From Pseudarthrobacter sulfonivorans (GTDB lineage Bacteria; Actinomycetota; Actinomycetes; Actinomycetales; Micrococcaceae), in the NCBI RefSeq assembly GCF_014712225.1, contig NZ_JACXBW010000004.1, positions 1 to 64,000 of the forward strand: 64,000 nucleotides of DNA. The letters run 5' to 3'. Made by a program: the position numbers and the translations under genes. The notes under the pieces were generated by a model, which made no database searches, was not told the DNA's origin, and saw nothing but the letters and a program-made list of their open reading frames with translations. Shown here piece by piece: positions 1 through 64,000 of this stretch. How positions within the stretch are numbered: position 1 is the first letter of the stretch; each line of letters opens with the position of its first letter.

Positions 1-2
1 CC

Positions 3-26
3 CCCCCCCCCCCGCGGGGGGGGGGG
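3..26. repeat. Homopolymer GC palindrome at the window edge
   Basis: The window opens with 13 C, then GC, then 11 G. Positions 3-26 form a perfect 24-bp palindrome made only of G and C, centred on CGCG, and are followed by CCC. Such a hairpin is hard to amplify and sequence, so it may be a genuine contig break or an assembly artefact. No gene is visible between it and the coding start at 119. Confidence 0.6.
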
Positions 27-118
27 CCCGCTTCTCTGCATGCAGCCCTGCTTCCAAGGGCAGGCAGCGGCCGGAGCCGGGGCCGGCCGTTACAGGGCGT
101 TGGTATAGGGTGGAATTC

Positions 119-1204
119 ATGAGTCTTGCCGTTGTGCCCTGTACTGACCGCGCCGTCTGGGACGGATATGTTGAGCGCTTCCGGGGCCATCCTCAGCAGC
201 TATGGGGCTGGGGTGAGACCAAGGCCATGCACGGCTGGTCCGTGGACCGCGTCGTGGTCACCGACGACGAAAATATTCTCGGCTGCGCGCAGTTGCTGAT
301 CCGGAAGCTGCCGTTGCCGTTCCGGGCACTGGTCTACGTACCCCGCGGACCCATGTGCTCCGCCGAAAACGCCACCGCCGTCCTGGGGCAGTTGGCCAAG
401 CATGCTTCCTCCCGCCACCGGGGCGTGGCGCTGAGCATTGAGCCCGACTGGGACGCCGAGTCCCCCTACGAAGGCGCAGTCGCTGCCGCCGGCTTCAAGC
501 CCTCCGGGAACACCGTGCTCATCCCGCGCACGCTCATCCTTGACCTGGCCAAGACGGATGATGAGCTCATGGCCGACATGTCCAAGTCGACGCGCGCCAA
601 CATCCGCAAAGCGATGCGAAGCGACGTGGATTTCCGGAAAGTGCAGACCGCTGCGGAGCTTGAGCGGGTGTTGGGCATCTACCACGAAACGGCCAGCCGT
701 GCCGGGTTCGGGATCCACGAGGACCAGTACTACCGGGACATCTTCGCCAACCTGGGGGAGGGCTCGCCCATCATCGGAGCCTTCGACGGCGACCAACTGC
801 TGGCGTTCGTCTGGCTGTCCCGGAGCGGTGCAACAGCGTTTGAACTCTACGGCGGAGTCTCGGCGGAGGGCCAGAAACAGCGGGTGAACTACGGCGTCAA
901 GTGGGCCGCCCTGCGCGCCATGCGCGAGGACGGCTGCGGGCGCTACGACTTTAACGGCCTGCTCAACGACGGCATCTCCGATTTCAAGAAGCAGTTCGCC
1001 AAGCACGAGAACATGCTCATGGGAACGTGGGAGAAGCCGCTCTCACCGCTCTACCCCGTGTACGCGCGGGCCATGCCGGCCGCCCGCAAGGGACTGCAGG
1101 CAGCCCGGAAGGGCTTGCAGGCGGCCCGCAAAGCGCTGCCAGCCGCCCGCAGCAAAGGGCTGCCCGCCGCGCGCCGGCTCCTGAAACGGGTTACGCGGCG
1201 CTAA
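119..1204 (+). CDS. FemAB/FemX-family peptidoglycan bridge aminoacyltransferase
   Basis: A 361-residue protein of the FemAB family, which transfers aminoacyl groups from tRNA to lipid II to build the interpeptide bridge in the cytoplasm. Visible family features are the early W-G-W-GETKA segment, the S-K-S-T-R-AN-IRKA basic stretch near the middle, and the C-terminal half ending YDFNGLLNDGISDFKKQF, typical of two linked GNAT folds. The ATG at 119 has AGGGTGG just upstream, so it is preferred to the GTG at 110. The C terminus is odd: about 40 residues of repeated A-A-R-K-G-L-Q units, giving a very basic Ala-rich tail that could bind nucleic acid or membrane. Its 3' end overlaps the convergent manA by 14 bp. 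Which amino acid it adds cannot be read from sequence. Confidence 0.82.
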   Translation: MSLAVVPCTDRAVWDGYVERFRGHPQQLWGWGETKAMHGWSVDRVVVTDDENILGCAQLLIRKLPLPFRALVYVPRGPMCSAENATAVLGQLAKHASSRHRGVALSIEPDWDAESPYEGAVAAAGFKPSGNTVLIPRTLILDLAKTDDELMADMSKSTRANIRKAMRSDVDFRKVQTAAELERVLGIYHETASRAGFGIHEDQYYRDIFANLGEGSPIIGAFDGDQLLAFVWLSRSGATAFELYGGVSAEGQKQRVNYGVKWAALRAMREDGCGRYDFNGLLNDGISDFKKQFAKHENMLMGTWEKPLSPLYPVYARAMPAARKGLQAARKGLQAARKALPAARSKGLPAARRLLKRVTRR

Positions 1205-2459
1205 GAGCGCCCGTGGTGACGGCGAACGCAACCGCCGTCTCCGTAGCCCCGCCCACAGCATGGACGTTCACCGGAGCCTCGGCGGCGGCCAGGAACGCGC
1301 TGCCGCCGCGGGCCAGCTCCAGGTCGCCCTTGGGCGAGTCGAGGTACACCGCGCCTTCCACCACAATCATGACGACGGCGCCCGACTGGGCGAGCGGGAC
1401 CGGTGCCGCGCCAGGAGCCAGCTCGATCCGCTGAAGCTGGAACTCCCGGAACGGGGGCCGGTACAGCTGCTGTCCCAGTCCGGAAATTTCCGGGTTCAAC
1501 ATCGGGACCGCCACGGAAGTGAAGTCGACGGTGCGCAGGAGTTCGGGCACGTCAACGAATTTGGGTGTCAGTCCGCCCCGGAGCACGTTGTCGGAGGAGG
1601 CCATGACCTCCACTCCCAGGCCGGAGAGGTAGGCATGGATCTTGCCCTCGGGCAGGTAGACAGCCTCACCGGGGGCCAGCGAGATGCGGTTGAGCAGCAG
1701 CGAGATCAGGACTCCAGGATCACCCGGATACTGCTCATTGAGGCTGACGACCGTGGACAGTTCCGTCTGGTACGGTGCCAGCGAAGCGCCGGACGCCAGG
1801 GCAGCCGCCACCGTCGCCGTGGCCCGCGGGACATCTTCGCCGCCCTGAATCAGACGTTCGAAGGCAGCCCGCAGGCCGGCACCCTCGTCCGGATTCTCCA
1901 GGAACTGGATCAGTTCGGTCAGCAGGGGCGGCACCTCGGTTTCGATCAGGTCGAAACAAGCGCCAATATGGGCCAGGATCTTCCGGGTGGCGGCAGGATC
2001 CCGGAATCCGCAGAGCGATTCAAAGGGCGTCAGCGCAAAGATCATCTCCGGCTTGTGGTTGTCATCACGGTAATTCCGGTTGGCTGCGTCCGGGGCGATG
2101 CCTTCAGCATTTTCCCGCGCAAAACCTGCCCCGGCCTGCTCGATGCTGGGGTGAACCTGAAGTGACAAGGGCTGGGCAGCCGCAAGAATCTTTGCCAGGA
2201 AAGGCAGCCGCGGCCCAAATTCCGCCACTGATTCGCTGCCGAGGAAGTGCTCCGGATCTGAGGCAATCAACGCATCCAGGGGTGTTTCCGAGCCGTCAGT
2301 CCGGCGGGCCATTGACGGGGCGCCGGGGTGTGCGCCGATCCACAGTTCGGCTTCCGGACCACCGGACGCAGGGCGCCCCAAAAGCTCTGCGATGGCTGTT
2401 TTGGATCCCCAGGCATAGTCGCGGAGGGCGTTTTCAAGTTTGTACACAGCCAGGTCCAT
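1191..2459 (-). CDS. manA: Mannose-6-phosphate isomerase, class I
   Basis: A 422-residue cytoplasmic zinc enzyme interconverting fructose-6-phosphate and mannose-6-phosphate, feeding GDP-mannose and the glycosylation steps encoded nearby. Family marks include the N-terminal YAWGS and the GRPASGGPEAELWIGAHPG segment, the metal-site QVHPS motif, EMIFAL, the EAVYLPEGKIHAY motif, and LRGGLTPKFVDV. Length is normal. It lies 56 bp after the LCP gene on the same strand, so it is probably the last gene of a purK-purE-LCP-manA transcription unit. It ends inside the tail of the convergent FemAB gene. Confidence 0.93.
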   Translation of the reverse strand: MDLAVYKLENALRDYAWGSKTAIAELLGRPASGGPEAELWIGAHPGAPSMARRTDGSETPLDALIASDPEHFLGSESVAEFGPRLPFLAKILAAAQPLSLQVHPSIEQAGAGFARENAEGIAPDAANRNYRDDNHKPEMIFALTPFESLCGFRDPAATRKILAHIGACFDLIETEVPPLLTELIQFLENPDEGAGLRAAFERLIQGGEDVPRATATVAAALASGASLAPYQTELSTVVSLNEQYPGDPGVLISLLLNRISLAPGEAVYLPEGKIHAYLSGLGVEVMASSDNVLRGGLTPKFVDVPELLRTVDFTSVAVPMLNPEISGLGQQLYRPPFREFQLQRIELAPGAAPVPLAQSGAVVMIVVEGAVYLDSPKGDLELARGGSAFLAAAEAPVNVHAVGGATETAVAFAVTTGALSAA

Positions 2460-2515
2460 TTCCTTAGTTTGCAGGTCTTCAGTGGGTGTCCATGCGGGTC
2501 AGCGTGGTCAGCAGG

Positions 2516-4162
2516 CTACAGGGGCGCGCACTGACCGTTGGTGGCGACGAGTTGGCGGATGGCTTCCTCGTTGCCCTCGCGCTTGAGCTGGTTCAGCAGC
2601 TCCTCGGTGATCGGTTCGCCGTCGGGCGTTGTGGTCACCGGGGTGAAGTCCGACGACGGCGGGGGCGTTTGCTGCGCGGGCCAACCTCCTGCCAGGCCGG
2701 AAGCGGCCTGCAACGGTCCGGCTGCCTGCAGATGTCCGCCGGCCGTGGGAGGCTGCACCACGCCGTCGACGAACGACGCAGCCTTGGGGCCCGAAGCAGA
2801 TGCCAGGAGCTGGTCCACCTTGTCGTGGATGACGTCGAAGTCAGGCACCGTGGAGAAGGAAGCGTCGAAGTCGGGCGGACCGATGGTGAGCCGCTTGGCT
2901 TCCTGGCCCTTGGCCTTCATGGCAAGATCCACAAAGCTGCCGAGCTGGGACGAGGAGATGTTGGACTCCACCACCTTGGTGCCTGCGCTGGCGATGTCCT
3001 CGAATTTGGACAGCAGCGTGGCCGGGTCCAGCTGCTTCAGCATGGCCTGCTGGACGCACTGCTGACGCTGGATGCGGGAGTAGTCGTCAACGTATTCGCG
3101 GGACCGTCCGTACCAAAGTGCATGCTCGCCATCGAGCGTTTGTTCACCGGCGGGAATCCAGCCCAATGGCATGCCGTGGGTGCGCGTAACCTCATCGAAG
3201 TAACCGCTCATCGGAACCCAGCCGCCGGCCTTGATTTTGATGCCGCCCATGGCGTCGATGAGTTTGGCGAAGCCCGCCATATCCACCAGGACATAGGCCT
3301 GGACAGTAATGCCCAGCGTCCCTGAGACTGCTTCGAGAGTCGCCTGCGCACCGGGATCGGCTACCCCAGGGTAGAGGTCGGCGTGCTCATTCGTTACTTC
3401 GGTGTTGATGGCGTTGATCAGGCACTCGTCACCACAGTTGTACCCGTCCGGGTAGATCCTGCGCATGGGGGAGTCTTCGCTGAACTGGGCGTTCTGGAGG
3501 TTTCGCGGCACGGAGATGATGGCGGTCTGGCCGGTCTTGGCATCCACGCTGAGGACGGAAAGGCTGTCCGGGCGCCGGCCCGTACGGTCGTCGCCGGCGT
3601 CACCGCCCATCATCAGGAAGTTGTAGCGGCCCTCCACCGGATCGATCGCCGGCCCGGCCGAGAAGATATTGCCAATGGCATTGCGCCCCACGTTGAGCAG
3701 GTAAGCGGCGTAACCCAAAGTGCCGCTGCTCAGGACCACGGCAATGACAAGCGCGATCACGACGGCGGGACGCGCCCCCGGCGCCAAGAGGACCGGCCTG
3801 ATGAGCCGCAGGGTGTTGATAAAGAGGTACGCCCACCAGAGGGCGAGCGCCACCAGGAGCACGATGATCACCAGCGAAGCGAACGGGTTGGTGATGACAT
3901 TGATCAGGAGGGTGCGGTTGAGGATAAACAACAGCACCGTTGCCACCAGCACCACCCAGACGCCCAGGGTCACCCGCAGTGCGGTTCGGCCGAGTTTACG
4001 GTCACCGGCCACAACCTGCGCGCTTCCGGGCACCAGAAGGGTCATCAGCAGCAGGACAAAGGCCCGCTTGGTCCGGACAGGGGACGAGGCGCCGGACGGA
4101 AACCGTACGGGGTCGGTCATGACCGTGCCGGGGGCGGGGTGCTGCGGTTCGCTTCTGGACAT
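2516..4162 (-). CDS. LytR-CpsA-Psr (LCP) family cell-wall polymer ligase
   Basis: About 548 residues. Four hydrophobic segments lie within the first 165 residues, then an extracellular LCP domain. The domain shows NFLMMGGDAG, RPDSLSVLSVD and ISVPRNLQ, the Asp/Arg-rich pyrophosphate-binding signature of this family, and later DDYSRIQRQQ. LCP proteins move undecaprenyl-pyrophosphate-linked glycopolymers onto peptidoglycan outside the membrane. The ATG at 4162 is chosen because an earlier in-frame start at 4261 would run 30 codons into purE; 4162 lies 11 bp past the purE stop. The extra N-terminal membrane segments, beyond the single helix of most LCP proteins, are seen in some actinobacterial members. 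The Pro/Ala-rich C-terminal tail is probably a disordered spacer. Confidence 0.88.
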   Translation of the reverse strand: MSRSEPQHPAPGTVMTDPVRFPSGASSPVRTKRAFVLLLMTLLVPGSAQVVAGDRKLGRTALRVTLGVWVVLVATVLLFILNRTLLINVITNPFASLVIIVLLVALALWWAYLFINTLRLIRPVLLAPGARPAVVIALVIAVVLSSGTLGYAAYLLNVGRNAIGNIFSAGPAIDPVEGRYNFLMMGGDAGDDRTGRRPDSLSVLSVDAKTGQTAIISVPRNLQNAQFSEDSPMRRIYPDGYNCGDECLINAINTEVTNEHADLYPGVADPGAQATLEAVSGTLGITVQAYVLVDMAGFAKLIDAMGGIKIKAGGWVPMSGYFDEVTRTHGMPLGWIPAGEQTLDGEHALWYGRSREYVDDYSRIQRQQCVQQAMLKQLDPATLLSKFEDIASAGTKVVESNISSSQLGSFVDLAMKAKGQEAKRLTIGPPDFDASFSTVPDFDVIHDKVDQLLASASGPKAASFVDGVVQPPTAGGHLQAAGPLQAASGLAGGWPAQQTPPPSSDFTPVTTTPDGEPITEELLNQLKREGNEEAIRQLVATNGQCAPL

Positions 4163-4172
4163 GTTCCCGTAC

Positions 4173-4775
4173 CTAGCGGCTGCCCCGGAGGACGCCATTG
4201 CCGTCAGCGAAGACTTCGCTGACTTTCTGCCGGAGGTTGGCTCCCTTGCGGGCGGCCACATCGTTGAGCTCCTGGGCGAAGTCCACGAGATCGGCGCGGA
4301 GCGAGGCTGCCAGTGCGTCCGTGCCCGAGGCGAGGATGCGGACCGCCAGCAGGCCGGCGTTGCGGGCGCCGGCTATGGACACGGTGGCGACCGGCACGCC
4401 GGCCGGCATCTGCACGATGGACAGGAGGGAATCCATGCCGTCCAGGGTCTTCAACGGGACCGGGACACCAATGACAGGCAGGGGAGTCACGCTGGCGAGC
4501 ATGCCCGGAAGGTGGGCCGCCCCGCCGGCGCCCGCGATGATGACGCGCAGGCCGCGTTCATGGGCGGTCTGCCCGTACCGGATCATTTCCGTGGGCATCC
4601 GGTGGGCGGAGACCACGTCGGCTTCAAAAGGTATGCCGAACTCGGCCAGCGCATCAGCCGCGGCCTCCATTACCGGCCAGTCCGAATCTGAACCCATAAC
4701 AAGCCCGACAAGAGGGCCGGTGCCCGTGTCGGCAGTCCCGGTGTCGCCGGTGCCGGGGGTAGTTTCGGTGCTCAT
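4173..4775 (-). CDS. purE: N5-carboxyaminoimidazole ribonucleotide mutase
   Basis: A 200-residue class I PurE, which rearranges N5-CAIR to CAIR in purine synthesis. The GSDSDWPVM nucleotide loop, the VSAHRMP motif with its catalytic His, and the [11 protein letters not shown] glycine-rich loop are all present. The first 20 residues are Thr/Gly-rich (repeated D-T-G-T units) and probably disordered. Its start overlaps the purK stop by 4 bp (ATGA), indicating translational coupling to the enzyme that makes its substrate. Confidence 0.95.
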
Positions 4776-5968
4776 GCGTTCTCCTCGGAAATCCGTGTTG
4801 AATCGTCGGCCGGGATCCGGCCGTCCCGGATGATGGCTGCCACCCGCGTGGCGCGTCGCCGGACCGAGTCCACATCATCGGTGGAGTCCCCGACGAGGTT
4901 GACGTGGCCGATCTTGCGGCCAGGACGCACCGACTTGCCGTAGCAGTGGACCTTGGCCGCCGGCTCACTGGCGAGGGCAGCCGGGTACGCCGAGAACAGG
5001 TCCTGGTTGTCGCCGCCCAGGAAATTCTTCATCACCACCACCGGACCCAGCACATCGGTGGCCCCCAACGGAAGGTTGAGGACTGCCCGCAGATGCTGCT
5101 CAAACTGGCTGGTGACTGAACCGTCCTGGGTCCAGTGACCGGTGTTGTGAGGCCGCATGGCCAGTTCGTTGATGAGGAAGCCCGCGCCGGTGCCGGGTGT
5201 TTCGAAGAGTTCCGCGGCCATCACACCGGTGACGCCGAGTTCGTGGGCGATCCGCAGGGCGGCGTCTTCGGCTGCTGCCGCAACCTCCAGCGGGATGCCC
5301 AGGGCAGGCGCAATGACCTCATCGCAGACGCCGTCCACCTGGATGGTGTGCACCACCGGCCACGCCCTCGCTTCACCGTCAGGGGTCCGCGCAACGAGGG
5401 CGGACAGCTCGCGGCTGAACTCAACCTTTGCTTCGGCCAGGAGCGGGCTCATGGCCTCGAACCACGGAGCAGCCTCGGCGGCGTCCTCGGCGGAGTCGAC
5501 TATCCGCACGCCCTTGCCGTCGTACCCTCCGCGGGGCATCTTGAGGACCACCGGCCAGCCGATCCCGTCGCCGAACCTCACCAGTGCGGCGACGTCAGCG
5601 ACCTCAGCCCACGCCGGGTTTGGGAGGCCCAGCCTGTCGATGGCAGCCCGCATCACCAGTTTGTCCTGCGCATTGACCAGGGCATCGGGGCCGGGCTGGA
5701 CGTTGACGCCGGCGGCCAGGAGTACGCGAAGGTGGTCGTTGGGGACGTGCTCGTGATCGAACGTCAGGACGTCCAGCCCGTCGGCAAAGTCCAGGAGCGT
5801 TTGGAGGTCTTTGTAGTCACCCACCGGTGACGTGGAGACAGCTGAGACGGCTGAAACGTCCTCAGCTTCGGCCAGGACACGCAGTTCAAAACCAAGGGCG
5901 GTGGCGGCTGGGGCCATCATGCGCGCGAGTTGGCCGCCGCCAACCACGCCGATTACTGGAAAAGTCAC
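4772..5968 (-). CDS. purK: N5-carboxyaminoimidazole ribonucleotide synthase
   Basis: A 398-residue ATP-grasp enzyme carboxylating AIR with bicarbonate and ATP. It begins [17 protein letters not shown], the PurK Rossmann-like start, and has FDHEHV, the ATP-grasp segment [14 protein letters not shown], and the late [12 protein letters not shown] motif. An in-frame open frame continues upstream to 6244, but family alignment supports the GTG at 5968. It is coupled to purE by a 4-bp overlap and is divergent from the GtrA gene; the 172 bp between them hold no other gene. Confidence 0.94.
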
Positions 5969-6140
5969 ATATGCCAGCCTACAGAAAAGGTCGCCGGATC
6001 CCGGCTTCCGGGCGCCACGACGCCCGCAAACCTGGTAATCCGGGCACCGCTCAACCCGGCCGGCAGGCTGGTTCCCAGCTTTGGGGGCTAAAATAAACCT
6101 CTGGCCGTGTGGCCCACAGATCGGACGGCCATGGAGGGTC

Positions 6141-6743
6141 ATGATTAACTCACTCGCAGATCGTATCCGGGGACTAGCCTCGCTGTTTTGGCGCGAGGTA
6201 GCCAAATTCGGAGCAGTTGGCGGTGTGGCGTTCGTCATTGACAACGGCCTGACGTATTACCTGATGCACGGACCCATGACGGACAGCGAAGCCAAGGCGC
6301 GCTTCGTCGGCGCCAGCATCGCCACAGTCTTTTCCTGGATCGCCAACCGGCTGTGGACGTTTCGGCATCGGCGGCAGGCAAACGTGCTCCGCGAGTTCCT
6401 GATGTTCATCCTCATTAACGGCATTGGGATCGGAATCTCGACGGGGTTCACTGCCCTGGCCAAATATTCATTCAACGTGACCGACAAGAACATGCTGTTC
6501 GCCGCCGGTGTTGTGGGAATCCTGGTAGCTACGGTGGTCCGCTTCTTTGCCTACCGGTTCCTTGTGTTCAACCAGGAATTGGACCAGGAGCCGGAGTTCT
6601 CCCACGACCACGAAATCATCGAAGTGCACCACCACGACAAGCCGGCTCCGGCAGCCGTCCTGGGCGCAAAAGCACCTGCGGCCAGCGCCCACGGCTCGGA
6701 AGTCCCTGACCAGGACGCGTCCGGAAGTGCCCGCCAGCCCTAG
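6141..6743 (+). CDS. GtrA-family membrane protein
   Basis: A 200-residue protein with four predicted membrane helices: around residues 20-40 (FGAVGGVAFVIDNGLTYYL), 55-70, 88-108 and 122-142. GtrA proteins are thought to flip or help present polyprenyl-linked sugars for envelope glycosylation. The N-terminal KFGAVGG and FxIDNGLTY segments are typical. The ATG at 6141 follows GGAGGG closely; an upstream TTG at 6081 is less likely. The last 60 residues are a charged, His-rich cytoplasmic tail (DHEIIEVHHHD) followed by Ala/Ser-rich sequence. The substrate is unknown. Confidence 0.85.
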   Translation: MINSLADRIRGLASLFWREVAKFGAVGGVAFVIDNGLTYYLMHGPMTDSEAKARFVGASIATVFSWIANRLWTFRHRRQANVLREFLMFILINGIGIGISTGFTALAKYSFNVTDKNMLFAAGVVGILVATVVRFFAYRFLVFNQELDQEPEFSHDHEIIEVHHHDKPAPAAVLGAKAPAASAHGSEVPDQDASGSARQP

Positions 6744-6764
6744 TTGGGTGAGCCCTGGTTCTTC

Positions 6765-6849
6765 GGCAGCTGCAGTCCCGAGGCAGCTGTAGTCCTGAGG
6801 CAGCTGCAGTCCTGAGGCGGCCGCAGTCCTGAGGCGGCCGCAGGTCCTG
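6765..6849. repeat. 17-bp tandem repeat, five copies
   Basis: Five head-to-tail copies of a 17-bp unit close to GGCAGCTGCAGTCCTGA lie between the converging GtrA and TIGR03089 genes. Copies start at 6765, 6782, 6799, 6816 and 6833. The first four share GTCC[CT]GA; the last two change CAGCTG to CGGCCG, and the fifth has an inserted G. No open frame of note runs through it. A 17-bp period cannot keep a reading frame, so expansion here is tolerated only because it is non-coding. Confidence 0.85.
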
Positions 6850-6866
6850 GCACGGCCCCCGGGCCG

Positions 6867-7565
6867 CTACCTTCCTTGGATGCGTTCCGTAGCCAGAAGC
6901 TGGTCTGTCAGCTGCACAGCGGGGTGAGCCAGCACCACCGAGCCCCCGTTGTGCCAGGCGCCGAGGGAGTTCGCCAGGGCTGCCTCCAACCCATCCCCGG
7001 CCGTGACCAGGAGCCTCACCCCTTCCTCGTGCGGGGCTGAGAAACCGGTCAGCAGGTCTGCATGGAGGTGGCGTGTCCCCTCGCCGTCAGCGATGGCGCA
7101 GCCGGACGCGGACGGATCTGAGTGGGCCATGAAAACGTCGCCATGGGAACGCACCTCGGCCGCGTAGTCGATAACTCCGGCAGGCAGGTCTCCCGGCCAC
7201 CGCATGGCAAGCGCAGGCAGCGCGACGGCGATAACGGCGTCGTACTTTCCTGCTTCGGTTCCCGGCTTGTCGGTGACGAGCAGCTCAGCCTCGCCCCCGT
7301 CCAGGACTGTCTCCATGCCGAGTTGCCAGGCGGCCAGGGCCCAAATCAGTGATTTCCAGTGGACGGGGAGGTCAAGGCCCAGCCGCATCCCCGGTTCGGC
7401 GTCCAGTTCGTCCTGCAGCAGGTTGCCGGTCTTGGCGACCCAGTTGTCCAGGACGCGGCCCGAGAGTTCCACCCGTTCCGAGTCCGGCCCGTACCAGGTC
7501 AGCCGGGGTGAGGTGGCGTGGCCGGAACGCAGGTTGGTCATCAGTTCGATCGCCGGGATGCTCAT
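6867..7565 (-). CDS. TIGR03089 family protein (acyl-adenylate synthetase-like N domain)
   Basis: A 232-residue actinobacterial protein that resembles a truncated AMP-dependent synthetase N domain. It has PRLTWYGPDSERVELSGRVL and the WALAAWQLGM segment expected of TIGR03089, but no P-loop (SGTTGRPKG-type) and no C-terminal lid. It is therefore unlikely to be an active ligase alone. The ATG at 7565 (SIPAIELM) is preferred to the longer in-frame start at 7625. It lies convergent to the GtrA gene and divergent from whiB, across a 410-bp gene-free stretch. Confidence 0.75.
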   Translation of the reverse strand: MSIPAIELMTNLRSGHATSPRLTWYGPDSERVELSGRVLDNWVAKTGNLLQDELDAEPGMRLGLDLPVHWKSLIWALAAWQLGMETVLDGGEAELLVTDKPGTEAGKYDAVIAVALPALAMRWPGDLPAGVIDYAAEVRSHGDVFMAHSDPSASGCAIADGEGTRHLHADLLTGFSAPHEEGVRLLVTAGDGLEAALANSLGAWHNGGSVVLAHPAVQLTDQLLATERIQGR

Positions 7566-7858
7566 GGCACCATCTTGCCACGGACGCCCCGGGCACATCC
7601 TTGGCCGCGGACAGCCTTCTGCCACCCCAACCGGCGGTCTGCAACCCGCTCTTTGCTGTGATGTTCCTCACAATGTATTTGTCATCCTATTTGTCTTATT
7701 GCGGCAGCGACGGTATTTTTGGCCGTTATTCGTTGCAATCGGGGGCTTTCGGCCTCCGGCTGGGGCCGCCCGCCGCTCGGCGCGCCGATCCTTGGAAAAT
7801 TCCCGGGCGTGGCGTGACGGCGTTTAGCCGGGAAAGGTGATTATTATCCATCGACGGC

Positions 7859-7888
7859 TTGACTCTCCCCTAGTTACACACGTGTAAT
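7859..7888 (+). promoter_or_regulatory. Putative whiB promoter with overlapping inverted-repeat operator
   Basis: In the 410-bp gene-free stretch 7566-7975, TTGACT (7859-7864) and TGTAAT (7883-7888) are spaced 18 bp and read as -35 and -10 boxes toward whiB, leaving a leader of about 85 nt. A perfect inverted repeat TTACAC-AC-GTGTAA (7874-7887) covers the spacer and -10 box, as expected for a repressor site or a WhiB-type autoregulatory site. The segment 7840-7920 is clearly AT-richer than its surroundings. Nothing else is seen in the stretch. Confidence 0.55.
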
Positions 7889-7975
7889 TAGATATCGAAA
7901 GCGACTGCATAAATACCCGCACTCAACCGAGCCATGGGAACCATGCAGTGGCTGCAAACTTTCAGGAGGGTCGCC

Positions 7976-8515
7976 GTGGGGCAAGCAGAGCGTATCCATG
8001 AAGATGCCGTCGCCGGCCAGGCAACGGCTAAATACCGCGCACGGGGCGTACCGAGCGACTGGTACGTGGACCCTGCTGATCCTGACGCGGCGGACCGCTA
8101 CAACCGAAACGCCCAGGACCCGCTCCAGGACCAGGCAACAGCGTTCCTGGCGGCCCATGAAGCACTCCTTGACGGCGGGCACGACCAGGACGAGGACGAC
8201 CTGGATCCGCCCATGGAACTGCGCACTCCCGGCCCCGGGGTTACCCAGCCGGTGTGGATCGGATTGCCGTTCCAGCAGGACTTCGATGACGAAGGTGAAC
8301 TGGGCTGGCAGACTGATGCCCTGTGCGCCCAGACCGACCCGGAAGCATTCTTCCCGGAAAAGGGCGGATCCACCCGGGACGCCAAGAAGGTGTGCGGTGC
8401 ATGCAATGTGCGCTCACAGTGCCTGGAATACGCGCTGGCGAATGACGAACGGTTTGGCATTTGGGGTGGCCTTTCCGAGCGTGAACGCCGGCGGCTAAGG
8501 AAGCGAGCAGTCTAA
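7976..8515 (+). CDS. whiB2: WhiB-family iron-sulfur transcriptional regulator (WhiB2/WhmD-like)
   Basis: A 179-residue protein if translation starts at the GTG at 7976, which has AGGAGG 6 bases upstream (7964-7969); the in-frame ATG at 7934 has no such site. The C-terminal 75 residues are a WhiB domain with cysteines near 117, 140, 143 and 149 (C-x22-C-x2-C-x5-C) to hold a 4Fe-4S cluster, then GIWGG and the basic tail RERRRLRKRAV. WhiB proteins act with the sigma-A domain of RNA polymerase. The WhiB2/WhmD assignment rests on the position next to the GT, metallopeptidase-family and DUF3499 genes, as in mycobacteria, where it controls division. The acidic 100-residue N-terminal extension is long for the family and carries no motif I recognise. 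Confidence 0.87.
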   Translation: MGQAERIHEDAVAGQATAKYRARGVPSDWYVDPADPDAADRYNRNAQDPLQDQATAFLAAHEALLDGGHDQDEDDLDPPMELRTPGPGVTQPVWIGLPFQQDFDDEGELGWQTDALCAQTDPEAFFPEKGGSTRDAKKVCGACNVRSQCLEYALANDERFGIWGGLSERERRRLRKRAV

Positions 8516-11500
8516 TTCTTCAGGAAGTACATGTCACTGCCGTTGTGGTCGCCCACAACGGCAGTGCCTATCTCCCCAGGACCCTGGCCGCCCTTGCGGA
8601 CCAGACGCGGCCCGCCGATTCCGTCATCGGAGTGGATACCGGCTCGCGCGACGATTCCACGGTCCTCCTGGAACGGGCTTTAGGCGCAGAGAATGTCATC
8701 AGCTTTCCGCACGGCAGGAGCGGGATGGGTGGCGCCGTGCGCGCCGGGCTCGCCGCGCGCTCACCCTGGGAAGGCCAGTCCGAACGATCCGCCACAGAGT
8801 GGATCTGGCTGCTTCACGATGATGCAGCCCCCGCGCCCGAGGCGCTTGCGGAGCTCCTTGGTGCCGTGGAGCGGGCACCGTCAGTCACAGTCGCCGGCTG
8901 CAAGCAACTGGACTGGCACAGCGAACGCCGCCTGATCGACGTCGGACTGTCCACCAGCCGGTGGGCCGAGCGTCTAACCCTCATCGATGCCGACGAACTC
9001 GATCAAGGCCAATACAACGGCCGGTCGGACACCTTTGCGGTGAACTCAGCCGGAATGCTGGTGCGCCGTGACATCTGGGAACACCTGTCGGGCTTTGACC
9101 CCGCACTGCCGGGAACCGGCGATGACGTCGACTTCTGCTGGCGTAACCGACTCGCCGGGCACCGTGTCGTCGTGGTGCCTACGGCCCGGATGTTCCATGT
9201 GGCACACCGGCCCCACGCCCAAGGAAACCCCTCCGCGGCCCGCAAAGCGCAGGTCCACCTCCGGCTTAAGCATGCGCCGCTCTGGAAAGTGCCTATCCAC
9301 GCCGTGGGCGCGCTGCTCGGCAGCATCTTCAAAGTCGTGCTCAGCGTGGCCGTTAAGGACCCGGGGCACGGATTCGCTCAGCTGGTAGCCACGTTCGCGG
9401 CCCTGGCCCGGCCCACTGCTCTGGCCAAGTCGCGCCGCACGGCGGCCAGTACCCGCCGGATCCGGCGTTCCGTCATCAAGAAGCTGCAGACTCCCCGCCG
9501 CGAAGTGTGGAACCACCGCCGCTCCCTGATCGAAGCCCTGGGCGCAGACAAGTCCAGCGCGGACGGCCTGGTGCATGATCCGCTGGCCGACCAGCCGACA
9601 GGCGACTCCTCAGACGACTTCGCGGCGCTGACCACCACCGAACGGGCCTGGGTGGGTGCCGGCGCGCTCGCTGCCATCATCATCGCGTCTGCCGCTTCCC
9701 TCACGGCGCTGAGCGGCTTGTTCCGCGCGGAAGCCGTTTCCGGCGGCGGACTGATTCCGGTGTCGGCATCCCTGGGGGAAATCTGGCATCACGCCTCAAG
9801 CTGGTGGATCAGCCTGGGGGCCGGCCTTCCCGGCAAGGGCGACCCCTTTGACTACGTGCTGTGGATCCTCGGTGTTCTCGGCGGTGGAGATGCCAATGCG
9901 GCCATGGCGTGGCTGCTGCTGCTCGCTGCCCCGCTGTCCGGCCTGACGGCGTGGTTTGCCTCCGGCGGGGTCACCGTCCGGCGTCGCTTCCGCTTTGTGG
10001 CGGCGCTCTTCTGGGCTGCCGCGCCAGCCTTGCAGGTGGCCCTCAACCAGGGCCGGGTGGGGGCGCTGGTTGCCCACATCGTGATCCCGCTGCTGGTCTT
10101 GGCACTGTTGCGGGCCACAGGGTCCGCCGTGGGCCATGGGCGGTTCGCCCTGCCGTCCCCGGGCGAGCGCCGGTTCACTGAAAAGCCGCCTTCACGGCCC
10201 GGGATCAACGGCATGCCCTCGTGGACCGCCGCAGCCGCTGCGGGCCTGGCCCTGGCGGTCGTTGCCGCCTCTGCACCCGCGCTGCTGATCCCCGCTGCGG
10301 TGCTCATTGTGCTGTGCGGGCTGATGCTGGGCCGGCGTGGCCGCACGGTGTGGTGGGCGCTGCTGCCCAGCGCTGCACTTTTTCTCCCCTTTGGACTCTC
10401 CGTTCTGGACAGGCCGCGGGCGCTCCTGGCGGATCCGGGCGTTCCGCTCGCATTCGAGGCGGCACCGCTGTGGCAGCAGCTTCTGGGCCAGCCGCTGCTC
10501 TTTGCACCCGGCGGTGGACTGTACGGCCTGGCCGGGTTCAGTGGGGAGGTTATCCCGTGGGCACTCTTCCTGGCGCTGCTGGTGGCCGTCCCGGTCCTGC
10601 TGCTCGGTGCGGCAGCTCTCTTTATCCCCGGCAAACGGAGCCGGACGGCGCGCGCCCTGTGGGTAGCGGCGCTGATCATCCTGGTGGGCGGCTGGCTGGC
10701 CGGACATGTTGCTACAGCCGCCAACGCAGACACGTTGGTCACGCCGTTCACCGGCCCGGCTGTTTCGGCCGCCGGCTTCACGCTCCTTGCGGCGGCGCTC
10801 ATCGGCGCCGAGCGCCTGCTGGACGCCGCCGACCGTTCCGCCTCGCTGAACGTCAGGCGCAGCGTAGCCCTTCGCTCTGCCACCGCCGTCGCCACGGTGA
10901 TACTCCTCGCCGGTCCATTGGCCGGCATGGCCGTGTGGTCGGCGCAAAACATCCTTCGGCCCGCTGCTGCCGCGCAATCTGCCGAAGGTCCGGCCGGACC
11001 TTCGCTTGGAACGCCGCGGCTCGTGGAGGCAGGAATTGAACGGACGCTCCCAGCTACGGCGATCGACCGGGGTACCGGACCGGAACAGACCCGCACCCTG
11101 CTCATCAGCACCCACGAGAACGGCACCTATGACGCCTCGCTGATGCGCGGTGCAGGAACCACCTTGGACAGCCTTTCCGCCGTCGCCGCGGCCCGGAACA
11201 TCATGGGCGCACCCGGCCAGGAGACAACCAGGGACGACGACGACGTCACGGCCTCGCTCCGCAGTGTGGTGGCCACACTGGTGGCCGGGCAGGGAGTGGA
11301 CCCCAGGTCGGCATTGGAGCGCCTGGGCGCCGGGTTCGTGGTGCTGCGCTCGGCGGACACGGCAGCCCAGTTGACGGCCAGCAGGATGGACGCCGTGCCG
11401 GGCCTCGTTGCCGTAGGCCAGACGGACGTGGGCTGGCTTTGGCGGATTACCCCGCTCAACCAGCCTGCCCTGCAACCCGCGGACGTCGCCCACCGGGTGC

Positions 11501-11877
11501 GCATTGTGGACCCTGCCGGAGCCACCGTTGCTCTGGTGCCGTCCAAATTTGACGACGTCGACACCACCGTCCCCGAGGGCCCGGAAGGCCGGCTCGTTGT
11601 GCTCGCCGAGCGGGCGGATCCGGGATGGAGCGCCTGGTTCGACGGGCGGAAACTCACGTCCACAACGTCAGGCTCTGCCCAGGCCTTCACCTTGCCGGCG
11701 TCGGCAGGCCAGCTGACTATCCGGTATGACGCCCCGTGGGCCCTGTGGTCCGGAATCGCGCAGATCGCGGTCTTCGCACTCACCGTGATACTCGCCCTAC
11801 CCATGCCCGCACGGCGGCCCAACACGGGCCTGTCACGGGACGAGGGATCTTTGCGTAAGGAACACCAGAATGCATAA
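8515..11877 (+). CDS. Large GT2 glycosyltransferase with multi-pass membrane module
   Basis: About 1,120 residues. An N-terminal GT2 domain (AVVVAHNGSAYL, IGVDTGSRDDS, WLLHDDAAP, GDDVDFCWR) covers roughly residues 1-260 and would use a nucleotide sugar. It is followed by a dozen or so membrane helices between about 375 and 880, then an extracytoplasmic C domain and a final helix. Homologues sit beside whiB2 in actinobacteria and are thought to act in envelope glycan assembly. The start is unusual: the first standard codon, GTG 8545, falls inside the first beta strand and would drop VTAV. The in-frame ATT at 8515, overlapping the whiB stop as TAATT, restores a normal start and occupies the place of a TAATG junction. 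I use 8515; 8545 is the fallback. Confidence 0.8.
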   Translation: MLQEVHVTAVVVAHNGSAYLPRTLAALADQTRPADSVIGVDTGSRDDSTVLLERALGAENVISFPHGRSGMGGAVRAGLAARSPWEGQSERSATEWIWLLHDDAAPAPEALAELLGAVERAPSVTVAGCKQLDWHSERRLIDVGLSTSRWAERLTLIDADELDQGQYNGRSDTFAVNSAGMLVRRDIWEHLSGFDPALPGTGDDVDFCWRNRLAGHRVVVVPTARMFHVAHRPHAQGNPSAARKAQVHLRLKHAPLWKVPIHAVGALLGSIFKVVLSVAVKDPGHGFAQLVATFAALARPTALAKSRRTAASTRRIRRSVIKKLQTPRREVWNHRRSLIEALGADKSSADGLVHDPLADQPTGDSSDDFAALTTTERAWVGAGALAAIIIASAASLTALSGLFRAEAVSGGGLIPVSASLGEIWHHASSWWISLGAGLPGKGDPFDYVLWILGVLGGGDANAAMAWLLLLAAPLSGLTAWFASGGVTVRRRFRFVAALFWAAAPALQVALNQGRVGALVAHIVIPLLVLALLRATGSAVGHGRFALPSPGERRFTEKPPSRPGINGMPSWTAAAAAGLALAVVAASAPALLIPAAVLIVLCGLMLGRRGRTVWWALLPSAALFLPFGLSVLDRPRALLADPGVPLAFEAAPLWQQLLGQPLLFAPGGGLYGLAGFSGEVIPWALFLALLVAVPVLLLGAAALFIPGKRSRTARALWVAALIILVGGWLAGHVATAANADTLVTPFTGPAVSAAGFTLLAAALIGAERLLDAADRSASLNVRRSVALRSATAVATVILLAGPLAGMAVWSAQNILRPAAAAQSAEGPAGPSLGTPRLVEAGIERTLPATAIDRGTGPEQTRTLLISTHENGTYDASLMRGAGTTLDSLSAVAAARNIMGAPGQETTRDDDDVTASLRSVVATLVAGQGVDPRSALERLGAGFVVLRSADTAAQLTASRMDAVPGLVAVGQTDVGWLWRITPLNQPALQPADVAHRVRIVDPAGATVALVPSKFDDVDTTVPEGPEGRLVVLAERADPGWSAWFDGRKLTSTTSGSAQAFTLPASAGQLTIRYDAPWALWSGIAQIAVFALTVILALPMPARRPNTGLSRDEGSLRKEHQNA

Positions 11878-13573
11878 CGACGCTCCAGGGTCCGCGCCGA
11901 CGGCCGGAAAGACTACGACGGCCGCGGTCCGGGATCAGGATGCCACTGCAGGCGCGCCGGCGGTGGCCAACGCCCCTGAGCCGGCCCGCCCGGCCGCCCG
12001 GCGGACACCGTCCAGGGAAATGCTCGCCGGGCTGGTTTCCGCGGTGGCGATTCTCGCCGCGGCCGGCGGCATCGTCGCAGCCGACTCCTTCGCCCCGCAG
12101 CCCGCGGGCACCCGCGGCATCCCGGCCGCGTTGGCCTCGGTTCCCGCCGGCGCAAACGTGGGGGTATGTCCGGGACCGGCCCGCCTGCTCGAAGGCACGG
12201 AAGCGGGCACCGACCCCCAGTTCAGCCCCGAGTCCGCGACGGCCAAAAGCGTCGTTACCGGCGCCGTGCTGAGCGCTCCCGGCGGTGTCCTGCCCGCCAG
12301 CCAGCTCTCGGCACTCAACGGAACGCCCGCCGTGGAGATAGCCAAGGGAGGCGGCCAGCCGGCTCAGGAGGCCGGTCCCCAGGATCTGAAAGCCGGGGTG
12401 CTCAACGGTCACAGCGTGAACGGCGCCACCGTGCTGGGCGCGGAGGCCATGGCAGGCCAGAAACCGTCAGCGGCCGGTGTGCTGAAATATTCAGCCACGG
12501 ACGGCGACCTGCAAGGTTCAGCGGCAGCCAACTGCACGCCGCCGGCCAACGACCTCTGGCTCGCAGGCGCCAGCACCACCGTGGGCCGCACGTCCGTCCT
12601 GGTCCTCAGCAACGCCTCAAGCACCCCCGCCACCGTGAGCCTGGAGTTGTTTGGCAGCAAGGGGCAGATCCAGGCTCCCGGCAGCCGGGGTCTGCTGGTC
12701 GCTCCCGGCACCACCCGTTCAATCGTCCTCGCCGGGCTGGCGCCCGGTGAGCCGCAGTTGAGCGTCCATGTCCGCAGCGCAGGCGGTCCCGTGGCGGCAG
12801 CCATTCAACAAAGCGTCCTGAGGGGGCTGACACCCGGGGGCGTGGACTTCATCGTGCCAGGGGCGGCCCCCGCCGCCCGCCAGGTCATGACCGGCCTGGA
12901 CATCCAGGACGCCGGCGGGATTTCCGCAATCACCGGAAAAGACGGCTTCGGCGACGCCGGCCCCGCTCTCACCATTACGGTCCCTGGTCCCTCGAACGCG
13001 GTCGTAGAGGTCAGGATCTTCGGCCGGGACGGTCAGAAAGCCCTGCCCAGCGGCGGCGTCGTCACGGCGAAGGCAGGGTCCGTGACCGAGATTTCGCTGG
13101 CGGGTGTCCCGGCTGGCCACTACACGGTATCCACCAGCTCGGACGTGTCGTTCGTGGCGTCGGCGCGCGTTACGCGCGGCGTCAATGGCGAAAAGGCATC
13201 GGATGTTGCCTGGGCAGCCTCCGGCGTCAGGCTGGGCAGCCAGCATGTTGTGCCGGTGCCGCAGGGTGGTGACCGCAGTCTGGTCGTCGGCGTGCTGGAG
13301 AACCGGGCCACGATTTCGTATGCGCCCATCACAGCGGACGGCAGGATCCGCCCGGCGGCGACTGCCGACGTCGCCGGCGGAACCACCACCTCCATCAAGC
13401 TCCCGGGGACGGTTGAGGAGTCAGCGGTAGTGGCATATGTGGTCTCCGCGTCAGGCGACGCCGCCTACGGCGCCCTGCTGCTGCAGCAGGAAGGCCGGGA
13501 TGACGTTTCGACCCTGGCCTTGATGCCGGCTGCGTCGGGACAGGAAAAGGTAGCCGTCGCGCTCGGCTATTAA
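11870..13573 (+). CDS. DUF5719 family secreted or membrane-anchored protein
   Basis: A 567-residue protein that overlaps the glycosyltransferase by 8 bp, so the two are probably co-translated. A Pro/Ala-rich cytoplasmic stretch of about 45 residues precedes one hydrophobic segment (MLAGLVSAVAILAAAGGIVAA). The rest is extracytoplasmic, rich in Gly/Ala/Val and Thr, with no catalytic motif I recognise. The constant pairing with the giant GT2 protein in actinobacteria suggests a partner role in the same envelope process. The function is unknown. Confidence 0.8.
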   Translation: MHNDAPGSAPTAGKTTTAAVRDQDATAGAPAVANAPEPARPAARRTPSREMLAGLVSAVAILAAAGGIVAADSFAPQPAGTRGIPAALASVPAGANVGVCPGPARLLEGTEAGTDPQFSPESATAKSVVTGAVLSAPGGVLPASQLSALNGTPAVEIAKGGGQPAQEAGPQDLKAGVLNGHSVNGATVLGAEAMAGQKPSAAGVLKYSATDGDLQGSAAANCTPPANDLWLAGASTTVGRTSVLVLSNASSTPATVSLELFGSKGQIQAPGSRGLLVAPGTTRSIVLAGLAPGEPQLSVHVRSAGGPVAAAIQQSVLRGLTPGGVDFIVPGAAPAARQVMTGLDIQDAGGISAITGKDGFGDAGPALTITVPGPSNAVVEVRIFGRDGQKALPSGGVVTAKAGSVTEISLAGVPAGHYTVSTSSDVSFVASARVTRGVNGEKASDVAWAASGVRLGSQHVVPVPQGGDRSLVVGVLENRATISYAPITADGRIRPAATADVAGGTTTSIKLPGTVEESAVVAYVVSASGDAAYGALLLQQEGRDDVSTLALMPAASGQEKVAVALGY

Positions 13574-13589
13574 GGCTTGTGCCGGCGAG

Positions 13590-13735
13590 GTCCAGTGCCG
13601 GCAGCTACCTGGTGGCGGTTCAGTAACCGCAGTTCGGTGCCTCTGGCTCAGTACCGGCGGCTACGCGCCGGCGGCCCAGTACCCGCGGCTACGCGCTGGC
13701 GGCTCAGTACCAGCGGCTCAGTACCGGCGGCGGTA
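13590..13735. repeat. Degenerate tandem repeat (about 28 bp) at a convergent gene junction
   Basis: Degenerate copies of a unit beginning GGCTCAGTACCGGCGGCTAC fill the gap between DUF5719 and the convergent metallopeptidase-family gene. The best copies start near 13645 and 13672, with partial copies of only 15-17 bp up to 13735 and weaker ones back to 13590. The last copy includes the stop codon of the minus-strand gene, so the array appears to have grown out of that gene's 3' end (R-R-R-Y-stop). Confidence 0.7.
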
Positions 13736-14233
13736 GACCGGATCGAGAGTTTCCGGTGCCACTCCGAGCATTTCGGCGGTGTGCTCCACCACGACGTCGT
13801 GGACCAGATCCTGGAGTTCGTCCCGGCTGACGCAGCCCTGTTCCACCACCCGGCGATACAGGGTGATGACCGGGCCTTCGTCGTCCGTGGCGGGAGTGTA
13901 GGCACCCATGGGCGGAGGCGCCGCGTTGGCCACCAGCTGTTCCAGGTCCGGCGGTATCTCGTCCACGGCGAACCGAACCCCGTCCAGGGTCTTTCCCCAG
14001 ATGTCGTGGAGGCGCTGGGCAGAGTCAAGCACCATGTCATCAAAACGGTCGGACCGCGTCCGGTACCCGGGATGCGTGGGCAGGACCAGTTCCCCCCGCA
14101 GGCCGCGGCCGTGGCGGTTCCTGCGGCGCATTGCGAAGCTTCGGCCCGGTGAGTCCGGCCCCGCTTGTCCGCTGCGGGCGTCCGGGTCAGCCAAACGGAC
14201 CGAGAAAGCTGAATCATGGTTCGATGACTGCAT
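13718..14233 (-). CDS. Metallopeptidase-family protein with degenerate zinc motif
   Basis: Up to 171 residues, of the small zincin-like family (COG3824) found beside DUF3499 and whiB2 in actinobacteria. RRRNRHGRGLRGELV, DGVRFAVDEIPPD and the final GVAPETLDPVY are typical. Where active members have HExxH, this protein reads VEHTAEMLG, so the His and Glu are exchanged and the second ligand His is Glu; catalysis is doubtful. An internal ATG at 14131 (RRRNRHG) is an alternative start, since the first 34 residues look poorly conserved. It is divergent from DUF3499, with a shared 121-bp promoter region. Confidence 0.78.
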   Translation of the reverse strand: MQSSNHDSAFSVRLADPDARSGQAGPDSPGRSFAMRRRNRHGRGLRGELVLPTHPGYRTRSDRFDDMVLDSAQRLHDIWGKTLDGVRFAVDEIPPDLEQLVANAAPPPMGAYTPATDDEGPVITLYRRVVEQGCVSRDELQDLVHDVVVEHTAEMLGVAPETLDPVYRRRY

Positions 14234-14354
14234 ACATTGACTGTAAACCCGGCCGCAGTTTTACGCGACACCAACCGCGGGCAGGGTCAGGGGCGCGGCG
14301 ACCGGGGCGGCAAATACCGGGAAAGTCCGATCAGACAGAGTAGTCTGTGATGTC

Positions 14355-14744
14355 GTGGGAGCTATCCGTCAATGTTCAAGATCGGCCTGCCGTCAGTCAG
14401 CGGTGGCAACTTTGACGTACGTCTACGCGGACTCCACCGCCGTCCTTGGCCCGCTGGCCACTTACGCCGAGCCGCATTGTTACGATTTGTGCGAGCAGCA
14501 TGCCGGGTCGCTGACGGTTCCCCGTGGTTGGGAAGTGCTTCGCTTGGCGATGCCCACCACCCCGCAGCAGCCGGGCCCGGACGACCTCCTCGCCCTTGCC
14601 AACGCGGTCCGGGAGGCAGCGGCGCTGCCGCCCAAGCCGCAGACAACTCAGGCCCAGCGTGCCGCGCATTCGGCGCTGGAAGCGCCTGCCGGTGCCGAGG
14701 GCACCCGCCGCGGGCATCTGCGTATCCTGCGCGAACCGTCCTGA
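14355..14744 (+). CDS. DUF3499 domain protein
   Basis: A 129-residue protein starting at GTG, of the actinobacterial DUF3499 family. It has an N-terminal C-S-R-x-A-C pair (RQCSRSACRQSAVATLTYVYADS) and a second pair in HCYDLCEQH, which together look like a small zinc ribbon. PRGWEVLRL follows, then a low-complexity Ala/Gln-rich tail. The function is unknown. In mycobacteria the homologue (Rv3258c) lies next to phosphomannomutase; here that gene is absent. The stop codon falls within the first copy of a short repeat. Confidence 0.85.
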   Translation: MGAIRQCSRSACRQSAVATLTYVYADSTAVLGPLATYAEPHCYDLCEQHAGSLTVPRGWEVLRLAMPTTPQQPGPDDLLALANAVREAAALPPKPQTTQAQRAAHSALEAPAGAEGTRRGHLRILREPS

Positions 14745-14821
14745 TCGCGAACCTCCGTGGCCCGATGTTCCGCACGCGCACCGTTCTGATCGAATGTCCC
14801 ACGCGCACACCGTTCTGATCG
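14735..14821 (+). repeat. Short repeat ACCGTTCTGATCG, three copies
   Basis: Three copies of a 13-bp core ACCGT[CT]CTGATCG lie at 14735-14747, 14780-14792 and 14809-14821. The first covers the DUF3499 stop codon. Flanks are partly shared (CACGCGCAC before the second and third). The remaining gap to the Trm112 start at 14930 holds no gene. The repeats read as duplications of the DUF3499 3' end, in the place where a phosphomannomutase gene stands in mycobacteria. Confidence 0.65.
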
Positions 14822-14929
14822 TGAACCTGCCCGGCCGCACGCCTGGCTCATGCTGATGTGGCGGTAGGCTTGAACCTGCTAATCAGTCAGCCACCGGCGC
14901 GAACGCGCGCCCTTTCGGGAGCATCAACC

Positions 14930-15151
14930 ATGGCAAAGATCAGTCCTGAGCTGTTGTCCGTCCTGCGCTGTCCCGTGACCGGCTCGCCGCTGGTCCAGGA
15001 AGGCGAAGAACTTGTATCGACGGCGGCGGGGGAGTCGGGCGTGAAGCTCCGCTATCCGATCCAGGACGGCATCCCGCTCCTCCTTCCGCCGGAACTGCTG
15101 CAGGCCGCCACGGCTGCCGGCTCCGACCAGCACGACTCCGCGGCCTCCTGA
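14930..15151 (+). CDS. Trm112-family zinc-ribbon-like protein
   Basis: A 73-residue protein starting ATG with GGGAG about 9 bases upstream. The family pattern is clear: [18 protein letters not shown], then a central strand pair, then the [11 protein letters not shown] motif that ends Trm112/YcaR proteins. Only one Cys remains of the four zinc ligands of eukaryotic Trm112, as in many bacterial members. These proteins activate or stabilise methyltransferases. It sits 73 bp before the methyl-cycle gene ahcY, which fits a role in methylation but does not prove it. Confidence 0.85.
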
Positions 15152-15224
15152 CTTTTACCCCCAATCGACTTGCACGCAGACGCTTCAACGCCGTCGCCGC
15201 TATCGGACAGAGCAAAGGAATACC

Positions 15225-16703
<1,479 letters not shown>

Positions 16704-16712
16704 GGTGTGACT

Positions 16713-16737
16713 CCCCGGGCGCGGACCGCGCCCGGGG
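16713..16737 (+). terminator. Intrinsic terminator after ahcY
   Basis: CCCCGGGCGC (16713-16722) pairs perfectly with GCGCCCGGGG (16728-16737) around a 5-nt loop, then TTGTTATCTT. This is a compact GC stem with a T-rich tail 10 bases after the ahcY stop. Confidence 0.85.
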
Positions 16738-16766
16738 TTGTTATCTTCAACCATTAAGATCGAAGC

Positions 16767-18005
16767 ATGGAGCCTGAAGTAAAGCCACGCCGCATGTCGA
16801 CCATCAAGAAGGTTTTTGTTGTGGCCGCCGTCTGCGTGCTTGCTGCAGCAGGCGGTGTCTTCGCCGCCGTCGCCCCGGGCCTCACCCGCGGTGCACTCGA
16901 ATCGGAAGCAGCTTCCGCAGTCCGTTCGGCACCGGGCGTGGCATCGCCTGTGGTGGCTCCGGTCAAGGTGGACATCACGCCTGCTGCGGCCGCCAAACAG
17001 GTCAACCCGGCATCACCGGTCTCCGTGAAGGTGGGCAACGGCAGGATCGAGAGTGTCACGCTCACCAGCACCTCGGGCGAAGCAATCCCGGGCACCTTCG
17101 CCACCGATGGCAGCAGCTGGTCCGCTACGGCACCGCTGAAGTTCAACACTGAATACAGCTACACGTATGTGGTTACCGACGAAGCAGGACGCGATACCAC
17201 CACCACGCAGTCATTCAATACGGTGTCCAGCACCCACGAGGCCGACGCCGCGATCTACCCCCTGGACGGCATGAAGGTGGGAGTGGGCCAGCCACTTCAG
17301 GTGGTCTTCAGCGAGCCGGTAGTCAACCGGGAGGCCGTGGAGAAGGCCATCAAGATCACCTCCAGCGCCGGCCAGAGGGGGGCCTTCCACTGGTTCAGCG
17401 ACACCATGGTCCGGTATCGCCCGGAAGTCTTCTGGACCGCCAACTCCACCGTCACCATGGACATGCAGCTCTTCGGAGTGGACCTCGGCAATGGCCAGAT
17501 CGCCAACTTCAACAAGAAGGCGAACATCCGTTTCGGTGACAAGAAAGTTGCCATCGCCGACGCCGCCGCGCACACCTTCACCCTCAGCGTCAACGATCAG
17601 GTGGTCAAGACCCTCCCGGTCAGCATGGGCGACAAACGCTTCCCGTCTGCCCGGGGCTACGCCGTGCTGATGGAGAAGAACCGCCATGACCACTTCCGCG
17701 CCGCGAGCATCGGCCTCAAACCGGGGGACCCTGCGTACTACGGTGAAGTGGATGTGGAATACTCCATCCGGCTGACACTCAGTGGGGCGTACATTCACCA
17801 GGCGCTCGAGTCCGCCTTCCCGTACATCGGCAACACCAATGTTTCCCACGGCTGCATCGGGTTCGCTCCCGACGGCGCGGCCTGGGTTTTTAACAACATG
17901 ACCACGGGCGATGTGGTGCAGATCGTCAACACCGAGGGCGACTACGCCGCCTTGGACGACGGCTATGGGGACTGGAACATCCCTTGGGCCGAGTATGACA
18001 ACTAG
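16767..18005 (+). CDS. L,D-transpeptidase with Ig-like domains
   Basis: A 412-residue envelope protein. A short cytoplasmic start (MEPEVKPRRMSTIKK) and one hydrophobic segment (residues 13-34) anchor or export it. Two Ig-like domains follow (about 65-270), then a YkuD catalytic domain with VSHGCIGF, where Cys363 is the nucleophile and the His two residues before it belongs to the active site. It makes 3-3 cross-links in peptidoglycan, as in mycobacterial LdtMt2-type enzymes. Domain order and length match that class. No lipobox Cys follows the hydrophobic segment. It stands alone between terminators and a low-complexity gene start. Confidence 0.92.
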   Translation: MEPEVKPRRMSTIKKVFVVAAVCVLAAAGGVFAAVAPGLTRGALESEAASAVRSAPGVASPVVAPVKVDITPAAAAKQVNPASPVSVKVGNGRIESVTLTSTSGEAIPGTFATDGSSWSATAPLKFNTEYSYTYVVTDEAGRDTTTTQSFNTVSSTHEADAAIYPLDGMKVGVGQPLQVVFSEPVVNREAVEKAIKITSSAGQRGAFHWFSDTMVRYRPEVFWTANSTVTMDMQLFGVDLGNGQIANFNKKANIRFGDKKVAIADAAAHTFTLSVNDQVVKTLPVSMGDKRFPSARGYAVLMEKNRHDHFRAASIGLKPGDPAYYGEVDVEYSIRLTLSGAYIHQALESAFPYIGNTNVSHGCIGFAPDGAAWVFNNMTTGDVVQIVNTEGDYAALDDGYGDWNIPWAEYDN

Positions 18006-18086
18006 GCCGGTAGGCTCGAGACCAGACACCCTGCGCTGCCCGGACCAGAGCCGGGCAGTGCGGACCCCAACGGAAGTGACGCTGCT

Positions 18087-19295
18087 GTGAACGACAACTC
18101 GCCGACCCCTGCCAAGAGCACGGAGCCGCAGCCTGATCCGCACCTTGATGCTTCTTCGGACTCGGATGAGCCCGCATTCGCCTGGATGACGGGTCAGCCC
18201 GAAAGCCGCGCCGACCGCAAAGCCGCAGAGGCCGCCGTCGAACCTGCTGACCCTCAACCCGCCGCCGCTGAAACTGCTGCCGTTGAGCCTGCAGCGGCCG
18301 AGCCTGCCTGGGACGAACCTGCTGGGGACGAACCCGCCTGGGACGAAACGTCCCCAGCGGACCGCGCTGACGCCGGTCGCGCTGACGCCGGTCGTACCGC
18401 CGTCGCGTCTTCCGCTCTGGCCGTCGGGTCCTCCGCGGCGGCTGCCGGAAAGGAAACACCCCTCACCGGCGCGGCACGCCACCAGTCCAGCCCTTATAGT
18501 GAGCCGCTGCCCACCTCGGCACTCCAGATCCGCCCTCCCCAGGAGGAAGTGGAGCGCCGCAACGCAGAGCGGGAAAGCGCGGCCAACGCAAAACCGGTGG
18601 CCCCGCGCATCTGGCAGGTCCTCCTGGCCTTGTTCTACCCAGTGATCCTTTTGGTGCTCGCCGTCCGTGCAGTGACCAGCCCGCTGTTCCTGTGGGTCGA
18701 GTACAACAGGCCCGGTTTTCCCGGCGACGGGTACGGCTTCAGCACCGACGACAGGATGACCTACGGCTCCTACGCCGTCGACTACCTCAGCAACTGGGCA
18801 GGGCCGCGGTACCTCGGAGACCTGGTGAACCGCAGCGGGGGCAGTTTGTTCAAGGACGGCGAAGTCAGCCACATGGCGGACGTAAAACTGGTCATACTTT
18901 CGGCCTTCGCCGCGGGGGCGCTCCTGATCGTGCTCAGTATCGCGGCCATCGCCTACCTGCGCCGCCGAAGCACCGGGGGAGTGCGGCGGGGCCTGTTCGC
19001 GGGCTCCATCGTCTCCCTGGCAATCATCCTGGGCCTCGCGGCACTGGCCGTGCTCGGCTGGCAGCAGTTCTTCACGGAGTTCCACCGGCTGTTCTTCGCC
19101 AGCGGTTCCTGGACTTTCGCCCTTGAGGACACCCTGATTCGCCTGTTCCCGGGGCAGTTCTGGATTGATGCGGGCATCGTCATCGCCGGACTTGTCTTCC
19201 TGGCCTCGGTGGTCACCCTGATCCTCACCTGGCCCACGCGCCGCCGTCGCGGTCTGCCCAAAGACGACCAGGAACCCGCTGAGGTTCCGGCCTAA
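18087..19295 (+). CDS. TIGR01906 family integral membrane protein
   Basis: A 402-residue protein. The first 150 residues are low-complexity (Ala/Glu/Pro/Asp with DNA-level repeats such as W-D-E-P-A and A-D-A-G-R). After that come four membrane helices and the family signature WVEYNRPGFPGDGYGFS, DRMTYGSYAVDYL and DGEVSHMADVK. TIGR01906 proteins are of unknown function. Translation starts at GTG 18087. The gene ends 4 bp inside the stop of the convergent acyl-CoA ligase. The N-terminal repeats probably vary in length between strains. Confidence 0.82.
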   Translation: MNDNSPTPAKSTEPQPDPHLDASSDSDEPAFAWMTGQPESRADRKAAEAAVEPADPQPAAAETAAVEPAAAEPAWDEPAGDEPAWDETSPADRADAGRADAGRTAVASSALAVGSSAAAAGKETPLTGAARHQSSPYSEPLPTSALQIRPPQEEVERRNAERESAANAKPVAPRIWQVLLALFYPVILLVLAVRAVTSPLFLWVEYNRPGFPGDGYGFSTDDRMTYGSYAVDYLSNWAGPRYLGDLVNRSGGSLFKDGEVSHMADVKLVILSAFAAGALLIVLSIAAIAYLRRRSTGGVRRGLFAGSIVSLAIILGLAALAVLGWQQFFTEFHRLFFASGSWTFALEDTLIRLFPGQFWIDAGIVIAGLVFLASVVTLILTWPTRRRRGLPKDDQEPAEVPA

Positions 19296-21124
19296 CTGTC
19301 GTACAGTGCGGTAATCTCCGCTTCAAAATCACTGACGACGGCGGCCCTCTTGAGTTTCAGCGACGGCGTCAGGTGACCGGACTCTTCCGTGAGCGGCGCC
19401 GCCAGGATCGTGAAGCTGCGGACGGCTTCGGCCTTGGACACGAGTGTGTTGGCCTGGTCCACGGCCGTCTGGATCGCGCCCCGGATACGGGCGTCCCTGG
19501 CAGCTTCGGGCAGGGACAACAGCTTCACGCTGTTTTCCTGGCACCAGTTTTCGAGGCCGGCAGGGTCCAAGCTGACGAGCGCCGCAACGTAGGGTTTCCC
19601 GTCGCCCACCACCACTGCGTGGTCCACCAGTTGGTGCGTGCGGATCTTATCTTCGAGCGGTCCGGGAGCTACGTTCTTCCCACCGGCGGTCACCAGCAGG
19701 TCCTTCTTGCGGCCGGTGATGGTCAGGAAACCCTCGGGGTCGAGTTCGCCGAGGTCACCGGTGCGGAAAAATCCGTCCACGAAGGCCTCCGCGTTGGCCG
19801 CTTCATTGGCGTGGTATCCCTTGAAGACCCCGATGCCCTTGACCAGCACTTCGCCGTCCTCCGCGACTCGGATGGTGGTCCCCGGCAAGGGGATGCCCAC
19901 GCTGCCCACGCGGGTGCGGCTGATCGTGTTGGCCGTACAGGGCGCCGTGGTTTCAGTCAGACCGTAGCCCTCCAAAACCGGGATGCCCGCCCCGCGGAAG
20001 AAATGCGCGTCGTCGGGTGCCAGCGGGCTGGCCCCGGAAACCATGTGGCCCACCCGGCCGCCGAAGACCTGGCGGACCCGGGCGTACACGAGCCGGTCAA
20101 AAAGGGCATGCTGCGCCCGCAAGGCGAAGCCCGGCCCGCTGCCTTGACCGCGGGCGGCGTTGTCCTGCTCGGTGGAATAGCGGATGGCCGCTGCAGAGGC
20201 CGCCCCGAAGATCCGTGACCTGCCTGCCATGGCCGCCTTGTGCGCGGCGGCTCCGCGTACCTTTTCGAAAATCCGGGGCACGGCCAGAAGGAAAGTCGGC
20301 CTGAATGTCCCCAGGTCCTCAAGCAATGCCGCAGCACTGTTGACGTGCCCCAGCGTTGCGCCTGCATGGAGGCAGGCCACCTGGACAGCGCGGGCCAGCA
20401 CATGGGCCAAGGGCAGGAACATCAGTGTGCGCGCGTGGGCCTGTCTCAGGATCTCGGGCAGGAAAGCCGCCACATTCACGGCCACGAGCGCAAAATTACC
20501 ATGGGTGATCTCGCAGCCTTTGGGGCGGCCGGTGGTGCCGGAGGTGTAAACCAGGGACGCGACGTCGGCCAGGCCGGCGGCGGTGCGGTGGCGTTCCAGT
20601 TCGGCGTCCGTTACCCCCATGCCGGCCGCCGAGAGGCTCGCCAGGTCCGGGGCTTCGCCGTCGAAGTCCATCCTGACCACACTGACCAGCCGGTCCCGCA
20701 GGACTGGCGACCCTTCGAGCACACCGGCGATCAGGGCCACTGTGTCACGGTTCTCGGCGAACACGTGGCGGGCCCCGGCGTCGTGCAAAATCCACTCCAC
20801 CTGTCCGGCGGCGGCGGTCTCATAGACGGGCACGGTCACGCCGCCGGCGAACCAGACGGCGAAGTCAACCAGCGTCCAGTCGTAGCGGGTTGCGGACATC
20901 ACCACCACGCTGTCTCCCGGCTCCAGGCCACCGGCAATCAGGCCCTTCGCGAGGGCCCGGACGTCACGCAGGAACTTGTGCGCGGGTACGTCAGTCCAGC
21001 CATTTGGGCCTTTTCGGGCGTACAGCGGGTGGGCAGTGTTGGCAGCTTCCTGCTGGAGCAGAAGGTCAGTGACATTGCTGTCCGGGTCCAGCTCCACCAG
21101 GAGTTCGGTGCTTGCTTCTCGCAC
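19292..21124 (-). CDS. Long-chain fatty acid-CoA ligase (AMP-dependent)
   Basis: A 610-residue adenylate-forming ligase of the FadD15-like group, activating fatty acids with ATP and CoA. It has YTSGTTGRPKGCEITHGN (P-loop), FLPLAHVLARAVQ, VLEGYGLTETTAP, and the FFRTGDLGELDPEGFLTITGRKKD hinge. The GTG at 21124 (REASTELLVELDP) with GGAG 7 bases upstream fits the family start; the open frame extends to 21376 but would overlap the upstream gene. It lies 65 bp after the O-mannosyltransferase on the same strand, and overlaps the convergent TIGR01906 gene by 4 bp. The chain length preference is unknown. Confidence 0.92.
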   Translation of the reverse strand: MREASTELLVELDPDSNVTDLLLQQEAANTAHPLYARKGPNGWTDVPAHKFLRDVRALAKGLIAGGLEPGDSVVVMSATRYDWTLVDFAVWFAGGVTVPVYETAAAGQVEWILHDAGARHVFAENRDTVALIAGVLEGSPVLRDRLVSVVRMDFDGEAPDLASLSAAGMGVTDAELERHRTAAGLADVASLVYTSGTTGRPKGCEITHGNFALVAVNVAAFLPEILRQAHARTLMFLPLAHVLARAVQVACLHAGATLGHVNSAAALLEDLGTFRPTFLLAVPRIFEKVRGAAAHKAAMAGRSRIFGAASAAAIRYSTEQDNAARGQGSGPGFALRAQHALFDRLVYARVRQVFGGRVGHMVSGASPLAPDDAHFFRGAGIPVLEGYGLTETTAPCTANTISRTRVGSVGIPLPGTTIRVAEDGEVLVKGIGVFKGYHANEAANAEAFVDGFFRTGDLGELDPEGFLTITGRKKDLLVTAGGKNVAPGPLEDKIRTHQLVDHAVVVGDGKPYVAALVSLDPAGLENWCQENSVKLLSLPEAARDARIRGAIQTAVDQANTLVSKAEAVRSFTILAAPLTEESGHLTPSLKLKRAAVVSDFEAEITALYDS

Positions 21125-21189
21125 GGGGCGTCTCCGTTCCGCAGCCGTACCGCGGCGCGGCTTTTTCGAGGGTGTGATGCCATCCTGCC

Positions 21190-22872
21190 TTAGATCCAGG
21201 ACGGCATCCACATTCTGTAACGCCATTCCTCGTACGAAATGGTCTCTGCGGTCCACAAGGGGTAGAAGAAAGCGGACAGCAGGAGCGCAGCGGCGACGAA
21301 CAGCGCCACCAGGTAGAGTCCGGAACGCCGACGCCAGAGCGGGTCGCCTTCCCGGCCCAGGACCAGGCCCAGGCAATAGGCGAGGGCGAGTATCAGGAAC
21401 GGCTCAAAGGAGACGGCGTAGAAGAAGAACATGGTGCGTTCCGGATACAGGAACCACGGCAGATACCCCGCACCCACGCCCGCAAGGACTGCCCCTGCGC
21501 GCCAGTCCCGGCGTCCGGCCCACCAGAAGAGCAGGACCACCAGCGAGATCGCGGCACTCCACCAGATCAAGGGATTCCCGACTGAGAGGATGGCCGAGGA
21601 GCAGCGGGCGGCAGCGCACTCCAAGGTCTCCGGTCCCGGCTGCTGGTAGTAAAACGAGGTTGGCCGGCCCATGACCAGCCAGCTCCAGGCGCTGGCCTCA
21701 TACGGGTGCTCCGAGCCCAGGCCCTGGTGGAATTTGTAGGCCTCCAGATGGTAGTGCGCCAACGAGCGGAGCGGGTCCGGCACCCAGCCCCACTCGGCGG
21801 ACGGGTTGTTCTCGGCCCAGTGGCGGAAGTAGGCATCCTCAGAGCGGAACCAGCCGGTCCACGTTGCCGTGTACACCAGGGCGGCCACGGGAACCATGCT
21901 GATGAAGGCGGGCAGCCCGTCCTTAATGATTCCCCCGCTGATCCAGCCACGGATCCCTGCCACCCGCCGAGCATTAAGATCCCACAGGACAGTGAGGACA
22001 CCGAACCCGGCGAGGAAGAACAGGCCAGACCATTTGGTACCTATGGCGAGGCCCATGTAGACGCCCGCAGCGACCCGCCACCATCGGATACCCAGCCACG
22101 GGCCGGCCAGGAGCTGGCCACCGGCCGGGCGGCCCGTCGTCGACGCCGCTGCCCGCCGTGCGAGCCGGGCAGCGAGGCGCCGCCGCCCGTCGTCGCGGTC
22201 CAGCAGTAGTGCCCCGAAGGCCGCCAGGATCCAGAACATCAGGAAAATGTCCAGCAGTGATGTCCGCGACATCACCAGGTGGTGGCCGTCGACGGCGAGC
22301 AGGAGTCCGGCCGCCGCGGCCAGTGGCAGGGAACGGAACAGCTTCAGGGCGATGAGCGTCAGAAGCAGCACGGACAGGGTGCCCGTCAGCGCAGCGCCGA
22401 ACCGCCAGCCAAACGGATTATCCGATCCGAACAGCCACATGCCCCCCGCGATCATCCACTTGCCCACAGGAGGATGGACCACGTATTCGGGAGTGTTCAG
22501 CAGGATGGCAGGGTTGCCGGCGTTGAAGGAGTCGTTGGCTTTGTCCGGCCACGTGCGCTCGTAGCCACTGATCAGGTAGGAGTAGGCGTCCTTGACGTAG
22601 TACGTTTCGTCGAAGACCAGGCTGTGCGGGTTGTCCAGCCGCACAAAACGGAGGACGCCGCCGATCAGGGTGGTCAGGGCAGGAACCAGCCAAAACCAGA
22701 TGCGCAACGACGGCGGGTAATCACGCCAGCTGCGGATGTCGCCAATGAGGCGCTCGCGGAGGGCTGCCGCGGAGTATGCCTCGGCCGGGCGGGCGATCCA
22801 CGGCCGGCCGGCAGGGGGAATGGTTTCTCTGGCCTCGGCAGGCCGCATCGAGGTCTGCGTCACGAGCCCCAT
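21190..22872 (-). CDS. Dolichyl-phosphate-mannose protein O-mannosyltransferase (Pmt)
   Basis: A 560-residue GT39 membrane enzyme that transfers mannose from polyprenyl-phosphate-mannose to Ser/Thr of exported proteins. The catalytic first loop reads RLDNPHSLVFDETYYVKDAYSY with the acidic pair (DE), followed by HPPVGKWMI. About ten membrane helices and the C-terminal module are present. The ATG at 22872 is chosen because the longer frame to 23196 would cover most of the rsmI 5' end. The two genes are divergent, 46 bp apart, an arrangement well known in actinobacteria. Confidence 0.94.
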   Translation of the reverse strand: MGLVTQTSMRPAEARETIPPAGRPWIARPAEAYSAAALRERLIGDIRSWRDYPPSLRIWFWLVPALTTLIGGVLRFVRLDNPHSLVFDETYYVKDAYSYLISGYERTWPDKANDSFNAGNPAILLNTPEYVVHPPVGKWMIAGGMWLFGSDNPFGWRFGAALTGTLSVLLLTLIALKLFRSLPLAAAAGLLLAVDGHHLVMSRTSLLDIFLMFWILAAFGALLLDRDDGRRRLAARLARRAAASTTGRPAGGQLLAGPWLGIRWWRVAAGVYMGLAIGTKWSGLFFLAGFGVLTVLWDLNARRVAGIRGWISGGIIKDGLPAFISMVPVAALVYTATWTGWFRSEDAYFRHWAENNPSAEWGWVPDPLRSLAHYHLEAYKFHQGLGSEHPYEASAWSWLVMGRPTSFYYQQPGPETLECAAARCSSAILSVGNPLIWWSAAISLVVLLFWWAGRRDWRAGAVLAGVGAGYLPWFLYPERTMFFFYAVSFEPFLILALAYCLGLVLGREGDPLWRRRSGLYLVALFVAAALLLSAFFYPLWTAETISYEEWRYRMWMPSWI

Positions 22873-22918
22873 GCTACCTTTTGCCGCCTGCTTCCCCTGC
22901 CAGCAGTAGGCTGGTGGG

Positions 22919-23863
22919 GTGGACCCTAACCCCAGCACCTTCGCCGATTCCAGCCCTGCCGATCCCAGCCTTTCCGATCCCTCTACCGAAGCTGAGGCGG
23001 GCCAGAACGGCGTTTCTCCGGCCGCTGCCGGGCCGGGCCGGATCGTCCTGGCGGCCACGCCGATCGGTAACACCGGCGACGCCTCCGCCCGGCTGATCGA
23101 ACTGCTTGGCACAGCGGATATCGTGGCGGCCGAGGACACCAGGCGCCTGCACCGCCTGGTCCAGAGCCTCGGCGTTACGGTTGCCGGGCGGGTCATCAGC
23201 TACCACGAACACAATGAGGCCACTAAGACGGCAGAGCTGTTGGAGCAGGTGCGGGCAGGGAAAACCCTCATCATGGTGACGGACGCCGGGATGCCGGCCG
23301 TGTCGGACCCCGGCTTCCGCCTCGTGGAAGGCGCTGTGGCGGCCGGGCTGACAGTGACCGCCGTCCCGGGGCCTTCTGCCGTGCTGACAGCCTTGGCACT
23401 GTCCGGACTCCCCACCGACCGCTTCTGCTTCGAGGGCTTCCTACCCCGGAAGGCGGGCGAGCGCGCGTCACGGCTTGCGGACCTGGCCGCCGAACGCCGG
23501 ACCATGGTTTTCTTCGAGGCGCCGCACCGGCTTGAGGCGATGCTGCGTGCGCTCCGGGAACGCTTCGGCGCGGAGCGGCGGATCGCCGTCTGCCGCGAAC
23601 TGACCAAGACCTATGAAGAAGTTATCCGCGGCACCGTGGGGGAATTGCTGCTGTGGGCAGAGAGCAACGAGGTCCGTGGCGAGATCGCGGTGGTGCTGGG
23701 CGGTGCACCCGAGCAGGCGCCGGGAACGCCCGAAGACCATGTGGCAGCCGTCAACGAGTTGATGGCCCAGGGCATCCGGCTTAAGGAAGCAGTGGCCGCC
23801 GTCGCTGAAGACGTGCGTGTCAGCAAGCGCGAACTGTACTCGGCGGTGCTGGCGGCGCGCTAA
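22919..23863 (+). CDS. rsmI: 16S rRNA (cytidine1402-2'-O)-methyltransferase
   Basis: A 314-residue SAM-dependent enzyme of the tetrapyrrole-methylase fold that modifies C1402 in the ribosomal P site. Motifs are LAATPIGNTGDAS, VAAEDTRRLHRL, SYHEHNE, VTDAGMPAVSDPG, and the PGPSAVLTALALSG SAM-binding stretch. The C-terminal 45 residues (GIRLKEAVAAVAEDVRVSKRELY) are the small helical tail found in RsmI. Translation starts at GTG; the first 35 residues are Pro/Ser-rich and extra compared with enterobacterial RsmI. Confidence 0.95.
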   Translation: MDPNPSTFADSSPADPSLSDPSTEAEAGQNGVSPAAAGPGRIVLAATPIGNTGDASARLIELLGTADIVAAEDTRRLHRLVQSLGVTVAGRVISYHEHNEATKTAELLEQVRAGKTLIMVTDAGMPAVSDPGFRLVEGAVAAGLTVTAVPGPSAVLTALALSGLPTDRFCFEGFLPRKAGERASRLADLAAERRTMVFFEAPHRLEAMLRALRERFGAERRIAVCRELTKTYEEVIRGTVGELLLWAESNEVRGEIAVVLGGAPEQAPGTPEDHVAAVNELMAQGIRLKEAVAAVAEDVRVSKRELYSAVLAAR

Positions 23864-23961
23864 GTGGCGGCGCGCTGGGTGGCGGAACGGCGGGACGAAA
23901 GACATGCGCGGGCAGGCCTAAGACGGGCGTGAATCAACTCCCAAACAAACCGGAACGCATG

Positions 23962-23994
23962 GTTGTGCAGGTGCACAACTCGGGGCGAGCCCCG
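23962..23994. promoter_or_regulatory. Two adjacent inverted repeats upstream of gabD
   Basis: GTTGTGCA-GG-TGCACAAC (23962-23979) is a perfect 8-bp inverted repeat with a 2-bp spacer, typical in size for a dimeric regulator site. Two bases further, CGGGGC-GA-GCCCCG (23981-23994) forms a second one. They lie about 120 bp before the gabD start and 100 bp after rsmI. The second could be an rsmI terminator stem, although no T-tract follows. The remaining 250-bp gap holds nothing else. Confidence 0.45.
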
Positions 23995-24114
23995 TGGTTC
24001 ATTCAGGCGTAGACCCCCGGTCCGGCACAGCAGTACTGTGAAAAGTAATCAGCCACGAGGCGGGCCACCCGGGCCCCGCAGGGCTCAAAGAATCTTACTG
24101 ACGAGGGAGTCACC

Positions 24115-25617
24115 GTGACCGTCACTGCACAAACTGCTGTTGTTACTGCAGACCGCGAGAGCGAGCTGCTGGCTTCTGTTCCTACCGGCCTGCTGATCAA
24201 TGGTGAGTGGCGGGCCGCCGCTTCGGGGAAGACATTCGACGTCGAAGATCCCGCCACCGGGAAGGTGCTGGTGAGCATCGCCGACGCCGGCCCCGAGGAT
24301 GGCATGGCGGCCCTGGATGCTGCCGCCGCCGCCCAGGAGTCCTGGGCGAAGGTGCCAGCCCGGGAGCGCGGCGAAATCCTGCGGCGGGCGTTCGATCTGG
24401 TGACGGAACGGGCCGAGGACTTCGCACTGCTGATGACGTTGGAGATGGGCAAGCCGCTGGCGGAGGCCCGGGGCGAAGTCACCTATGGCTCGGAGTTCCT
24501 GCGCTGGTTCTCCGAGGAGGCGGTGCGCGCGTTCGGCCGCTACTCCGTGTCGCCTGACGGCAAGTCCCGGCTGCTGGTCACCAAAAAGCCGGTGGGGCCG
24601 TGCCTGCTGATCACACCGTGGAACTTCCCGCTGGCCATGGCCACGCGCAAGATCGCCCCCGCGGTGGCCGCTGGCTGCACCATGGTGCTGAAGTCGGCCA
24701 ACCTGACGCCGCTGACGTCCCAGCTGTTCGCTGCCGTCATGATGGAAGCTGGCCTGCCTGCCGGTGTGCTGAACGTCATTCCCACGTCTACCGCAGGCGC
24801 CACCACCGGCCCGCTGATCAAAGACCAGCGACTGCGCAAACTGTCCTTCACCGGCTCTACCGAAGTGGGCCGCCGCCTGCTGGCCGACGCCTCCGAAACC
24901 GTGCTGCGGACTTCCATGGAGCTCGGCGGGAACGCCCCGTTTGTGGTGTTCGAGGACGCAGATCTCGATGCCGCCGTCGCCGGCGCCATGCTGGCCAAGC
25001 TGCGCAACATGGGCGAGGCATGCACAGCCGCGAACCGCTTTATCGTGCACGAATCGGTGGCGGACGAATTCGCCGAGAAGTTCGCTGCGAAAATGCGCGA
25101 CATGACCACGGCCCGTGGCACCGAGCCCGAGTCCAAGGTGGGTCCGCTGATCGATGCCAAGAGCCGGGACAAGGTCCATGAACTCGTCACCGACGCCCTG
25201 GCCTCCGGGGCCAAAGCAATCCTGGGCGGTGCCGCGGGTGACGGCCCGGGGTACTTCTATCAGCCCACCATCCTCACCGGCGTCACCGAAGGCACCCGGA
25301 TCCTGTCTGAGGAGATTTTCGGGCCCGTCGCACCGATCATTACCTTCGGCACGGAAGAAGAGGCCGTCCGGCTGGCGAACAACACGGAATACGGGCTCGT
25401 GGCCTATGTCTTCACGAGGGACCTGAACCGCGGGATCCGGATGGGCGAACGCCTTGAAACCGGCATGCTGGGCCTCAACGCGGGCGTCATCTCCAATGCG
25501 GCAGCACCGTTCGGCGGCGTCAAGCAGTCCGGGCTGGGACGCGAAGGCGGCCTCGAAGGCATCGAGGAATACCTGTACACCCAGTACATCGGGATCGCTG
25601 ACCCTTACGCAGGCTGA
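24115..25617 (+). CDS. gabD: NAD(P)-dependent succinate-semialdehyde dehydrogenase
   Basis: A 500-residue aldehyde dehydrogenase. PWNFPLAMATRKIAPAVAAGC, FTGSTEVGRRL (cofactor site), ELGGNAPFVVFEDADLD (general base near Glu269) and GEACTAANRF (nucleophile Cys303) are all present. The GEACTAANRF form and the C-terminal FGGVKQSGLGREGG favour succinate semialdehyde as substrate, closing the GABA shunt, but other semialdehydes are possible. GTG 24115 follows GAGGGAG. No GABA transaminase or permease is nearby, so it is monocistronic here. Confidence 0.87.
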   Translation: MTVTAQTAVVTADRESELLASVPTGLLINGEWRAAASGKTFDVEDPATGKVLVSIADAGPEDGMAALDAAAAAQESWAKVPARERGEILRRAFDLVTERAEDFALLMTLEMGKPLAEARGEVTYGSEFLRWFSEEAVRAFGRYSVSPDGKSRLLVTKKPVGPCLLITPWNFPLAMATRKIAPAVAAGCTMVLKSANLTPLTSQLFAAVMMEAGLPAGVLNVIPTSTAGATTGPLIKDQRLRKLSFTGSTEVGRRLLADASETVLRTSMELGGNAPFVVFEDADLDAAVAGAMLAKLRNMGEACTAANRFIVHESVADEFAEKFAAKMRDMTTARGTEPESKVGPLIDAKSRDKVHELVTDALASGAKAILGGAAGDGPGYFYQPTILTGVTEGTRILSEEIFGPVAPIITFGTEEEAVRLANNTEYGLVAYVFTRDLNRGIRMGERLETGMLGLNAGVISNAAAPFGGVKQSGLGREGGLEGIEEYLYTQYIGIADPYAG

Positions 25618-25618
25618 A

Positions 25619-25725
25619 CGGGAAGAGCTGGTTCCCGGAGGGGCGCTAGCGGGAAGTGCAGCTGACCGGAGGGGCCGCCGCTCATCCTGTCACTAAGCGT
25701 GTGCTGTCTTTAAGCGTGTCCTGTC
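25619..25725. repeat. Two tandem duplications between gabD and the convergent transglutaminase gene
   Basis: Two 31-bp units beginning CGGGAAG and sharing CCGGAGGGGC lie at 25619-25649 and 25650-25680. They are followed by TAAGCGTGT[GC]CTGTC at 25694-25708 and 25711-25725. The last copy includes the stop of the minus-strand gene at 25724-25726. Degenerate duplications of this sort recur at other gene 3' ends in the window. Confidence 0.6.
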
Positions 25726-28222
25726 ACTGGCCGCCTCGCGGACGAAACAGTCGGCCGCGGACCCCAAACCAGAAGCGCGCTACGGCTCTGACCGCCCGGC
25801 GGGTCAGCGTGCTGACCCCGCGGAAGGGAGCTGCCAGGAGCCGGGCCCAGTGGCCCAGGACCGACGCCGGGAGCCAGGCGGCGCGCAACCGCCGGGGGAG
25901 CGGGGCGTTGTCGCGCAGCGACTGTTGCACCGCCGAGATGCGCGGTGCAACCCCGTCGGGCTTCTCTGCAGAGGTCGCGGGGCCGGCCGGCCGGCCGTAG
26001 TTCCGGCGTTCGAAGTCGGCGGTCAGCGTGAGGACGGCCTGGTGCGCCTCGTCCTCCATGCCGCCAGGCTCCCCGAGCAGGGCCGAACGCCGGAGGCGTG
26101 CAGAGTAGGCCCGGGCCGTTTCGCTTGACTGCGGCGGCAGGCCGTAGTCCGTGCCAAGGTCGCGCAGTTCAGCCCAAGCCAGCGGAACGGCGTCACCTGT
26201 GTCCGGTTCTGGCCGTTGAAGCCGCCGGGAGCGGATTCCCACGCGGACCAGCCGTGGCGACGCCAGGAGGAGGAGCAGCCCCAGGACACCGGCTACGCCC
26301 GGCAGCCACGGCAGGAGCAGCCGGCCGAAGTCGTTGCTGCCGCCGGAGCCCGGAAGGGGCGCCGCCGTGGCGCTCGGCGCCGGTACAGGGGATGTTGCGT
26401 TCGGCAGCAGGTCATCGTTGTTTTCAATGAGGTCAGGAGAGCCGGGGCTGACCGGTTCGGTAGCATAGCCAGGCACGACGCCGCGTGACGGGGTGGGCTC
26501 GAAGGGCACCCAGCCCAATCCCTGGAAGTAGAGCTCCGGCCAGGCATGGGCGTCGCGGGCATCCACTTCGTACTCCGGAAGGGCCCCCAGCCCGGCAACA
26601 GAGACGCTGGCGCCAGTCGCCCGGCCCGGCGCGTAGCCGACGGCGATGCGGCTGGGAATTCCCTCCAGCCGGGCCATCACTGCCATGGCGGAGGAGTAAT
26701 GGATGCAGTAGCCGCTCTTCTGGGTGAGGAAATCGGCCAGTACGGAAAGCCCGTTTCCGTCGTAGCCGCCCTGGACGGGGGACTGCAGGGAGTAAGTGAA
26801 CTCTCCCGAGCGCAGATATCTCTGAATGGCCATCGCCTTGGCGTAAGCGTTGTCGCTGGAACCGGTCACCGCATCAGCGGTGCGGCGGACTATGTCTGGC
26901 ACGCCGCCGGGAATCCTGGTGAATTCGGCCGGGATTCCGCGCACGTCCTGGGAGGACTGCCGAAGCATGGCGGCGGTGAGCTCCGGCACGGAGGACGCCA
27001 CAATATATTGCTGGGCGCGCGTGTTGGTGTTGAGTCCCTTGACGGCCAGGGTGGCGGGGTCCCACGTCCAGGACCCGTTGAGCCCGCGGATTAATTCCGG
27101 CGCATAAGGCAACGGCAGGTACGGGCTGGTAAAAGTGCCAGTGTCCACCACGGTGACCTGCCGCTGCTGCGGGGCGGTGATGTCATAGCCGGTCTGGATT
27201 TGCCCGGAAACAGGCCGGCGTTCTGCGTCCCGGTCATCGGGTCCCCAGGTTTCGCCGTCGAAATTGTCCACCGTGACGGAGCGCAGGTACAACGGCGCGG
27301 ACGCGTTGGTGGCGTAAGTGATCCGACCCGAGCCGGCAGGGGTCCGCAGGCTGTTGCCGAGGGTGATCATCGGATTCAGGCCGGTGCCGGCACCCCAGGG
27401 GTTCAGGCGGGAGCCCTGGGGGAACGTACCGTGGTCGAAACCCGGAATGGCCAGCGGAACCGCCAGGGTGGCCACCAGGGCCACGGTGCCCGTGAGCACT
27501 GCCCGCCGGAGATGCCCGGGAGTCCGCCCGCTGTCCGCCGAGGTACGGGAATCAGGGGAAAACCATTGGCTGCAGGCCAGGATCAGCAGGTAGCCGGCCG
27601 CCGCAGCGCCGAATCCCCAGGCACCTACACTCTGCGGTTTCACCATGGCAGGAACCACCATGATGGCAAGCAGGCCAAGGCCGGTTGTGGCTGGCATGCC
27701 GAGGGGGACGGCCAGCACGTCAATAAGGATGACGGTCAGGCCCAGGACGGCGCAGGTGACCATCACGATCCCCGCGTTCGGGGCCACCGGCGCGCTTTCG
27801 GCGAGTACGGTCTCGCTGGCACGGCGAACGAACCTGTCCAGTTCGTTCATGGTCGCCCCGGAGGGAATGAAGCCGGCGATACCCGTGCTGCGGAAGAAAG
27901 TCAGGGTGAGGATCGCAATCAGGGATGCGAAGCCGCCCGCCGCCACCAGGGCCGGATGGGTGCGCAGGGAGCGAAGCACGGCGAGGGTCAGGCACACCAC
28001 CACTACCGTCGTCAGGACGGGGAGGTACCAGGCCCACCCCCGCAGGACACCGTTGAGGGACAAAGCTGCCCCGGCCACCGATAGCGCGACTGCACCGGCC
28101 ATGGCCCACGGGTATGCCCCCACCCGGACGGGAGCCGGTCCCGGGCTGCCTGACGCGGTGCCCGCGGCCGCGCCGGGGGGCCGCGGTTCACGCCGGGCAT
28201 TTCGTTCCGGTGCCAGCGTCAC
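25724..28222 (-). CDS. Transglutaminase-domain membrane protein (DUF3488/TgpA-like)
   Basis: An 832-residue protein with about six N-terminal membrane helices (to residue 220), an extracytoplasmic transglutaminase-like domain and a further helix near 660. The catalytic triad appears as the Cys of KSGYCIHYSSAMAVMAR, the His of DARDAHAWPELYF, and the acidic residue after GWVPFEPTPS. The cytoplasmic C domain (DUF4129-like, LARTYSARLRRS-type) ends the protein. It is coupled to the DUF58 gene by a 4-bp overlap and follows moxR, the classic MoxR-DUF58-transglutaminase operon, thought to process or cross-link envelope proteins. The substrate is unknown. Confidence 0.9.
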   Translation of the reverse strand: MTLAPERNARREPRPPGAAAGTASGSPGPAPVRVGAYPWAMAGAVALSVAGAALSLNGVLRGWAWYLPVLTTVVVVCLTLAVLRSLRTHPALVAAGGFASLIAILTLTFFRSTGIAGFIPSGATMNELDRFVRRASETVLAESAPVAPNAGIVMVTCAVLGLTVILIDVLAVPLGMPATTGLGLLAIMVVPAMVKPQSVGAWGFGAAAAGYLLILACSQWFSPDSRTSADSGRTPGHLRRAVLTGTVALVATLAVPLAIPGFDHGTFPQGSRLNPWGAGTGLNPMITLGNSLRTPAGSGRITYATNASAPLYLRSVTVDNFDGETWGPDDRDAERRPVSGQIQTGYDITAPQQRQVTVVDTGTFTSPYLPLPYAPELIRGLNGSWTWDPATLAVKGLNTNTRAQQYIVASSVPELTAAMLRQSSQDVRGIPAEFTRIPGGVPDIVRRTADAVTGSSDNAYAKAMAIQRYLRSGEFTYSLQSPVQGGYDGNGLSVLADFLTQKSGYCIHYSSAMAVMARLEGIPSRIAVGYAPGRATGASVSVAGLGALPEYEVDARDAHAWPELYFQGLGWVPFEPTPSRGVVPGYATEPVSPGSPDLIENNDDLLPNATSPVPAPSATAAPLPGSGGSNDFGRLLLPWLPGVAGVLGLLLLLASPRLVRVGIRSRRLQRPEPDTGDAVPLAWAELRDLGTDYGLPPQSSETARAYSARLRRSALLGEPGGMEDEAHQAVLTLTADFERRNYGRPAGPATSAEKPDGVAPRISAVQQSLRDNAPLPRRLRAAWLPASVLGHWARLLAAPFRGVSTLTRRAVRAVARFWFGVRGRLFRPRGGQ

Positions 28223-29658
28223 CGCCCCACCTCCGCTCCCCGGCGGACGTCGGCTGCCGCTGTGGCCGGCGCCGCTCCTTCCTCGTCAAAGTAACTCCAG
28301 GCCACGGGTACGGCAACCGAGGCCGGCACGGCAACAGCCCGCCAGCCGCCCCGGCGCAGTGCTTCCAGGGCTTCTTCGGAATCCGCGGGCCGCTCGGACA
28401 CGATGATGGCGAAGGCATTCGCGCCGTAGCCTGCGCCCGACGCCAGTGCCCTGGCTTCGGCTGGCGAGATCCTGCCGAGCACCGCGATGATGGGCCCGCG
28501 CATCCGGTGCGCTGACAGCTTGTCCATCAGGTGGTCGTCGAAAACGTCGGGACTTGAGTCGTGGCCGCCGTGGTCCCTCACAGCGCGCCTTTCCCTGCCT
28601 GAGTGCAGTTCCCACCCGCCGTGGTGCGGCCCGGACAGGTGGATGGCGGCGAGGCTCTCAGCGATGCACTGCAGGCCCGATGTCCCCGAGAACTCCTCCG
28701 CATCCGGCTCGGGTGCGGAGGGGGAACGGAGGAAAGCCGGCTCGCCACGGGGATCCAGGAGGCGCAGGGCGTAGTTCCGCTCCGCCAGGTGAGTGCAGAT
28801 GGACATCGCTGCCACCACTGCCCACTCAAACGTGCCGCTGCTCGCCATCTCATGGCCGTCCACGGCAGGCGTTCCCCCGAAACCCGGGCCGGAGCTCCCC
28901 GAAAACGCCCCAAACCGCTGATCCAGGATGATGGTGGCTTCCGGCGTCGTCACTGACTCCTCCTGCCGCACCATGAGCTCGCCATGGCGGGCGGTGGCTG
29001 CCCAGTGGACCCGCCGCATCGGATCGCCCGGGCGGTATTCACGGGTCATCACGTCGTCATCGCTGGGGTTGGCGCGGGTACGGGTGGCGGTGATGCCGTC
29101 GTTGCCGCGGGCACCCGCGAGGCCCGTCACGGGAAGCTCGACGGCGGCGGGCGTGACGGTGAGGAGGTCGCCGTCGTCGATGGCCCGGCGGTGCAGGGAC
29201 AGACCGAACGGATCAGTGAACTCGGCAGTCACGGGGCCGATCAGGAACTGCCCGCGTTTGGTGGAGTGCAGGTGGTATTCATACCTGCTTGTCCCGCCGG
29301 TGGCTGACCGTGCAGGAAAGCGAAAGGCCGGGGACTCGCCAAACCGCGGGGGCAGCTTCTCCTCCATGATCGCCCGCCCGCCTCCCGAACCGCTCCGGGC
29401 CACCGCAAGCCGGACGGTAGTAGCCGCCGAGGTCTCCACCGGGGAGGGGTGGAATTCCCGGTACACCTGGAAGCGCGGCTTCACGAGCCGGATCCCCGCA
29501 AGGGCGGCTAAAGGCAGGACGATGAGCAGCACACCCAGGCTCAGGAGGTCCCGACGTCCCATGATCTGCGCCGCCACCAAGGAGAGGGCGCCTGCCGCCA
29601 AAAGCCCCCATCCGCGCTGGCTGAAGAGATGCCGGGGAAACCGATCAAGCAGCGCCAT
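28219..29658 (-). CDS. DUF58 domain protein
   Basis: A 479-residue protein with two N-terminal membrane segments (about 12-55), a beta-rich middle, and the DUF58 motif REYRPGDPMRRVHWAATARHGELMVRQ near residues 205-235. This domain is related to von Willebrand A folds and works with MoxR ATPases as a chaperone pair. Start and stop overlap or abut its neighbours (13 bp after moxR, 4-bp overlap with the transglutaminase gene). The C-terminal 200 residues are less conserved. Confidence 0.9.
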   Translation of the reverse strand: MALLDRFPRHLFSQRGWGLLAAGALSLVAAQIMGRRDLLSLGVLLIVLPLAALAGIRLVKPRFQVYREFHPSPVETSAATTVRLAVARSGSGGGRAIMEEKLPPRFGESPAFRFPARSATGGTSRYEYHLHSTKRGQFLIGPVTAEFTDPFGLSLHRRAIDDGDLLTVTPAAVELPVTGLAGARGNDGITATRTRANPSDDDVMTREYRPGDPMRRVHWAATARHGELMVRQEESVTTPEATIILDQRFGAFSGSSGPGFGGTPAVDGHEMASSGTFEWAVVAAMSICTHLAERNYALRLLDPRGEPAFLRSPSAPEPDAEEFSGTSGLQCIAESLAAIHLSGPHHGGWELHSGRERRAVRDHGGHDSSPDVFDDHLMDKLSAHRMRGPIIAVLGRISPAEARALASGAGYGANAFAIIVSERPADSEEALEALRRGGWRAVAVPASVAVPVAWSYFDEEGAAPATAAADVRRGAEVGR

Positions 29659-29671
29659 GGGAATGCCCTGC

Positions 29672-30781
29672 CTAGTGGTTCCGCCGCAACCCGGCCGGCG
29701 CGGCCGAGGACCGGGCCTGACGGTTCACCGGGTCCTGGCTCACTGGAAGCCGGGACAGGATCCCCCGGATAACGGTGTTCGGCGTCTCACCGGCACCCGC
29801 AGCCTTGCGGTCCAGGATGATGCGGTGGGCCAGCACTGACTCCGCCACACCCACGACGTCGTCGGGCAGCACGAAGTCACGGCCGTCCAGCGCCGCCGTG
29901 GCTTTGGCAGCCCGGAGCAGTTGGAGCATGGAACGTGGGCTCGCACCCAGCCGGAGCAGGGGACTCTCACGCGTCGCCCTGCCCACGGAGACGGTGTATT
30001 CCTTCACCGCCTGGGACACATAGACCTGCTGGACGGTGGCGATCATCGCGGCCACCTCCGCCGCGGTGACAACCGCGGACAACTTGGCCAGCGGCGAGGT
30101 TGCCTGATGGGTCTCCAGCATTTCGATCTCGGAGTCCTTGTCCGGGTAGCCCATGGAGATGCGCGCCATGAACCGGTCCCGCTGGGCCTCGGGAAGGGGG
30201 TAGGTCCCTTCCATCTCGATGGGGTTCTGCGTGGCCACCACCATGAATGGCTCATCGAGCTTGTAGGAATCTCCGTCCACGGTGACCTGATGTTCCTCCA
30301 TGCACTCCAGCAGCGCAGACTGGGTCTTGGCGGAGGCGCGGTTGATCTCATCACCGATGACGATGTTGGCGAAGACGGCCCCGGGCCGGAATTCGAACTG
30401 GCGCGTTGACTGGTTGTAAATGGACACGCCGGTCACGTCCGAGGGCAGCAGGTCGGGGGTGAACTGAATCCGGCTCACCGTGCAGTCGATGGTCCGGGCC
30501 AGGCTCTTTGCCAGCAACGTCTTCCCCACACCGGGGACGTCCTCAAGCAGAAGGTGGCCCTGGGCGAGGAGCACCGTCAGGGCCAGCCTGGCGGCATCGG
30601 ATTTTCCGTCGATCACGGTGTTGATCGAGTCAAGGATGCGACGGCTGGCGGCGTGGAATTCCGCGGCGTCCATGGCGGACGTCCGGTGGCCGTTGAGGTG
30701 CCCCACCTGTCCGGAGACCGCGGTGAAGTTCCGGCCGGCCGGGGATACCTCGTTGACTGCGGTGCGGCGGTGGGGGTCCAT
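29672..30781 (-). CDS. MoxR-family AAA ATPase
   Basis: A 369-residue AAA+ ATPase. The Walker A EDVPGVGKTLLAKSLA, the Walker B region VIGDEINRASAKTQSALLECMEE, sensor-1 VVATQNPIEMEGTYPLPEAQ and the C-terminal lid DFVLPDDVVGVAESVLAHRI are complete. MoxR proteins remodel or activate partner proteins, here presumably the DUF58 and transglutaminase products. The ATG at 30781 (DPHRRTAVNE) with AAAGG upstream is preferred to the longer frame from 30973, which would run into the region shared with the divergent tatD gene. Confidence 0.93.
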   Translation of the reverse strand: MDPHRRTAVNEVSPAGRNFTAVSGQVGHLNGHRTSAMDAAEFHAASRRILDSINTVIDGKSDAARLALTVLLAQGHLLLEDVPGVGKTLLAKSLARTIDCTVSRIQFTPDLLPSDVTGVSIYNQSTRQFEFRPGAVFANIVIGDEINRASAKTQSALLECMEEHQVTVDGDSYKLDEPFMVVATQNPIEMEGTYPLPEAQRDRFMARISMGYPDKDSEIEMLETHQATSPLAKLSAVVTAAEVAAMIATVQQVYVSQAVKEYTVSVGRATRESPLLRLGASPRSMLQLLRAAKATAALDGRDFVLPDDVVGVAESVLAHRIILDRKAAGAGETPNTVIRGILSRLPVSQDPVNRQARSSAAPAGLRRNH

Positions 30782-30945
30782 CTGCAACCTTTCAGCCCGG
30801 GGATCACCTGGGACGGGACAGCCGGCCTGCCTTCGCCCAGCGTTGGGCGTTCGCATCTGTTGGTACCAGACTACTAACACAACTGCCGGTGCTGACAGAG
30901 AGTTCCCTGAATTCTGCCGGCATCCGGCGGCGCTAGGGTGGAGGA

Positions 30946-31851
30946 ATGTGCAATTCGCTGATTCCCGCCGCATACCGCGTGGCCGGGGCCGATGAGCCGG
31001 CCGGTTCCGGCCAGCAGAAGCGCCCCGATTATCCGCCGGCGCCGGAACCCCTTCCGGTTCCCGTGATGGACAACCATACGCACTTCGATTTCCCCAACGG
31101 CGACAGCCCGGTGGCCATTGCCGCCGCGTTGGACGCAGCCCAGGCCGTGGGTGTGCAGGGCGCCGTCCAGGTGGGTACGGACCTCGAGTCTTCCCGGTTC
31201 ACCGTCCAGGCCGTCGACCTGGACAGCAGGCTGCTGGGGGCGGTGGCGCTGCACCCGAACGACGCCCCGGACTATGCCAGTCGCGGCGAGTTGGAGGAAG
31301 CGCTGGCTGAGATTGAACGGTTGGCCGCCCATCCGAGGATCCGGGCCATCGGAGAGACAGGCCTTGATTTCTTCCGCACGGAGGGCGAGGGCCTGGCCCA
31401 CCAGCGTTATTCCTTCCGCCGGCACATTGACATTGCCAAGCGACTGAACCTGACCCTCCAGATCCATGACCGGGACGCGCACGACGACGTTGTGCAGGTT
31501 CTGCGCGAAGAGGGGGCCCCGGAGCGGGTGGTGTTCCACTGCTTCTCCGGTGATGAGGAGCTTGCCAGGATCTGCAACGAGGCGGGCTGGAACATGTCGT
31601 TTGCGGGAACGCTGACATTCAAAAACGCCGCCAACCTCCGGGCTGCGCTCGCGGTGGCAGACCCGGCACTTGTGCTGGTGGAAACCGACGCTCCGTTCCT
31701 GACCCCGCATCCGCACCGGGGCCGCCCCAACGCCAGTTACATGGTGCCCTACACCGTCCGCGCCATGGCCGAATTGACAGGAACGGACCTCGCCGGGCTC
31801 TGCGCCGGGATCAGCGAAAATACCGTGCGGGCATACGGTTCCTGGGCTTAG
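30946..31851 (+). CDS. tatD: TatD-family metal-dependent hydrolase/deoxyribonuclease
   Basis: A 301-residue TIM-barrel enzyme. Metal ligands are visible in DNHTHFDFP, GETGLDFFRT, LQIHDRDAHDD, VFHCFSG and VETDAPFLTPHPHRG. TatD members act as 3'-5' DNases and in RNA or oxidative-damage repair. About 35 residues precede the usual MDNHTH start, so translation might instead begin further in; ATG 30946 directly follows GGTGGAGGA, which is too close for a standard site. It heads the block tatD-rpf-rsmA-ispE, a conserved actinobacterial order. Confidence 0.92.
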   Translation: MCNSLIPAAYRVAGADEPAGSGQQKRPDYPPAPEPLPVPVMDNHTHFDFPNGDSPVAIAAALDAAQAVGVQGAVQVGTDLESSRFTVQAVDLDSRLLGAVALHPNDAPDYASRGELEEALAEIERLAAHPRIRAIGETGLDFFRTEGEGLAHQRYSFRRHIDIAKRLNLTLQIHDRDAHDDVVQVLREEGAPERVVFHCFSGDEELARICNEAGWNMSFAGTLTFKNAANLRAALAVADPALVLVETDAPFLTPHPHRGRPNASYMVPYTVRAMAELTGTDLAGLCAGISENTVRAYGSWA

Positions 31852-31911
31852 CGCAGCCATTTTCGTGACCCCTCCGCACGATACTCAGTATGCGAATTTC
31901 TTGGTCGGTTT

Positions 31912-31927
31912 ATAACGCTACGGTTAC
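31912..31927 (-). promoter_or_regulatory. Possible MtrA-type direct repeat upstream of rpf
   Basis: Read on the minus strand, GTAAC (31927-31923) and GTTAT (31916-31912) are 11 bp apart, one helical turn, resembling the direct-repeat sites of the response regulator MtrA. MtrA controls rpf genes in mycobacteria and corynebacteria. The match is degenerate in the second half-site. The 281-bp stretch 31852-32132 otherwise holds a GC-rich leader in which I see no coding signal or known riboswitch. Confidence 0.35.
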
Positions 31928-32132
31928 AGTGGAGAATTATTAGCCGGGGTCGGGGAAGGCCTTCGGATAATTTCACTTCACTCGCAGAAGCTCAGGCACG
32001 TATCTGATGCCCGCTGCCCTGGGAGCGAAGTGTGGCGGCGCAACGGTGCCCGGAGCTGTCCTCAGGGTCATGCGCCGGCTATTTCACTGCGTTTTTCCCC
32101 GTGCCCGGATGGATCTAAAGTTACGGGCAATC

Positions 32133-33293
32133 GTGGTCAAGCTCTTCACAACGGACGGCAAGTTCAGTTTCATCAAAATCGGCACCCAACTCTTGGTGCT
32201 CTGCGCGCTGGTAGCAGGCCTCGTCGCCTTCGTCGGAAATAACAAAACCGTTACCCTGAATGTCGATGGAAAAGTGACTTCGGTCCAATCCTTCGGCGGC
32301 ACGGTTGGCCAAGTAGTAAAAAGCGCAAACGTGGAACTGAAGCCAGCTGACCGCGTCTCGCCTTCGGCGGACGCCAAAGTGGAGAACGGCACTGTCATCA
32401 ACGTCAACATGGCCAAGGACGTCAAGGTCAGCCTGGACGGTGCCGAGAAAACCGTCAGCACCACCGCACCGGATGTTGCCGGCCTGGTCACCGAACTCGG
32501 AATAGCGAGTGCCTCATCGGTTTCCGTGCCCAAGGATGCGCAGCTCGCCGTGGCAGGTTCCTTTGTTTCCATCTCGACCCCAAAGAGCATCAGCATTGTT
32601 GCTGACGGCAAGGTCTCCACTGCCACCACGACGGCGGGAACCGTCGCCGAGGTGCTCGAAGACGCCGGCATCACTCTCGGCGTCGATGACCGCACGTCCC
32701 AGCCCGGCAACGCGCACGTGGTGAACAACATGGTTGTGAAGGTTTCCCGCGTGGACACCAGCCAGACCGCCGCCACCAGCGAAGAGGTGGGCTTCGACAG
32801 CATGAGCACCGAAAGCGACGAGCTGTTCAAGGGTGAGAAAAAGGTCACCCAGGCGGGCGTCGCCGGAAAGGTCGACAAAACCTTCAAGCTGGTGCTGGTG
32901 GACGGCCGCGAAGCATCCCGGACGCTCGTCTCCGAAGCTGTTTCGGTCCAGCCTGTGACGGAAAAGGTCACCGTGGGCACCAAGGCAAAGCCTGCGGCCA
33001 CGGCACCTGCGGCGGGCGCCAACACCGGTGCTGCAGCCCCGGCCATGATGAACGAAGCCATGTGGGACAAGATCGCCCAGTGCGAGGCCGGCGGAAACTG
33101 GTCCATCAACACGGGCAACGGCTACTACGGCGGCCTCCAGTTCGACATCCGGACCTGGATCGGTTCCGGTGGCGGCGCATACGCCCCGAACGCAAGCTTG
33201 GCCACCAAGGCCCAGCAGATCGATATCGCCAATAAGGTCTACGCGCAGCGTGGCCTGCAGCCGTGGGGCTGTGGCTGGGCCGCCACAAGCTAG
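32133..33293 (+). CDS. rpf: Resuscitation-promoting factor (DUF348-G5-Rpf)
   Basis: About 386 residues. After a short cytoplasmic start (VKLFTTDGKFSFIKIG) and one membrane or signal helix come three DUF348 ubiquitin-like repeats (TVTLNVDGK, VKVSLDGAEK, SISIVADGK), a G5 domain (EEVGFDS...TLVSEAVSVQPV), an Ala-rich linker, and the Rpf lysozyme-like domain (WDKIAQCEAGGNWSINTGNGYYGGLQFD) with its catalytic Glu. This is the RpfB architecture: a secreted muralytic enzyme that promotes growth resumption. GTG 32133 is preferred because upstream residues of the long frame (from 32007) look non-coding; ATG 32109 is possible. Confidence 0.92.
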   Translation: MVKLFTTDGKFSFIKIGTQLLVLCALVAGLVAFVGNNKTVTLNVDGKVTSVQSFGGTVGQVVKSANVELKPADRVSPSADAKVENGTVINVNMAKDVKVSLDGAEKTVSTTAPDVAGLVTELGIASASSVSVPKDAQLAVAGSFVSISTPKSISIVADGKVSTATTTAGTVAEVLEDAGITLGVDDRTSQPGNAHVVNNMVVKVSRVDTSQTAATSEEVGFDSMSTESDELFKGEKKVTQAGVAGKVDKTFKLVLVDGREASRTLVSEAVSVQPVTEKVTVGTKAKPAATAPAAGANTGAAAPAMMNEAMWDKIAQCEAGGNWSINTGNGYYGGLQFDIRTWIGSGGGAYAPNASLATKAQQIDIANKVYAQRGLQPWGCGWAATS

Positions 33294-33356
33294 GCACCCC
33301 CTCTCAAACACCTGTGACGGCGGCAGCTGACCACAGCCGCCAGGTACGCAGTCATC

Positions 33357-33391
33357 AGTGGCCGGCCCCGGGATACCCGGGGCCGGCCACT
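33357..33391 (+). terminator. Terminator-type hairpin after rpf
   Basis: AGTGGCCGGCCCCGGG (33357-33372) pairs perfectly with 33376-33391 around a 3-nt loop (ATA). It lies 64 bases past the rpf stop. No T-tract follows, so termination may be weak or factor-assisted. Confidence 0.65.
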
Positions 33392-33480
33392 GCCGTTAAC
33401 CCGCAACGGTCATCGCAAAGACGGCGCGGGAACGCCACGAAGCGGGCGGTGCGTGATGGCCGCCGGGATAGGATACCTAC

Positions 33481-34353
33481 GTGACTGAACCGACTGCCGC
33501 CGCGCCCGCACCCCTCTTCGGTGCCTCCGACATACGCCGCCTGGCAGAGGAAATTGGCATCCGGCCCACCAAGACCCTTGGCCAGAACTTCGTCATTGAC
33601 GGCAACACCATCCGCAGGATCGTGTCCGTGGCCAGCATCGGGGCGGACGAGACGGTGCTGGAAGTCGGCCCTGGCCTCGGTTCGCTCACGCTGGGCCTGC
33701 TGGACGCCGCAAAGGCCGTGGTCGCCGTCGAAATTGATCCGGTCCTCGCCGCCAAGCTCCCGGAAACGGTACGGACGTGGCGCCCCGAAGCGGCGGACTC
33801 GTTCCACCTCGTCCAGGCCGACGCGATGAAGGTCACGTCCCTTCCCGTTGAGCCCACCGCCCTCGTGGCGAACCTGCCTTACAACGTGGCTGTGCCGGTG
33901 GTCCTGCACCTGCTCCAGCACTTCCCGAGCCTGCAGCACGGCCTGGTGATGGTCCAGGACGAAGTGGCGGACAGGCTGGCCGCCGGGCCAGGTTCGAAGA
34001 CCTATGGAGTACCCTCCGTTAAGGCCGCCTGGTACAGCAGTATGCGCAAGGCCGGAGTGATCGGTATGAACGTGTTCTGGCCCGCCCCGAAGATCCACTC
34101 CGGCCTCGTGGCCTTTACCCGGCGGGAGGCGCCTGTCACGACAGCCACCCGCGCGCAGGTGTTCGCCGTCATTGATGCGGCCTTCGCCCAGCGCCGCAAG
34201 ACCCTGCGGGCAGCCCTGGCGGGCTGGGCCGGCGGCGCTGCGGAGGCCGAACGCTGCCTGGTGGCCGCAGGAGTGGACCCCACGGCGCGGGGCGAAGTCA
34301 TCGACATCAACGCTTTCGCACGGATCGCTGAAGCCCGCGAGGCCACGGCGTGA
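33481..34353 (+). CDS. rsmA: 16S rRNA (adenine1518/1519-N6)-dimethyltransferase
   Basis: A 290-residue SAM enzyme (KsgA) that dimethylates two adjacent adenines in helix 45 late in small-subunit assembly. [15 protein letters not shown], the SAM loop [14 protein letters not shown], and the catalytic [15 protein letters not shown] are intact. GTG 33481 is the natural start. The last 4 bases overlap the start of ispE, so the two are translationally coupled. Confidence 0.96.
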
Positions 34354-35312
34354 ATGCGCTGGCCGGGCGGTTTCCCGCTCGGACAGTTCGGGTGAAAGCG
34401 CCCGGAAAAGTCAACGTCTCCCTGGACGTAGGGCCGCTGCGCGCCGACGGGTACCATTCCGTGGCCAGCGTCTACCTGGCCGTTTCCCTCTATGAGGAGG
34501 TTGCGGCCACCAGTACGCAGACGCCCGGGATCACGGTCAGCATCAGTCCGGAGAGCACCCTGGACCTGGACGGGGTGGACATCCCGCTGGATGAAACCAA
34601 CCTGGCCTACAAGGCCGCGGCCATGATGGCCGATGTTTCGGAGCACGCCACCGGCGTCCACCTGGCGATCACCAAGCGCGTCCCGGTGGCTGGCGGCATG
34701 GGTGGCGGGTCGGCCGACGCCGCCGCTACCCTCCTGGCCTGTGACGCCCTGTGGAACAGCGGGCTGTCCAAAGACGAGCTGGCACACATCGCCGCCGACC
34801 TGGGCGCCGATGTCCCCTTTTCCCTCCTCGGCGGCACCGCCGTGGGACTGGGCGTGGGCGATGAACTCTCGCCGGCGTTGGTCAAAGCACGGACAGACTG
34901 GGTCCTGGTGGCAGCAGATTACGGCCTGGCCACTCCCGAGGTCTTCCGCACGCTGGACCGCCTCCGGGACGCTGAAGGCCACGAAGCAGCCGAGCCAACG
35001 GCCGTGGATCCCCGGATCCTGCAGGCGCTCCGCGGGGGTGACGCCGTCGCCCTCAGCCGGGTCCTGGTCAACGACCTCCAGCGGGCCTCCATTGAACTTG
35101 CCCCCAAGCTCCGCCATACGCTGGGACGGGGCGAAGCACTCGGCGCCCTGGCAGGGATTGTCTCCGGCTCCGGTCCCACCGTGGCGCTCCTGACCCACAG
35201 TCCTTCCGCCGCCGACAGCCTGGCGGAGGACCTGCGGCATTACGGGCTGACGGCCCTTCCAGTCCACGGGCCCGTGCACGGCGCCCGCATCATCTCCGAT
35301 ACCCTCCTTTAA
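34350..35312 (+). CDS. ispE: 4-(cytidine 5'-diphospho)-2-C-methyl-D-erythritol kinase
   Basis: A 320-residue GHMP kinase of the MEP isoprenoid pathway, supplying undecaprenyl and quinone precursors. [22 protein letters not shown] at the start, the GHMP P-loop [18 protein letters not shown], and the C-terminal [13 protein letters not shown] are present. It begins at GTG inside the rsmA stop. Length is typical of actinobacterial IspE. Confidence 0.96.
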
Positions 35313-35350
35313 AGCACCAAACCTCACCCAGCAGCAGAAAGCAGTCCCCT

Positions 35351-37177
35351 TTGGCACACCTTCTTGGCGGCGAGAACCTCACAGTTTCGTACGCAACGCG
35401 CACCGTCCTGGACGGCATCACCCTTGGACTCGAGGAGGGTGACCGGATCGGCATGGTGGGCCGGAACGGTGACGGTAAGTCGACGCTGATGCGCCTGCTG
35501 GCCATGCGGTCCACCCCGGACTCCGGCCGCGTGACCAAGCGCAGCGAGGTCAACATCGGCTACCTGGACCAAAGCGACGTGCTCGACGGCGACCTCACCG
35601 TCGGTGCCGCGATCGTGGGGGACCAGGCCGACTATGAATGGGCCCGCAACCCGCAGATCCGCGAAGTCATGGGCGGTCTGGTGTCCGACGTCGACTGGCA
35701 CGCCAACGTCCACGCCCTCTCCGGCGGGCAGAAACGGCGCGTGGCACTGGCCAAGCTCCTCATCGAGGACCACGACGTCATCATGCTCGATGAGCCCACC
35801 AACCACCTCGACGTCGAAGGCGTCGCCTGGCTGTCCCGGCACCTGAAGACCCGTTGGCGGGCCAACCAGGGCGCCTTCCTGGTGGTCACGCACGACCGCT
35901 GGTTCCTCGACGAAGTCTGCAACAAGACCTGGGAAATCCACGACGGCATCATGGACCCGTTCGACGGCGGCTACGCCGCCTACGTCCTGGCCCGCGCCGA
36001 GCGCGACCGGGCCGCGAACGTTATGGAAAGCAAGCGCCAGCAGCTTGTCAAGAAGGAACTCGCCTGGCTGCGCCGCGGCGCCCCGGCCCGCACAGCCAAG
36101 CCCAAGTTCCGCATCGAGGCCGCCAACGCCCTGATTGCGGACGTCCCCGAGCCGCGTGACTCGACGGCCCTGAGCAAGATGGCCACCGCCCGGCTCGGCA
36201 AGGACGTGCTGGACCTCGAGCACGTGTCCCTCGACTTCCTCGGCGGCGACGCCGGCCAAAAGCTCTTCGACAACATCACCCTGCGCCTTGCCCCGGGTGA
36301 GCGGCTGGGCCTGGTGGGCGTCAACGGCGCCGGCAAGACCACCCTGCTGAAGCTCCTGAACGGCGAGATCCAGCCGAGCTCCGGCAAGGTCAAGCGCGGC
36401 AAAACCGTGGTCACCGCAGTGCTCACCCAGGAAGTCAAAGAGCTCGACGACGTCTCCGACCTGCGCGTCATCGAGGTCATCGAGCGCGAGAAGCGGTCCT
36501 TCAACGTGGGCGGCAAGGAATTCACGGCCGGCCAGCTCGTGGAGCAGCTTGGCTTCACCAACGAGAAGCAGTGGACCCCGGTCAAGGACCTCTCCGGCGG
36601 TGAGCGCCGCCGCCTCCAGCTGCTGCGCCTGCTCGTGGGCGAACCCAACGTACTGATGCTCGATGAGCCCACCAACGACCTCGACACCGACACGCTCGCC
36701 GCCGTCGAGGATGTCCTGGACGGCTGGCCCGGCACCCTCGTGGTGGTCAGCCATGACCGCTACCTGCTGGAGCGTGTCACCGACCATCAGATGGCGCTCC
36801 TGGGCGACGGCAAAATCCGTGCCCTGCCGCGCGGCGTGGACCAGTACTTGGAACTGCGGGAATCCGCCCTCGCGGGCTCCACCATCACCGGCGGCGGCAA
36901 CCCCGTGACCGGCGCCAGCGGCAGTTCCGCCCCCGCCTCGAGCGGCGCGTCCGAAGCCGCCAAGCGCGACGCCCGCAAGGCCAAGAACCGCATCGAACGC
37001 CAAATGGGCAAACTCGAACAGGCGGAGAAGAAGGTCCACGACCAGATGGTCAAAAGCACCGCTGATTCCGACTTCGACGCCCTCGCCCAACAAAACAAGA
37101 AACTCAAGGACCTCGCAGGGGAGCGAGAGGCGTTAGAACTCGAATGGCTCGAAGCCCTGGAAGTCCTCGGCGAGTAG
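35351..37177 (+). CDS. ABC-F family ATPase (Uup/EttA-like)
   Basis: A 608-residue soluble protein with two ABC domains and no membrane segment. Walker A motifs are GRNGDGKST and GVNGAGKTT; signatures are LSGGQKRRVALAK and LSGGERRRLQLLR; both Walker B motifs read MLDEPTNxLD. ABC-F proteins act on ribosomes or, for Uup, in DNA and ribosome quality control. The C-terminal 60 residues form a charged coiled coil (NRIERQMGKLEQAEKKVHDQM), favouring a Uup-like group over antibiotic-resistance types. The start codon is TTG at 35351 with a poor ribosome site, 38 bp after ispE. Confidence 0.9.
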   Translation: MAHLLGGENLTVSYATRTVLDGITLGLEEGDRIGMVGRNGDGKSTLMRLLAMRSTPDSGRVTKRSEVNIGYLDQSDVLDGDLTVGAAIVGDQADYEWARNPQIREVMGGLVSDVDWHANVHALSGGQKRRVALAKLLIEDHDVIMLDEPTNHLDVEGVAWLSRHLKTRWRANQGAFLVVTHDRWFLDEVCNKTWEIHDGIMDPFDGGYAAYVLARAERDRAANVMESKRQQLVKKELAWLRRGAPARTAKPKFRIEAANALIADVPEPRDSTALSKMATARLGKDVLDLEHVSLDFLGGDAGQKLFDNITLRLAPGERLGLVGVNGAGKTTLLKLLNGEIQPSSGKVKRGKTVVTAVLTQEVKELDDVSDLRVIEVIEREKRSFNVGGKEFTAGQLVEQLGFTNEKQWTPVKDLSGGERRRLQLLRLLVGEPNVLMLDEPTNDLDTDTLAAVEDVLDGWPGTLVVVSHDRYLLERVTDHQMALLGDGKIRALPRGVDQYLELRESALAGSTITGGGNPVTGASGSSAPASSGASEAAKRDARKAKNRIERQMGKLEQAEKKVHDQMVKSTADSDFDALAQQNKKLKDLAGEREALELEWLEALEVLGE

Positions 37178-37185
37178 CCCCTTCT

Positions 37186-37220
37186 GTCGTCTCCGGCCCG
37201 CGTTGCGTGCCGGAGGCGAC
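37186..37220 (+). terminator. Hairpin after the ABC-F gene
   Basis: GTCGTCTCCGGC (37186-37197) pairs with GCCGGAGGCGAC (37209-37220), 12 bp with one G-T, around an 11-nt loop, starting 9 bases after the stop. No clear T-tract follows. Confidence 0.6.
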
Positions 37221-37260
37221 ACGTCCGGGGGTCTGTGCGGCTTGGGTGCCGGAACCGGTC

Positions 37261-37690
37261 CTTCCGCGTCGCTTAGACGCGTCACATAGGGAGTGCTCCG
37301 GTCGCTGAGCGACCTCCGCACTCCGATGTGCCGCGATGCGCTCCTTTCGGAAGAACCAGCTCCGGCGAACTGACGTCACCTTCCCAAAGGATCGCCTCCC
37401 GACAAAGCACGTCACCCCATGCCGTGGTACAGCAGGCAACCCGCGCGGAACGTTCGGCATGGGGTACTCGTGATGGGCGCCCTGACGCGCGTGTTTGGGT
37501 AGTGCAGCGCGGCGTCAGACGCTCGATCGGAACCGTCGGCAATTGCGTTTCGCGGAGTTCCCCAAATGGAAGTTTGAGCACAAGTGGTGCGGGGGGCCTT
37601 CGCGTAGTCGCGCATCGCGGGCCATCGGGCACATAAGGTCGCTCAGCGACCGTTGAGCCCCTATGGCTCGTGTCTAAGCGACGGCGAAGG
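37261..37690. repeat. Non-coding element with imperfect 80-bp terminal inverted repeats
   Basis: The 604-bp gap 37178-37781 has no convincing gene. Its left part (about 37261-37342) and right part (about 37609-37690) align as inverted repeats: GTCGCTTAGAC, CATAGGG, the exact 16-mer CGGTCGCTGAGCGACC (37299-37314 versus the complement of 37637-37652), and CCGCGATGCGC. The 16-mer is itself nearly palindromic. The left arm also folds on its own, GGAGTGC (37290-37296) with GCACTCC (37318-37324). Near the centre ACCCCATGCCG (37414-37424) pairs with CGGCATGGGGT (37455-37465). It resembles a MITE or a large structured RNA; no transposase is present. Open frames inside (for example 37328-37636) look random. 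Confidence 0.6.
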
Positions 37691-37781
37691 GCCACTGCGC
37701 CGCGAAGGTGACAACGGAGGCTTGCGACGGGCCTCTGCGCCGCGATGGCAACCACAGGAGCTTGTAAAGGCAACCAGAAGA

Positions 37782-38408
37782 TCAACCCTCGGACTGCAGT
37801 TCGGGGTCCTTTTTGAGGCCCGTCAGGCCGTTCCAGGCGAGGTTTACCAGGTGTGCGGCTACGGTTTGTTTGTCGGGCCGGCGGCTGTCCTGCCACCACT
37901 GGCCGGTCATGGCCACCATGCCCACGAGCATTTGCGCGTACATGGCCCCGTCTTCGGCGCTGAGGCCGCGGCGGTCGAATTCGTCGGACAGGATGTGTTC
38001 AACGCGGGCCGTGACGCGGGAGAGCAGGGTGGAGAAGGCGCCTTCGGGCTGGGACGGGGGAGCGTCCCGCATCAGGATCCGGAAGCCTTCGGTGTGGTCT
38101 TCGATGTAGGTGAGCAGGGCCAGGGCGGCACGTTCGACGAGGACGCGGGGTTTCGCTTCCTCGGTCAGGGCTGCGGTAATCGCATCCAGGAGGATCCGGA
38201 ACTCGAAGTCCACCACCTGGGTGTAGAGGCCCTCCTTGGAGCCGAAGTGCTCGTAGATCACGGGTTTTGAAACGCCGGCGCAGGCCGCGATTTCCTCGAT
38301 GGTGGTGCCGTCGAGTCCTCGTGCGGCGAACAGGCCACGGCCGACCTCAACCAATTGGCTGCGCCTCTGCACGCCTGTCATCCGGGCCCGGGGTGGGTTG
38401 TTACTCAC
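37782..38408 (-). CDS. TetR/AcrR-family transcriptional regulator
   Basis: A 208-residue regulator. The N-terminal helix-turn-helix is clear: RRSQLVEVGRGLFAARGLDGTTIEEIAACAGVSKPVIYEHFGSKEGLY (about residues 15-60). The C-terminal ligand and dimer domain contains GMVAMTGQWWQDSRRPDKQTVAAHLVNLAWNGLTGL. Translation starts at GTG. It is transcribed toward the inverted-repeat element and away from tRNA-Gln/glmU. Its ligand and targets are unknown; no efflux or enzyme gene is adjacent. Confidence 0.92.
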   Translation of the reverse strand: MSNNPPRARMTGVQRRSQLVEVGRGLFAARGLDGTTIEEIAACAGVSKPVIYEHFGSKEGLYTQVVDFEFRILLDAITAALTEEAKPRVLVERAALALLTYIEDHTEGFRILMRDAPPSQPEGAFSTLLSRVTARVEHILSDEFDRRGLSAEDGAMYAQMLVGMVAMTGQWWQDSRRPDKQTVAAHLVNLAWNGLTGLKKDPELQSEG

Positions 38409-38569
38409 ATTTCCATCATGCCTTAGGGGCGCCGGCTGGCGCGGTTAAAACGGCCGGAACGGCCTGCGGGACAGGACCTGGGGTGCCCTGATTACTGCCC
38501 GTGTCGCGGGCTGCCCTGAACCCATGGCAAAATAACTACTTGTGCCTTGGGCTTGCGCCTCTGGCACGG

Positions 38570-38640
38570 TCCGCCCTGGTGTAATGGCAGCACCCCGGCC
38601 TTTGGAGCCGTGGAGTATAGGTTCGAATCCTATGGGCGGA
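38570..38640 (+). tRNA. tRNA-Gln(TTG)
   Basis: A 71-nt cloverleaf: acceptor TCCGCCC pairs with GGGCGGA at the 3' end, the D arm is around TAATGGCAGCA, the anticodon loop CTTTGGA gives anticodon TTG, and the T arm is TATAGGTTCGAATCCTATG with a 5-bp ATAGG/CCTAT stem. No CCA is encoded. It reads CAA and, by wobble, CAG. It precedes glmU by about 110 bp, a common actinobacterial arrangement. Confidence 0.95.
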
Positions 38641-38751
38641 ACTGCTGTGCCGAGAGCGTCCAGTAGTATGAACTCGGTGCCCCGCAAGGCTTGTGGCCGG
38701 CCAGGCACCGCACCCAGCGCCACGCGCAACCAAGCCAAGGAGAGCCCGTAC

Positions 38752-40230
38752 GTGATCCCCGAGAATACCGGCCCAGCCGCCGTCATTGTTCTGGCAGCAG
38801 GCGCCGGTACCCGGATGAAATCCCGTACCCCCAAGATCCTGCATGAGATCGGCGGCCGGTCCATGGTGGGCCACGCCCTCCTCGCGGCCCGCAGCATCAA
38901 CCCCGGGCGGTTGGCCCTGGTGGTCCGCCACGAACGCGACCTGGTTGCCCGCCACCTGAAGGAACTGGACCCGGAAGCCCTGATCGTGGACCAGGACGAG
39001 ATCCCCGGCACCGGACGTGCCGTCGAAGTCGCACTCGCGGCCTTGGACGCCGAGGAAAAGCTTTCCGGCACCGTCGTGGTGACTTACGGCGACGTTCCCC
39101 TCCTCAGCGGCAGCCTCCTGGCCGACCTGGTGGCAACACACGAACGCGAAGGCAATGCCGTCACGGTCCTCACCGCCCTCCTCACCGACGCCACGGGCTA
39201 CGGCCGGATCCTCCGCGGCGATGACGGCTCCGTCACCGGCATCCGTGAACACAAGGACGCCACGGACACCGAACGGCTGATCCGCGAGGTCAACTCCGGC
39301 ATCTATGCTTTCGACGCCGCCGTCCTCCGCGACGCGCTGGTCCACGTCACCACGGACAACTCGCAGGGCGAAAAATACCTGACCGATGTGCTGGGCCTGG
39401 CGCGTCAGTCCGATGGGCGGGTTGCCGCCGTCGTCACCGAAGACCGCTGGCAGGTGGAGGGCGCCAACGACCGCGTGCAGCTCGCGGCCCTCGGCGCCGA
39501 ACTGAACCGCCGCACGGTCGAAGCCTGGATGCGGGCCGGAGTCACCGTTGTTGACCCCGCCACCACCTGGATCGATTCCACCGTCACCCTTGATGAGGAC
39601 GTCCGCATCCTCCCCAACACCCAGCTGCACGGCGCCACCAGCGTGGCGAGGGACGCCGTCGTCGGCCCCGACTCAACCCTGACCGATGTCCGCATCGGCG
39701 AGGGCGCCACCGTGACGCGCACCCACGGTTCCGGTGCTGTCATCGGTGCTGGCGCCGCCGTCGGACCCTTCACCTACCTGCGGCCAGGCACGGTGCTGGG
39801 CGATACCGGCAAGATCGGCGCCTTCTACGAAACCAAGAATGTCACCATCGGCCGTGGTTCCAAGCTGTCCCACCTCGGTTACGCCGGTGACGCTGAAATC
39901 GGCGAGGACACCAATATTGGCTGTGGCAACATCACCGCCAATTACGACGGCGAGAAGAAGCACCGCACGGTGATCGGCTCGGGTGTCCGCACAGGTTCCA
40001 ATACCGTGTTTGTTGCACCGGTCACCGTGGGGGACGGTGCCTACAGCGGCGCCGGCGCGGTGATCCGCAAAGACGTCCCGGCCGGGGCGCTCGTCGTGTC
40101 GGTTGCTGCCCAGCGCAATGCCGAAGGCTGGGTTGTTGCCAACCGCCCCGGCTCGCGCTCCGCAGAGCTGGCCAAGGCCGCCGCGTCAGACTCCTCAAAT
40201 ACCCCGGCATCAACAGAAGAGGGCAAGTAA
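38752..40230 (+). CDS. glmU: Bifunctional UDP-GlcNAc pyrophosphorylase / glucosamine-1-phosphate acetyltransferase
   Basis: A 492-residue enzyme making UDP-N-acetylglucosamine for peptidoglycan. The N-terminal uridylyltransferase has VLAAGAGTRMKSRTPK; the C-terminal half is a left-handed beta helix with the acetyltransferase site GDAEIGEDTNIGCGNITANYDG. GTG 38752 follows AAGGAGAG at about the right distance. A longer open frame from 38542 runs through the tRNA and is not real. The final 30 residues are Ser/Ala-rich. It is followed 2 bp later by prs, so the pair is an operon. Confidence 0.96.
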   Translation: MIPENTGPAAVIVLAAGAGTRMKSRTPKILHEIGGRSMVGHALLAARSINPGRLALVVRHERDLVARHLKELDPEALIVDQDEIPGTGRAVEVALAALDAEEKLSGTVVVTYGDVPLLSGSLLADLVATHEREGNAVTVLTALLTDATGYGRILRGDDGSVTGIREHKDATDTERLIREVNSGIYAFDAAVLRDALVHVTTDNSQGEKYLTDVLGLARQSDGRVAAVVTEDRWQVEGANDRVQLAALGAELNRRTVEAWMRAGVTVVDPATTWIDSTVTLDEDVRILPNTQLHGATSVARDAVVGPDSTLTDVRIGEGATVTRTHGSGAVIGAGAAVGPFTYLRPGTVLGDTGKIGAFYETKNVTIGRGSKLSHLGYAGDAEIGEDTNIGCGNITANYDGEKKHRTVIGSGVRTGSNTVFVAPVTVGDGAYSGAGAVIRKDVPAGALVVSVAAQRNAEGWVVANRPGSRSAELAKAAASDSSNTPASTEEGK

Positions 40231-40232
40231 TA

Positions 40233-41213
40233 ATGAGCGAAATTACCGCACACGGCGAGAAGAAGCTGGTGCTTGCCGCTGGGCGGGCCCACCCCGAACT
40301 GGCGCGGGAAATCGCGAAGGAGTTAGGGACCGAGCTGCTCCCCATTGACGCCTACGATTTCGCCAACGGCGAGATCTACGTGCGCGCCGGCGAGAGCGTC
40401 CGGGGCACCGACGCATTCGTCATCCAGGCCCACCCTGCCCCGCTTAACAACCACTTGATGGAACAGCTGATCATGATCGATTCGCTGAAGCGGGCCTCCG
40501 CCAAGCGGATCACCGTGGTATCCCCGTTCTACCCGTATGCACGCCAGGACAAGAAGGGCCGCGGCCGCGAACCCATCTCCGCCCGGCTCGTGGCGGATCT
40601 GTACAAGACCGCCGGCGCCGACCGCATCATGAGCGTTGACCTGCACACCTCCCAGATCCAGGGCTTCTTCGACGGCCCCGTTGACCATCTGATGGCCATC
40701 CCGCTCCTCGCCGACTACATCCGGACCAAGGTCGGCGCCGACAACGTCACGGTCGTCTCCCCGGACACCGGCCGCGTGCGTGTTGCGGAGCAGTGGGCTG
40801 AGCGCCTGGGCGGGGCTCCGCTGGCATTCGTGCACAAGAGCCGTGACCTCACTGTCCCCAACCAGGCCGTATCCAAGACGGTCGTGGGCCAGGTCGAAGG
40901 CCGGACCTGCGTGCTGATCGATGACATGATCGACACCGGCGGCACCATCTCCGGAGCGGTCCAGGTGCTCATGAATGCCGGCGCCAAGGACGTCATCATC
41001 GCCGCAACCCATGCAGTGTTCTCCGACCCCGCCGCCCAGCGGCTGGCCGAATCGGGGGCCCGTGAAGTGGTGGTCACCAACACCCTGCCCATCGCCTCCC
41101 ACCAACGCTTCCCGCAGCTCACGGTGCTGTCCATCGCGCCGCTCATCGCCCGTGCCATCCACGAAGTGTTCGACGACGGTTCGGTCACCAGCCTGTTCGA
41201 CGGCAACGCCTGA
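40233..41213 (+). CDS. prs: Ribose-phosphate pyrophosphokinase
   Basis: A 326-residue class I PRPP synthase, supplying PRPP for purine, pyrimidine, His and Trp synthesis. DLHTSQIQGFFDGPVDHL is the ATP/metal site, RDKKGRGREPISARLVADL the flexible loop, and VLIDDMIDTGGTI the PRPP-binding loop. Start and length are normal. It is co-transcribed with glmU and ends before a strong hairpin. Confidence 0.97.
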   Translation: MSEITAHGEKKLVLAAGRAHPELAREIAKELGTELLPIDAYDFANGEIYVRAGESVRGTDAFVIQAHPAPLNNHLMEQLIMIDSLKRASAKRITVVSPFYPYARQDKKGRGREPISARLVADLYKTAGADRIMSVDLHTSQIQGFFDGPVDHLMAIPLLADYIRTKVGADNVTVVSPDTGRVRVAEQWAERLGGAPLAFVHKSRDLTVPNQAVSKTVVGQVEGRTCVLIDDMIDTGGTISGAVQVLMNAGAKDVIIAATHAVFSDPAAQRLAESGAREVVVTNTLPIASHQRFPQLTVLSIAPLIARAIHEVFDDGSVTSLFDGNA

Positions 41214-41285
41214 AGCCAGGGCCCACACCGGCAGGGTTCCCTCAGTGAGCTTGCGAGCTTAGGGAGCTGATGGGGATGGCCCCTG

Positions 41286-41320
41286 GCGCCGGTCCCGTTT
41301 TCAGTATTCGGGACCGGCGC
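41286..41320 (+). terminator. Terminator after prs
   Basis: GCGCCGGTCCCG (41286-41297) pairs perfectly with CGGGACCGGCGC (41309-41320) around an 11-nt T-rich loop, followed by TGGTAAACTTTTC. It separates prs from the L25 leader. A weaker palindrome around AGCTTGCGAGCT lies just before it at 41240-41270. Confidence 0.75.
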
Positions 41321-41348
41321 TGGTAAACTTTTCTACGATACCTTGGCG

Positions 41349-41440
41349 AGGGAGAGCAGTCTCCGTTATCGACTGGGTCTGAATCTCCCTTCCGGATGGG
41401 CGCCACACGGCCGCCCGGCGTTGAAGGTCGCAACAGACCT
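41349..41440 (+). promoter_or_regulatory. Structured 5' leader of the L25 gene
   Basis: Between the prs terminator and L25 lie three consecutive helices. Helix 1: AGGGAGA (41349-41355) with TCTCCCT (41384-41390), enclosing CAGTC (41357-41361) with GACTG (41371-41375). Helix 2: GGGCG (41398-41402) with CGCCC (41412-41416). Helix 3: AGGTC (41425-41429) with GACCT (41436-41440). Ribosomal-protein leaders often bind their own product, and L25 binds 5S rRNA, so autoregulation is plausible. I know of no described actinobacterial L25 leader. TAAACT at 41323-41328 may be its -10 box. Confidence 0.45.
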
Positions 41441-41482
41441 CCGCCCTTGCTGAACACCGTTTAGTCTTCCGAGGAGATACAC

Positions 41483-42067
41483 ATGTCTGAGCAGAAGCTC
41501 GCAGCAGAAGTACGCACCGAATTCGGCAAGGGCTTTGCCCGCCGCGCGCGCATGGCCAACCTGATCCCCGCCGTCATCTACGGCCACGGCGCCGAGCCGA
41601 TCCACATCACCCTGCCGGCTAAGGCCACCACGCTGGCAGTCCGCACGGCCAACGCCCTGCTGTCCCTGGACGTCAACGGCGAAGAGCACCTCGCCCTGGT
41701 CAAGGACGTCCAGCGCGACCCCATCAGGCAGATCATCGAGCACATCGACCTGCTGACCGTCATCAAGGGCGAAAAGGTCACCGTGGACATCCCCGTCCAC
41801 CTCGTCGGCGAACTGGCTCCCGGCAGCGTCTACAACCAGGAACTCACCGTTATCTCCCTTGAGGCCGAGGCAACCCACCTGCCCACCGCCATCGAGGTCG
41901 ACATCGAAGGCCGTTCCGCGGGACAGCACATCCACGCTTCCGACCTCGTCCTGCCGAAGGGCGCAACCCTGCTGGCCGACGCCGATGCCCTGGTTGTCAA
42001 CATCTCCGAGGCCACCGAGGTCTCGGACGAAGAGGCCCAGGCTTCCTCTGAAGCCGCTGCTGAGTAA
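41483..42067 (+). CDS. rplY: 50S ribosomal protein L25/general stress protein Ctc
   Basis: A 194-residue long-form L25 (Ctc/TL5 type): an N-terminal 5S-rRNA-binding beta barrel (KLAAEVRTEFGKGFARRARM, IPAVIYGHG, LVKDVQRDPIRQIIEHID) plus a C-terminal extension starting near residue 95 and ending in an acidic Glu/Ala tail. AGGAGA lies 8 bases before the ATG. It is followed by pth, the usual ctc-pth order, after a hairpin. Confidence 0.95.
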   Translation: MSEQKLAAEVRTEFGKGFARRARMANLIPAVIYGHGAEPIHITLPAKATTLAVRTANALLSLDVNGEEHLALVKDVQRDPIRQIIEHIDLLTVIKGEKVTVDIPVHLVGELAPGSVYNQELTVISLEAEATHLPTAIEVDIEGRSAGQHIHASDLVLPKGATLLADADALVVNISEATEVSDEEAQASSEAAAE

Positions 42068-42088
42068 TACCCACTCCGCTTGCAGCTG

Positions 42089-42115
42089 TGGCCGGACCCC
42101 GTCGGGGTCCGGCCA
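42089..42115 (+). terminator. Hairpin between rplY and pth
   Basis: TGGCCGGACCCC (42089-42100) pairs perfectly with GGGGTCCGGCCA (42104-42115) around a 3-nt loop, 22 bases after the rplY stop and 33 before pth. With no T-tract it may only attenuate or protect the upstream mRNA rather than stop transcription into pth. Confidence 0.6.
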
Positions 42116-42147
42116 CGGCCATGTCCGGACCACCTTAGGATGGAACA

Positions 42148-42738
42148 ATGACTGACACCTGGCTGATTGTCGGCCTCGGCAACCCCGGAGTCGAATACAA
42201 AGGCAACAGGCACAACGTTGGCCAAATGGTTCTTGATGAACTCGCCGGCCGGCTCGGCGGAAACTTCAAAACCCATAAAGCCCGGGCCCAGGTCCTCGAA
42301 GGGCGGTTGGGGATCGGCGGTCCGCGCGTGGTCCTGGCCAAGCCGCTGAGCTACATGAACGTTTCCGGCGGACCGGTGGCCGCCCTGGCGAATTTTTATG
42401 GCATTGGACCAGACCACGTGGTGGCGGTCCATGATGAAATCGATATCGCGTTCAACACCGTCAAGCTCAAGTGCGGCGGTGGCGAGGGCGGCCACAACGG
42501 ATTGAGGGACATCTCCAAAGTGCTCGGCACCAAGGACTATCTGAGGGTCAGGGTGGGGGTGGGCCGCCCGCCGGGCCGCATGGATACCGCCGACTATGTG
42601 CTCCGTGATTTTGGCACCACCGAACGCAAGGACGTGCCGTTTTTGCTGGATGAGGCCGCTGACGCCGTGGAGATGCTGGTCAGGGAGGGCCTGACGGCGG
42701 CGCAGCAGAAGTTCCACCCGGCGAAAACAGACGTGTAG
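42148..42738 (+). CDS. pth: Peptidyl-tRNA hydrolase
   Basis: A 196-residue enzyme that recycles stalled peptidyl-tRNAs. [20 protein letters not shown] contains the catalytic His, [13 protein letters not shown] and HDEIDI follow, and [13 protein letters not shown] is the tRNA-binding loop. Length and start are normal. It closes the glmU-prs-rplY-pth block. Confidence 0.96.
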
Positions 42739-42856
42739 CAAAAGAACTAAAAACGCCCAGTACCTGTTCACGCTTCCTTGCCTAGGGGTAGTCTTCTTCC
42801 TAAGCGGGGGGCGATGGGGCTTGTTCCCGCTGTATTGGGACGTAGGGGATAAGTTC

Positions 42857-45592
42857 ATGTCAATCGAGCCACTCAGCTGGGAACGTGGGTCGCAGCTCAA
42901 GGACCTTGAGCTGCGGACAGACACCGCCGGCGTGCCAGAGGCGCAGCGATGGTCTGCGCCCGCACGCAGCGCCAACCTCGAAGCAGTCCGTACGGCGCTG
43001 ACCAGCATCGACTCCCTCGGAGTGGTCATCACAGGCGGCCGCGGTGTCGGCAAGTCATCCCTGGCCAGAACTGCCGTATCCGAGCTTGGCCCCGACGTCT
43101 GGACGCTGCAGTTGCGCTGCGGGACCACAACGGGCGACACCCCTTACGGCTGCCTGGCGTTCCTTCTCGCGCGTCTTCCCCAGGCCTACATGGGCTCGCC
43201 AACCGCCATCCTGCGTGGCATAACGTCACTGATCCGCAGCGACGCCGCCGGCCGCCAGTGCGTCATCACCCTGGATACCGCCGGCAGCATTGATGACATG
43301 AGTGCCGGCGTCCTGCTCAACATCCTCCTGACCGGGACCGCGCGCATTGTTGCCGTGGCACCCAAGATCAGCGATCTTCCGGCGGACTTCCACTGGCTTC
43401 TCACCGACCGCCGGCTGACTGAGGTCAGGCTGGACAACCTTAACGAGCTGCAGACCCGCCAGGTGTTGCTTTCCCTGCTGGGGCACCGTGTCTCCGCCTC
43501 CCTGGTCAGTACCTTCCACACGATGGTGGGCGGAAACCCGCTGCTGCTCAAGGCGCTGGTAGCCGAGCAGCAGCAGTCCGGAAATCTGGTGCTGTCGGAC
43601 TCGGTCTGGACATTGCGGGACAAGGTAGTGCTCGACGGCGCTGCGAGCCTCGAGGACATCGTGCGGTCGCGCTGGTCCCGGCAATCCCCGCAAGAGCGGG
43701 AAGTCATCGAAATGCTCTCCTGTGCCCGGCGGGTGGAGCTGTCAAGGCTCACGGCTGTATACGGTGCCGGCATTGTCGCGGACATGGAAGACGCAGGGCT
43801 GCTGGAGATCGACGGGTCCGAGAGCCGCTGGGTTTCACTGCGCGAAATGTACCTCGGTGACGTCGTGCGCTCCTGGCTCAGCATCACCAGGCGGCGGGAA
43901 CTGCGGAATGTGCTTCTGGACAGCCATGAACCCGATCCGGCCAGCATGACCGTGGAAGAGCTGATGGCCTTCGCTGCATGGACCCATGAGTGTGAGGCCG
44001 AGCTGAGTCCCGCCATGGCGCTGGCCGCGGCCGAGGCGGCCGTGCAGCTCTTTGACCCGCACTTCGCCCTCAAATATGCCGAGACGCTGAGGCGCAACGA
44101 CCCCCAATGGGTAGCCGGCCAACGGCAGAAGGCCGCCGCCTACCTGCTCCTGGATCTTCCTGTCCAGGCGATGGCTGCCCTGGACGACATCTCACAGCCG
44201 CAGCTGGACAGCCTGGACGTCCAGGAATACGCCCAGGTCATCGCAGCAAAATCACGGGTCATGGTCTGGCTGCCGGACCACGCCGACAGGGTACCGGCCC
44301 TCCTGCAGACGGCACGGGAGCGGCTCGGGGAAGAACCGGGTAACGCGAAAAAATGGCCTGATCCCGTTGCCGCTGCAGCCAATCGGATCAGCCTGAGCGA
44401 ATTCGAGTACCAGGTGTTCGCGGGAGATTACGCGGCAGCCATTCCGGGCTTGGAAGCCGCTGCCGACCCCGGGCTGAACTCCGACCTGTGGTTCCGGATG
44501 AATTCCGCAATGATCCTGATGACCGCCTTGGCCATGACCGGGCGGGAGATGGACGCCTTGAGCCTGATGAGGCAGTTGGGCGGTCAAATTTCCGACGCCG
44601 GCCAAATCGTGGGCCTGCGCGAGACGTTCACCGAACGCGCTTACTACGTCCTGTTGACCGCCGGGCAGTGGCACCGTTGCATCGATCTCCTCAATCCCGC
44701 AGCCCCTGAGACCCACCAGCTTCCCTACCGAAGCGCCGCCACCGAGTTGGCGGCCGGGATTGCTTACGTCTTCGCGGGGCGGGGCGCCGTTGCCTTGGAT
44801 TCGCTGCTGTCAGCGGTGGCCCAACTCGAGTTGCGGCCCGCCCAGGGCATCCGCCGGGAAGCTTACGCAGCTGTGGCATTCGCCTATGCACAGTTGGGCA
44901 ACGCCGGCCAGTCCCGGAAATATTTGGACAAGTTGCAGCGGACCGGGGGCACCGCCGATCATGTTAGCCGGAGCATCACTGACTTCTGCGCCGACATGGC
45001 CGGCCGGTGGCTGAACGACACCGAGGCCGTCAACCGCCTGAAGGAGTCTGCCCGCGGCGACATCGCGGCGGGGAGGTACACGCTGGCCGGAATCAGCCTT
45101 CTGGGGGCCACGGTCCACGGTACAGAGGCTGACTTCCGCCTGCTCGAAGAAGTGGCCGGCCACCGCCAGGGTCCCTTGGCGGAAATCTCGCGGCTGATTG
45201 CCGTGGGCACCAGGACCCATGACGCCAAGACCTTGCTCGCCGGCGGGGAGTTGGCCGCCACGCTGGAACTGGATGCTGTTGAGGCGCGATGCATGGCGCT
45301 GGCCGTTGACTTCGCCCGTCAGGCCGGCGACCCGGCAGCAGCAAGGACTGCCCAGGCGCGGCTGGACATCCTCGCTGCCACTGTGGCCAGCCTGCCCATC
45401 GTTCCCAGCAGCGGCAGCCCTCTCCTGACCAGCAGGGAAAGGCAGATTGCGCGGCTCGCGGGCAGGGGCGCCTCCAACCGCGACATTGCGCTGGACATGG
45501 GCGTCTCCGTCCGCACGGTGGAAGGCCACCTCTACCAGGTCTTCACCAAACTGGGAGTTACGTCCAGGGGTGATCTGACTGGACTCGTCTAA
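42857..45592 (+). CDS. LuxR-family regulator with AAA ATPase domain (LAL type), first of a pair
   Basis: About 911 residues. The ATPase P-loop GGRGVGKSSLA is near residue 60 and the Walker B-like VITLDTAG near 135; a long helical, TPR-like middle follows, and a C-terminal LuxR helix-turn-helix (LTSRERQIARLAGRGASNRDIALDMGVSVRTVEGHLYQVFTKLGV). LAL regulators sense small molecules or proteins through the middle region and activate transcription. ATG 42857 (SIEPLSWERG) with AGGGG upstream is preferred to TTG 42821. It overlaps the next, paralogous regulator by 14 bp. Its ligand and targets are unknown. Confidence 0.9.
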   Translation: MSIEPLSWERGSQLKDLELRTDTAGVPEAQRWSAPARSANLEAVRTALTSIDSLGVVITGGRGVGKSSLARTAVSELGPDVWTLQLRCGTTTGDTPYGCLAFLLARLPQAYMGSPTAILRGITSLIRSDAAGRQCVITLDTAGSIDDMSAGVLLNILLTGTARIVAVAPKISDLPADFHWLLTDRRLTEVRLDNLNELQTRQVLLSLLGHRVSASLVSTFHTMVGGNPLLLKALVAEQQQSGNLVLSDSVWTLRDKVVLDGAASLEDIVRSRWSRQSPQEREVIEMLSCARRVELSRLTAVYGAGIVADMEDAGLLEIDGSESRWVSLREMYLGDVVRSWLSITRRRELRNVLLDSHEPDPASMTVEELMAFAAWTHECEAELSPAMALAAAEAAVQLFDPHFALKYAETLRRNDPQWVAGQRQKAAAYLLLDLPVQAMAALDDISQPQLDSLDVQEYAQVIAAKSRVMVWLPDHADRVPALLQTARERLGEEPGNAKKWPDPVAAAANRISLSEFEYQVFAGDYAAAIPGLEAAADPGLNSDLWFRMNSAMILMTALAMTGREMDALSLMRQLGGQISDAGQIVGLRETFTERAYYVLLTAGQWHRCIDLLNPAAPETHQLPYRSAATELAAGIAYVFAGRGAVALDSLLSAVAQLELRPAQGIRREAYAAVAFAYAQLGNAGQSRKYLDKLQRTGGTADHVSRSITDFCADMAGRWLNDTEAVNRLKESARGDIAAGRYTLAGISLLGATVHGTEADFRLLEEVAGHRQGPLAEISRLIAVGTRTHDAKTLLAGGELAATLELDAVEARCMALAVDFARQAGDPAAARTAQARLDILAATVASLPIVPSSGSPLLTSRERQIARLAGRGASNRDIALDMGVSVRTVEGHLYQVFTKLGVTSRGDLTGLV

Positions 45593-48251
45593 CGGCCACT
45601 CATCGAAACCGGGCCGCCTGCTCACGGGGCGGCGGCAGCCGCTGGATCGGATCTGCAACATCATCCGGACCCGAACCAGCCAGGCAGTGTTCCTGATGGC
45701 GGGCCCGGGCATCGGCAAGACCGCGTTGGCCGAAGCCATCACCGAGCGGCTGGCCACCGACATGATCATTGTTCAGATCCATGGCAGTTCTGCGCTCTCA
45801 GGCGTTCCTTTTGGCATCCTTGCCCCCTACACAGCGGAGCTGACTGCCGAGGATTCGGTGTCACCGGTGGCTGTCCTGAGGTCCGTCTGGAGCTACTTTG
45901 AAAAGCTCAAAGCGGGCAGGGACGCACCACTGCTGCTCGTGATGGATGATGCCCACCACCTGGACGAGGCTACGGCCAGCATCGTGGCAGACATGATCTC
46001 CGCGGGCTGGGCCAGCGTCGTGGCAGCAGGCAGGCCCCGGCCCGGCCTGCCCCAGCCTCTGGCGCAGCTTTGGTATGACGGCCTTGCCGATCGCGTGGAC
46101 CTTCGTCCGCTGAACCGGGAACAGATCGAGGAAGTCCTTGCCCACGCCCTGGACGGGACGGTCCCCGACGGAACCGTCGACACCATCTGGAGCGCTTCCG
46201 GCGGAAATCCACGGATCCTCGATGCCCTGCTCCATGACGCCGCCGAAGGAGGCCAACTCGCCAAAAGGAACGGGATCTGGATGCTGGTGGAGCAGTTGCC
46301 GGCCGATGGGCCTCGACTGACCAACGTTGTGGTGAAGGACATGCTGCGCCGCACGCCCGCAGAGCAGGAAGCACTGAAGCTGATTGCGCTGGCCGGGCCC
46401 GTGAGCCGAAAGGTGATCGAGGACATCTGCGGCGCTGAAGTGGTGCGCTCCCTGCTTGACCAACAAATGGTGGTAGAGGGCCATGGCACGCCCGCTGACC
46501 TTCGGATCTGGAACGCTATGTTCGGGGACGCCCTCCGGTTAACCATTTCTGTCTCGCGGAGCCTGCAACTTCTGGAAAGGGTACGCGAGCACCTGGGAAC
46601 GTCCCCGGCCGGGTCAGAAGGCCGGTTGAGGGCTGTCGAGTGGGCGCTTGAATGCGGAGTGAAAACAGGAGAGCCTGAGCTCCTTGAAGCGGCCAGCACG
46701 GCGTTGGCCCACTTCAGGAACCCTAGCGCCCGGGCCATGGCGGCAAAAATTATGGACCCGGCACTCGTGCCCGAGGCCCATGCCATTCACGCGCGGGCCC
46801 TGTTCAACGAGGGTGACCACGCCGGCGCCGCAAAGCTCCTGGACGGATGCTGGCTGCAGCTGGGATCCAGCGCCGCCGCGGCCCCCGCCCTGATACTCAG
46901 GGCGCTTGTCCACCAGGCCCTGGGAACACCACTGGCACTGTTCGCAGCCGAGTCCCGTGAAGTGCTCCGCCGCGTCCCTGCTGAAACTGACACAGCCCCG
47001 GGCACGGCCTGGCAGGAGCAGCTGCTTCACCTGCTCGAACTCGGCGAAGCCGGAAACTGCGAGGCCTTGGCCAACGAGGTCCAGGACCTTCGCAGCCGTA
47101 ACCCCGGCGGCCCTACCGACCACGCCCTTCGCACGGTGGGAACCGCCCTGCTCGCACAGACACGCGCTGCAGCCGGACGCGCCGTCCAAGGCCTGGATGC
47201 CGGACTCCTTGCAGTTTCGGAACTCGCTGCGCTGGACGGCGGAGTGTTTTTCTTCAATGAGTTCGTCCTGGGCCGTCTGGTGGCCGACTACCTGGCCCTG
47301 GGGGACTGGGAATCAGCGGAACGGGAGCTGGCGGACTATGCGGCGGATCAGCCTCGGGATGCAGCCGCCTTCGCCGGCAGCATCGAGGTGCTACGCGGCT
47401 ATTCATTGCTGCGGCAGGGGCGGATCGAGCGCGCTTACCAGACGCTCCTGCCTGCGGTAGAGACGCTGAGGCTCAACGATCCCTTGCAGGTGTTCCGGTT
47501 CGGATCCGCACTCGCCTTCTATGTGGCAGCGAGGCTGGGTGACGCTGCCCAGTCCAGCCGGCTCGAGATGGATTATAAGGATTCGCTGCTGGGTTCAGCC
47601 AGCCAGGATCTGCTCGCAACGGCCTACGCTGCGGCGGGTTCGGAGTACGTGACCCGAGACGGGAAGGGATTGGCGTCCCTCCATACCCTGGCCACCACCC
47701 CGGAGGTCTCAGCCAGGGGCGGCACATTGCTGGAACTGTTGGCGCTCTGCTGGGACCTGGGCGACCATTCGGTGATTCCCCTGGTGCACAACCTGGCAGG
47801 CAACGTCCAAGGCCGCTGGGCCGCAGCGCTGCTCAGCCTCGCGGAGCATTGGGAATCCGCCGACGCTGACGCCCTCATGGAGATGGCGGCCCGGCTTGAA
47901 ACCGAGGGCTTCGTCAACGTGGCAAGGGAAGCCTACGCGCGGGCAAGCTCTGTGTGGGAAGCGGTCGGTGAACGCCGCCGGTCCCGCCAGGCTGTGGCCC
48001 TTCGGGAGAAATGCGACCACGAACTTGGCGAGAGGTTCCGGGAGGGCCAGTTCATCGCCGCAGCGCCCACGGTGCACCTCACCCGCCGTGAGCAGGACAT
48101 CGTGGAGCTGGCAGTCCAGGGCCTCACGGATCGGGAAATCGCCCAGCGGCTCATGGTCTCCGTACGAACAGTGGAGGGCCACCTCTACCGCACGTACGTG
48201 AAACTCGGAGTGCGGAGCCGCGACGAACTGTCTACCGCCCTGGCCCACTAA
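45579..48251 (+). CDS. LuxR-family LAL regulator, second of a pair, probable CTG start
   Basis: About 890 residues, organised as its upstream neighbour: P-loop AGPGIGKTALAE, Walker B LLLVMDDAHHLDE, a helical middle, and a C-terminal LuxR domain (LTRREQDIVELAVQGLTDREIAQRLMVSVRTVEGHLYRTYVKLGV). The first standard start is GTG 45687, but the frame stays open and protein-like back to a CTG at 45579. It encodes GRLLTGRRQPLDRICNIIRT, the lead-in helix usual before this P-loop. AGGGG at 45566-45570 sits 8 bases before that CTG. I infer CTG initiation coupled to the first regulator's end; 45687 is the conservative alternative. Confidence 0.85.
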   Translation: MDSSNGHSSKPGRLLTGRRQPLDRICNIIRTRTSQAVFLMAGPGIGKTALAEAITERLATDMIIVQIHGSSALSGVPFGILAPYTAELTAEDSVSPVAVLRSVWSYFEKLKAGRDAPLLLVMDDAHHLDEATASIVADMISAGWASVVAAGRPRPGLPQPLAQLWYDGLADRVDLRPLNREQIEEVLAHALDGTVPDGTVDTIWSASGGNPRILDALLHDAAEGGQLAKRNGIWMLVEQLPADGPRLTNVVVKDMLRRTPAEQEALKLIALAGPVSRKVIEDICGAEVVRSLLDQQMVVEGHGTPADLRIWNAMFGDALRLTISVSRSLQLLERVREHLGTSPAGSEGRLRAVEWALECGVKTGEPELLEAASTALAHFRNPSARAMAAKIMDPALVPEAHAIHARALFNEGDHAGAAKLLDGCWLQLGSSAAAAPALILRALVHQALGTPLALFAAESREVLRRVPAETDTAPGTAWQEQLLHLLELGEAGNCEALANEVQDLRSRNPGGPTDHALRTVGTALLAQTRAAAGRAVQGLDAGLLAVSELAALDGGVFFFNEFVLGRLVADYLALGDWESAERELADYAADQPRDAAAFAGSIEVLRGYSLLRQGRIERAYQTLLPAVETLRLNDPLQVFRFGSALAFYVAARLGDAAQSSRLEMDYKDSLLGSASQDLLATAYAAAGSEYVTRDGKGLASLHTLATTPEVSARGGTLLELLALCWDLGDHSVIPLVHNLAGNVQGRWAAALLSLAEHWESADADALMEMAARLETEGFVNVAREAYARASSVWEAVGERRRSRQAVALREKCDHELGERFREGQFIAAAPTVHLTRREQDIVELAVQGLTDREIAQRLMVSVRTVEGHLYRTYVKLGVRSRDELSTALAH

Positions 48252-48535
48252 GCCCCCTCCACTGCAACCGTCCGCTGACTCCAGCACGAGCTGGGGCCCC
48301 GAATGCATCCCATGCGCTGGTGATGTGCACTGGCGTTCCCATCTGCTGAGGACTGCCCTGGTTGCCCGGATCCTTCGCATTGTGGTGGCTGCCCCGCTTT
48401 GAGTCCGGGCCGCCTGCCGCGCGTTCCGAACCCTACGTTGCCTGCACAGCCGGGGCGTGTCGTGACTTCGAGTGTTCCGGCCCCTGGAATGCGCGTATCA
48501 GCCGGGCCCGCCCCGGTATCCCCACCGTCGAAGTA

Positions 48536-48550
48536 GAGTACTGCCTACTC
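48536..48550. promoter_or_regulatory. Inverted repeat GAGTA-CTGCC-TACTC
   Basis: A 5-bp inverted repeat with 5-bp spacer, within GTAGAGTACTGCCTACTC, lies 285 bases after the second LuxR gene and about 35 bases before the RNA-like region. It could be an operator for the adjacent LAL regulators. A related TAGGGGTAGTC stands ahead of the first LuxR gene (about 42784-42794), which is weak support for a shared site. Confidence 0.35.
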
Positions 48551-48585
48551 GTGCCGTCCGGGTCCGCGTGCGATTAACTTGAGGC

Positions 48586-48742
48586 GGGAGGAAGGAGCGG
48601 CGAAAGCCCTCCAACTCCCACCATCAGACTTTCCAGGTCTTGTCTCAATTCAAACTTTCCGGCCCCCGGGCCGGACCGAGACTGGGCCGGCGACGTCAGA
48701 GTCTTCTGAGACCGAGGCTCTCCCCCCAGCCGTCGCCGGCCC
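48586..48742 (+). ncRNA. Candidate structured RNA or long sufS leader
   Basis: The 605-bp stretch 48252-48856 has no credible gene, but 48586-48742 folds into successive helices. (1) GGGAG (48586-48590) with CTCCC (48615-48619), enclosing GGA/TCC and GGC/GCC closed by a GAAA tetraloop (48602-48605). (2) GTCTC (48642-48646) with GAGAC (48678-48682), enclosing TCCGGCCC (48658-48665) with GGGCCGGA (48668-48675). (3) a 12-bp stem GGGCCGGCGACG (48684-48695) with 48731-48742, enclosing TCAGA/TCTGA (48696-48709) and a GCT/AGC hairpin with six C in its loop (48717-48730). A terminator-like hairpin follows at 48769. It matches no family I can name; the C6 loop only loosely recalls the actinobacterial 6C RNA. 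The rest of the stretch (48252-48535) shows nothing I can assign. Confidence 0.4.
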
Positions 48743-48768
48743 TCTTATCCGCGGGCTGAAGCCCGGAG

Positions 48769-48806
48769 CCACTGTGGCGGCCGCCCCCGGGCGGCCGCCA
48801 CAGTGG
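48769..48806 (+). terminator. 18-bp perfect hairpin upstream of sufS
   Basis: CCACTGTGGCGGCCGCCC (48769-48786) pairs perfectly with 48789-48806 around a 2-nt loop, giving a very stable stem, then TGTTGTGGGAC. It could end a transcript from the RNA-like region or the LuxR pair, on either strand. It leaves about 50 bp for a sufS promoter, with ATTGAATGTCAATCC as the AT-richer part. Confidence 0.6.
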
Positions 48807-48856
48807 TGTTGTGGGACAATTGAATGTCAATCCATTGGCATTTCAAGGAGCTCACT

Positions 48857-50182
48857 TTGGCATTCGTAACCACGCCAGCCACGCTGGAACATGCCGTTCC
48901 GGCCATGGACAACGCCGAAGTACTGAGAATCAGGAATGACTTCCCGGTGCTGGACCAGTTGGTGAATGGCCGGCCGCTGGTGTATCTGGATTCGGGTGCC
49001 ACATCGCAGAATCCCTTGAGCGTTATCGAGGCTGAGCAGGAATTCTACGAACAGCGCAACGCAGCCGTACACCGCGGCGCGCACCACCTTGCGGTCGAGG
49101 CCACCGAAGTCTTCGAGGACGCCCGCCAGGCCATTGCAGATTTCATCGGGGCCGAGTACGCGGAAACGGTGTGGACCTCCAATGCCACCGAGGGCCTGAA
49201 CCTGGTCAGCTATGCGCTGTCCAATGCCGCCCTGTGGTCTGCCCGGGGACGCGGCGACGCCAGGCTCAAGGAGCTGGCTGTGGGCCCGGGGGACCAGATC
49301 GTGGTCACCGAAATGGAGCACCACGCCAACCTGATCCCTTGGCAGGAACTCGCTTTCCGAACCGGCGCCACCTTGCGCTACATCCCCATCGACGACTCCG
49401 GAGCCCTGCGCCTGGACCTCGCGGCTGAGATCCTGGCAAGCAAGACCAAGGTCCTCGCCTTCACCCACGCGTCCAATGTCCTGGGAACCATCAACCCGGT
49501 CAAGGAACTGGTGGCCCTTGGCCGGGCGGCGGAAGCGCTGGTGGTGCTGGACGCCTGCCAGTCCGCGCCCCACTTGCCGCTGGACGTCAAGGAACTCGAC
49601 GTCGACTTCGCCGTCTTCTCCGGCCACAAAATGCTCGCGCCCACCGGAATCGGCGTGCTGTATGGCAAGCAGGACCTTCTGGATGTGCTGCCCCCGTTCC
49701 TCACCGGCGGTTCCATGATCACCACCGTCACCATGGAACGTGCCGAGTACCTGCCCTCGCCGCAGCGCTTCGAAGCCGGTACCCAACGCATCTCCCAGGC
49801 CGTGGCCCTTGCCGCCGCGGCCAGCTACCTCACAGAAACGGGACTGGCCCGGGTGCACCAATGGGAAACTGAGCTTGGCCAGCGCATGGTGGCCGGCCTT
49901 GAAGCCCTTCCCGGAATACGTGTCCTGGGGCCCGCCGCCGGGCAGGAGAGGATTGGCCTGGCCGCGTTCGACGTCGAGGGTGTTCACGCGCATGACGTCG
50001 GGCAGTTCCTGGATTCCCGGGGCATCGCGGTCCGGGTGGGGCACCACTGCGCCCAGCCCCTGCACCGCCGCCTGGGCCTGACGGCAACCACCAGGGCGAG
50101 TGCCTACCTGTACAACACCACCGACGACGTCGACGCTTTCCTCGAGGCCGTTGCCGGCGTCCGCTCCTACTTCCGCGTCTGA
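48857..50182 (+). CDS. sufS: SufS-type cysteine desulfurase
   Basis: A 441-residue PLP enzyme taking sulfur from cysteine for Fe-S cluster assembly. VYLDSGATSQNP opens the fold, TEMEHHANLIPW holds the cofactor-stacking His, FSGHKMLAPTGIG the PLP Lys (Lys258), and RVGHHCAQPLHRR the persulfide Cys (Cys398). The start is TTG 48857 with AAGGAG 6 bases upstream (48845-48850); a longer frame from 48824 lacks such a site. It is followed 25 bp later by sufU, its sulfur acceptor in Gram-positive bacteria. No sufBCD genes are in the window. Confidence 0.95.
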   Translation: MAFVTTPATLEHAVPAMDNAEVLRIRNDFPVLDQLVNGRPLVYLDSGATSQNPLSVIEAEQEFYEQRNAAVHRGAHHLAVEATEVFEDARQAIADFIGAEYAETVWTSNATEGLNLVSYALSNAALWSARGRGDARLKELAVGPGDQIVVTEMEHHANLIPWQELAFRTGATLRYIPIDDSGALRLDLAAEILASKTKVLAFTHASNVLGTINPVKELVALGRAAEALVVLDACQSAPHLPLDVKELDVDFAVFSGHKMLAPTGIGVLYGKQDLLDVLPPFLTGGSMITTVTMERAEYLPSPQRFEAGTQRISQAVALAAAASYLTETGLARVHQWETELGQRMVAGLEALPGIRVLGPAAGQERIGLAAFDVEGVHAHDVGQFLDSRGIAVRVGHHCAQPLHRRLGLTATTRASAYLYNTTDDVDAFLEAVAGVRSYFRV

Positions 50183-50207
50183 CGCGGCCACCGAAGGTAT
50201 ACCGAAT

Positions 50208-50657
50208 ATGAGCCTTGACCAGCTATATCAACAGATCATCCTTGACCATTCGAAGGCCCGCCACGGCAGCGGCCTGGCCGGCGTGGACGCCCCTCAGGGC
50301 GCGTCCACCGGACAGTCGCACCAGCTGAACCCCGTCTGCGGGGACGAAGTCACCCTCCGCGTTGCAGTGGAAGATGGCAGAGTGGCGCAGATTTCCTGGG
50401 ACGGAGCCGGGTGCTCAATCTCCATGGCCTCAGCCTCCGTCCTCAGCGAACTCGGTGAGGGACTGACCGTGGACGAACTCCACTCAATCATTGGCAGTTT
50501 CCGGGAAGTCCTGCGTTCCCGGGGGAAGGTCCACGCAGATCCGGAAATCCTCGGTGACGCGGCCGCGTTCGAGGGTGTGGCCCGCTATGCCGCACGCGTC
50601 AAGTGCGCCATGATCTCCTGGGTGGCCGCCGAGGACGCACTCAACCAGGCGGCCTAG
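50208..50657 (+). CDS. sufU: SufU zinc-dependent sulfurtransferase/Fe-S assembly protein
   Basis: A 149-residue protein starting MSLDQLYQQIILDHSKARHG. Zinc and sulfur ligands are Cys44 and Asp46 (NPVCGDEV), Cys69 (GAGCSISMASAS) and Cys133 (VKCAMISW), the SufU set. The 18-20 residue insertion before the second region, which marks SufU against IscU, fits LTVDELHSIIGSFREVLRSRG. It takes persulfide sulfur from SufS. Upstream extension of the frame to 50100 lies inside sufS and is not used. Confidence 0.94.
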   Translation: MSLDQLYQQIILDHSKARHGSGLAGVDAPQGASTGQSHQLNPVCGDEVTLRVAVEDGRVAQISWDGAGCSISMASASVLSELGEGLTVDELHSIIGSFREVLRSRGKVHADPEILGDAAAFEGVARYAARVKCAMISWVAAEDALNQAA

Positions 50658-50769
50658 ACCCAGCAGCCTGGACCAACCAGCGTAGCCGGCCGCTTGGGTC
50701 CGGCAGGCCAGACAGGCGCGCCTTCCGGACAGCGTTCCTGCCCGGATGGAGCGCCTGCCTAAGCCGGTG

Positions 50770-50991
50770 CTAGCCGAACAGGCCCACAACGCCGATCACG
50801 GCGGTGGCGGCCCCCAGCACCATGGAGATGCTGACCAGCACCACGTGAACCGTGAGGAACTTTGTTGCTTTGCCGTCGGCGTCGCGCGCCCGCGGATCCT
50901 TCATGACCCGGCGCAGAAACTGCGGCCAGACCACCAGCGACCAGACGCCGGCGATGATCAGCAGTAAGGCGGCGAACAGGGGAAGCTGCAT
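50770..50991 (-). CDS. Small SCO4848-like membrane protein
   Basis: A 73-residue protein with two hydrophobic segments (about 5-22 and 47-70) separated by a basic loop WPQFLRRVMKDPRARD. It resembles the conserved actinobacterial SCO4848 family of unknown function. It is preceded on the same strand by the DUF2505 gene, which ends 5 bp before its start, so the two are co-transcribed. Confidence 0.75.
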   Translation of the reverse strand: MQLPLFAALLLIIAGVWSLVVWPQFLRRVMKDPRARDADGKATKFLTVHVVLVSISMVLGAATAVIGVVGLFG

Positions 50992-50995
50992 GGAC

Positions 50996-51493
50996 TCAGT
51001 GGCTTTCGAGCCAGGCCTGGGCCCGCTGCGACTGGATGTTCAGGGCCTTGGCCACCATGGGCTCGGCTGCTTCAGCGATCTTGCTGCCCAGGAACGGCAC
51101 GGACGAGGTCACGTTGCCTTCAAGCTCAACCCGGGTGCTGCCGCCCTCGGCAACGAGCCGCTGGACCGCGGTCACGTCGAGGGGAGCGCCGGCAATCTTC
51201 AGCGTGATGTTGCTCTGGCGGGAACCGTCAGCCGCGGGGGCTTCCCAGTTTTCCACCTGCGTCACGGTGAGGCTCTCGCCGACGAACTTGCGGGCGATCT
51301 CCGGCAGGCGGGTGGTGGGCAGGGTCCGGACCGAGGTGGTGCTGAACGCGCCGGCAACGTCTCCATCCACGGCGAAGGACTCCAGTGTGCCGCCGACGTA
51401 TTCGCTTGTGTGCCGCTGGAAGTCCTCGTTGATGAAAACAGCAGCGACACTGTCAACGGCATGCGGAAGGGTGGTGGTTGCACTCAGTGCCAT
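50996..51493 (-). CDS. DUF2505 domain protein
   Basis: A 165-residue soluble protein of the actinobacterial DUF2505 family, related to START/SRPBCC lipid-binding folds. TTLPHAVDSVAAVFINEDFQ at the start, the central VTQVENWEAP and the C-terminal amphipathic helix EPMVAKALNIQSQRAQAWL are typical. The likely role is binding a hydrophobic ligand; nothing more specific is visible. The start at 51493 is followed directly by the SCO4848-like gene. Confidence 0.82.
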   Translation of the reverse strand: MALSATTTLPHAVDSVAAVFINEDFQRHTSEYVGGTLESFAVDGDVAGAFSTTSVRTLPTTRLPEIARKFVGESLTVTQVENWEAPAADGSRQSNITLKIAGAPLDVTAVQRLVAEGGSTRVELEGNVTSSVPFLGSKIAEAAEPMVAKALNIQSQRAQAWLESH

Positions 51494-51540
51494 GAATCCT
51501 CCAGTAATACGGGGTCTGTACGCTTTTTGCTCCCCACATC

Positions 51541-53052
51541 CTACGGGGCACCGGGCGTGTTCTTGGAACCGGCCTCCGCGCGCTCAGCGTCGGCGATCTT
51601 CCGTGCAGCAGTGGTGATGTTCCGTGCCATCGCCGGAAAAATGAGGCTGTGGAAGGGCAGGACGGCCAGCCAGTAGAGCCTGCCGCTGAGGCCTTTGGGG
51701 AAGAAAATGGCGCGCTGCCGGTAGCGGCTCCCGCCGCCGTCGGGCTCTACGGACAGCTCAAGCCAGGCGCGCCCCGGCGCGCGCATCTCTGCCCGCAGGC
51801 GGAGGAGTTTGCCGCGGTCCATCCGCTCCACCCGCCACCAGTCCACCACCTCGCCCGGAGCCAGGTTGCCGGGGTGCCGGCGTCCCCGCAGGAGCCCGGC
51901 GCCGCCGGTGAGCTTGTCCAGCCAGCCACGGACCCGCCAGGCCAGCGGCAGCGAATACCAGCCGTTGCGGCCGCCGATTCCCTCGATGACTGTCCACACG
52001 TGCGCCGGGTCAACGTCCCCGTGGAAAGTGCGCTCATCCACGAAGACCGTGTGCCCAGCCCAATCCGGGTCGCTGGGCAGGGGATCGGCATCGGCGCCGG
52101 CGCTGGCCCACGTGGTCTCCACCTGGCCGTCACGCTCCTTGCCCAGGGCCAGGGCAACTGCCCGCCGGTACGGAGTCAGCCCGCTCTCAGGCACGGGAAT
52201 GACGGAGTCAACGTCGTGCTCCCGGGACACGGCGTCGTGCTGCAGCGACTGGACCAGCGGCAACGACATGGACAGGGGGATGGGCGTAGTGAGGGCCACC
52301 CACAACCCTGCAAGTTTGGGCGCGGGAACCGGCAGTGCCAAGACCACCCGGTACGGCAGTCCGGCCTCGGCCGCATACTCCTTCATCATGCCCGCGTAAG
52401 TCAGGACCTGGCGGCAGCCGATATCGAACGTACGGTTAATGTGTCCGGTGAGGGAGGCTGCGCTGACCAGGTAATACAGCACGTCCCGGACGGCGATCGC
52501 CTCGATCTTGTTGCGCACCCAACTCGGCGCAGGCATCAGCGGGAGGGTTTCGGAGAGGTGCCGGATCATTTCAAAGGACGCAGACCCGGACCCAATCACC
52601 ACACCGGCCTGGAAGACCACCGCGTCCACCGGGCTGTCCAGGAACACCTTGCCCACTGCCTCCCGGGACCGCATGTGCGTGGACAGTTCCACCTTGGCGG
52701 GGTGCAGGCCGCCGAGGTAGACGATCCTGCCCACCCCGGCGTCAGCGGCCGCCTTCGCGGCGGTCTGGGCCATGGCTTTTTCCTTGGACTCGAAACCCGA
52801 CCCGGCGGCCATGGAGTGGACCAGATAGTAGAGCACGTCGACGCCGGCAAGCGCGTCCCGGAGGGCCCCGCCGTCGTCCAGGCTGCTCTGTACCACTTCC
52901 ACATCCTCCAGCCAGGGCACACTCGCGATCTTGGCTGGTGTCCGGACCAGGACCTTCACGGTGTGCCCTGCCTCGAGCAGTCGCGGAACAAGCCGGCCGC
53001 CGATGTAGCCGGTGGCGCCCGTTACCAGGACGGTGCGGCGGATGCCGTTCAT
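51541..53052 (-). CDS. NAD(P)-binding SDR protein with C-terminal DUF2867
   Basis: About 503 residues. An atypical short-chain dehydrogenase fold opens with VLVTGATGYIGGRLVPRLLEAGHTV, then YYLVHSM and RIVYLGGLHPAK. After residue 310 comes a DUF2867 SRPBCC-like domain (DERTFHGDVDPAHVWTVIEGIGGRNGWYSLPLAWRVRGWLDKL, then LYWLAVLPFHSLIF). The ATG at 53052 has GAGGAG 6 bases upstream, so it is preferred to the start at 53073. The cofactor-binding loop is intact; the substrate is unknown. It is divergent from the deacetylase region across a 930-bp stretch with no intact gene. Confidence 0.86.
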   Translation of the reverse strand: MNGIRRTVLVTGATGYIGGRLVPRLLEAGHTVKVLVRTPAKIASVPWLEDVEVVQSSLDDGGALRDALAGVDVLYYLVHSMAAGSGFESKEKAMAQTAAKAAADAGVGRIVYLGGLHPAKVELSTHMRSREAVGKVFLDSPVDAVVFQAGVVIGSGSASFEMIRHLSETLPLMPAPSWVRNKIEAIAVRDVLYYLVSAASLTGHINRTFDIGCRQVLTYAGMMKEYAAEAGLPYRVVLALPVPAPKLAGLWVALTTPIPLSMSLPLVQSLQHDAVSREHDVDSVIPVPESGLTPYRRAVALALGKERDGQVETTWASAGADADPLPSDPDWAGHTVFVDERTFHGDVDPAHVWTVIEGIGGRNGWYSLPLAWRVRGWLDKLTGGAGLLRGRRHPGNLAPGEVVDWWRVERMDRGKLLRLRAEMRAPGRAWLELSVEPDGGGSRYRQRAIFFPKGLSGRLYWLAVLPFHSLIFPAMARNITTAARKIADAERAEAGSKNTPGAP

Positions 53053-53355
53053 GTGGTCTCCTCGGAAGTTCACTAAAAAACGTCGGTGCTAAGCCAGCGT
53101 AGCAATGCGCCGGGATCGCCTCTCCGGTTCAAATGCTCTCGTTTTGACCGGTAAGCCAAGGCCCCTCTGGAACGTCCGGGGCCCGCCTGCTGCCAGTTTT
53201 TCCATCTTTGTACTTAGTGAACTACTTACCCCGGCCGGCAGCAGTACTTGTTCGGCGTCCTGACCTACCTCACCAGGCGGGGAACGGGTACGGGTACTAC
53301 GTGTCTTTGCCTCCATGGCAAAGTCAGGTATCCCCGAGCCTTGTCGGCTACATGT

Positions 53356-53413
53356 CACCGTGTCACGGTGGTTCTGGAAGCCGGATGAGCAGCATTGCAC
53401 CGCTGCTCATCCG
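53356..53413. repeat. Two adjacent palindromes upstream of the deacetylase region
   Basis: CACCGTG-T-CACGGTG (53356-53370) and a 12-bp stem CGGATGAGCAGC (53382-53393) with GCTGCTCATCCG (53402-53413) around an 8-nt loop lie 12 bp apart in the divergent region 53053-53983. They may be operators or the remains of a mobile junction. The flanking sequence 53414-53730 has open frames in several phases but no recognisable protein. Confidence 0.55.
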
Positions 53414-53730
53414 ACCGGATGGCTGCACTTGGTGTCGCCTGCCTGGGGGATAGGGGGACATGGTGGGGAGTACTCTCGCAGCATCAGACCTGATTTCTGT
53501 CCATCTGTTCGGCACGTTGACAGGGCGCGGCAGCAGTGGTGCACACTACGTCAACAGTATCCGCCGCGCGGTCCGGCCACGCTACACAACGAACGCTCGG
53601 CACCGCACGGCCAACGGCGGCTACACACCGGACCCGGAGCTCGTTGCCCTGCCCCTCCCCACTTTCCACCAGCTGATCAGGAAGGCCGCTCACTCCCCGC
53701 CCGCGGAGGCCTGCCCCCGCGGCGTCGCGA

Positions 53731-53930
53731 GGGAACGGCTGGCTCATCCTCGTCTACCACCGGATCTCGACTCCCGAGTCGATCGGCTCCCACGAGGACA
53801 CCCTCGCGGCGGACCAGAGCAGCTTCATCAGCGCCGTCCTCGCCGCCCACGTGCAGATCATCGAAGAAAGCGGCATCGAAGTCCGGCCGGCCGGGCAGGC
53901 GTTCGAGCTTCTGCAGAGCCTGCGATCACA
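53731..53930 (+). pseudogene. Remnant of a polysaccharide deacetylase C-terminal end
   Basis: In frame from 53731 the sequence encodes GNGWLILVYHRISTPESIG, then DQSSFISAVLAAHVQIIEESGIEVRPAGQAFELL. This is the closing strand, active-site YH and final helix region of a NodB-type deacetylase. It parallels WAVFTFHDIMPNP ... LEQLAAYVKTKVDAGQIKNVNVSKGL in the intact gene downstream. No start or catalytic first half is present; upstream sequence in all frames is unrelated. It ends about 55 bp before the intact deacetylase start, so it looks like a truncated tandem relative. Confidence 0.65.
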
Positions 53931-53983
53931 ACACGGCGGTGCAACCAGGCGCTGTCACCCATCCGAACAGAACGGAAGTACTC

Positions 53984-55897
53984 ATGACCAGAACCAGATC
54001 CGGCTTGCCGCGGGGGCGCGCCAAGCTCGTGACCGTTGGGTTGGCCGTGGCGGCACTGTCCGCCGCACTGCTGACGCCCGGAGCGGCGAACGCGGCGATG
54101 GACAACCCAGCACCCCAGCCGCTCGTGTCCTTCACCTTCGATGACGGCATGGCCAGCGCCATCAACCAGGCGGCGCCGGTACTGAAGAAGTACGGGCTGA
54201 CCGGCACCAGCTACGTGATCACGAACTGCGTCGGCATGACCGCCACGCCGAACACCTGCCGCGCCGGCACCGATGTCCCGTACATGACGTGGGCCCAGAT
54301 CACGCAGCTGCAGAACACCTACGGCTGGGAGATCGGGTCCCATACCGTTGACCATCAGTGCCTGGTGAGCATCGGCGGCGACTGCCAGGCCACCAAGCTG
54401 ACACCAGCGCAGGTGGATGCCGAGCTGGCTGACAGCAAGGCCGCGCTGGTAACCAACGGCTTCAACCCGACAGCGTTCGCCGCGCCGTACGGCGACTACG
54501 ACATGTCGACGGTCGCCCAGGTGGCCAAGTACTACACCTCCATGCGCGGCTTCGCCGACGTTGGCAACAACCCTTGGCCGCTCGGCGACCTCCTGCTGCA
54601 CAACACGCCCGCCGTGGAGGTGACCACCCCGGTCGCCGCCCTGAAGGCGAAGGTCGACGAGGCGATCCTGAACAAGACCTGGGCCGTGTTCACCTTCCAC
54701 GACATCATGCCGAATCCGAGCCAGACGCCGGACGACTACCAGTACGGCACCGCCGAACTTGAACAGCTCGCGGCCTACGTAAAGACGAAGGTCGACGCCG
54801 GCCAGATCAAGAACGTCAACGTCAGCAAGGGCCTCGTGACGGGTACCCCCAACCTGATGCCTAATCCGACGTTCAACAACGGACTCGGGGACGGCTGGAG
54901 CACTGATGCTCCGGCGACCATCACGGCCGATGCGGGCACCAACGGCAGCTTCCCGGACGCGACCAATTCCGTCAAGTTCGTCTCAGGTGCGACCGAGTCG
55001 CACCTGTTCTCACCGAAGGTTCCCGTGACACCGGCGACGACCTACCTGTTCAAGGCCTTCCTCAACGTGGCGGCGATCACGACCGGCTACGTGGGGTTCT
55101 ACGTCGACGAGTACAACGCCGCCGGAGCCTGGATCTCCGGGAAGACCTATAAGACCGAGAACGCAAGGTGGGTGGAGTCGATGAACTTCGCCTACACACC
55201 CAGCTCCGCCACTGTGGCCTCGGCGAGCCTGCAGATCATTGTGAACGGCACCGGCATCACCGCCTACGTGGACAACGTGCAGATGCTGGCGCCGGGGTAC
55301 ATGCCGCCTGCGGTCTCGCCGTTCGCGGATGTGTCCACCGGCCAGCAGTTCTACAAGGAGATGTCCTGGCTCAAATTCAAGGAAATCTCCACTGGCTGGA
55401 CTGAGGCCAACGGCACCGTGACCTACCGTCCCCTGCAGTCCATCAACAGGGATGCCATGGCGGCGTTCCTGTACCGGGCAGCGGGCCAGCCGGCCTTTAC
55501 TCCACCGGCGGTTTCCCCGTTCGCGGATGTGTCCACGGGCCAGCAGTTCTACAAGGAAATGGCCTGGCTTAAAGCCCAGGAAATCTCCACTGGCTGGACG
55601 GAGCCGAACGGCACGGTGACTTACCGTCCGCTGCAGGCCATCAGCAGGGATGCCATGGCGGCGTTCCTGTACCGGGCAGCGGGTAAACCGGCCTTCGCAG
55701 CACCGGCGGCCTCACCGTTCGCTGATGTGTCCACCGGCCAGCAGTTCTACCTGGAAATGGCGTGGCTTGCAAAGGCAGGCATCTCCACCGGCTGGACGGA
55801 AACCAATGGCACGGTGACCTACCGCCCATACGAGGCCATCAACCGCGACGCGATGGCAGCGTTCCTCTACCGGATGTACAACCCGACCGACAGCTAA
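53984..55897 (+). CDS. Secreted polysaccharide deacetylase with three S-layer-type repeats
   Basis: A 637-residue protein. A signal peptide (MTRTRSGLPRGRAKL then a hydrophobic run, cleavage near ANA-AM) precedes a NodB deacetylase domain whose metal triad reads FDDG (Asp53-Asp54) and GSHTVDH (His120, His124), with FAAPYGDYD after it. A beta-sandwich carbohydrate-binding-like module (about 285-440) and three 66-residue S-layer homology-like repeats (SPFADVSTGQQFYKEM, ISTGWTE, NGTVTYRP, INRDAMAAFLYR) follow. It probably deacetylates a cell-surface or environmental glycan while bound to the wall. A long open frame upstream of 53984 is not protein-like. Its specificity is unknown. Confidence 0.9.
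   Translation: MTRTRSGLPRGRAKLVTVGLAVAALSAALLTPGAANAAMDNPAPQPLVSFTFDDGMASAINQAAPVLKKYGLTGTSYVITNCVGMTATPNTCRAGTDVPYMTWAQITQLQNTYGWEIGSHTVDHQCLVSIGGDCQATKLTPAQVDAELADSKAALVTNGFNPTAFAAPYGDYDMSTVAQVAKYYTSMRGFADVGNNPWPLGDLLLHNTPAVEVTTPVAALKAKVDEAILNKTWAVFTFHDIMPNPSQTPDDYQYGTAELEQLAAYVKTKVDAGQIKNVNVSKGLVTGTPNLMPNPTFNNGLGDGWSTDAPATITADAGTNGSFPDATNSVKFVSGATESHLFSPKVPVTPATTYLFKAFLNVAAITTGYVGFYVDEYNAAGAWISGKTYKTENARWVESMNFAYTPSSATVASASLQIIVNGTGITAYVDNVQMLAPGYMPPAVSPFADVSTGQQFYKEMSWLKFKEISTGWTEANGTVTYRPLQSINRDAMAAFLYRAAGQPAFTPPAVSPFADVSTGQQFYKEMAWLKAQEISTGWTEPNGTVTYRPLQAISRDAMAAFLYRAAGKPAFAAPAASPFADVSTGQQFYLEMAWLAKAGISTGWTETNGTVTYRPYEAINRDAMAAFLYRMYNPTDS
55309..55896 (+). repeat. 198-bp tandem repeat encoding the S-layer-type domains
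   Basis: Three in-frame copies with a 198-bp period; the landmark TTCGC[GT]GATGTGTCCAC occurs at 55322, 55520 and 55718. The first two copies are nearly identical at DNA level (including CAGCAGTTCTACAAGGA), while the third is more divergent and ends the gene. Such close copies suggest recent duplication or gene conversion, and copy number may vary between strains. Confidence 0.9.
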
Positions 55898-55918
55898 AGC
55901 TCTCCTAGGATCACTAAC

Positions 55919-55955
55919 AAAAAGCAGGTCCCGGAACATCCGGGGCCTGCTTTTT
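55919..55955. terminator. Bidirectional-looking terminator after the deacetylase gene
   Basis: AAAAAGCAGGTCCCGG (55919-55934) pairs with CCGGGGCCTGCTTTTT (55940-55955) around a 5-nt loop, with one G-T pair. A-rich 5' and T-rich 3' ends make it the clearest intrinsic terminator in the window. The following 236 bp to mfd show no gene. Confidence 0.92.
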
Positions 55956-56191
55956 GCCGCCCCTAGAATGCTGGACGGAATGTCTCTTCCTTCCTTCGGC
56001 GGGCCAACGTGGCTGTCTGATGCACCGCGAGGGGAGGCGTTTTTCCTCAGCAAGCGTAGAAACGCGTGCCGGGAGGGCGGCGGGGCAGGAGTAGGCTGGG
56101 ATGACCCGGGATTCGAAGTGAATTTCGGGCTTTCGTGTTGCCTGCGCTCCCCTTGAACCCACAGGCCTTGAACACCACAGGAGTTTCTGCC

Positions 56192-59100
56192 ATGAGTCCG
56201 AGCGCCTCCCGCACCGGTACCTCCCATCCCGGCCCGTCGCTTGCCGGACTCCGCCGGGCGCTGGCCGAGGACCGGACCTTCGCCAGGGTCAAGGCCGAGG
56301 CAGAACGGGGGTTCGAGGTCCGCGGCCAGGATTACCAGATAAGCGCACCGGCAGGACTCCGGGCTGCCCTGCTCGCGGAAATGGCCGACGGCCTGGCGGC
56401 CGCCGACGCCGCTGAAGGAACGCCCGACGGCGGGATCCCCGCGATGGTGCTGGCCGTCACCGCCACCGGACGTGAAGCCGAAGACCTGACCGCCGCGCTC
56501 CGCGCCTACCTGCCGGCCGATTCCGTGGCCGAGTTCCCCAGCTGGGAAACCCTGCCGCACGAGCGGCTTTCGCCGCGCTCGGACACCGTGGGCCGGCGGC
56601 TGTCTGTCCTGCGCCGGCTGGCGCACCCGGAAAGTTCGACGGCGGCCCCTCTCCGGGTGGTTGTGGCTCCCGTCCGGGCCGTGGTCCAGCCGATCGTGGC
56701 CGGGTTGGGGGAACTGGTCCCGGTCACCCTGAAGGTGGGCCAGGACATCCCTTTCACCGACGTTGTGCGCCGGCTGGCCGATGCCGCCTATGCGCGCGTG
56801 GACATGGTCACGCACCGCGGCGAGTTTGCCGTCCGCGGCGGCATCATCGACGTTTTTCCGCCCACCGAGGACCATCCCATCCGGGTGGAGTTCTTCGGCG
56901 ACGAGGTGGACCAGATGCGCTGGTTCGCCGTCGCTGACCAGCGCTCGCTCTCAGCCCCCGGCATCCACCACCCCACTGAACTGCACGCCCCGCCGTGCCG
57001 GGAAATCCTGATCACGCCCTCGGTCATGTCCCGTGCAGCCACCCTGAAGACCCAGCTCCCGGCGGCCGCGGACATGCTGGAAAAGATTGCCGGCGGCATC
57101 GCCGTGGAAGGCATGGAGTCCCTGGCGCCGGTGCTGGTGGACGCCATGGTTCCCTTCGTCGAGCAGCTGCCTGCCGGATCGATCTCCGTGGTCATCGAAC
57201 CGGAAAAGGTCCGCACCCGCGCGCACGATCTGGCCGCCACCAACGAGGAGTTCCTGGAAGCGGCCTGGTCCACCGCGTCGGACGGCGGTACTGCGCCGCT
57301 GGACCTCAGCTCGCAGGCTTCAGCCGCGCTGCACTCGGCCAGCTTCCGCTCGCTCGCCGAAACCCGCAGCTCCTCGCTTGAGCACGCTGTGTCTTGGTGG
57401 TCCATCACGTCGCTGGCCACCGACGAGGAGCTGCTGCCCGAGATCGACGTCCTGAACCTGCACGCCCGGGAACCCCGCGGCTACCAGGGTGACGTGGCCG
57501 AAATGATGGAATTTATTGGCTCGCACGTGCGGGACCAGTGGCGGATTGTGGTGGTCACGGAAGGGCCCGGTCCGGCGCAACGCCTGGCGGAACTGTTCCA
57601 CGACGCCGATATTCCGTGTGCCCGGGTGGACACCCTGGACACGGAACCGCAGGCGGGCATCATCGAGGTGACCACAGCCGCCGTCGGACGCGGTTTTGTC
57701 CTGGACAGCCTCAAACTGGGTCTGCTCACCGAAGCCGATCTGCTCGGACGGACTTCAGCAGGTTCCACCAAGGACATGCGGCGCATGCCCTCCAAGCGGC
57801 GGAACGCCGTGGACCCGCTGCAGCTGGTCAACGGCGACCACGTGGTGCACGAACAGCACGGCATCGGCCGGTTCATCGAACTTATCCAGCGCAAGGTTGC
57901 GGGTGGCGGCGACGGCGTCCGCGAGTACCTGGTCCTGGAATACGCCCCGTCCAAGCGCGGCGCCCCGGGGGACAGGCTCTTTGTCCCCACGGACCAGCTG
58001 GACCAGGTGACCCGGTACGTGGGTGGCGATACCCCGGTGCTCAGCAAGATGGGCGGCTCGGACTGGGCCAGCACCAAGTCCAAGGCACGCAAGGCGGTCA
58101 AGGAGATCGCCGGCGAACTCATCCGGCTCTACTCCGCGCGGATGGCCTCCCGCGGCCACGCCTTCGGTCCGGACACGCCATGGCAGCGTGAGCTGGAGGA
58201 AGCTTTCCCCTACGTGGAAACGCCGGACCAGCTGACCACCATCAATGAGGTCAAAGCGGACATGGAGCGCGAGATCCCCATGGACCGCCTCGTGTCAGGC
58301 GACGTGGGCTACGGCAAAACGGAGATCGCCGTACGCGCCGCGTTCAAGGCCGTCCAGGACGGCAAGCAGGTGGCGGTCCTGGTGCCTACCACCCTGCTCG
58401 CCCAGCAGCACTATGAGACGTTCACCGAGCGTTTCTCGGGATTCCCGCTGCGCGTCAAGGCACTGTCGCGCTTCCAGGGCGCCAAGGAATCCAAGGAAAC
58501 CGTGGAGGGCGTCAAGACCGGTTCCGTGGACGTGGTCATCGGCACACACCGGCTGCTGTCCAAGGACTTCGCGTTCAAGGACCTGGGCCTGGTGATAGTG
58601 GACGAGGAGCAGCGCTTCGGTGTGGAGCACAAGGAGGCGCTGAAGAAGATGCGGACCAACGTGGACGTTCTGGCCATGAGTGCCACTCCGATTCCCCGCA
58701 CGCTGGAGATGTCCCTGACCGGCATCCGCGAAACGTCCACGCTTGCCACACCGCCGGAGGAACGCCACCCCGTGCTGACCTACGTGGGGCCGTACACGGA
58801 CAAGCAGACCTCGGCCGCCATCCGGCGTGAGCTGATGCGCGAAGGCCAGGTGTTCCTGGTGCACAACCGTGTGTCCACCATCGAACGGACCGCGGCGAAG
58901 GTCCGTGAACTGGTTCCGGAGGCCCGGGTTGAGGTGGCGCACGGGCAGATGTCCGAGAGCCGGCTGGAGCAGATCATCGTGGATTTCTGGGAGAAGCGCT
59001 TTGACGTGCTGGTGTGCACCACCATCATCGAAACCGGCCTCGACATCTCAAATGCCAACACGCTGATCGTGGACGGCGCGGACAAGTACGGGCTCTCCCA

Positions 59101-59872
59101 GCTGCACCAGCTCCGCGGACGCGTGGGCCGTGGCCGCGAACGCGCCTACGCCTACTTCCTTTACCCGTCGGAGAAGCCGCTGGGCGAGGTGGCGCTGGAA
59201 CGCCTCAAGGCCGTGGCCACACACAACGAACTTGGTGCCGGCATGCAGCTGGCCATGAAGGACCTCGAAATCCGCGGCGCGGGCAACCTGCTCGGCGGCG
59301 AGCAGTCCGGCCACATCCAGGGTGTGGGCTTTGACCTGTACATCCGGCTGGTAGGCGAGGCCGTGGCCGACTACCGCGGCGACGCCGAGGAAAAGGCCGC
59401 CGAGATGAAGATCGAACTGCCGGTGAACGCCCACCTGCCGCACGACTATGTGCCGGGGGAGCGCCTGCGACTGGAGGCCTACCGAAAGCTTGCTTCCGCG
59501 CTGACCACCGAGGCCATCGAGGAGGTCCTGGCCGAGCTGGTGGACCGTTACGGGGAACCGCCGCTGCCGGCCCAGAACCTGATCGCCGTGGCCCGCTTCC
59601 GCGTGGGTGCCCGCGAAGCCGGCCTGTCCGACGTCGCGCTGCAGGGGAACTTCATCAAGTTCTCGCCGGCACAACTGCCGGAGTCCAAGCTCATGCGGCT
59701 GACGCGGATGTACCCGGGCTCCCAGTCCAAGCCTGCGCTGGACGCGGTGCTGATACCGAAGCCCAAGACCGCCAGGATTGGCGGCCGGGACCTACAGGAC
59801 GCCGAAATCCTGGAATGGGCCAACGGGGTCATCCGCAACATCTTCTCCGACGCACCGCTGGCGGTGAGCTGA
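56192..59872 (+). CDS. mfd: Transcription-repair coupling factor
   Basis: About 1,226 residues. It has the UvrB-like N-terminal module (SWETLPHERLSPRSDTVGRRLSVL), the RNA-polymerase interaction domain (NGDHVVHEQHGIGRFIEL), and a RecG-like translocase with Walker A SGDVGYGKTEIAVRAAF (about 703-719), IVDEEQRFGVEHKE, SATPIPRTLEMSL, and the TRG-type relay near QLRGRVGRGRERAYAY. The C-terminal TRCF domain is complete. Mfd removes stalled polymerase and recruits UvrA. The ATG at 56192 with CAGGAG upstream is preferred to the start at 56135. Confidence 0.97.
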   Translation: MSPSASRTGTSHPGPSLAGLRRALAEDRTFARVKAEAERGFEVRGQDYQISAPAGLRAALLAEMADGLAAADAAEGTPDGGIPAMVLAVTATGREAEDLTAALRAYLPADSVAEFPSWETLPHERLSPRSDTVGRRLSVLRRLAHPESSTAAPLRVVVAPVRAVVQPIVAGLGELVPVTLKVGQDIPFTDVVRRLADAAYARVDMVTHRGEFAVRGGIIDVFPPTEDHPIRVEFFGDEVDQMRWFAVADQRSLSAPGIHHPTELHAPPCREILITPSVMSRAATLKTQLPAAADMLEKIAGGIAVEGMESLAPVLVDAMVPFVEQLPAGSISVVIEPEKVRTRAHDLAATNEEFLEAAWSTASDGGTAPLDLSSQASAALHSASFRSLAETRSSSLEHAVSWWSITSLATDEELLPEIDVLNLHAREPRGYQGDVAEMMEFIGSHVRDQWRIVVVTEGPGPAQRLAELFHDADIPCARVDTLDTEPQAGIIEVTTAAVGRGFVLDSLKLGLLTEADLLGRTSAGSTKDMRRMPSKRRNAVDPLQLVNGDHVVHEQHGIGRFIELIQRKVAGGGDGVREYLVLEYAPSKRGAPGDRLFVPTDQLDQVTRYVGGDTPVLSKMGGSDWASTKSKARKAVKEIAGELIRLYSARMASRGHAFGPDTPWQRELEEAFPYVETPDQLTTINEVKADMEREIPMDRLVSGDVGYGKTEIAVRAAFKAVQDGKQVAVLVPTTLLAQQHYETFTERFSGFPLRVKALSRFQGAKESKETVEGVKTGSVDVVIGTHRLLSKDFAFKDLGLVIVDEEQRFGVEHKEALKKMRTNVDVLAMSATPIPRTLEMSLTGIRETSTLATPPEERHPVLTYVGPYTDKQTSAAIRRELMREGQVFLVHNRVSTIERTAAKVRELVPEARVEVAHGQMSESRLEQIIVDFWEKRFDVLVCTTIIETGLDISNANTLIVDGADKYGLSQLHQLRGRVGRGRERAYAYFLYPSEKPLGEVALERLKAVATHNELGAGMQLAMKDLEIRGAGNLLGGEQSGHIQGVGFDLYIRLVGEAVADYRGDAEEKAAEMKIELPVNAHLPHDYVPGERLRLEAYRKLASALTTEAIEEVLAELVDRYGEPPLPAQNLIAVARFRVGAREAGLSDVALQGNFIKFSPAQLPESKLMRLTRMYPGSQSKPALDAVLIPKPKTARIGGRDLQDAEILEWANGVIRNIFSDAPLAVS

Positions 59873-59878
59873 CCGTTG

Positions 59879-60685
59879 ATGGGAGGACATCACGCCGCGT
59901 CGGGAGCCGCGGCGTGGGTAGCTATTGCCTCGACCGGTCCCTACACCCTGGGCTGGTATCCGCTGGATGCCACCGGCATCCTGATCGGCGGCATGGCGAC
60001 GGCGGGTACAGCCCTGGTGTGCGACTGGGACCACCGCCACAGCACCGTGGCCAACTCGCTGCCGCCGCTGTCCAACGTCATTGCCCGGGGGATCGAGAAC
60101 GCCAGCGGCGGGCACCGGCAGGGCACCCATTCCATCCTGGGGGCGGCCTTCTTTGTGGTGCTCGCCATGATGGCCGGGCAGATCCAGCTGCAGACCGACT
60201 GGGGCCTGCTGTCCATCGGTGCCGGCCTGCTGTGCATGTTCATGATCAACATTGCGGCCAAGGCGCTGAAGCTCTTCCCCAAGTCGGGTTTCATCAGCAA
60301 CTGGATCTTCGCCCTGGCCATGGCCGGCCTGGTGACGTGGTTTGCCCCGCACCAGTGGACCTGGCTGCCGGTGTCCATGATGACCGGTGTTGTGGTCCAC
60401 ATTGTGGGGGACATGATCACCACCGGGGGCGTGCCGCTGCTCTGGCCGATCGTCATCAAGCCGCCCCGGTTCCTGCGCAAACTCCCGGTGCTCAACGACG
60501 TCTGGAAAGCGAATGGGGCGTTTTCGCTGCCGCTGCTGGGCCGGGCAGGGTCGCGGCGGGAGTGGCTGGTGCTGATCCCCGTGAGCGCCTACGCCATGGT
60601 GGGGATGTGCGTTGCCGCCTGGGCGGTGGCCCGGCAGCACGGACCGGAAGTCCTCACCGCGGTCTTCAACGTTATCCGCCCTTAA
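59879..60685 (+). CDS. YdjM-like membrane-bound metal-dependent hydrolase (DUF457)
   Basis: A 268-residue protein with five or six membrane helices. The family pattern is clear: GGHHAASGAAAW at the start, LVCDWDHRHSTVANSLPP and GGHRQGTHSILGA, which supply His/Asp ligands, and HIVGDMITTGGVPLLWP near the end. Homologues are LexA-regulated in enterobacteria, but no LexA box is evident here. It begins 6 bp after mfd and is probably co-transcribed. The substrate is unknown. Confidence 0.86.
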   Translation: MGGHHAASGAAAWVAIASTGPYTLGWYPLDATGILIGGMATAGTALVCDWDHRHSTVANSLPPLSNVIARGIENASGGHRQGTHSILGAAFFVVLAMMAGQIQLQTDWGLLSIGAGLLCMFMINIAAKALKLFPKSGFISNWIFALAMAGLVTWFAPHQWTWLPVSMMTGVVVHIVGDMITTGGVPLLWPIVIKPPRFLRKLPVLNDVWKANGAFSLPLLGRAGSRREWLVLIPVSAYAMVGMCVAAWAVARQHGPEVLTAVFNVIRP

Positions 60686-60692
60686 ACAAACC

Positions 60693-60753
60693 AACGCGGG
60701 GTCAGATAATGCCCGATAAATCCTTGAGGACGGGCATTAGATGACCCCGCGTT
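60693..60753. terminator. Long palindromic hairpin between convergent genes
   Basis: AACGCGGGGTCA (60693-60704) continuing through ATAATGCCCG pairs with CGGGCATTAG (60731-60740) and TGACCCCGCGTT (60742-60753), a bulged stem of about 22 bp with a 15-nt loop. It lies exactly between the ends of two convergent genes, so it can terminate both. Its length and symmetry suggest a dispersed intergenic palindrome family, which cannot be confirmed from one copy. Confidence 0.8.
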
Positions 60754-60770
60754 GCGGTGAAGAGCGGTTG

Positions 60771-61016
60771 TTACTTCTCGCCGGCTGAATCGGAGCGGCC
60801 CGTGATGGTCTGCGGGATCCAGTACGCCAGGAAAAAGAGGCCAAGGCAGACGGCCATCGGCCACGGGTTGTCCAGCGTGAGGAATGAAAGCGAGTAGACG
60901 GCGCCCAGGAACAGGATGATCATGACGACAAACAGGCCGATGCTCGTTGCAAGGTTGTTTTCGTTCTCGGGGGTCTGCACCTTGGCACTGCCTGACGCTG
61001 TGGTCTTGCTGGACAT
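60771..61016 (-). CDS. Small hypothetical membrane protein
   Basis: An 81-residue protein with two hydrophobic segments (about 26-46 and 52-70) and short polar ends. It contains NPWPMAVCLGLFFLAYWIPQTITGR. The start at ATG 61016 is preceded by a GGAGGAACG-type site on its strand. I recognise no family. It is 50 bp downstream of deoC on the same strand, so it may share that transcript. Confidence 0.7.
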   Translation of the reverse strand: MSSKTTASGSAKVQTPENENNLATSIGLFVVMIILFLGAVYSLSFLTLDNPWPMAVCLGLFFLAYWIPQTITGRSDSAGEK

Positions 61017-61066
61017 TCGTTCCTCCTCGGCCCCGCGGGGCTCAATCTGTGGCGGCTCCGGGGGCG

Positions 61067-61792
61067 TCAGTATCCGGCTGAACCCTGTTCACCCTTGACG
61101 ATCGCAATACCGGAGCTGGCACCTATACGTGTTGCACCTGCAGCAATCATAGCCTGAGCGTCAGCCAGGGAACGTACCCCGCCGGAGGCCTTGACGCCCA
61201 GCTCAGGACCGACAGTCCGGCGCATCAGGGCGATGTCTTCCGCCGTGGCGCCCCCGCCGTTGAAGCCTGTGGAGGTCTTGACGAAGTCCGCCCCCGCCTC
61301 AACTGCCGCCTGGCAGGCAAGGACCTTTTGGTCGTCGGAGAGGAACACCGTCTCGATGATGACCTTCAAAATGGCCCCGCTCGCGTGGACGGCTTCAGCG
61401 ACGGCGGAAATGTCATCCACCAGGGTCCCCTTGTCCCCGGCCCGCGCGGCCGCGATGTTGATGACCATGTCGATTTCATCGGCGCCGTCCAGCACGGCAC
61501 CGCGTGCTTCGAAGGCCTTCACATCGCTTGGGGTAGCACCCAGGGGAAAACCGATCACGGAGCAAGTCAGCACTCCGGACCCCTTCAGGGCGGTCTTGAC
61601 CGTCTTGACCCAAAGGGGATTCACGCAGACAGACTTGAAGTGGTATTCGGCTGCCTCGGCGCACACTTTGAGGATCTCAGCCTCGCTGGCTTCAGGCTTG
61701 AGCAGGGTGTGGTCAATGTAGGACGCGATGTTGCCCGGGGTTGAGTCCGTACCGGCTCCGCGCTGGTCAGCAGAAATGGCTTCGTTGCTCAT
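61067..61792 (-). CDS. deoC: Deoxyribose-phosphate aldolase
   Basis: A 241-residue class I aldolase splitting 2-deoxyribose-5-phosphate to acetaldehyde and glyceraldehyde-3-phosphate in nucleoside salvage. [43 protein letters not shown] and [15 protein letters not shown] are present; the Schiff-base Lys is in this region, with Lys172 of KTSTGF beside the active site. Other deo genes are not nearby. GGAAAGGACCATC precedes the ATG. Confidence 0.95.
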
Positions 61793-61894
61793 GATGGTCC
61801 TTTCCTCGTGGCCTTGGGGGCCGCTGGAGCCACGGAGTGCAGGGCTCTTTTGGAAACCATCTTGCCACAGCAGGAACCGCGATAAGCCGGAGGG

Positions 61895-62755
61895 TCAGGC
61901 GGCGGTCTGGAGAACCGCACCAGCCGGCGACGCGGTCATCAGCTGGGCGGCACAGGCACCCGCCGCAGAAGCCGCGGCGACCAGCAGTCCCAGCCGGACG
62001 CCGTCGAACGTTGCGGCGTCACCGAGTGCCCAGATCCCGGGCACCGAGGTGCGGAAATCCTGGGTGATGGCGATGCCGCCGCCGGGCGCTGTCCGCAGCC
62101 CGGCGCCGGCGGCGAGCCCGTCGAGGGAAACCCGTTCCTCGGCCAGGACCACGATGTCGCCATTCATGGTGCTGCCGTCCGGAAAGACGATCCCGGCGGA
62201 CTGCAGCCCCGGGCCGGGCGTCCGGGGTGTCACCGCGGCGGGCCGCATGGTGGTACGGACGGGCCGGACGCCGCGGGAGCGGAGCACCGCCTCCGCCTGT
62301 CCGGCCGCGGCACCTGTGCCCACCAGAATTCCCAGCGGCCGCCTGCCCAGTTCCGCGCTGAGGTCCTTGACGGCGGACCCAATGCGGGCGGCGTCATCAA
62401 TGGTGGAGTAGCTCAGGCAGTGGTCCGAACCCTCCACGGGGGCCTGCTCCGGTGCTGAACCTGTGGCGATCACCAGATGGTCGTAGCCGAATTCCATGCC
62501 GTCTGCCGTGGTCACTGTCCGGGTTCCCGGCTCGATGAAGCTGGCGGGCTGGCCGCACCGGAGCGAGACCTGGGGGAGCGTGGCGAGTTCCAGGAGTTCC
62601 GCGGAGACGTCATCCCGGTTGCTGAGGACGGTGATCGTGCCGGTGAACCGGGCCCGGTCCAACTGGCTGACGAGCGCCTGGGCGGCGGGCCCTGCGCCTG
62701 CGATGACAATGCGGGTAGCAGTGGGGGTGGACGTGGAGGGTGCCGGAGCGGACAT
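61895..62755 (-). CDS. Short FAD-dependent oxidoreductase (NirB N-domain-like)
   Basis: A 286-residue flavoprotein. RIVIAGAGPAAQALVSQL binds FAD, YDHLVIATGSAPEQAPVEG and VPGIWALGDAATFDG are the second signature and the closing GD motif, and GILVGTGAAAGQAEAVL fills the NAD(P) domain. It resembles the front of assimilatory nitrite reductase (NirB) or ferredoxin reductases but lacks a C-terminal dimer or Fe-S domain. It follows the HemD-type gene on the same strand after 148 bp, as in nitrate/nitrite and siroheme gene sets. It may be a diverged stand-alone reductase; its electron partner is unknown. Confidence 0.78.
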   Translation of the reverse strand: MSAPAPSTSTPTATRIVIAGAGPAAQALVSQLDRARFTGTITVLSNRDDVSAELLELATLPQVSLRCGQPASFIEPGTRTVTTADGMEFGYDHLVIATGSAPEQAPVEGSDHCLSYSTIDDAARIGSAVKDLSAELGRRPLGILVGTGAAAGQAEAVLRSRGVRPVRTTMRPAAVTPRTPGPGLQSAGIVFPDGSTMNGDIVVLAEERVSLDGLAAGAGLRTAPGGGIAITQDFRTSVPGIWALGDAATFDGVRLGLLVAAASAAGACAAQLMTASPAGAVLQTAA

Positions 62756-62903
62756 GTGCTGGCCCTTTCGCTGGCGGCCGCTGAACGGCCGGAACTTCGT
62801 GATGATGCCAGCGTAGGCGCCCCGTTTTACCGGCGTGTTTCCCCGTCATTGCAGGTTGAACGGGGTGCGTTCGCCAATGTTTACCCGCCGGTAATGCCCT
62901 GGG

Positions 62904-64000
62904 TCACACCCGGATCCGGTAGCCCCGCTTGACCACTGTCTCCACCAGACGGCCGTCCGGCAGCGAGGAGCGGAGTCGGCTGACGGTCATGTCCAGGGCG
63001 TGGACCGAGCCCCTCAGCTCGAGCAGGTCCGAGAGCGCTTCCCGGGACAGTACCGCCCCGCCGGCCCCCAGCAGGGCGCGCAGCAGCAGCAGCGGTGCCG
63101 GGGCCAGCTCGACAGGCTGCCCGTCCACCCGCAGGCTGCGCCCGCGCAACTCGATGTTGCCGGAGCCGGTGTCCAGGCGCCGGACATGGTTCAGGGCGAG
63201 GTGCTCGCACACCAGCCGGATGAGGGCACCCATCCGGAACCGCTCGGGAATGAGCGGGGTGACGCCGGCGTCAAGGAGCGGCTGGGCCGTCACGGGGCCA
63301 ACCACAGCGGTGGTGACGTTGGTCTTGAGGCTGTGGATCAGCTCCTTGTAGACGCCCATTTCGTGCGCGGTGCTCCACATGGCGTCAACGGCGGGCGCGC
63401 TCGTAAAGGTGAGCACATCAAGGTTCCCGCTGCACGCTGCCTCGATGAGGCGGGGAAGCCGGTCTTCGCCGTCGGGCTTCACCCAGCGGTAAGGGGTCAC
63501 GGTCAGGACGGTGGCACCGGACATGCGCAGCCGTTCCAGCTGCCGGACGTCCGTGTAGCCGTGGAGCTGCACGGCCACGGTCTTGCCCCGCACCCCTTCG
63601 GTGAGCAGCATGTCCACCAGCGTGGCGGTGGTTTCGTCGCTGCTGATGCCGACGTCGGCGAGACCGGCCGCGCGGACGGCACCCCGGGCTTTGGGGCCGC
63701 GGACGAACATCCGGCACGCGCCGAGCGTCTCCAGCAGTTCCTCCCCGATCCCGAACGAATCGGCCGCCTCGCACCAGCGGCGCATGCCATACGCTGTGGT
63801 GGCGATGCAGAGGTCCGGGCGGGCCGCGATGATGGCCTTGGTGTCCTCGATGAGGCGGATGTCCTCCTGCACGGGCGCGATTTTCAGCGCCGGGGCATGC
63901 AGCACTTCCGCGCCGCGGCGTTCCAGGGCCTCGATGAGGTCCCGGGAGCGCCGGTGCGACGTGACGCCGATACGGAAACCCTCCAGCGGGGAGCTTCCGG
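62904..64000 (-). CDS. Uroporphyrinogen-III synthase-type protein with C-terminal winged helix, 5' end outside window
   Basis: The frame is open to the window edge; the last visible upstream residues, GFRIGVTSHRRSRDLIEALERRGAEVLHAPAL, are the true start region of a HemD domain, so only the first few residues are missing. The HemD part runs to about residue 265 (AIIAARPDLCIATTAYGMRRW, TAVVGPVTAQPLLDAGV). It is followed by an OmpR-type winged helix (ALLGAGGAVLSREALSDLL, VHALDMTVSRLRSSLP, VVKRGYRIRV). Actinobacterial proteins of this fusion type sit beside nitrite reductase and siroheme genes and may regulate them. Whether it still makes uroporphyrinogen III is uncertain. Confidence 0.88.
   Translation of the reverse strand, partial: GSSPLEGFRIGVTSHRRSRDLIEALERRGAEVLHAPALKIAPVQEDIRLIEDTKAIIAARPDLCIATTAYGMRRWCEAADSFGIGEELLETLGACRMFVRGPKARGAVRAAGLADVGISSDETTATLVDMLLTEGVRGKTVAVQLHGYTDVRQLERLRMSGATVLTVTPYRWVKPDGEDRLPRLIEAACSGNLDVLTFTSAPAVDAMWSTAHEMGVYKELIHSLKTNVTTAVVGPVTAQPLLDAGVTPLIPERFRMGALIRLVCEHLALNHVRRLDTGSGNIELRGRSLRVDGQPVELAPAPLLLLRALLGAGGAVLSREALSDLLELRGSVHALDMTVSRLRSSLPDGRLVETVVKRGYRIRV

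Follow-up and report, generated by a model that had tools for sequence, protein, structure and literature searches.

Two RNA classes with well-defined architectures serve as reference points: ANTAR-target RNAs carry two hexaloop hairpins, ANTAR proteins being a known class of antiterminators, and Ms1 and other 6S-like RNAs form a long stem with a central bubble. Several related sRNAs per genome are described, in the portions of the literature available, for the Qrr siblings of Vibrio, which act within a quorum-sensing pathway. A further, actinobacterial reference is the 6C RNA, which we take to be Rfam family RF01066. Excerpts on 6C describe an actinobacterial sRNA of ~100 nt with C-runs and two stem-loops, each typically with six Cs (PMC4046766), and cite the M. 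tuberculosis 6C RNA as binding mRNAs through its C-rich parts (PMC6789036). Ms1 is likewise an actinobacterial sRNA, Arthrobacter stands in the table of genera with a predicted Ms1, and the accessible text of that article, in whose main part sufS does not appear, places Ms1 in a HAD hydrolase neighbourhood and describes its binding to the RNA polymerase core (PMC9130861).

Regulatory RNAs seem little described in the Micrococcaceae: among the matches listed by a literature search, there was no paper centred on sRNAs of this family and no description of the RNA reported here. The gap between a pair of LuxR-type regulator genes and sufS was analysed in a stretch of 64,000 nt from Pseudarthrobacter sulfonivorans (the window). 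Its core hairpin, P2, belongs to what looks like a real, previously unlisted small-RNA family in Arthrobacter-related soil bacteria, often encoded beside LuxR-type regulators, which may help to control cell-surface genes.

Structure of the intergenic region

The gap runs over 605 bp (48252-48856) from the end of the second LuxR gene (48251) to the TTG start of sufS (48857), and the ORF coordinates agreed with the gene-free length given in a first-pass annotation of the window (Table 1). More helical structure than expected by chance had also been proposed there, and this was borne out, with 48540-48860 folding at -163.2 kcal/mol against -127.5 ± 6.0 kcal/mol for 100 shuffles, none of which did as well (z -5.9). 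The minus strand of this segment folds as well (z -6.2), so folding energy cannot assign the strand; the plus strand was assigned because G-U cells exceed A-C cells in P2 (57 against 12), the covariance-model score is higher (81.3 against 28.7 bits), and the promoter points in this direction. Three single elements named in the same annotation were all located, namely a GAAA tetraloop hairpin (GAAAGC at 48602-48607), an 18-bp terminator-like hairpin (the long hairpin P4), and an inverted repeat, a possible operator, just upstream (the dyad, located at 48536-48550).

Table 1. Positions of genes, promoter elements and RNA elements in the window
Feature	Positions	Strand	Basis
LAL-type LuxR regulator 1	42821-45592	+	ORF; Pfam GerE 4.3e-13, AAA matches sub-threshold
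LAL-type LuxR regulator 2	45687-48251	+	ORF; Pfam GerE 1e-12, AAA matches sub-threshold
Dyad GAGTA-N5-TACTCGTG, proposed activator site	48536-48553	+	Centre ~ -43 from predicted start
-10 box TTAACT (predicted)	48574-48579	+	Dyad-to-box spacing
Variable 5' RNA part with GAAA hairpin	48586-48657	+	Fold; variability by inspection
Hairpin P1 (UCCGGCC..GGCCGGA)	48658-48675	+	Seen in part of the family only
Core hairpin P2	48684-48742	+	Covariation; covariance models R1 and R2
P2 outer 12-bp stem	48684-48695/48731-48742	+	Comparative pair counts
P2 inner stem	48698-48705/48714-48721	+	Comparative pair counts
P2 loop CUGAGACC	48706-48713	+	AGAC the same in all 23 copies; G and C beside it at least 90%
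Unpaired C-run CCCCCCAG, proposed seed	48722-48729	+	Conservation in 23 copies
Hairpin P3	48749-48766	+	Seen in sufS-adjacent copies
Long hairpin P4, likely terminator	48768-48807	+	Fold, conservation
GGGACAATTG..TGTC (TGTGGGACAATTG..GTCA within 48810-48850) and hairpin P5	48813-48846	+	Conserved, 32 aligned gaps
sufS (TTG start)	48857-50182	+	Pfam Aminotran_5 7.4e-135

In 23 diverged copies of P2, both sides have changed at 15 of 21 pairs, a level that none of 500 shuffles reached. A lack of compensatory changes in orthologous gaps was to count against the first-pass annotation; such changes are present, and its small-RNA reading is supported. Over the whole structure, 91.1% of cells are paired and 50 cells changed on both sides, with at most 57.6% paired in slid control structures. 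In alignment A4, which stands behind model R2, the fold of each P2 segment helped to set where it was trimmed, a bias towards the outer-stem ends, and the aligner was blind to structure. The 12-bp stem seen earlier was retained, but the two hairpins that it had been thought to close, one with six Cs in its loop, were not: that arrangement pairs 66.9% of cells with 7 changed on both sides, weaker than the one-hairpin P2. On these pair counts the 12-bp stem more likely encloses a single inner hairpin, and the six Cs follow it on the 3' side without pairing. GAGACC in the loop and CCCCAG in the unpaired C-run are nearly invariant; in the latter, two Cs do not vary across the 23 copies, and another two Cs, together with the A and G, reach 90% or above. 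By covariation and folding, P2 is a stable hairpin and a structured RNA with an exposed, conserved single-stranded segment.

Around P2, the loop of P1 varies and the hairpin is absent from part of the family, as judged by inspection, and P5 sits before, and next to, the sufS ribosome site. The stretch 48810-48850 has the look of an operator or control element of sufS in its own right, and the separately conserved sequence nearest sufS (48768-48850) may regulate that gene. A peptide-coding reading was considered and set aside: of the three forward frames in the window, two run through P2 without a stop, yet over the 150 nt up to the P2 end the frames are open in 53, 0 and 45 of 93 distinct orthologues, and with no frame open in all 93 a peptide is not favoured.

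Copies and distribution

A BLAST search with 48540-48830 gave a match in 185 of 198 genomes of the genus and none in 13; many of these matches cover little beyond P2. Paralogues were traced via extra matches inside single genomes. Searching the genome of the window (own genome) with model R1 (91 positions, 27 pairs; E up to 1) produced seven matches: one was weak, one was the window copy read on its reverse strand, and the remaining five were copies. C1, the sixth copy, was spotted behind a promoter match, with an R1 score of only 28.3 bits (E 0.0027); R1 was built without C1, and R2 recovers it by construction, C1 being included in A4. Model E-values are rough, and searches of more than 40 genomes used stricter filters, with the loss of weak matches.

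R1 matched 8 of 149 genomes in a sample of the order, all from the same family. Within the family, the P2 model R2 matched 58 of the 120 genomes searched, from 17 of 32 genera, and found 109 copies in all, at most six to a genome, of which, by our tally, 18 copies from 8 of the 58 genomes stood in the model's own alignment; in a sample of the class it matched 3 of 296 genomes, all of the window's genus. The exact core, among 80 of 84 stretches listed, was found in Arthrobacter, Pseudarthrobacter, Paenarthrobacter, and one Micrococcaceae assembly, the listed records including Paenarthrobacter aurescens TC1 and Pseudarthrobacter chlorophenolicus. Copies of the RNA core or partial matches lie on three Arthrobacter plasmid records (NZ_CP013201.1, 4507-4560; NC_018532.1, 108003-108041; NZ_AP024648.1, 1008170-1008243), one plasmid being only 11 kb, and a phage search gave no match to the RNA.

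Several variants were observed. A second P2 subfamily has CCCCCAUCCC in the bulge (L162:3449-3505, L164:10558-10614, L171:16108-16164) and, in L162 and L171, lies between pth and the LAL pair and is followed by a U-run. Tandem P2 copies (L165:8495-8554 and 8612-8671) stand directly 5' of an exopolysaccharide-type sugar transferase, and in another variant (L248:156-215), which carries ACCCCCAG and has an exact dyad promoter ahead of it, the inner stem is longer and the loop altered.

Predicted promoter and transcription units

The dyad and -10 box ahead of the window copy form a predicted promoter, from which transcription would start near 48586, and a dyad placed near -43 points to class II activation. 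AGTA-N5-TACTCGTG together with a -10 box was present in 26 of 31 genus genomes (reversed control, 0). Upstream of 111 P2-like stretches, a loose set with false positives included, half-site plus -10 box was found at 63, with a spacing of exactly 20 nt in 60 of these; the controls gave 0 (reversed), 1 (reverse complement), and 3 of 109 (downstream), and some of the 48 loosely found copies lacking the promoter are false positives. In the own genome, sequence prediction places a promoter before five of the six copies (dyad mismatches 0, 2, 2, 2 and 3; no site at the C57 copy), with 20 nt between dyad and -10 box in four and 21 nt at C4. The exact dyad occurs six times in that genome; loosened to up to 2 mismatches it is unspecific there (65 matches against 126 in the control), as is half-site plus -10 box (18 against 21).

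The distance from the end of the -10 box to P2 is 7-8 nt at C4, C23 and C1, 104 nt at the window copy, and 122 nt at C3. P2 itself is therefore the likely unit at the first three, with predicted RNAs of ~60-70 nt, and for this reason the 200-250 nt previously put forward as the functional unit finds no support. The window transcript is predicted to measure ~157 nt to the P2 end, or ~220 nt with the long hairpin as its end. A U-run follows P2 in several copies and is weak in the window copy (CUCUUAUCC). At two further loci, L093 (G000:C1, near 277350-277451) and L242, the same promoter type precedes a different hairpin, GCCGGCGG...CCGCCGGC; that of L093 contains CUGGGG and is possibly a sponge or another RNA.

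Genes downstream of P2

The gene after P2 was assigned for 48 P2-like stretches (drawn from 76 loci, mostly the genomes' best matches, with sufS-type BLAST loci excluded and some false positives remaining): it is a sugar transferase in 21, sufS in 6, and neither in 21. Only 6 of the 48 preceding sufS, P2 was taken to define a small-RNA family and not mainly a sufS leader. The alternative raised in the first-pass annotation, a long regulated sufS leader that might sense iron or sulfur, is thus unsupported as the main reading, and in the form of a metabolite- or iron-sulfur-sensing leader we give it next to no credence. It would account for the strong conservation of 48768-48850 before sufS and for the hairpin adjoining the ribosome site, but not for the 42 of 48 stretches that have no sufS behind them, nor for the named loci of the genus, where 39 distinct ones have a sufS-type downstream element and 42 of 81 (about half) are without it or not assessable, nor for the own genome, where five of six copies sit away from sufS.

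Because P2 stands so close ahead of sugar transferase genes, attenuation in the leader has to be taken seriously as a rival. P2 would then be a conditional terminator acting in cis in the leaders of LAL-controlled operons, a factor bound to the loop and C-run choosing termination or read-through. Under ~110 nt separate P2 from the gene in 16 of the 21 sugar transferase cases (offsets approximate; Pfam Bac_transf confirmed in 5 of 5 tested), 6 of 48 stretches precede sufS, U-runs follow P2 in several copies, and ANTAR proteins occur among the genes sharing the promoter. We nevertheless judge this reading rather unlikely, and assign the operons it would govern (EPS sugar transferase, sufS, camelysin) with equal reserve: 21 of 48 stretches have neither sugar transferase nor sufS behind them, the C57 copy lies between convergent genes, and at the C23 copy ~1.2 kb passes without a same-strand gene (both by our own gene caller). 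The P2 loop is also unlike the dual hexaloop of ANTAR RNAs. Attenuation and a trans-acting sRNA may both hold, with terminated leaders acting as sRNAs.

Association with LAL regulators

Homologues of LAL regulator 2 (E up to 1e-30) were found in 61 of 120 family genomes, and adjoin P2 in other genera. P2 and LAL occur together in 52 genomes, P2 alone in 6, LAL alone in 9, and neither in 53 (Fisher p 9e-18, uncorrected for relatedness of the genomes). A LAL gene stands upstream of P2 on its strand, at a distance of 108-973 nt, for 48 of the 109 copies; these come from 43 of the 58 genomes. A dyad-like site lies ~165 bp before the LAL pair in L169 and another overlaps the called start of a LAL gene in L165; ahead of the LAL pair in the window, there is no site of that quality. 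These comparisons establish, at the level of sequence, a multi-copy family of defined structure and strand with a shared promoter motif and a link to LAL genes, and a LAL-type LuxR regulator, probably the adjacent pair, would be the activator of the predicted P2 promoters.

A stable hairpin often directly downstream of LAL genes might also be a mere LAL-operon terminator or a repeated palindrome with no regulatory role. This we consider very improbable, as the loop and bulge are conserved more than a terminator requires, the stems covary, and all but one of the six own-genome copies come with a promoter site of their own.

Promoter-sharing genes and candidate targets

Genes behind the same promoter encode, by Pfam, an Hpt protein, two ANTAR proteins (GAF matches below threshold in one), a GH16 enzyme, and glycosyltransferases. 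A camelysin-like protein gene follows the sixth P2 copy, and a further gene behind the promoter encodes a small membrane-like protein without a Pfam match, its membrane character being read from the sequence. For analysis of leaders, only promoters with exactly 20 nt spacing were used, giving 55 distinct leaders, of which 45 were called mRNA-type by a loose pattern; within this set L248 is really an sRNA copy, L183 is probably misfiled, and the 20 groups merge distinct genes. Gene starts were taken from a simple codon-score caller, not from annotation.

All 15 leaders of the membrane-protein group contain GGGGG, and 13 of the 15 CUGGGGG; in the ANTAR group GGGGG occurs in 8 of 9. This compares with a base rate of 12 of 200 starts for GGGGG (18 of 200 on a lenient count) and 3 of 200 upstream regions for CUGGGG. 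Four of the 45 leaders contain GGUCUCA, the loop complement; the reverse complement of GGUCUCA is found in none of them. Relative to shuffles of the same leaders, GGGGG is hardly enriched (7.0 against 5.6 of 20 groups), and CUGGGG is enriched, at 3.5 against 1.0 with 4 as the maximum over 1000 shuffles. For four own-genome leaders, duplex energies did not clearly beat shuffles in any case (28, 84, 150 and 161 of 300 as good). Since GGGGG is not clearly above shuffles and duplex energies are unremarkable, pairing is treated here as a hypothesis. The G-run lies directly 5' of the called start in the Hpt and ANTAR leaders and in part of the membrane-protein leaders; in part of the latter group the start may lie further downstream, which would place the motif away from the ribosome site in those leaders.

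The reading that we favour, with some hesitation, is a multi-copy family of self-terminating sRNAs, activated by LAL regulators and pairing in trans with leaders that share their promoter. A LAL-type LuxR regulator, bound at the dyad centred ~43 bp upstream of the start, would activate the plus-strand promoters. P2 would be the working part, its outer stem closing and ending the RNA and its fold presenting the GAGACC loop and the unpaired CCCCAG C-run, which could pair in trans with CUGGGGG, GGGGG or GGUCUCA in promoter-sharing leaders (those of ANTAR, Hpt and small membrane proteins and of surface enzymes) and so damp translation. Against this sRNA reading, G5 may simply be the ribosome site, 21 of 48 stretches precede a sugar transferase, which suits a role in cis, and six genomes with P2 have no LAL match.

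Conservation of loop and C-run over 23 copies could instead reflect a protein site, P2 being a protein-binding decoy or scaffold whose exposed segments are not antisense seeds, and several copies per genome are a feature of CsrB-type decoys as well. The loop has no GGA motif, however, and complementary G-rich leaders are conserved in the promoter-sharing genes; we hold a protein-binding role to be improbable.

Extending the sRNA reading, we tentatively envisage, without as yet thinking it probable, a lineage-specific riboregulatory network in which the tandem LAL pair would drive sibling sRNAs together with promoter-sharing mRNAs whose G-only ribosome sites or leaders match the C-run and loop of the sRNA, exopolysaccharide and surface genes being co-induced with their own translational brake. 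Termination within the leader of the sugar transferase may be a further source of the RNA in this scheme. The P2 family also points to a connection, open to test, between an sRNA brake and the genes for surface polysaccharide. To our knowledge, binding sites of LAL regulators are seldom known, and sequence comparison now links these regulators to a precise DNA motif as a candidate site. The P2 family offers a comparatively tested structure, a promoter code, and a candidate regulator and targets, in tractable soil bacteria.

Comparison with known RNA families

An Rfam scan of the window and 19 further loci returned only tRNA at the gathering score and no 6C. Matches up to E 10 at 48240-48900 were to microRNAs, Scr3202 and others, all far below their gathering scores, and the 6C family, suggested as worth a scan in the first-pass annotation, was absent for the window copy even at this threshold. 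As far as the excerpts on 6C describe it, the P2 RNA as proposed resembles it in being an actinobacterial sRNA with a C-run, and differs in having one bulged hairpin with a single C-run and a GAGACC loop where 6C has two stem-loops; P2 is also multi-copy and, among the genomes searched, confined to one family. From Ms1, going by the accessible text on that RNA, P2 differs in neighbourhood, lying near the LAL pair, sufS or a sugar transferase. The likeness to the Qrr RNAs, again within the literature portions available, is an analogy of circuit only. Qrr RNAs belong to another phylum and have another structure and regulator class. With its single octaloop, P2 does not have the two hexaloops of ANTAR-target RNAs, and the point shared with that system is the presence of ANTAR proteins among the genes that carry the P2 promoter type.
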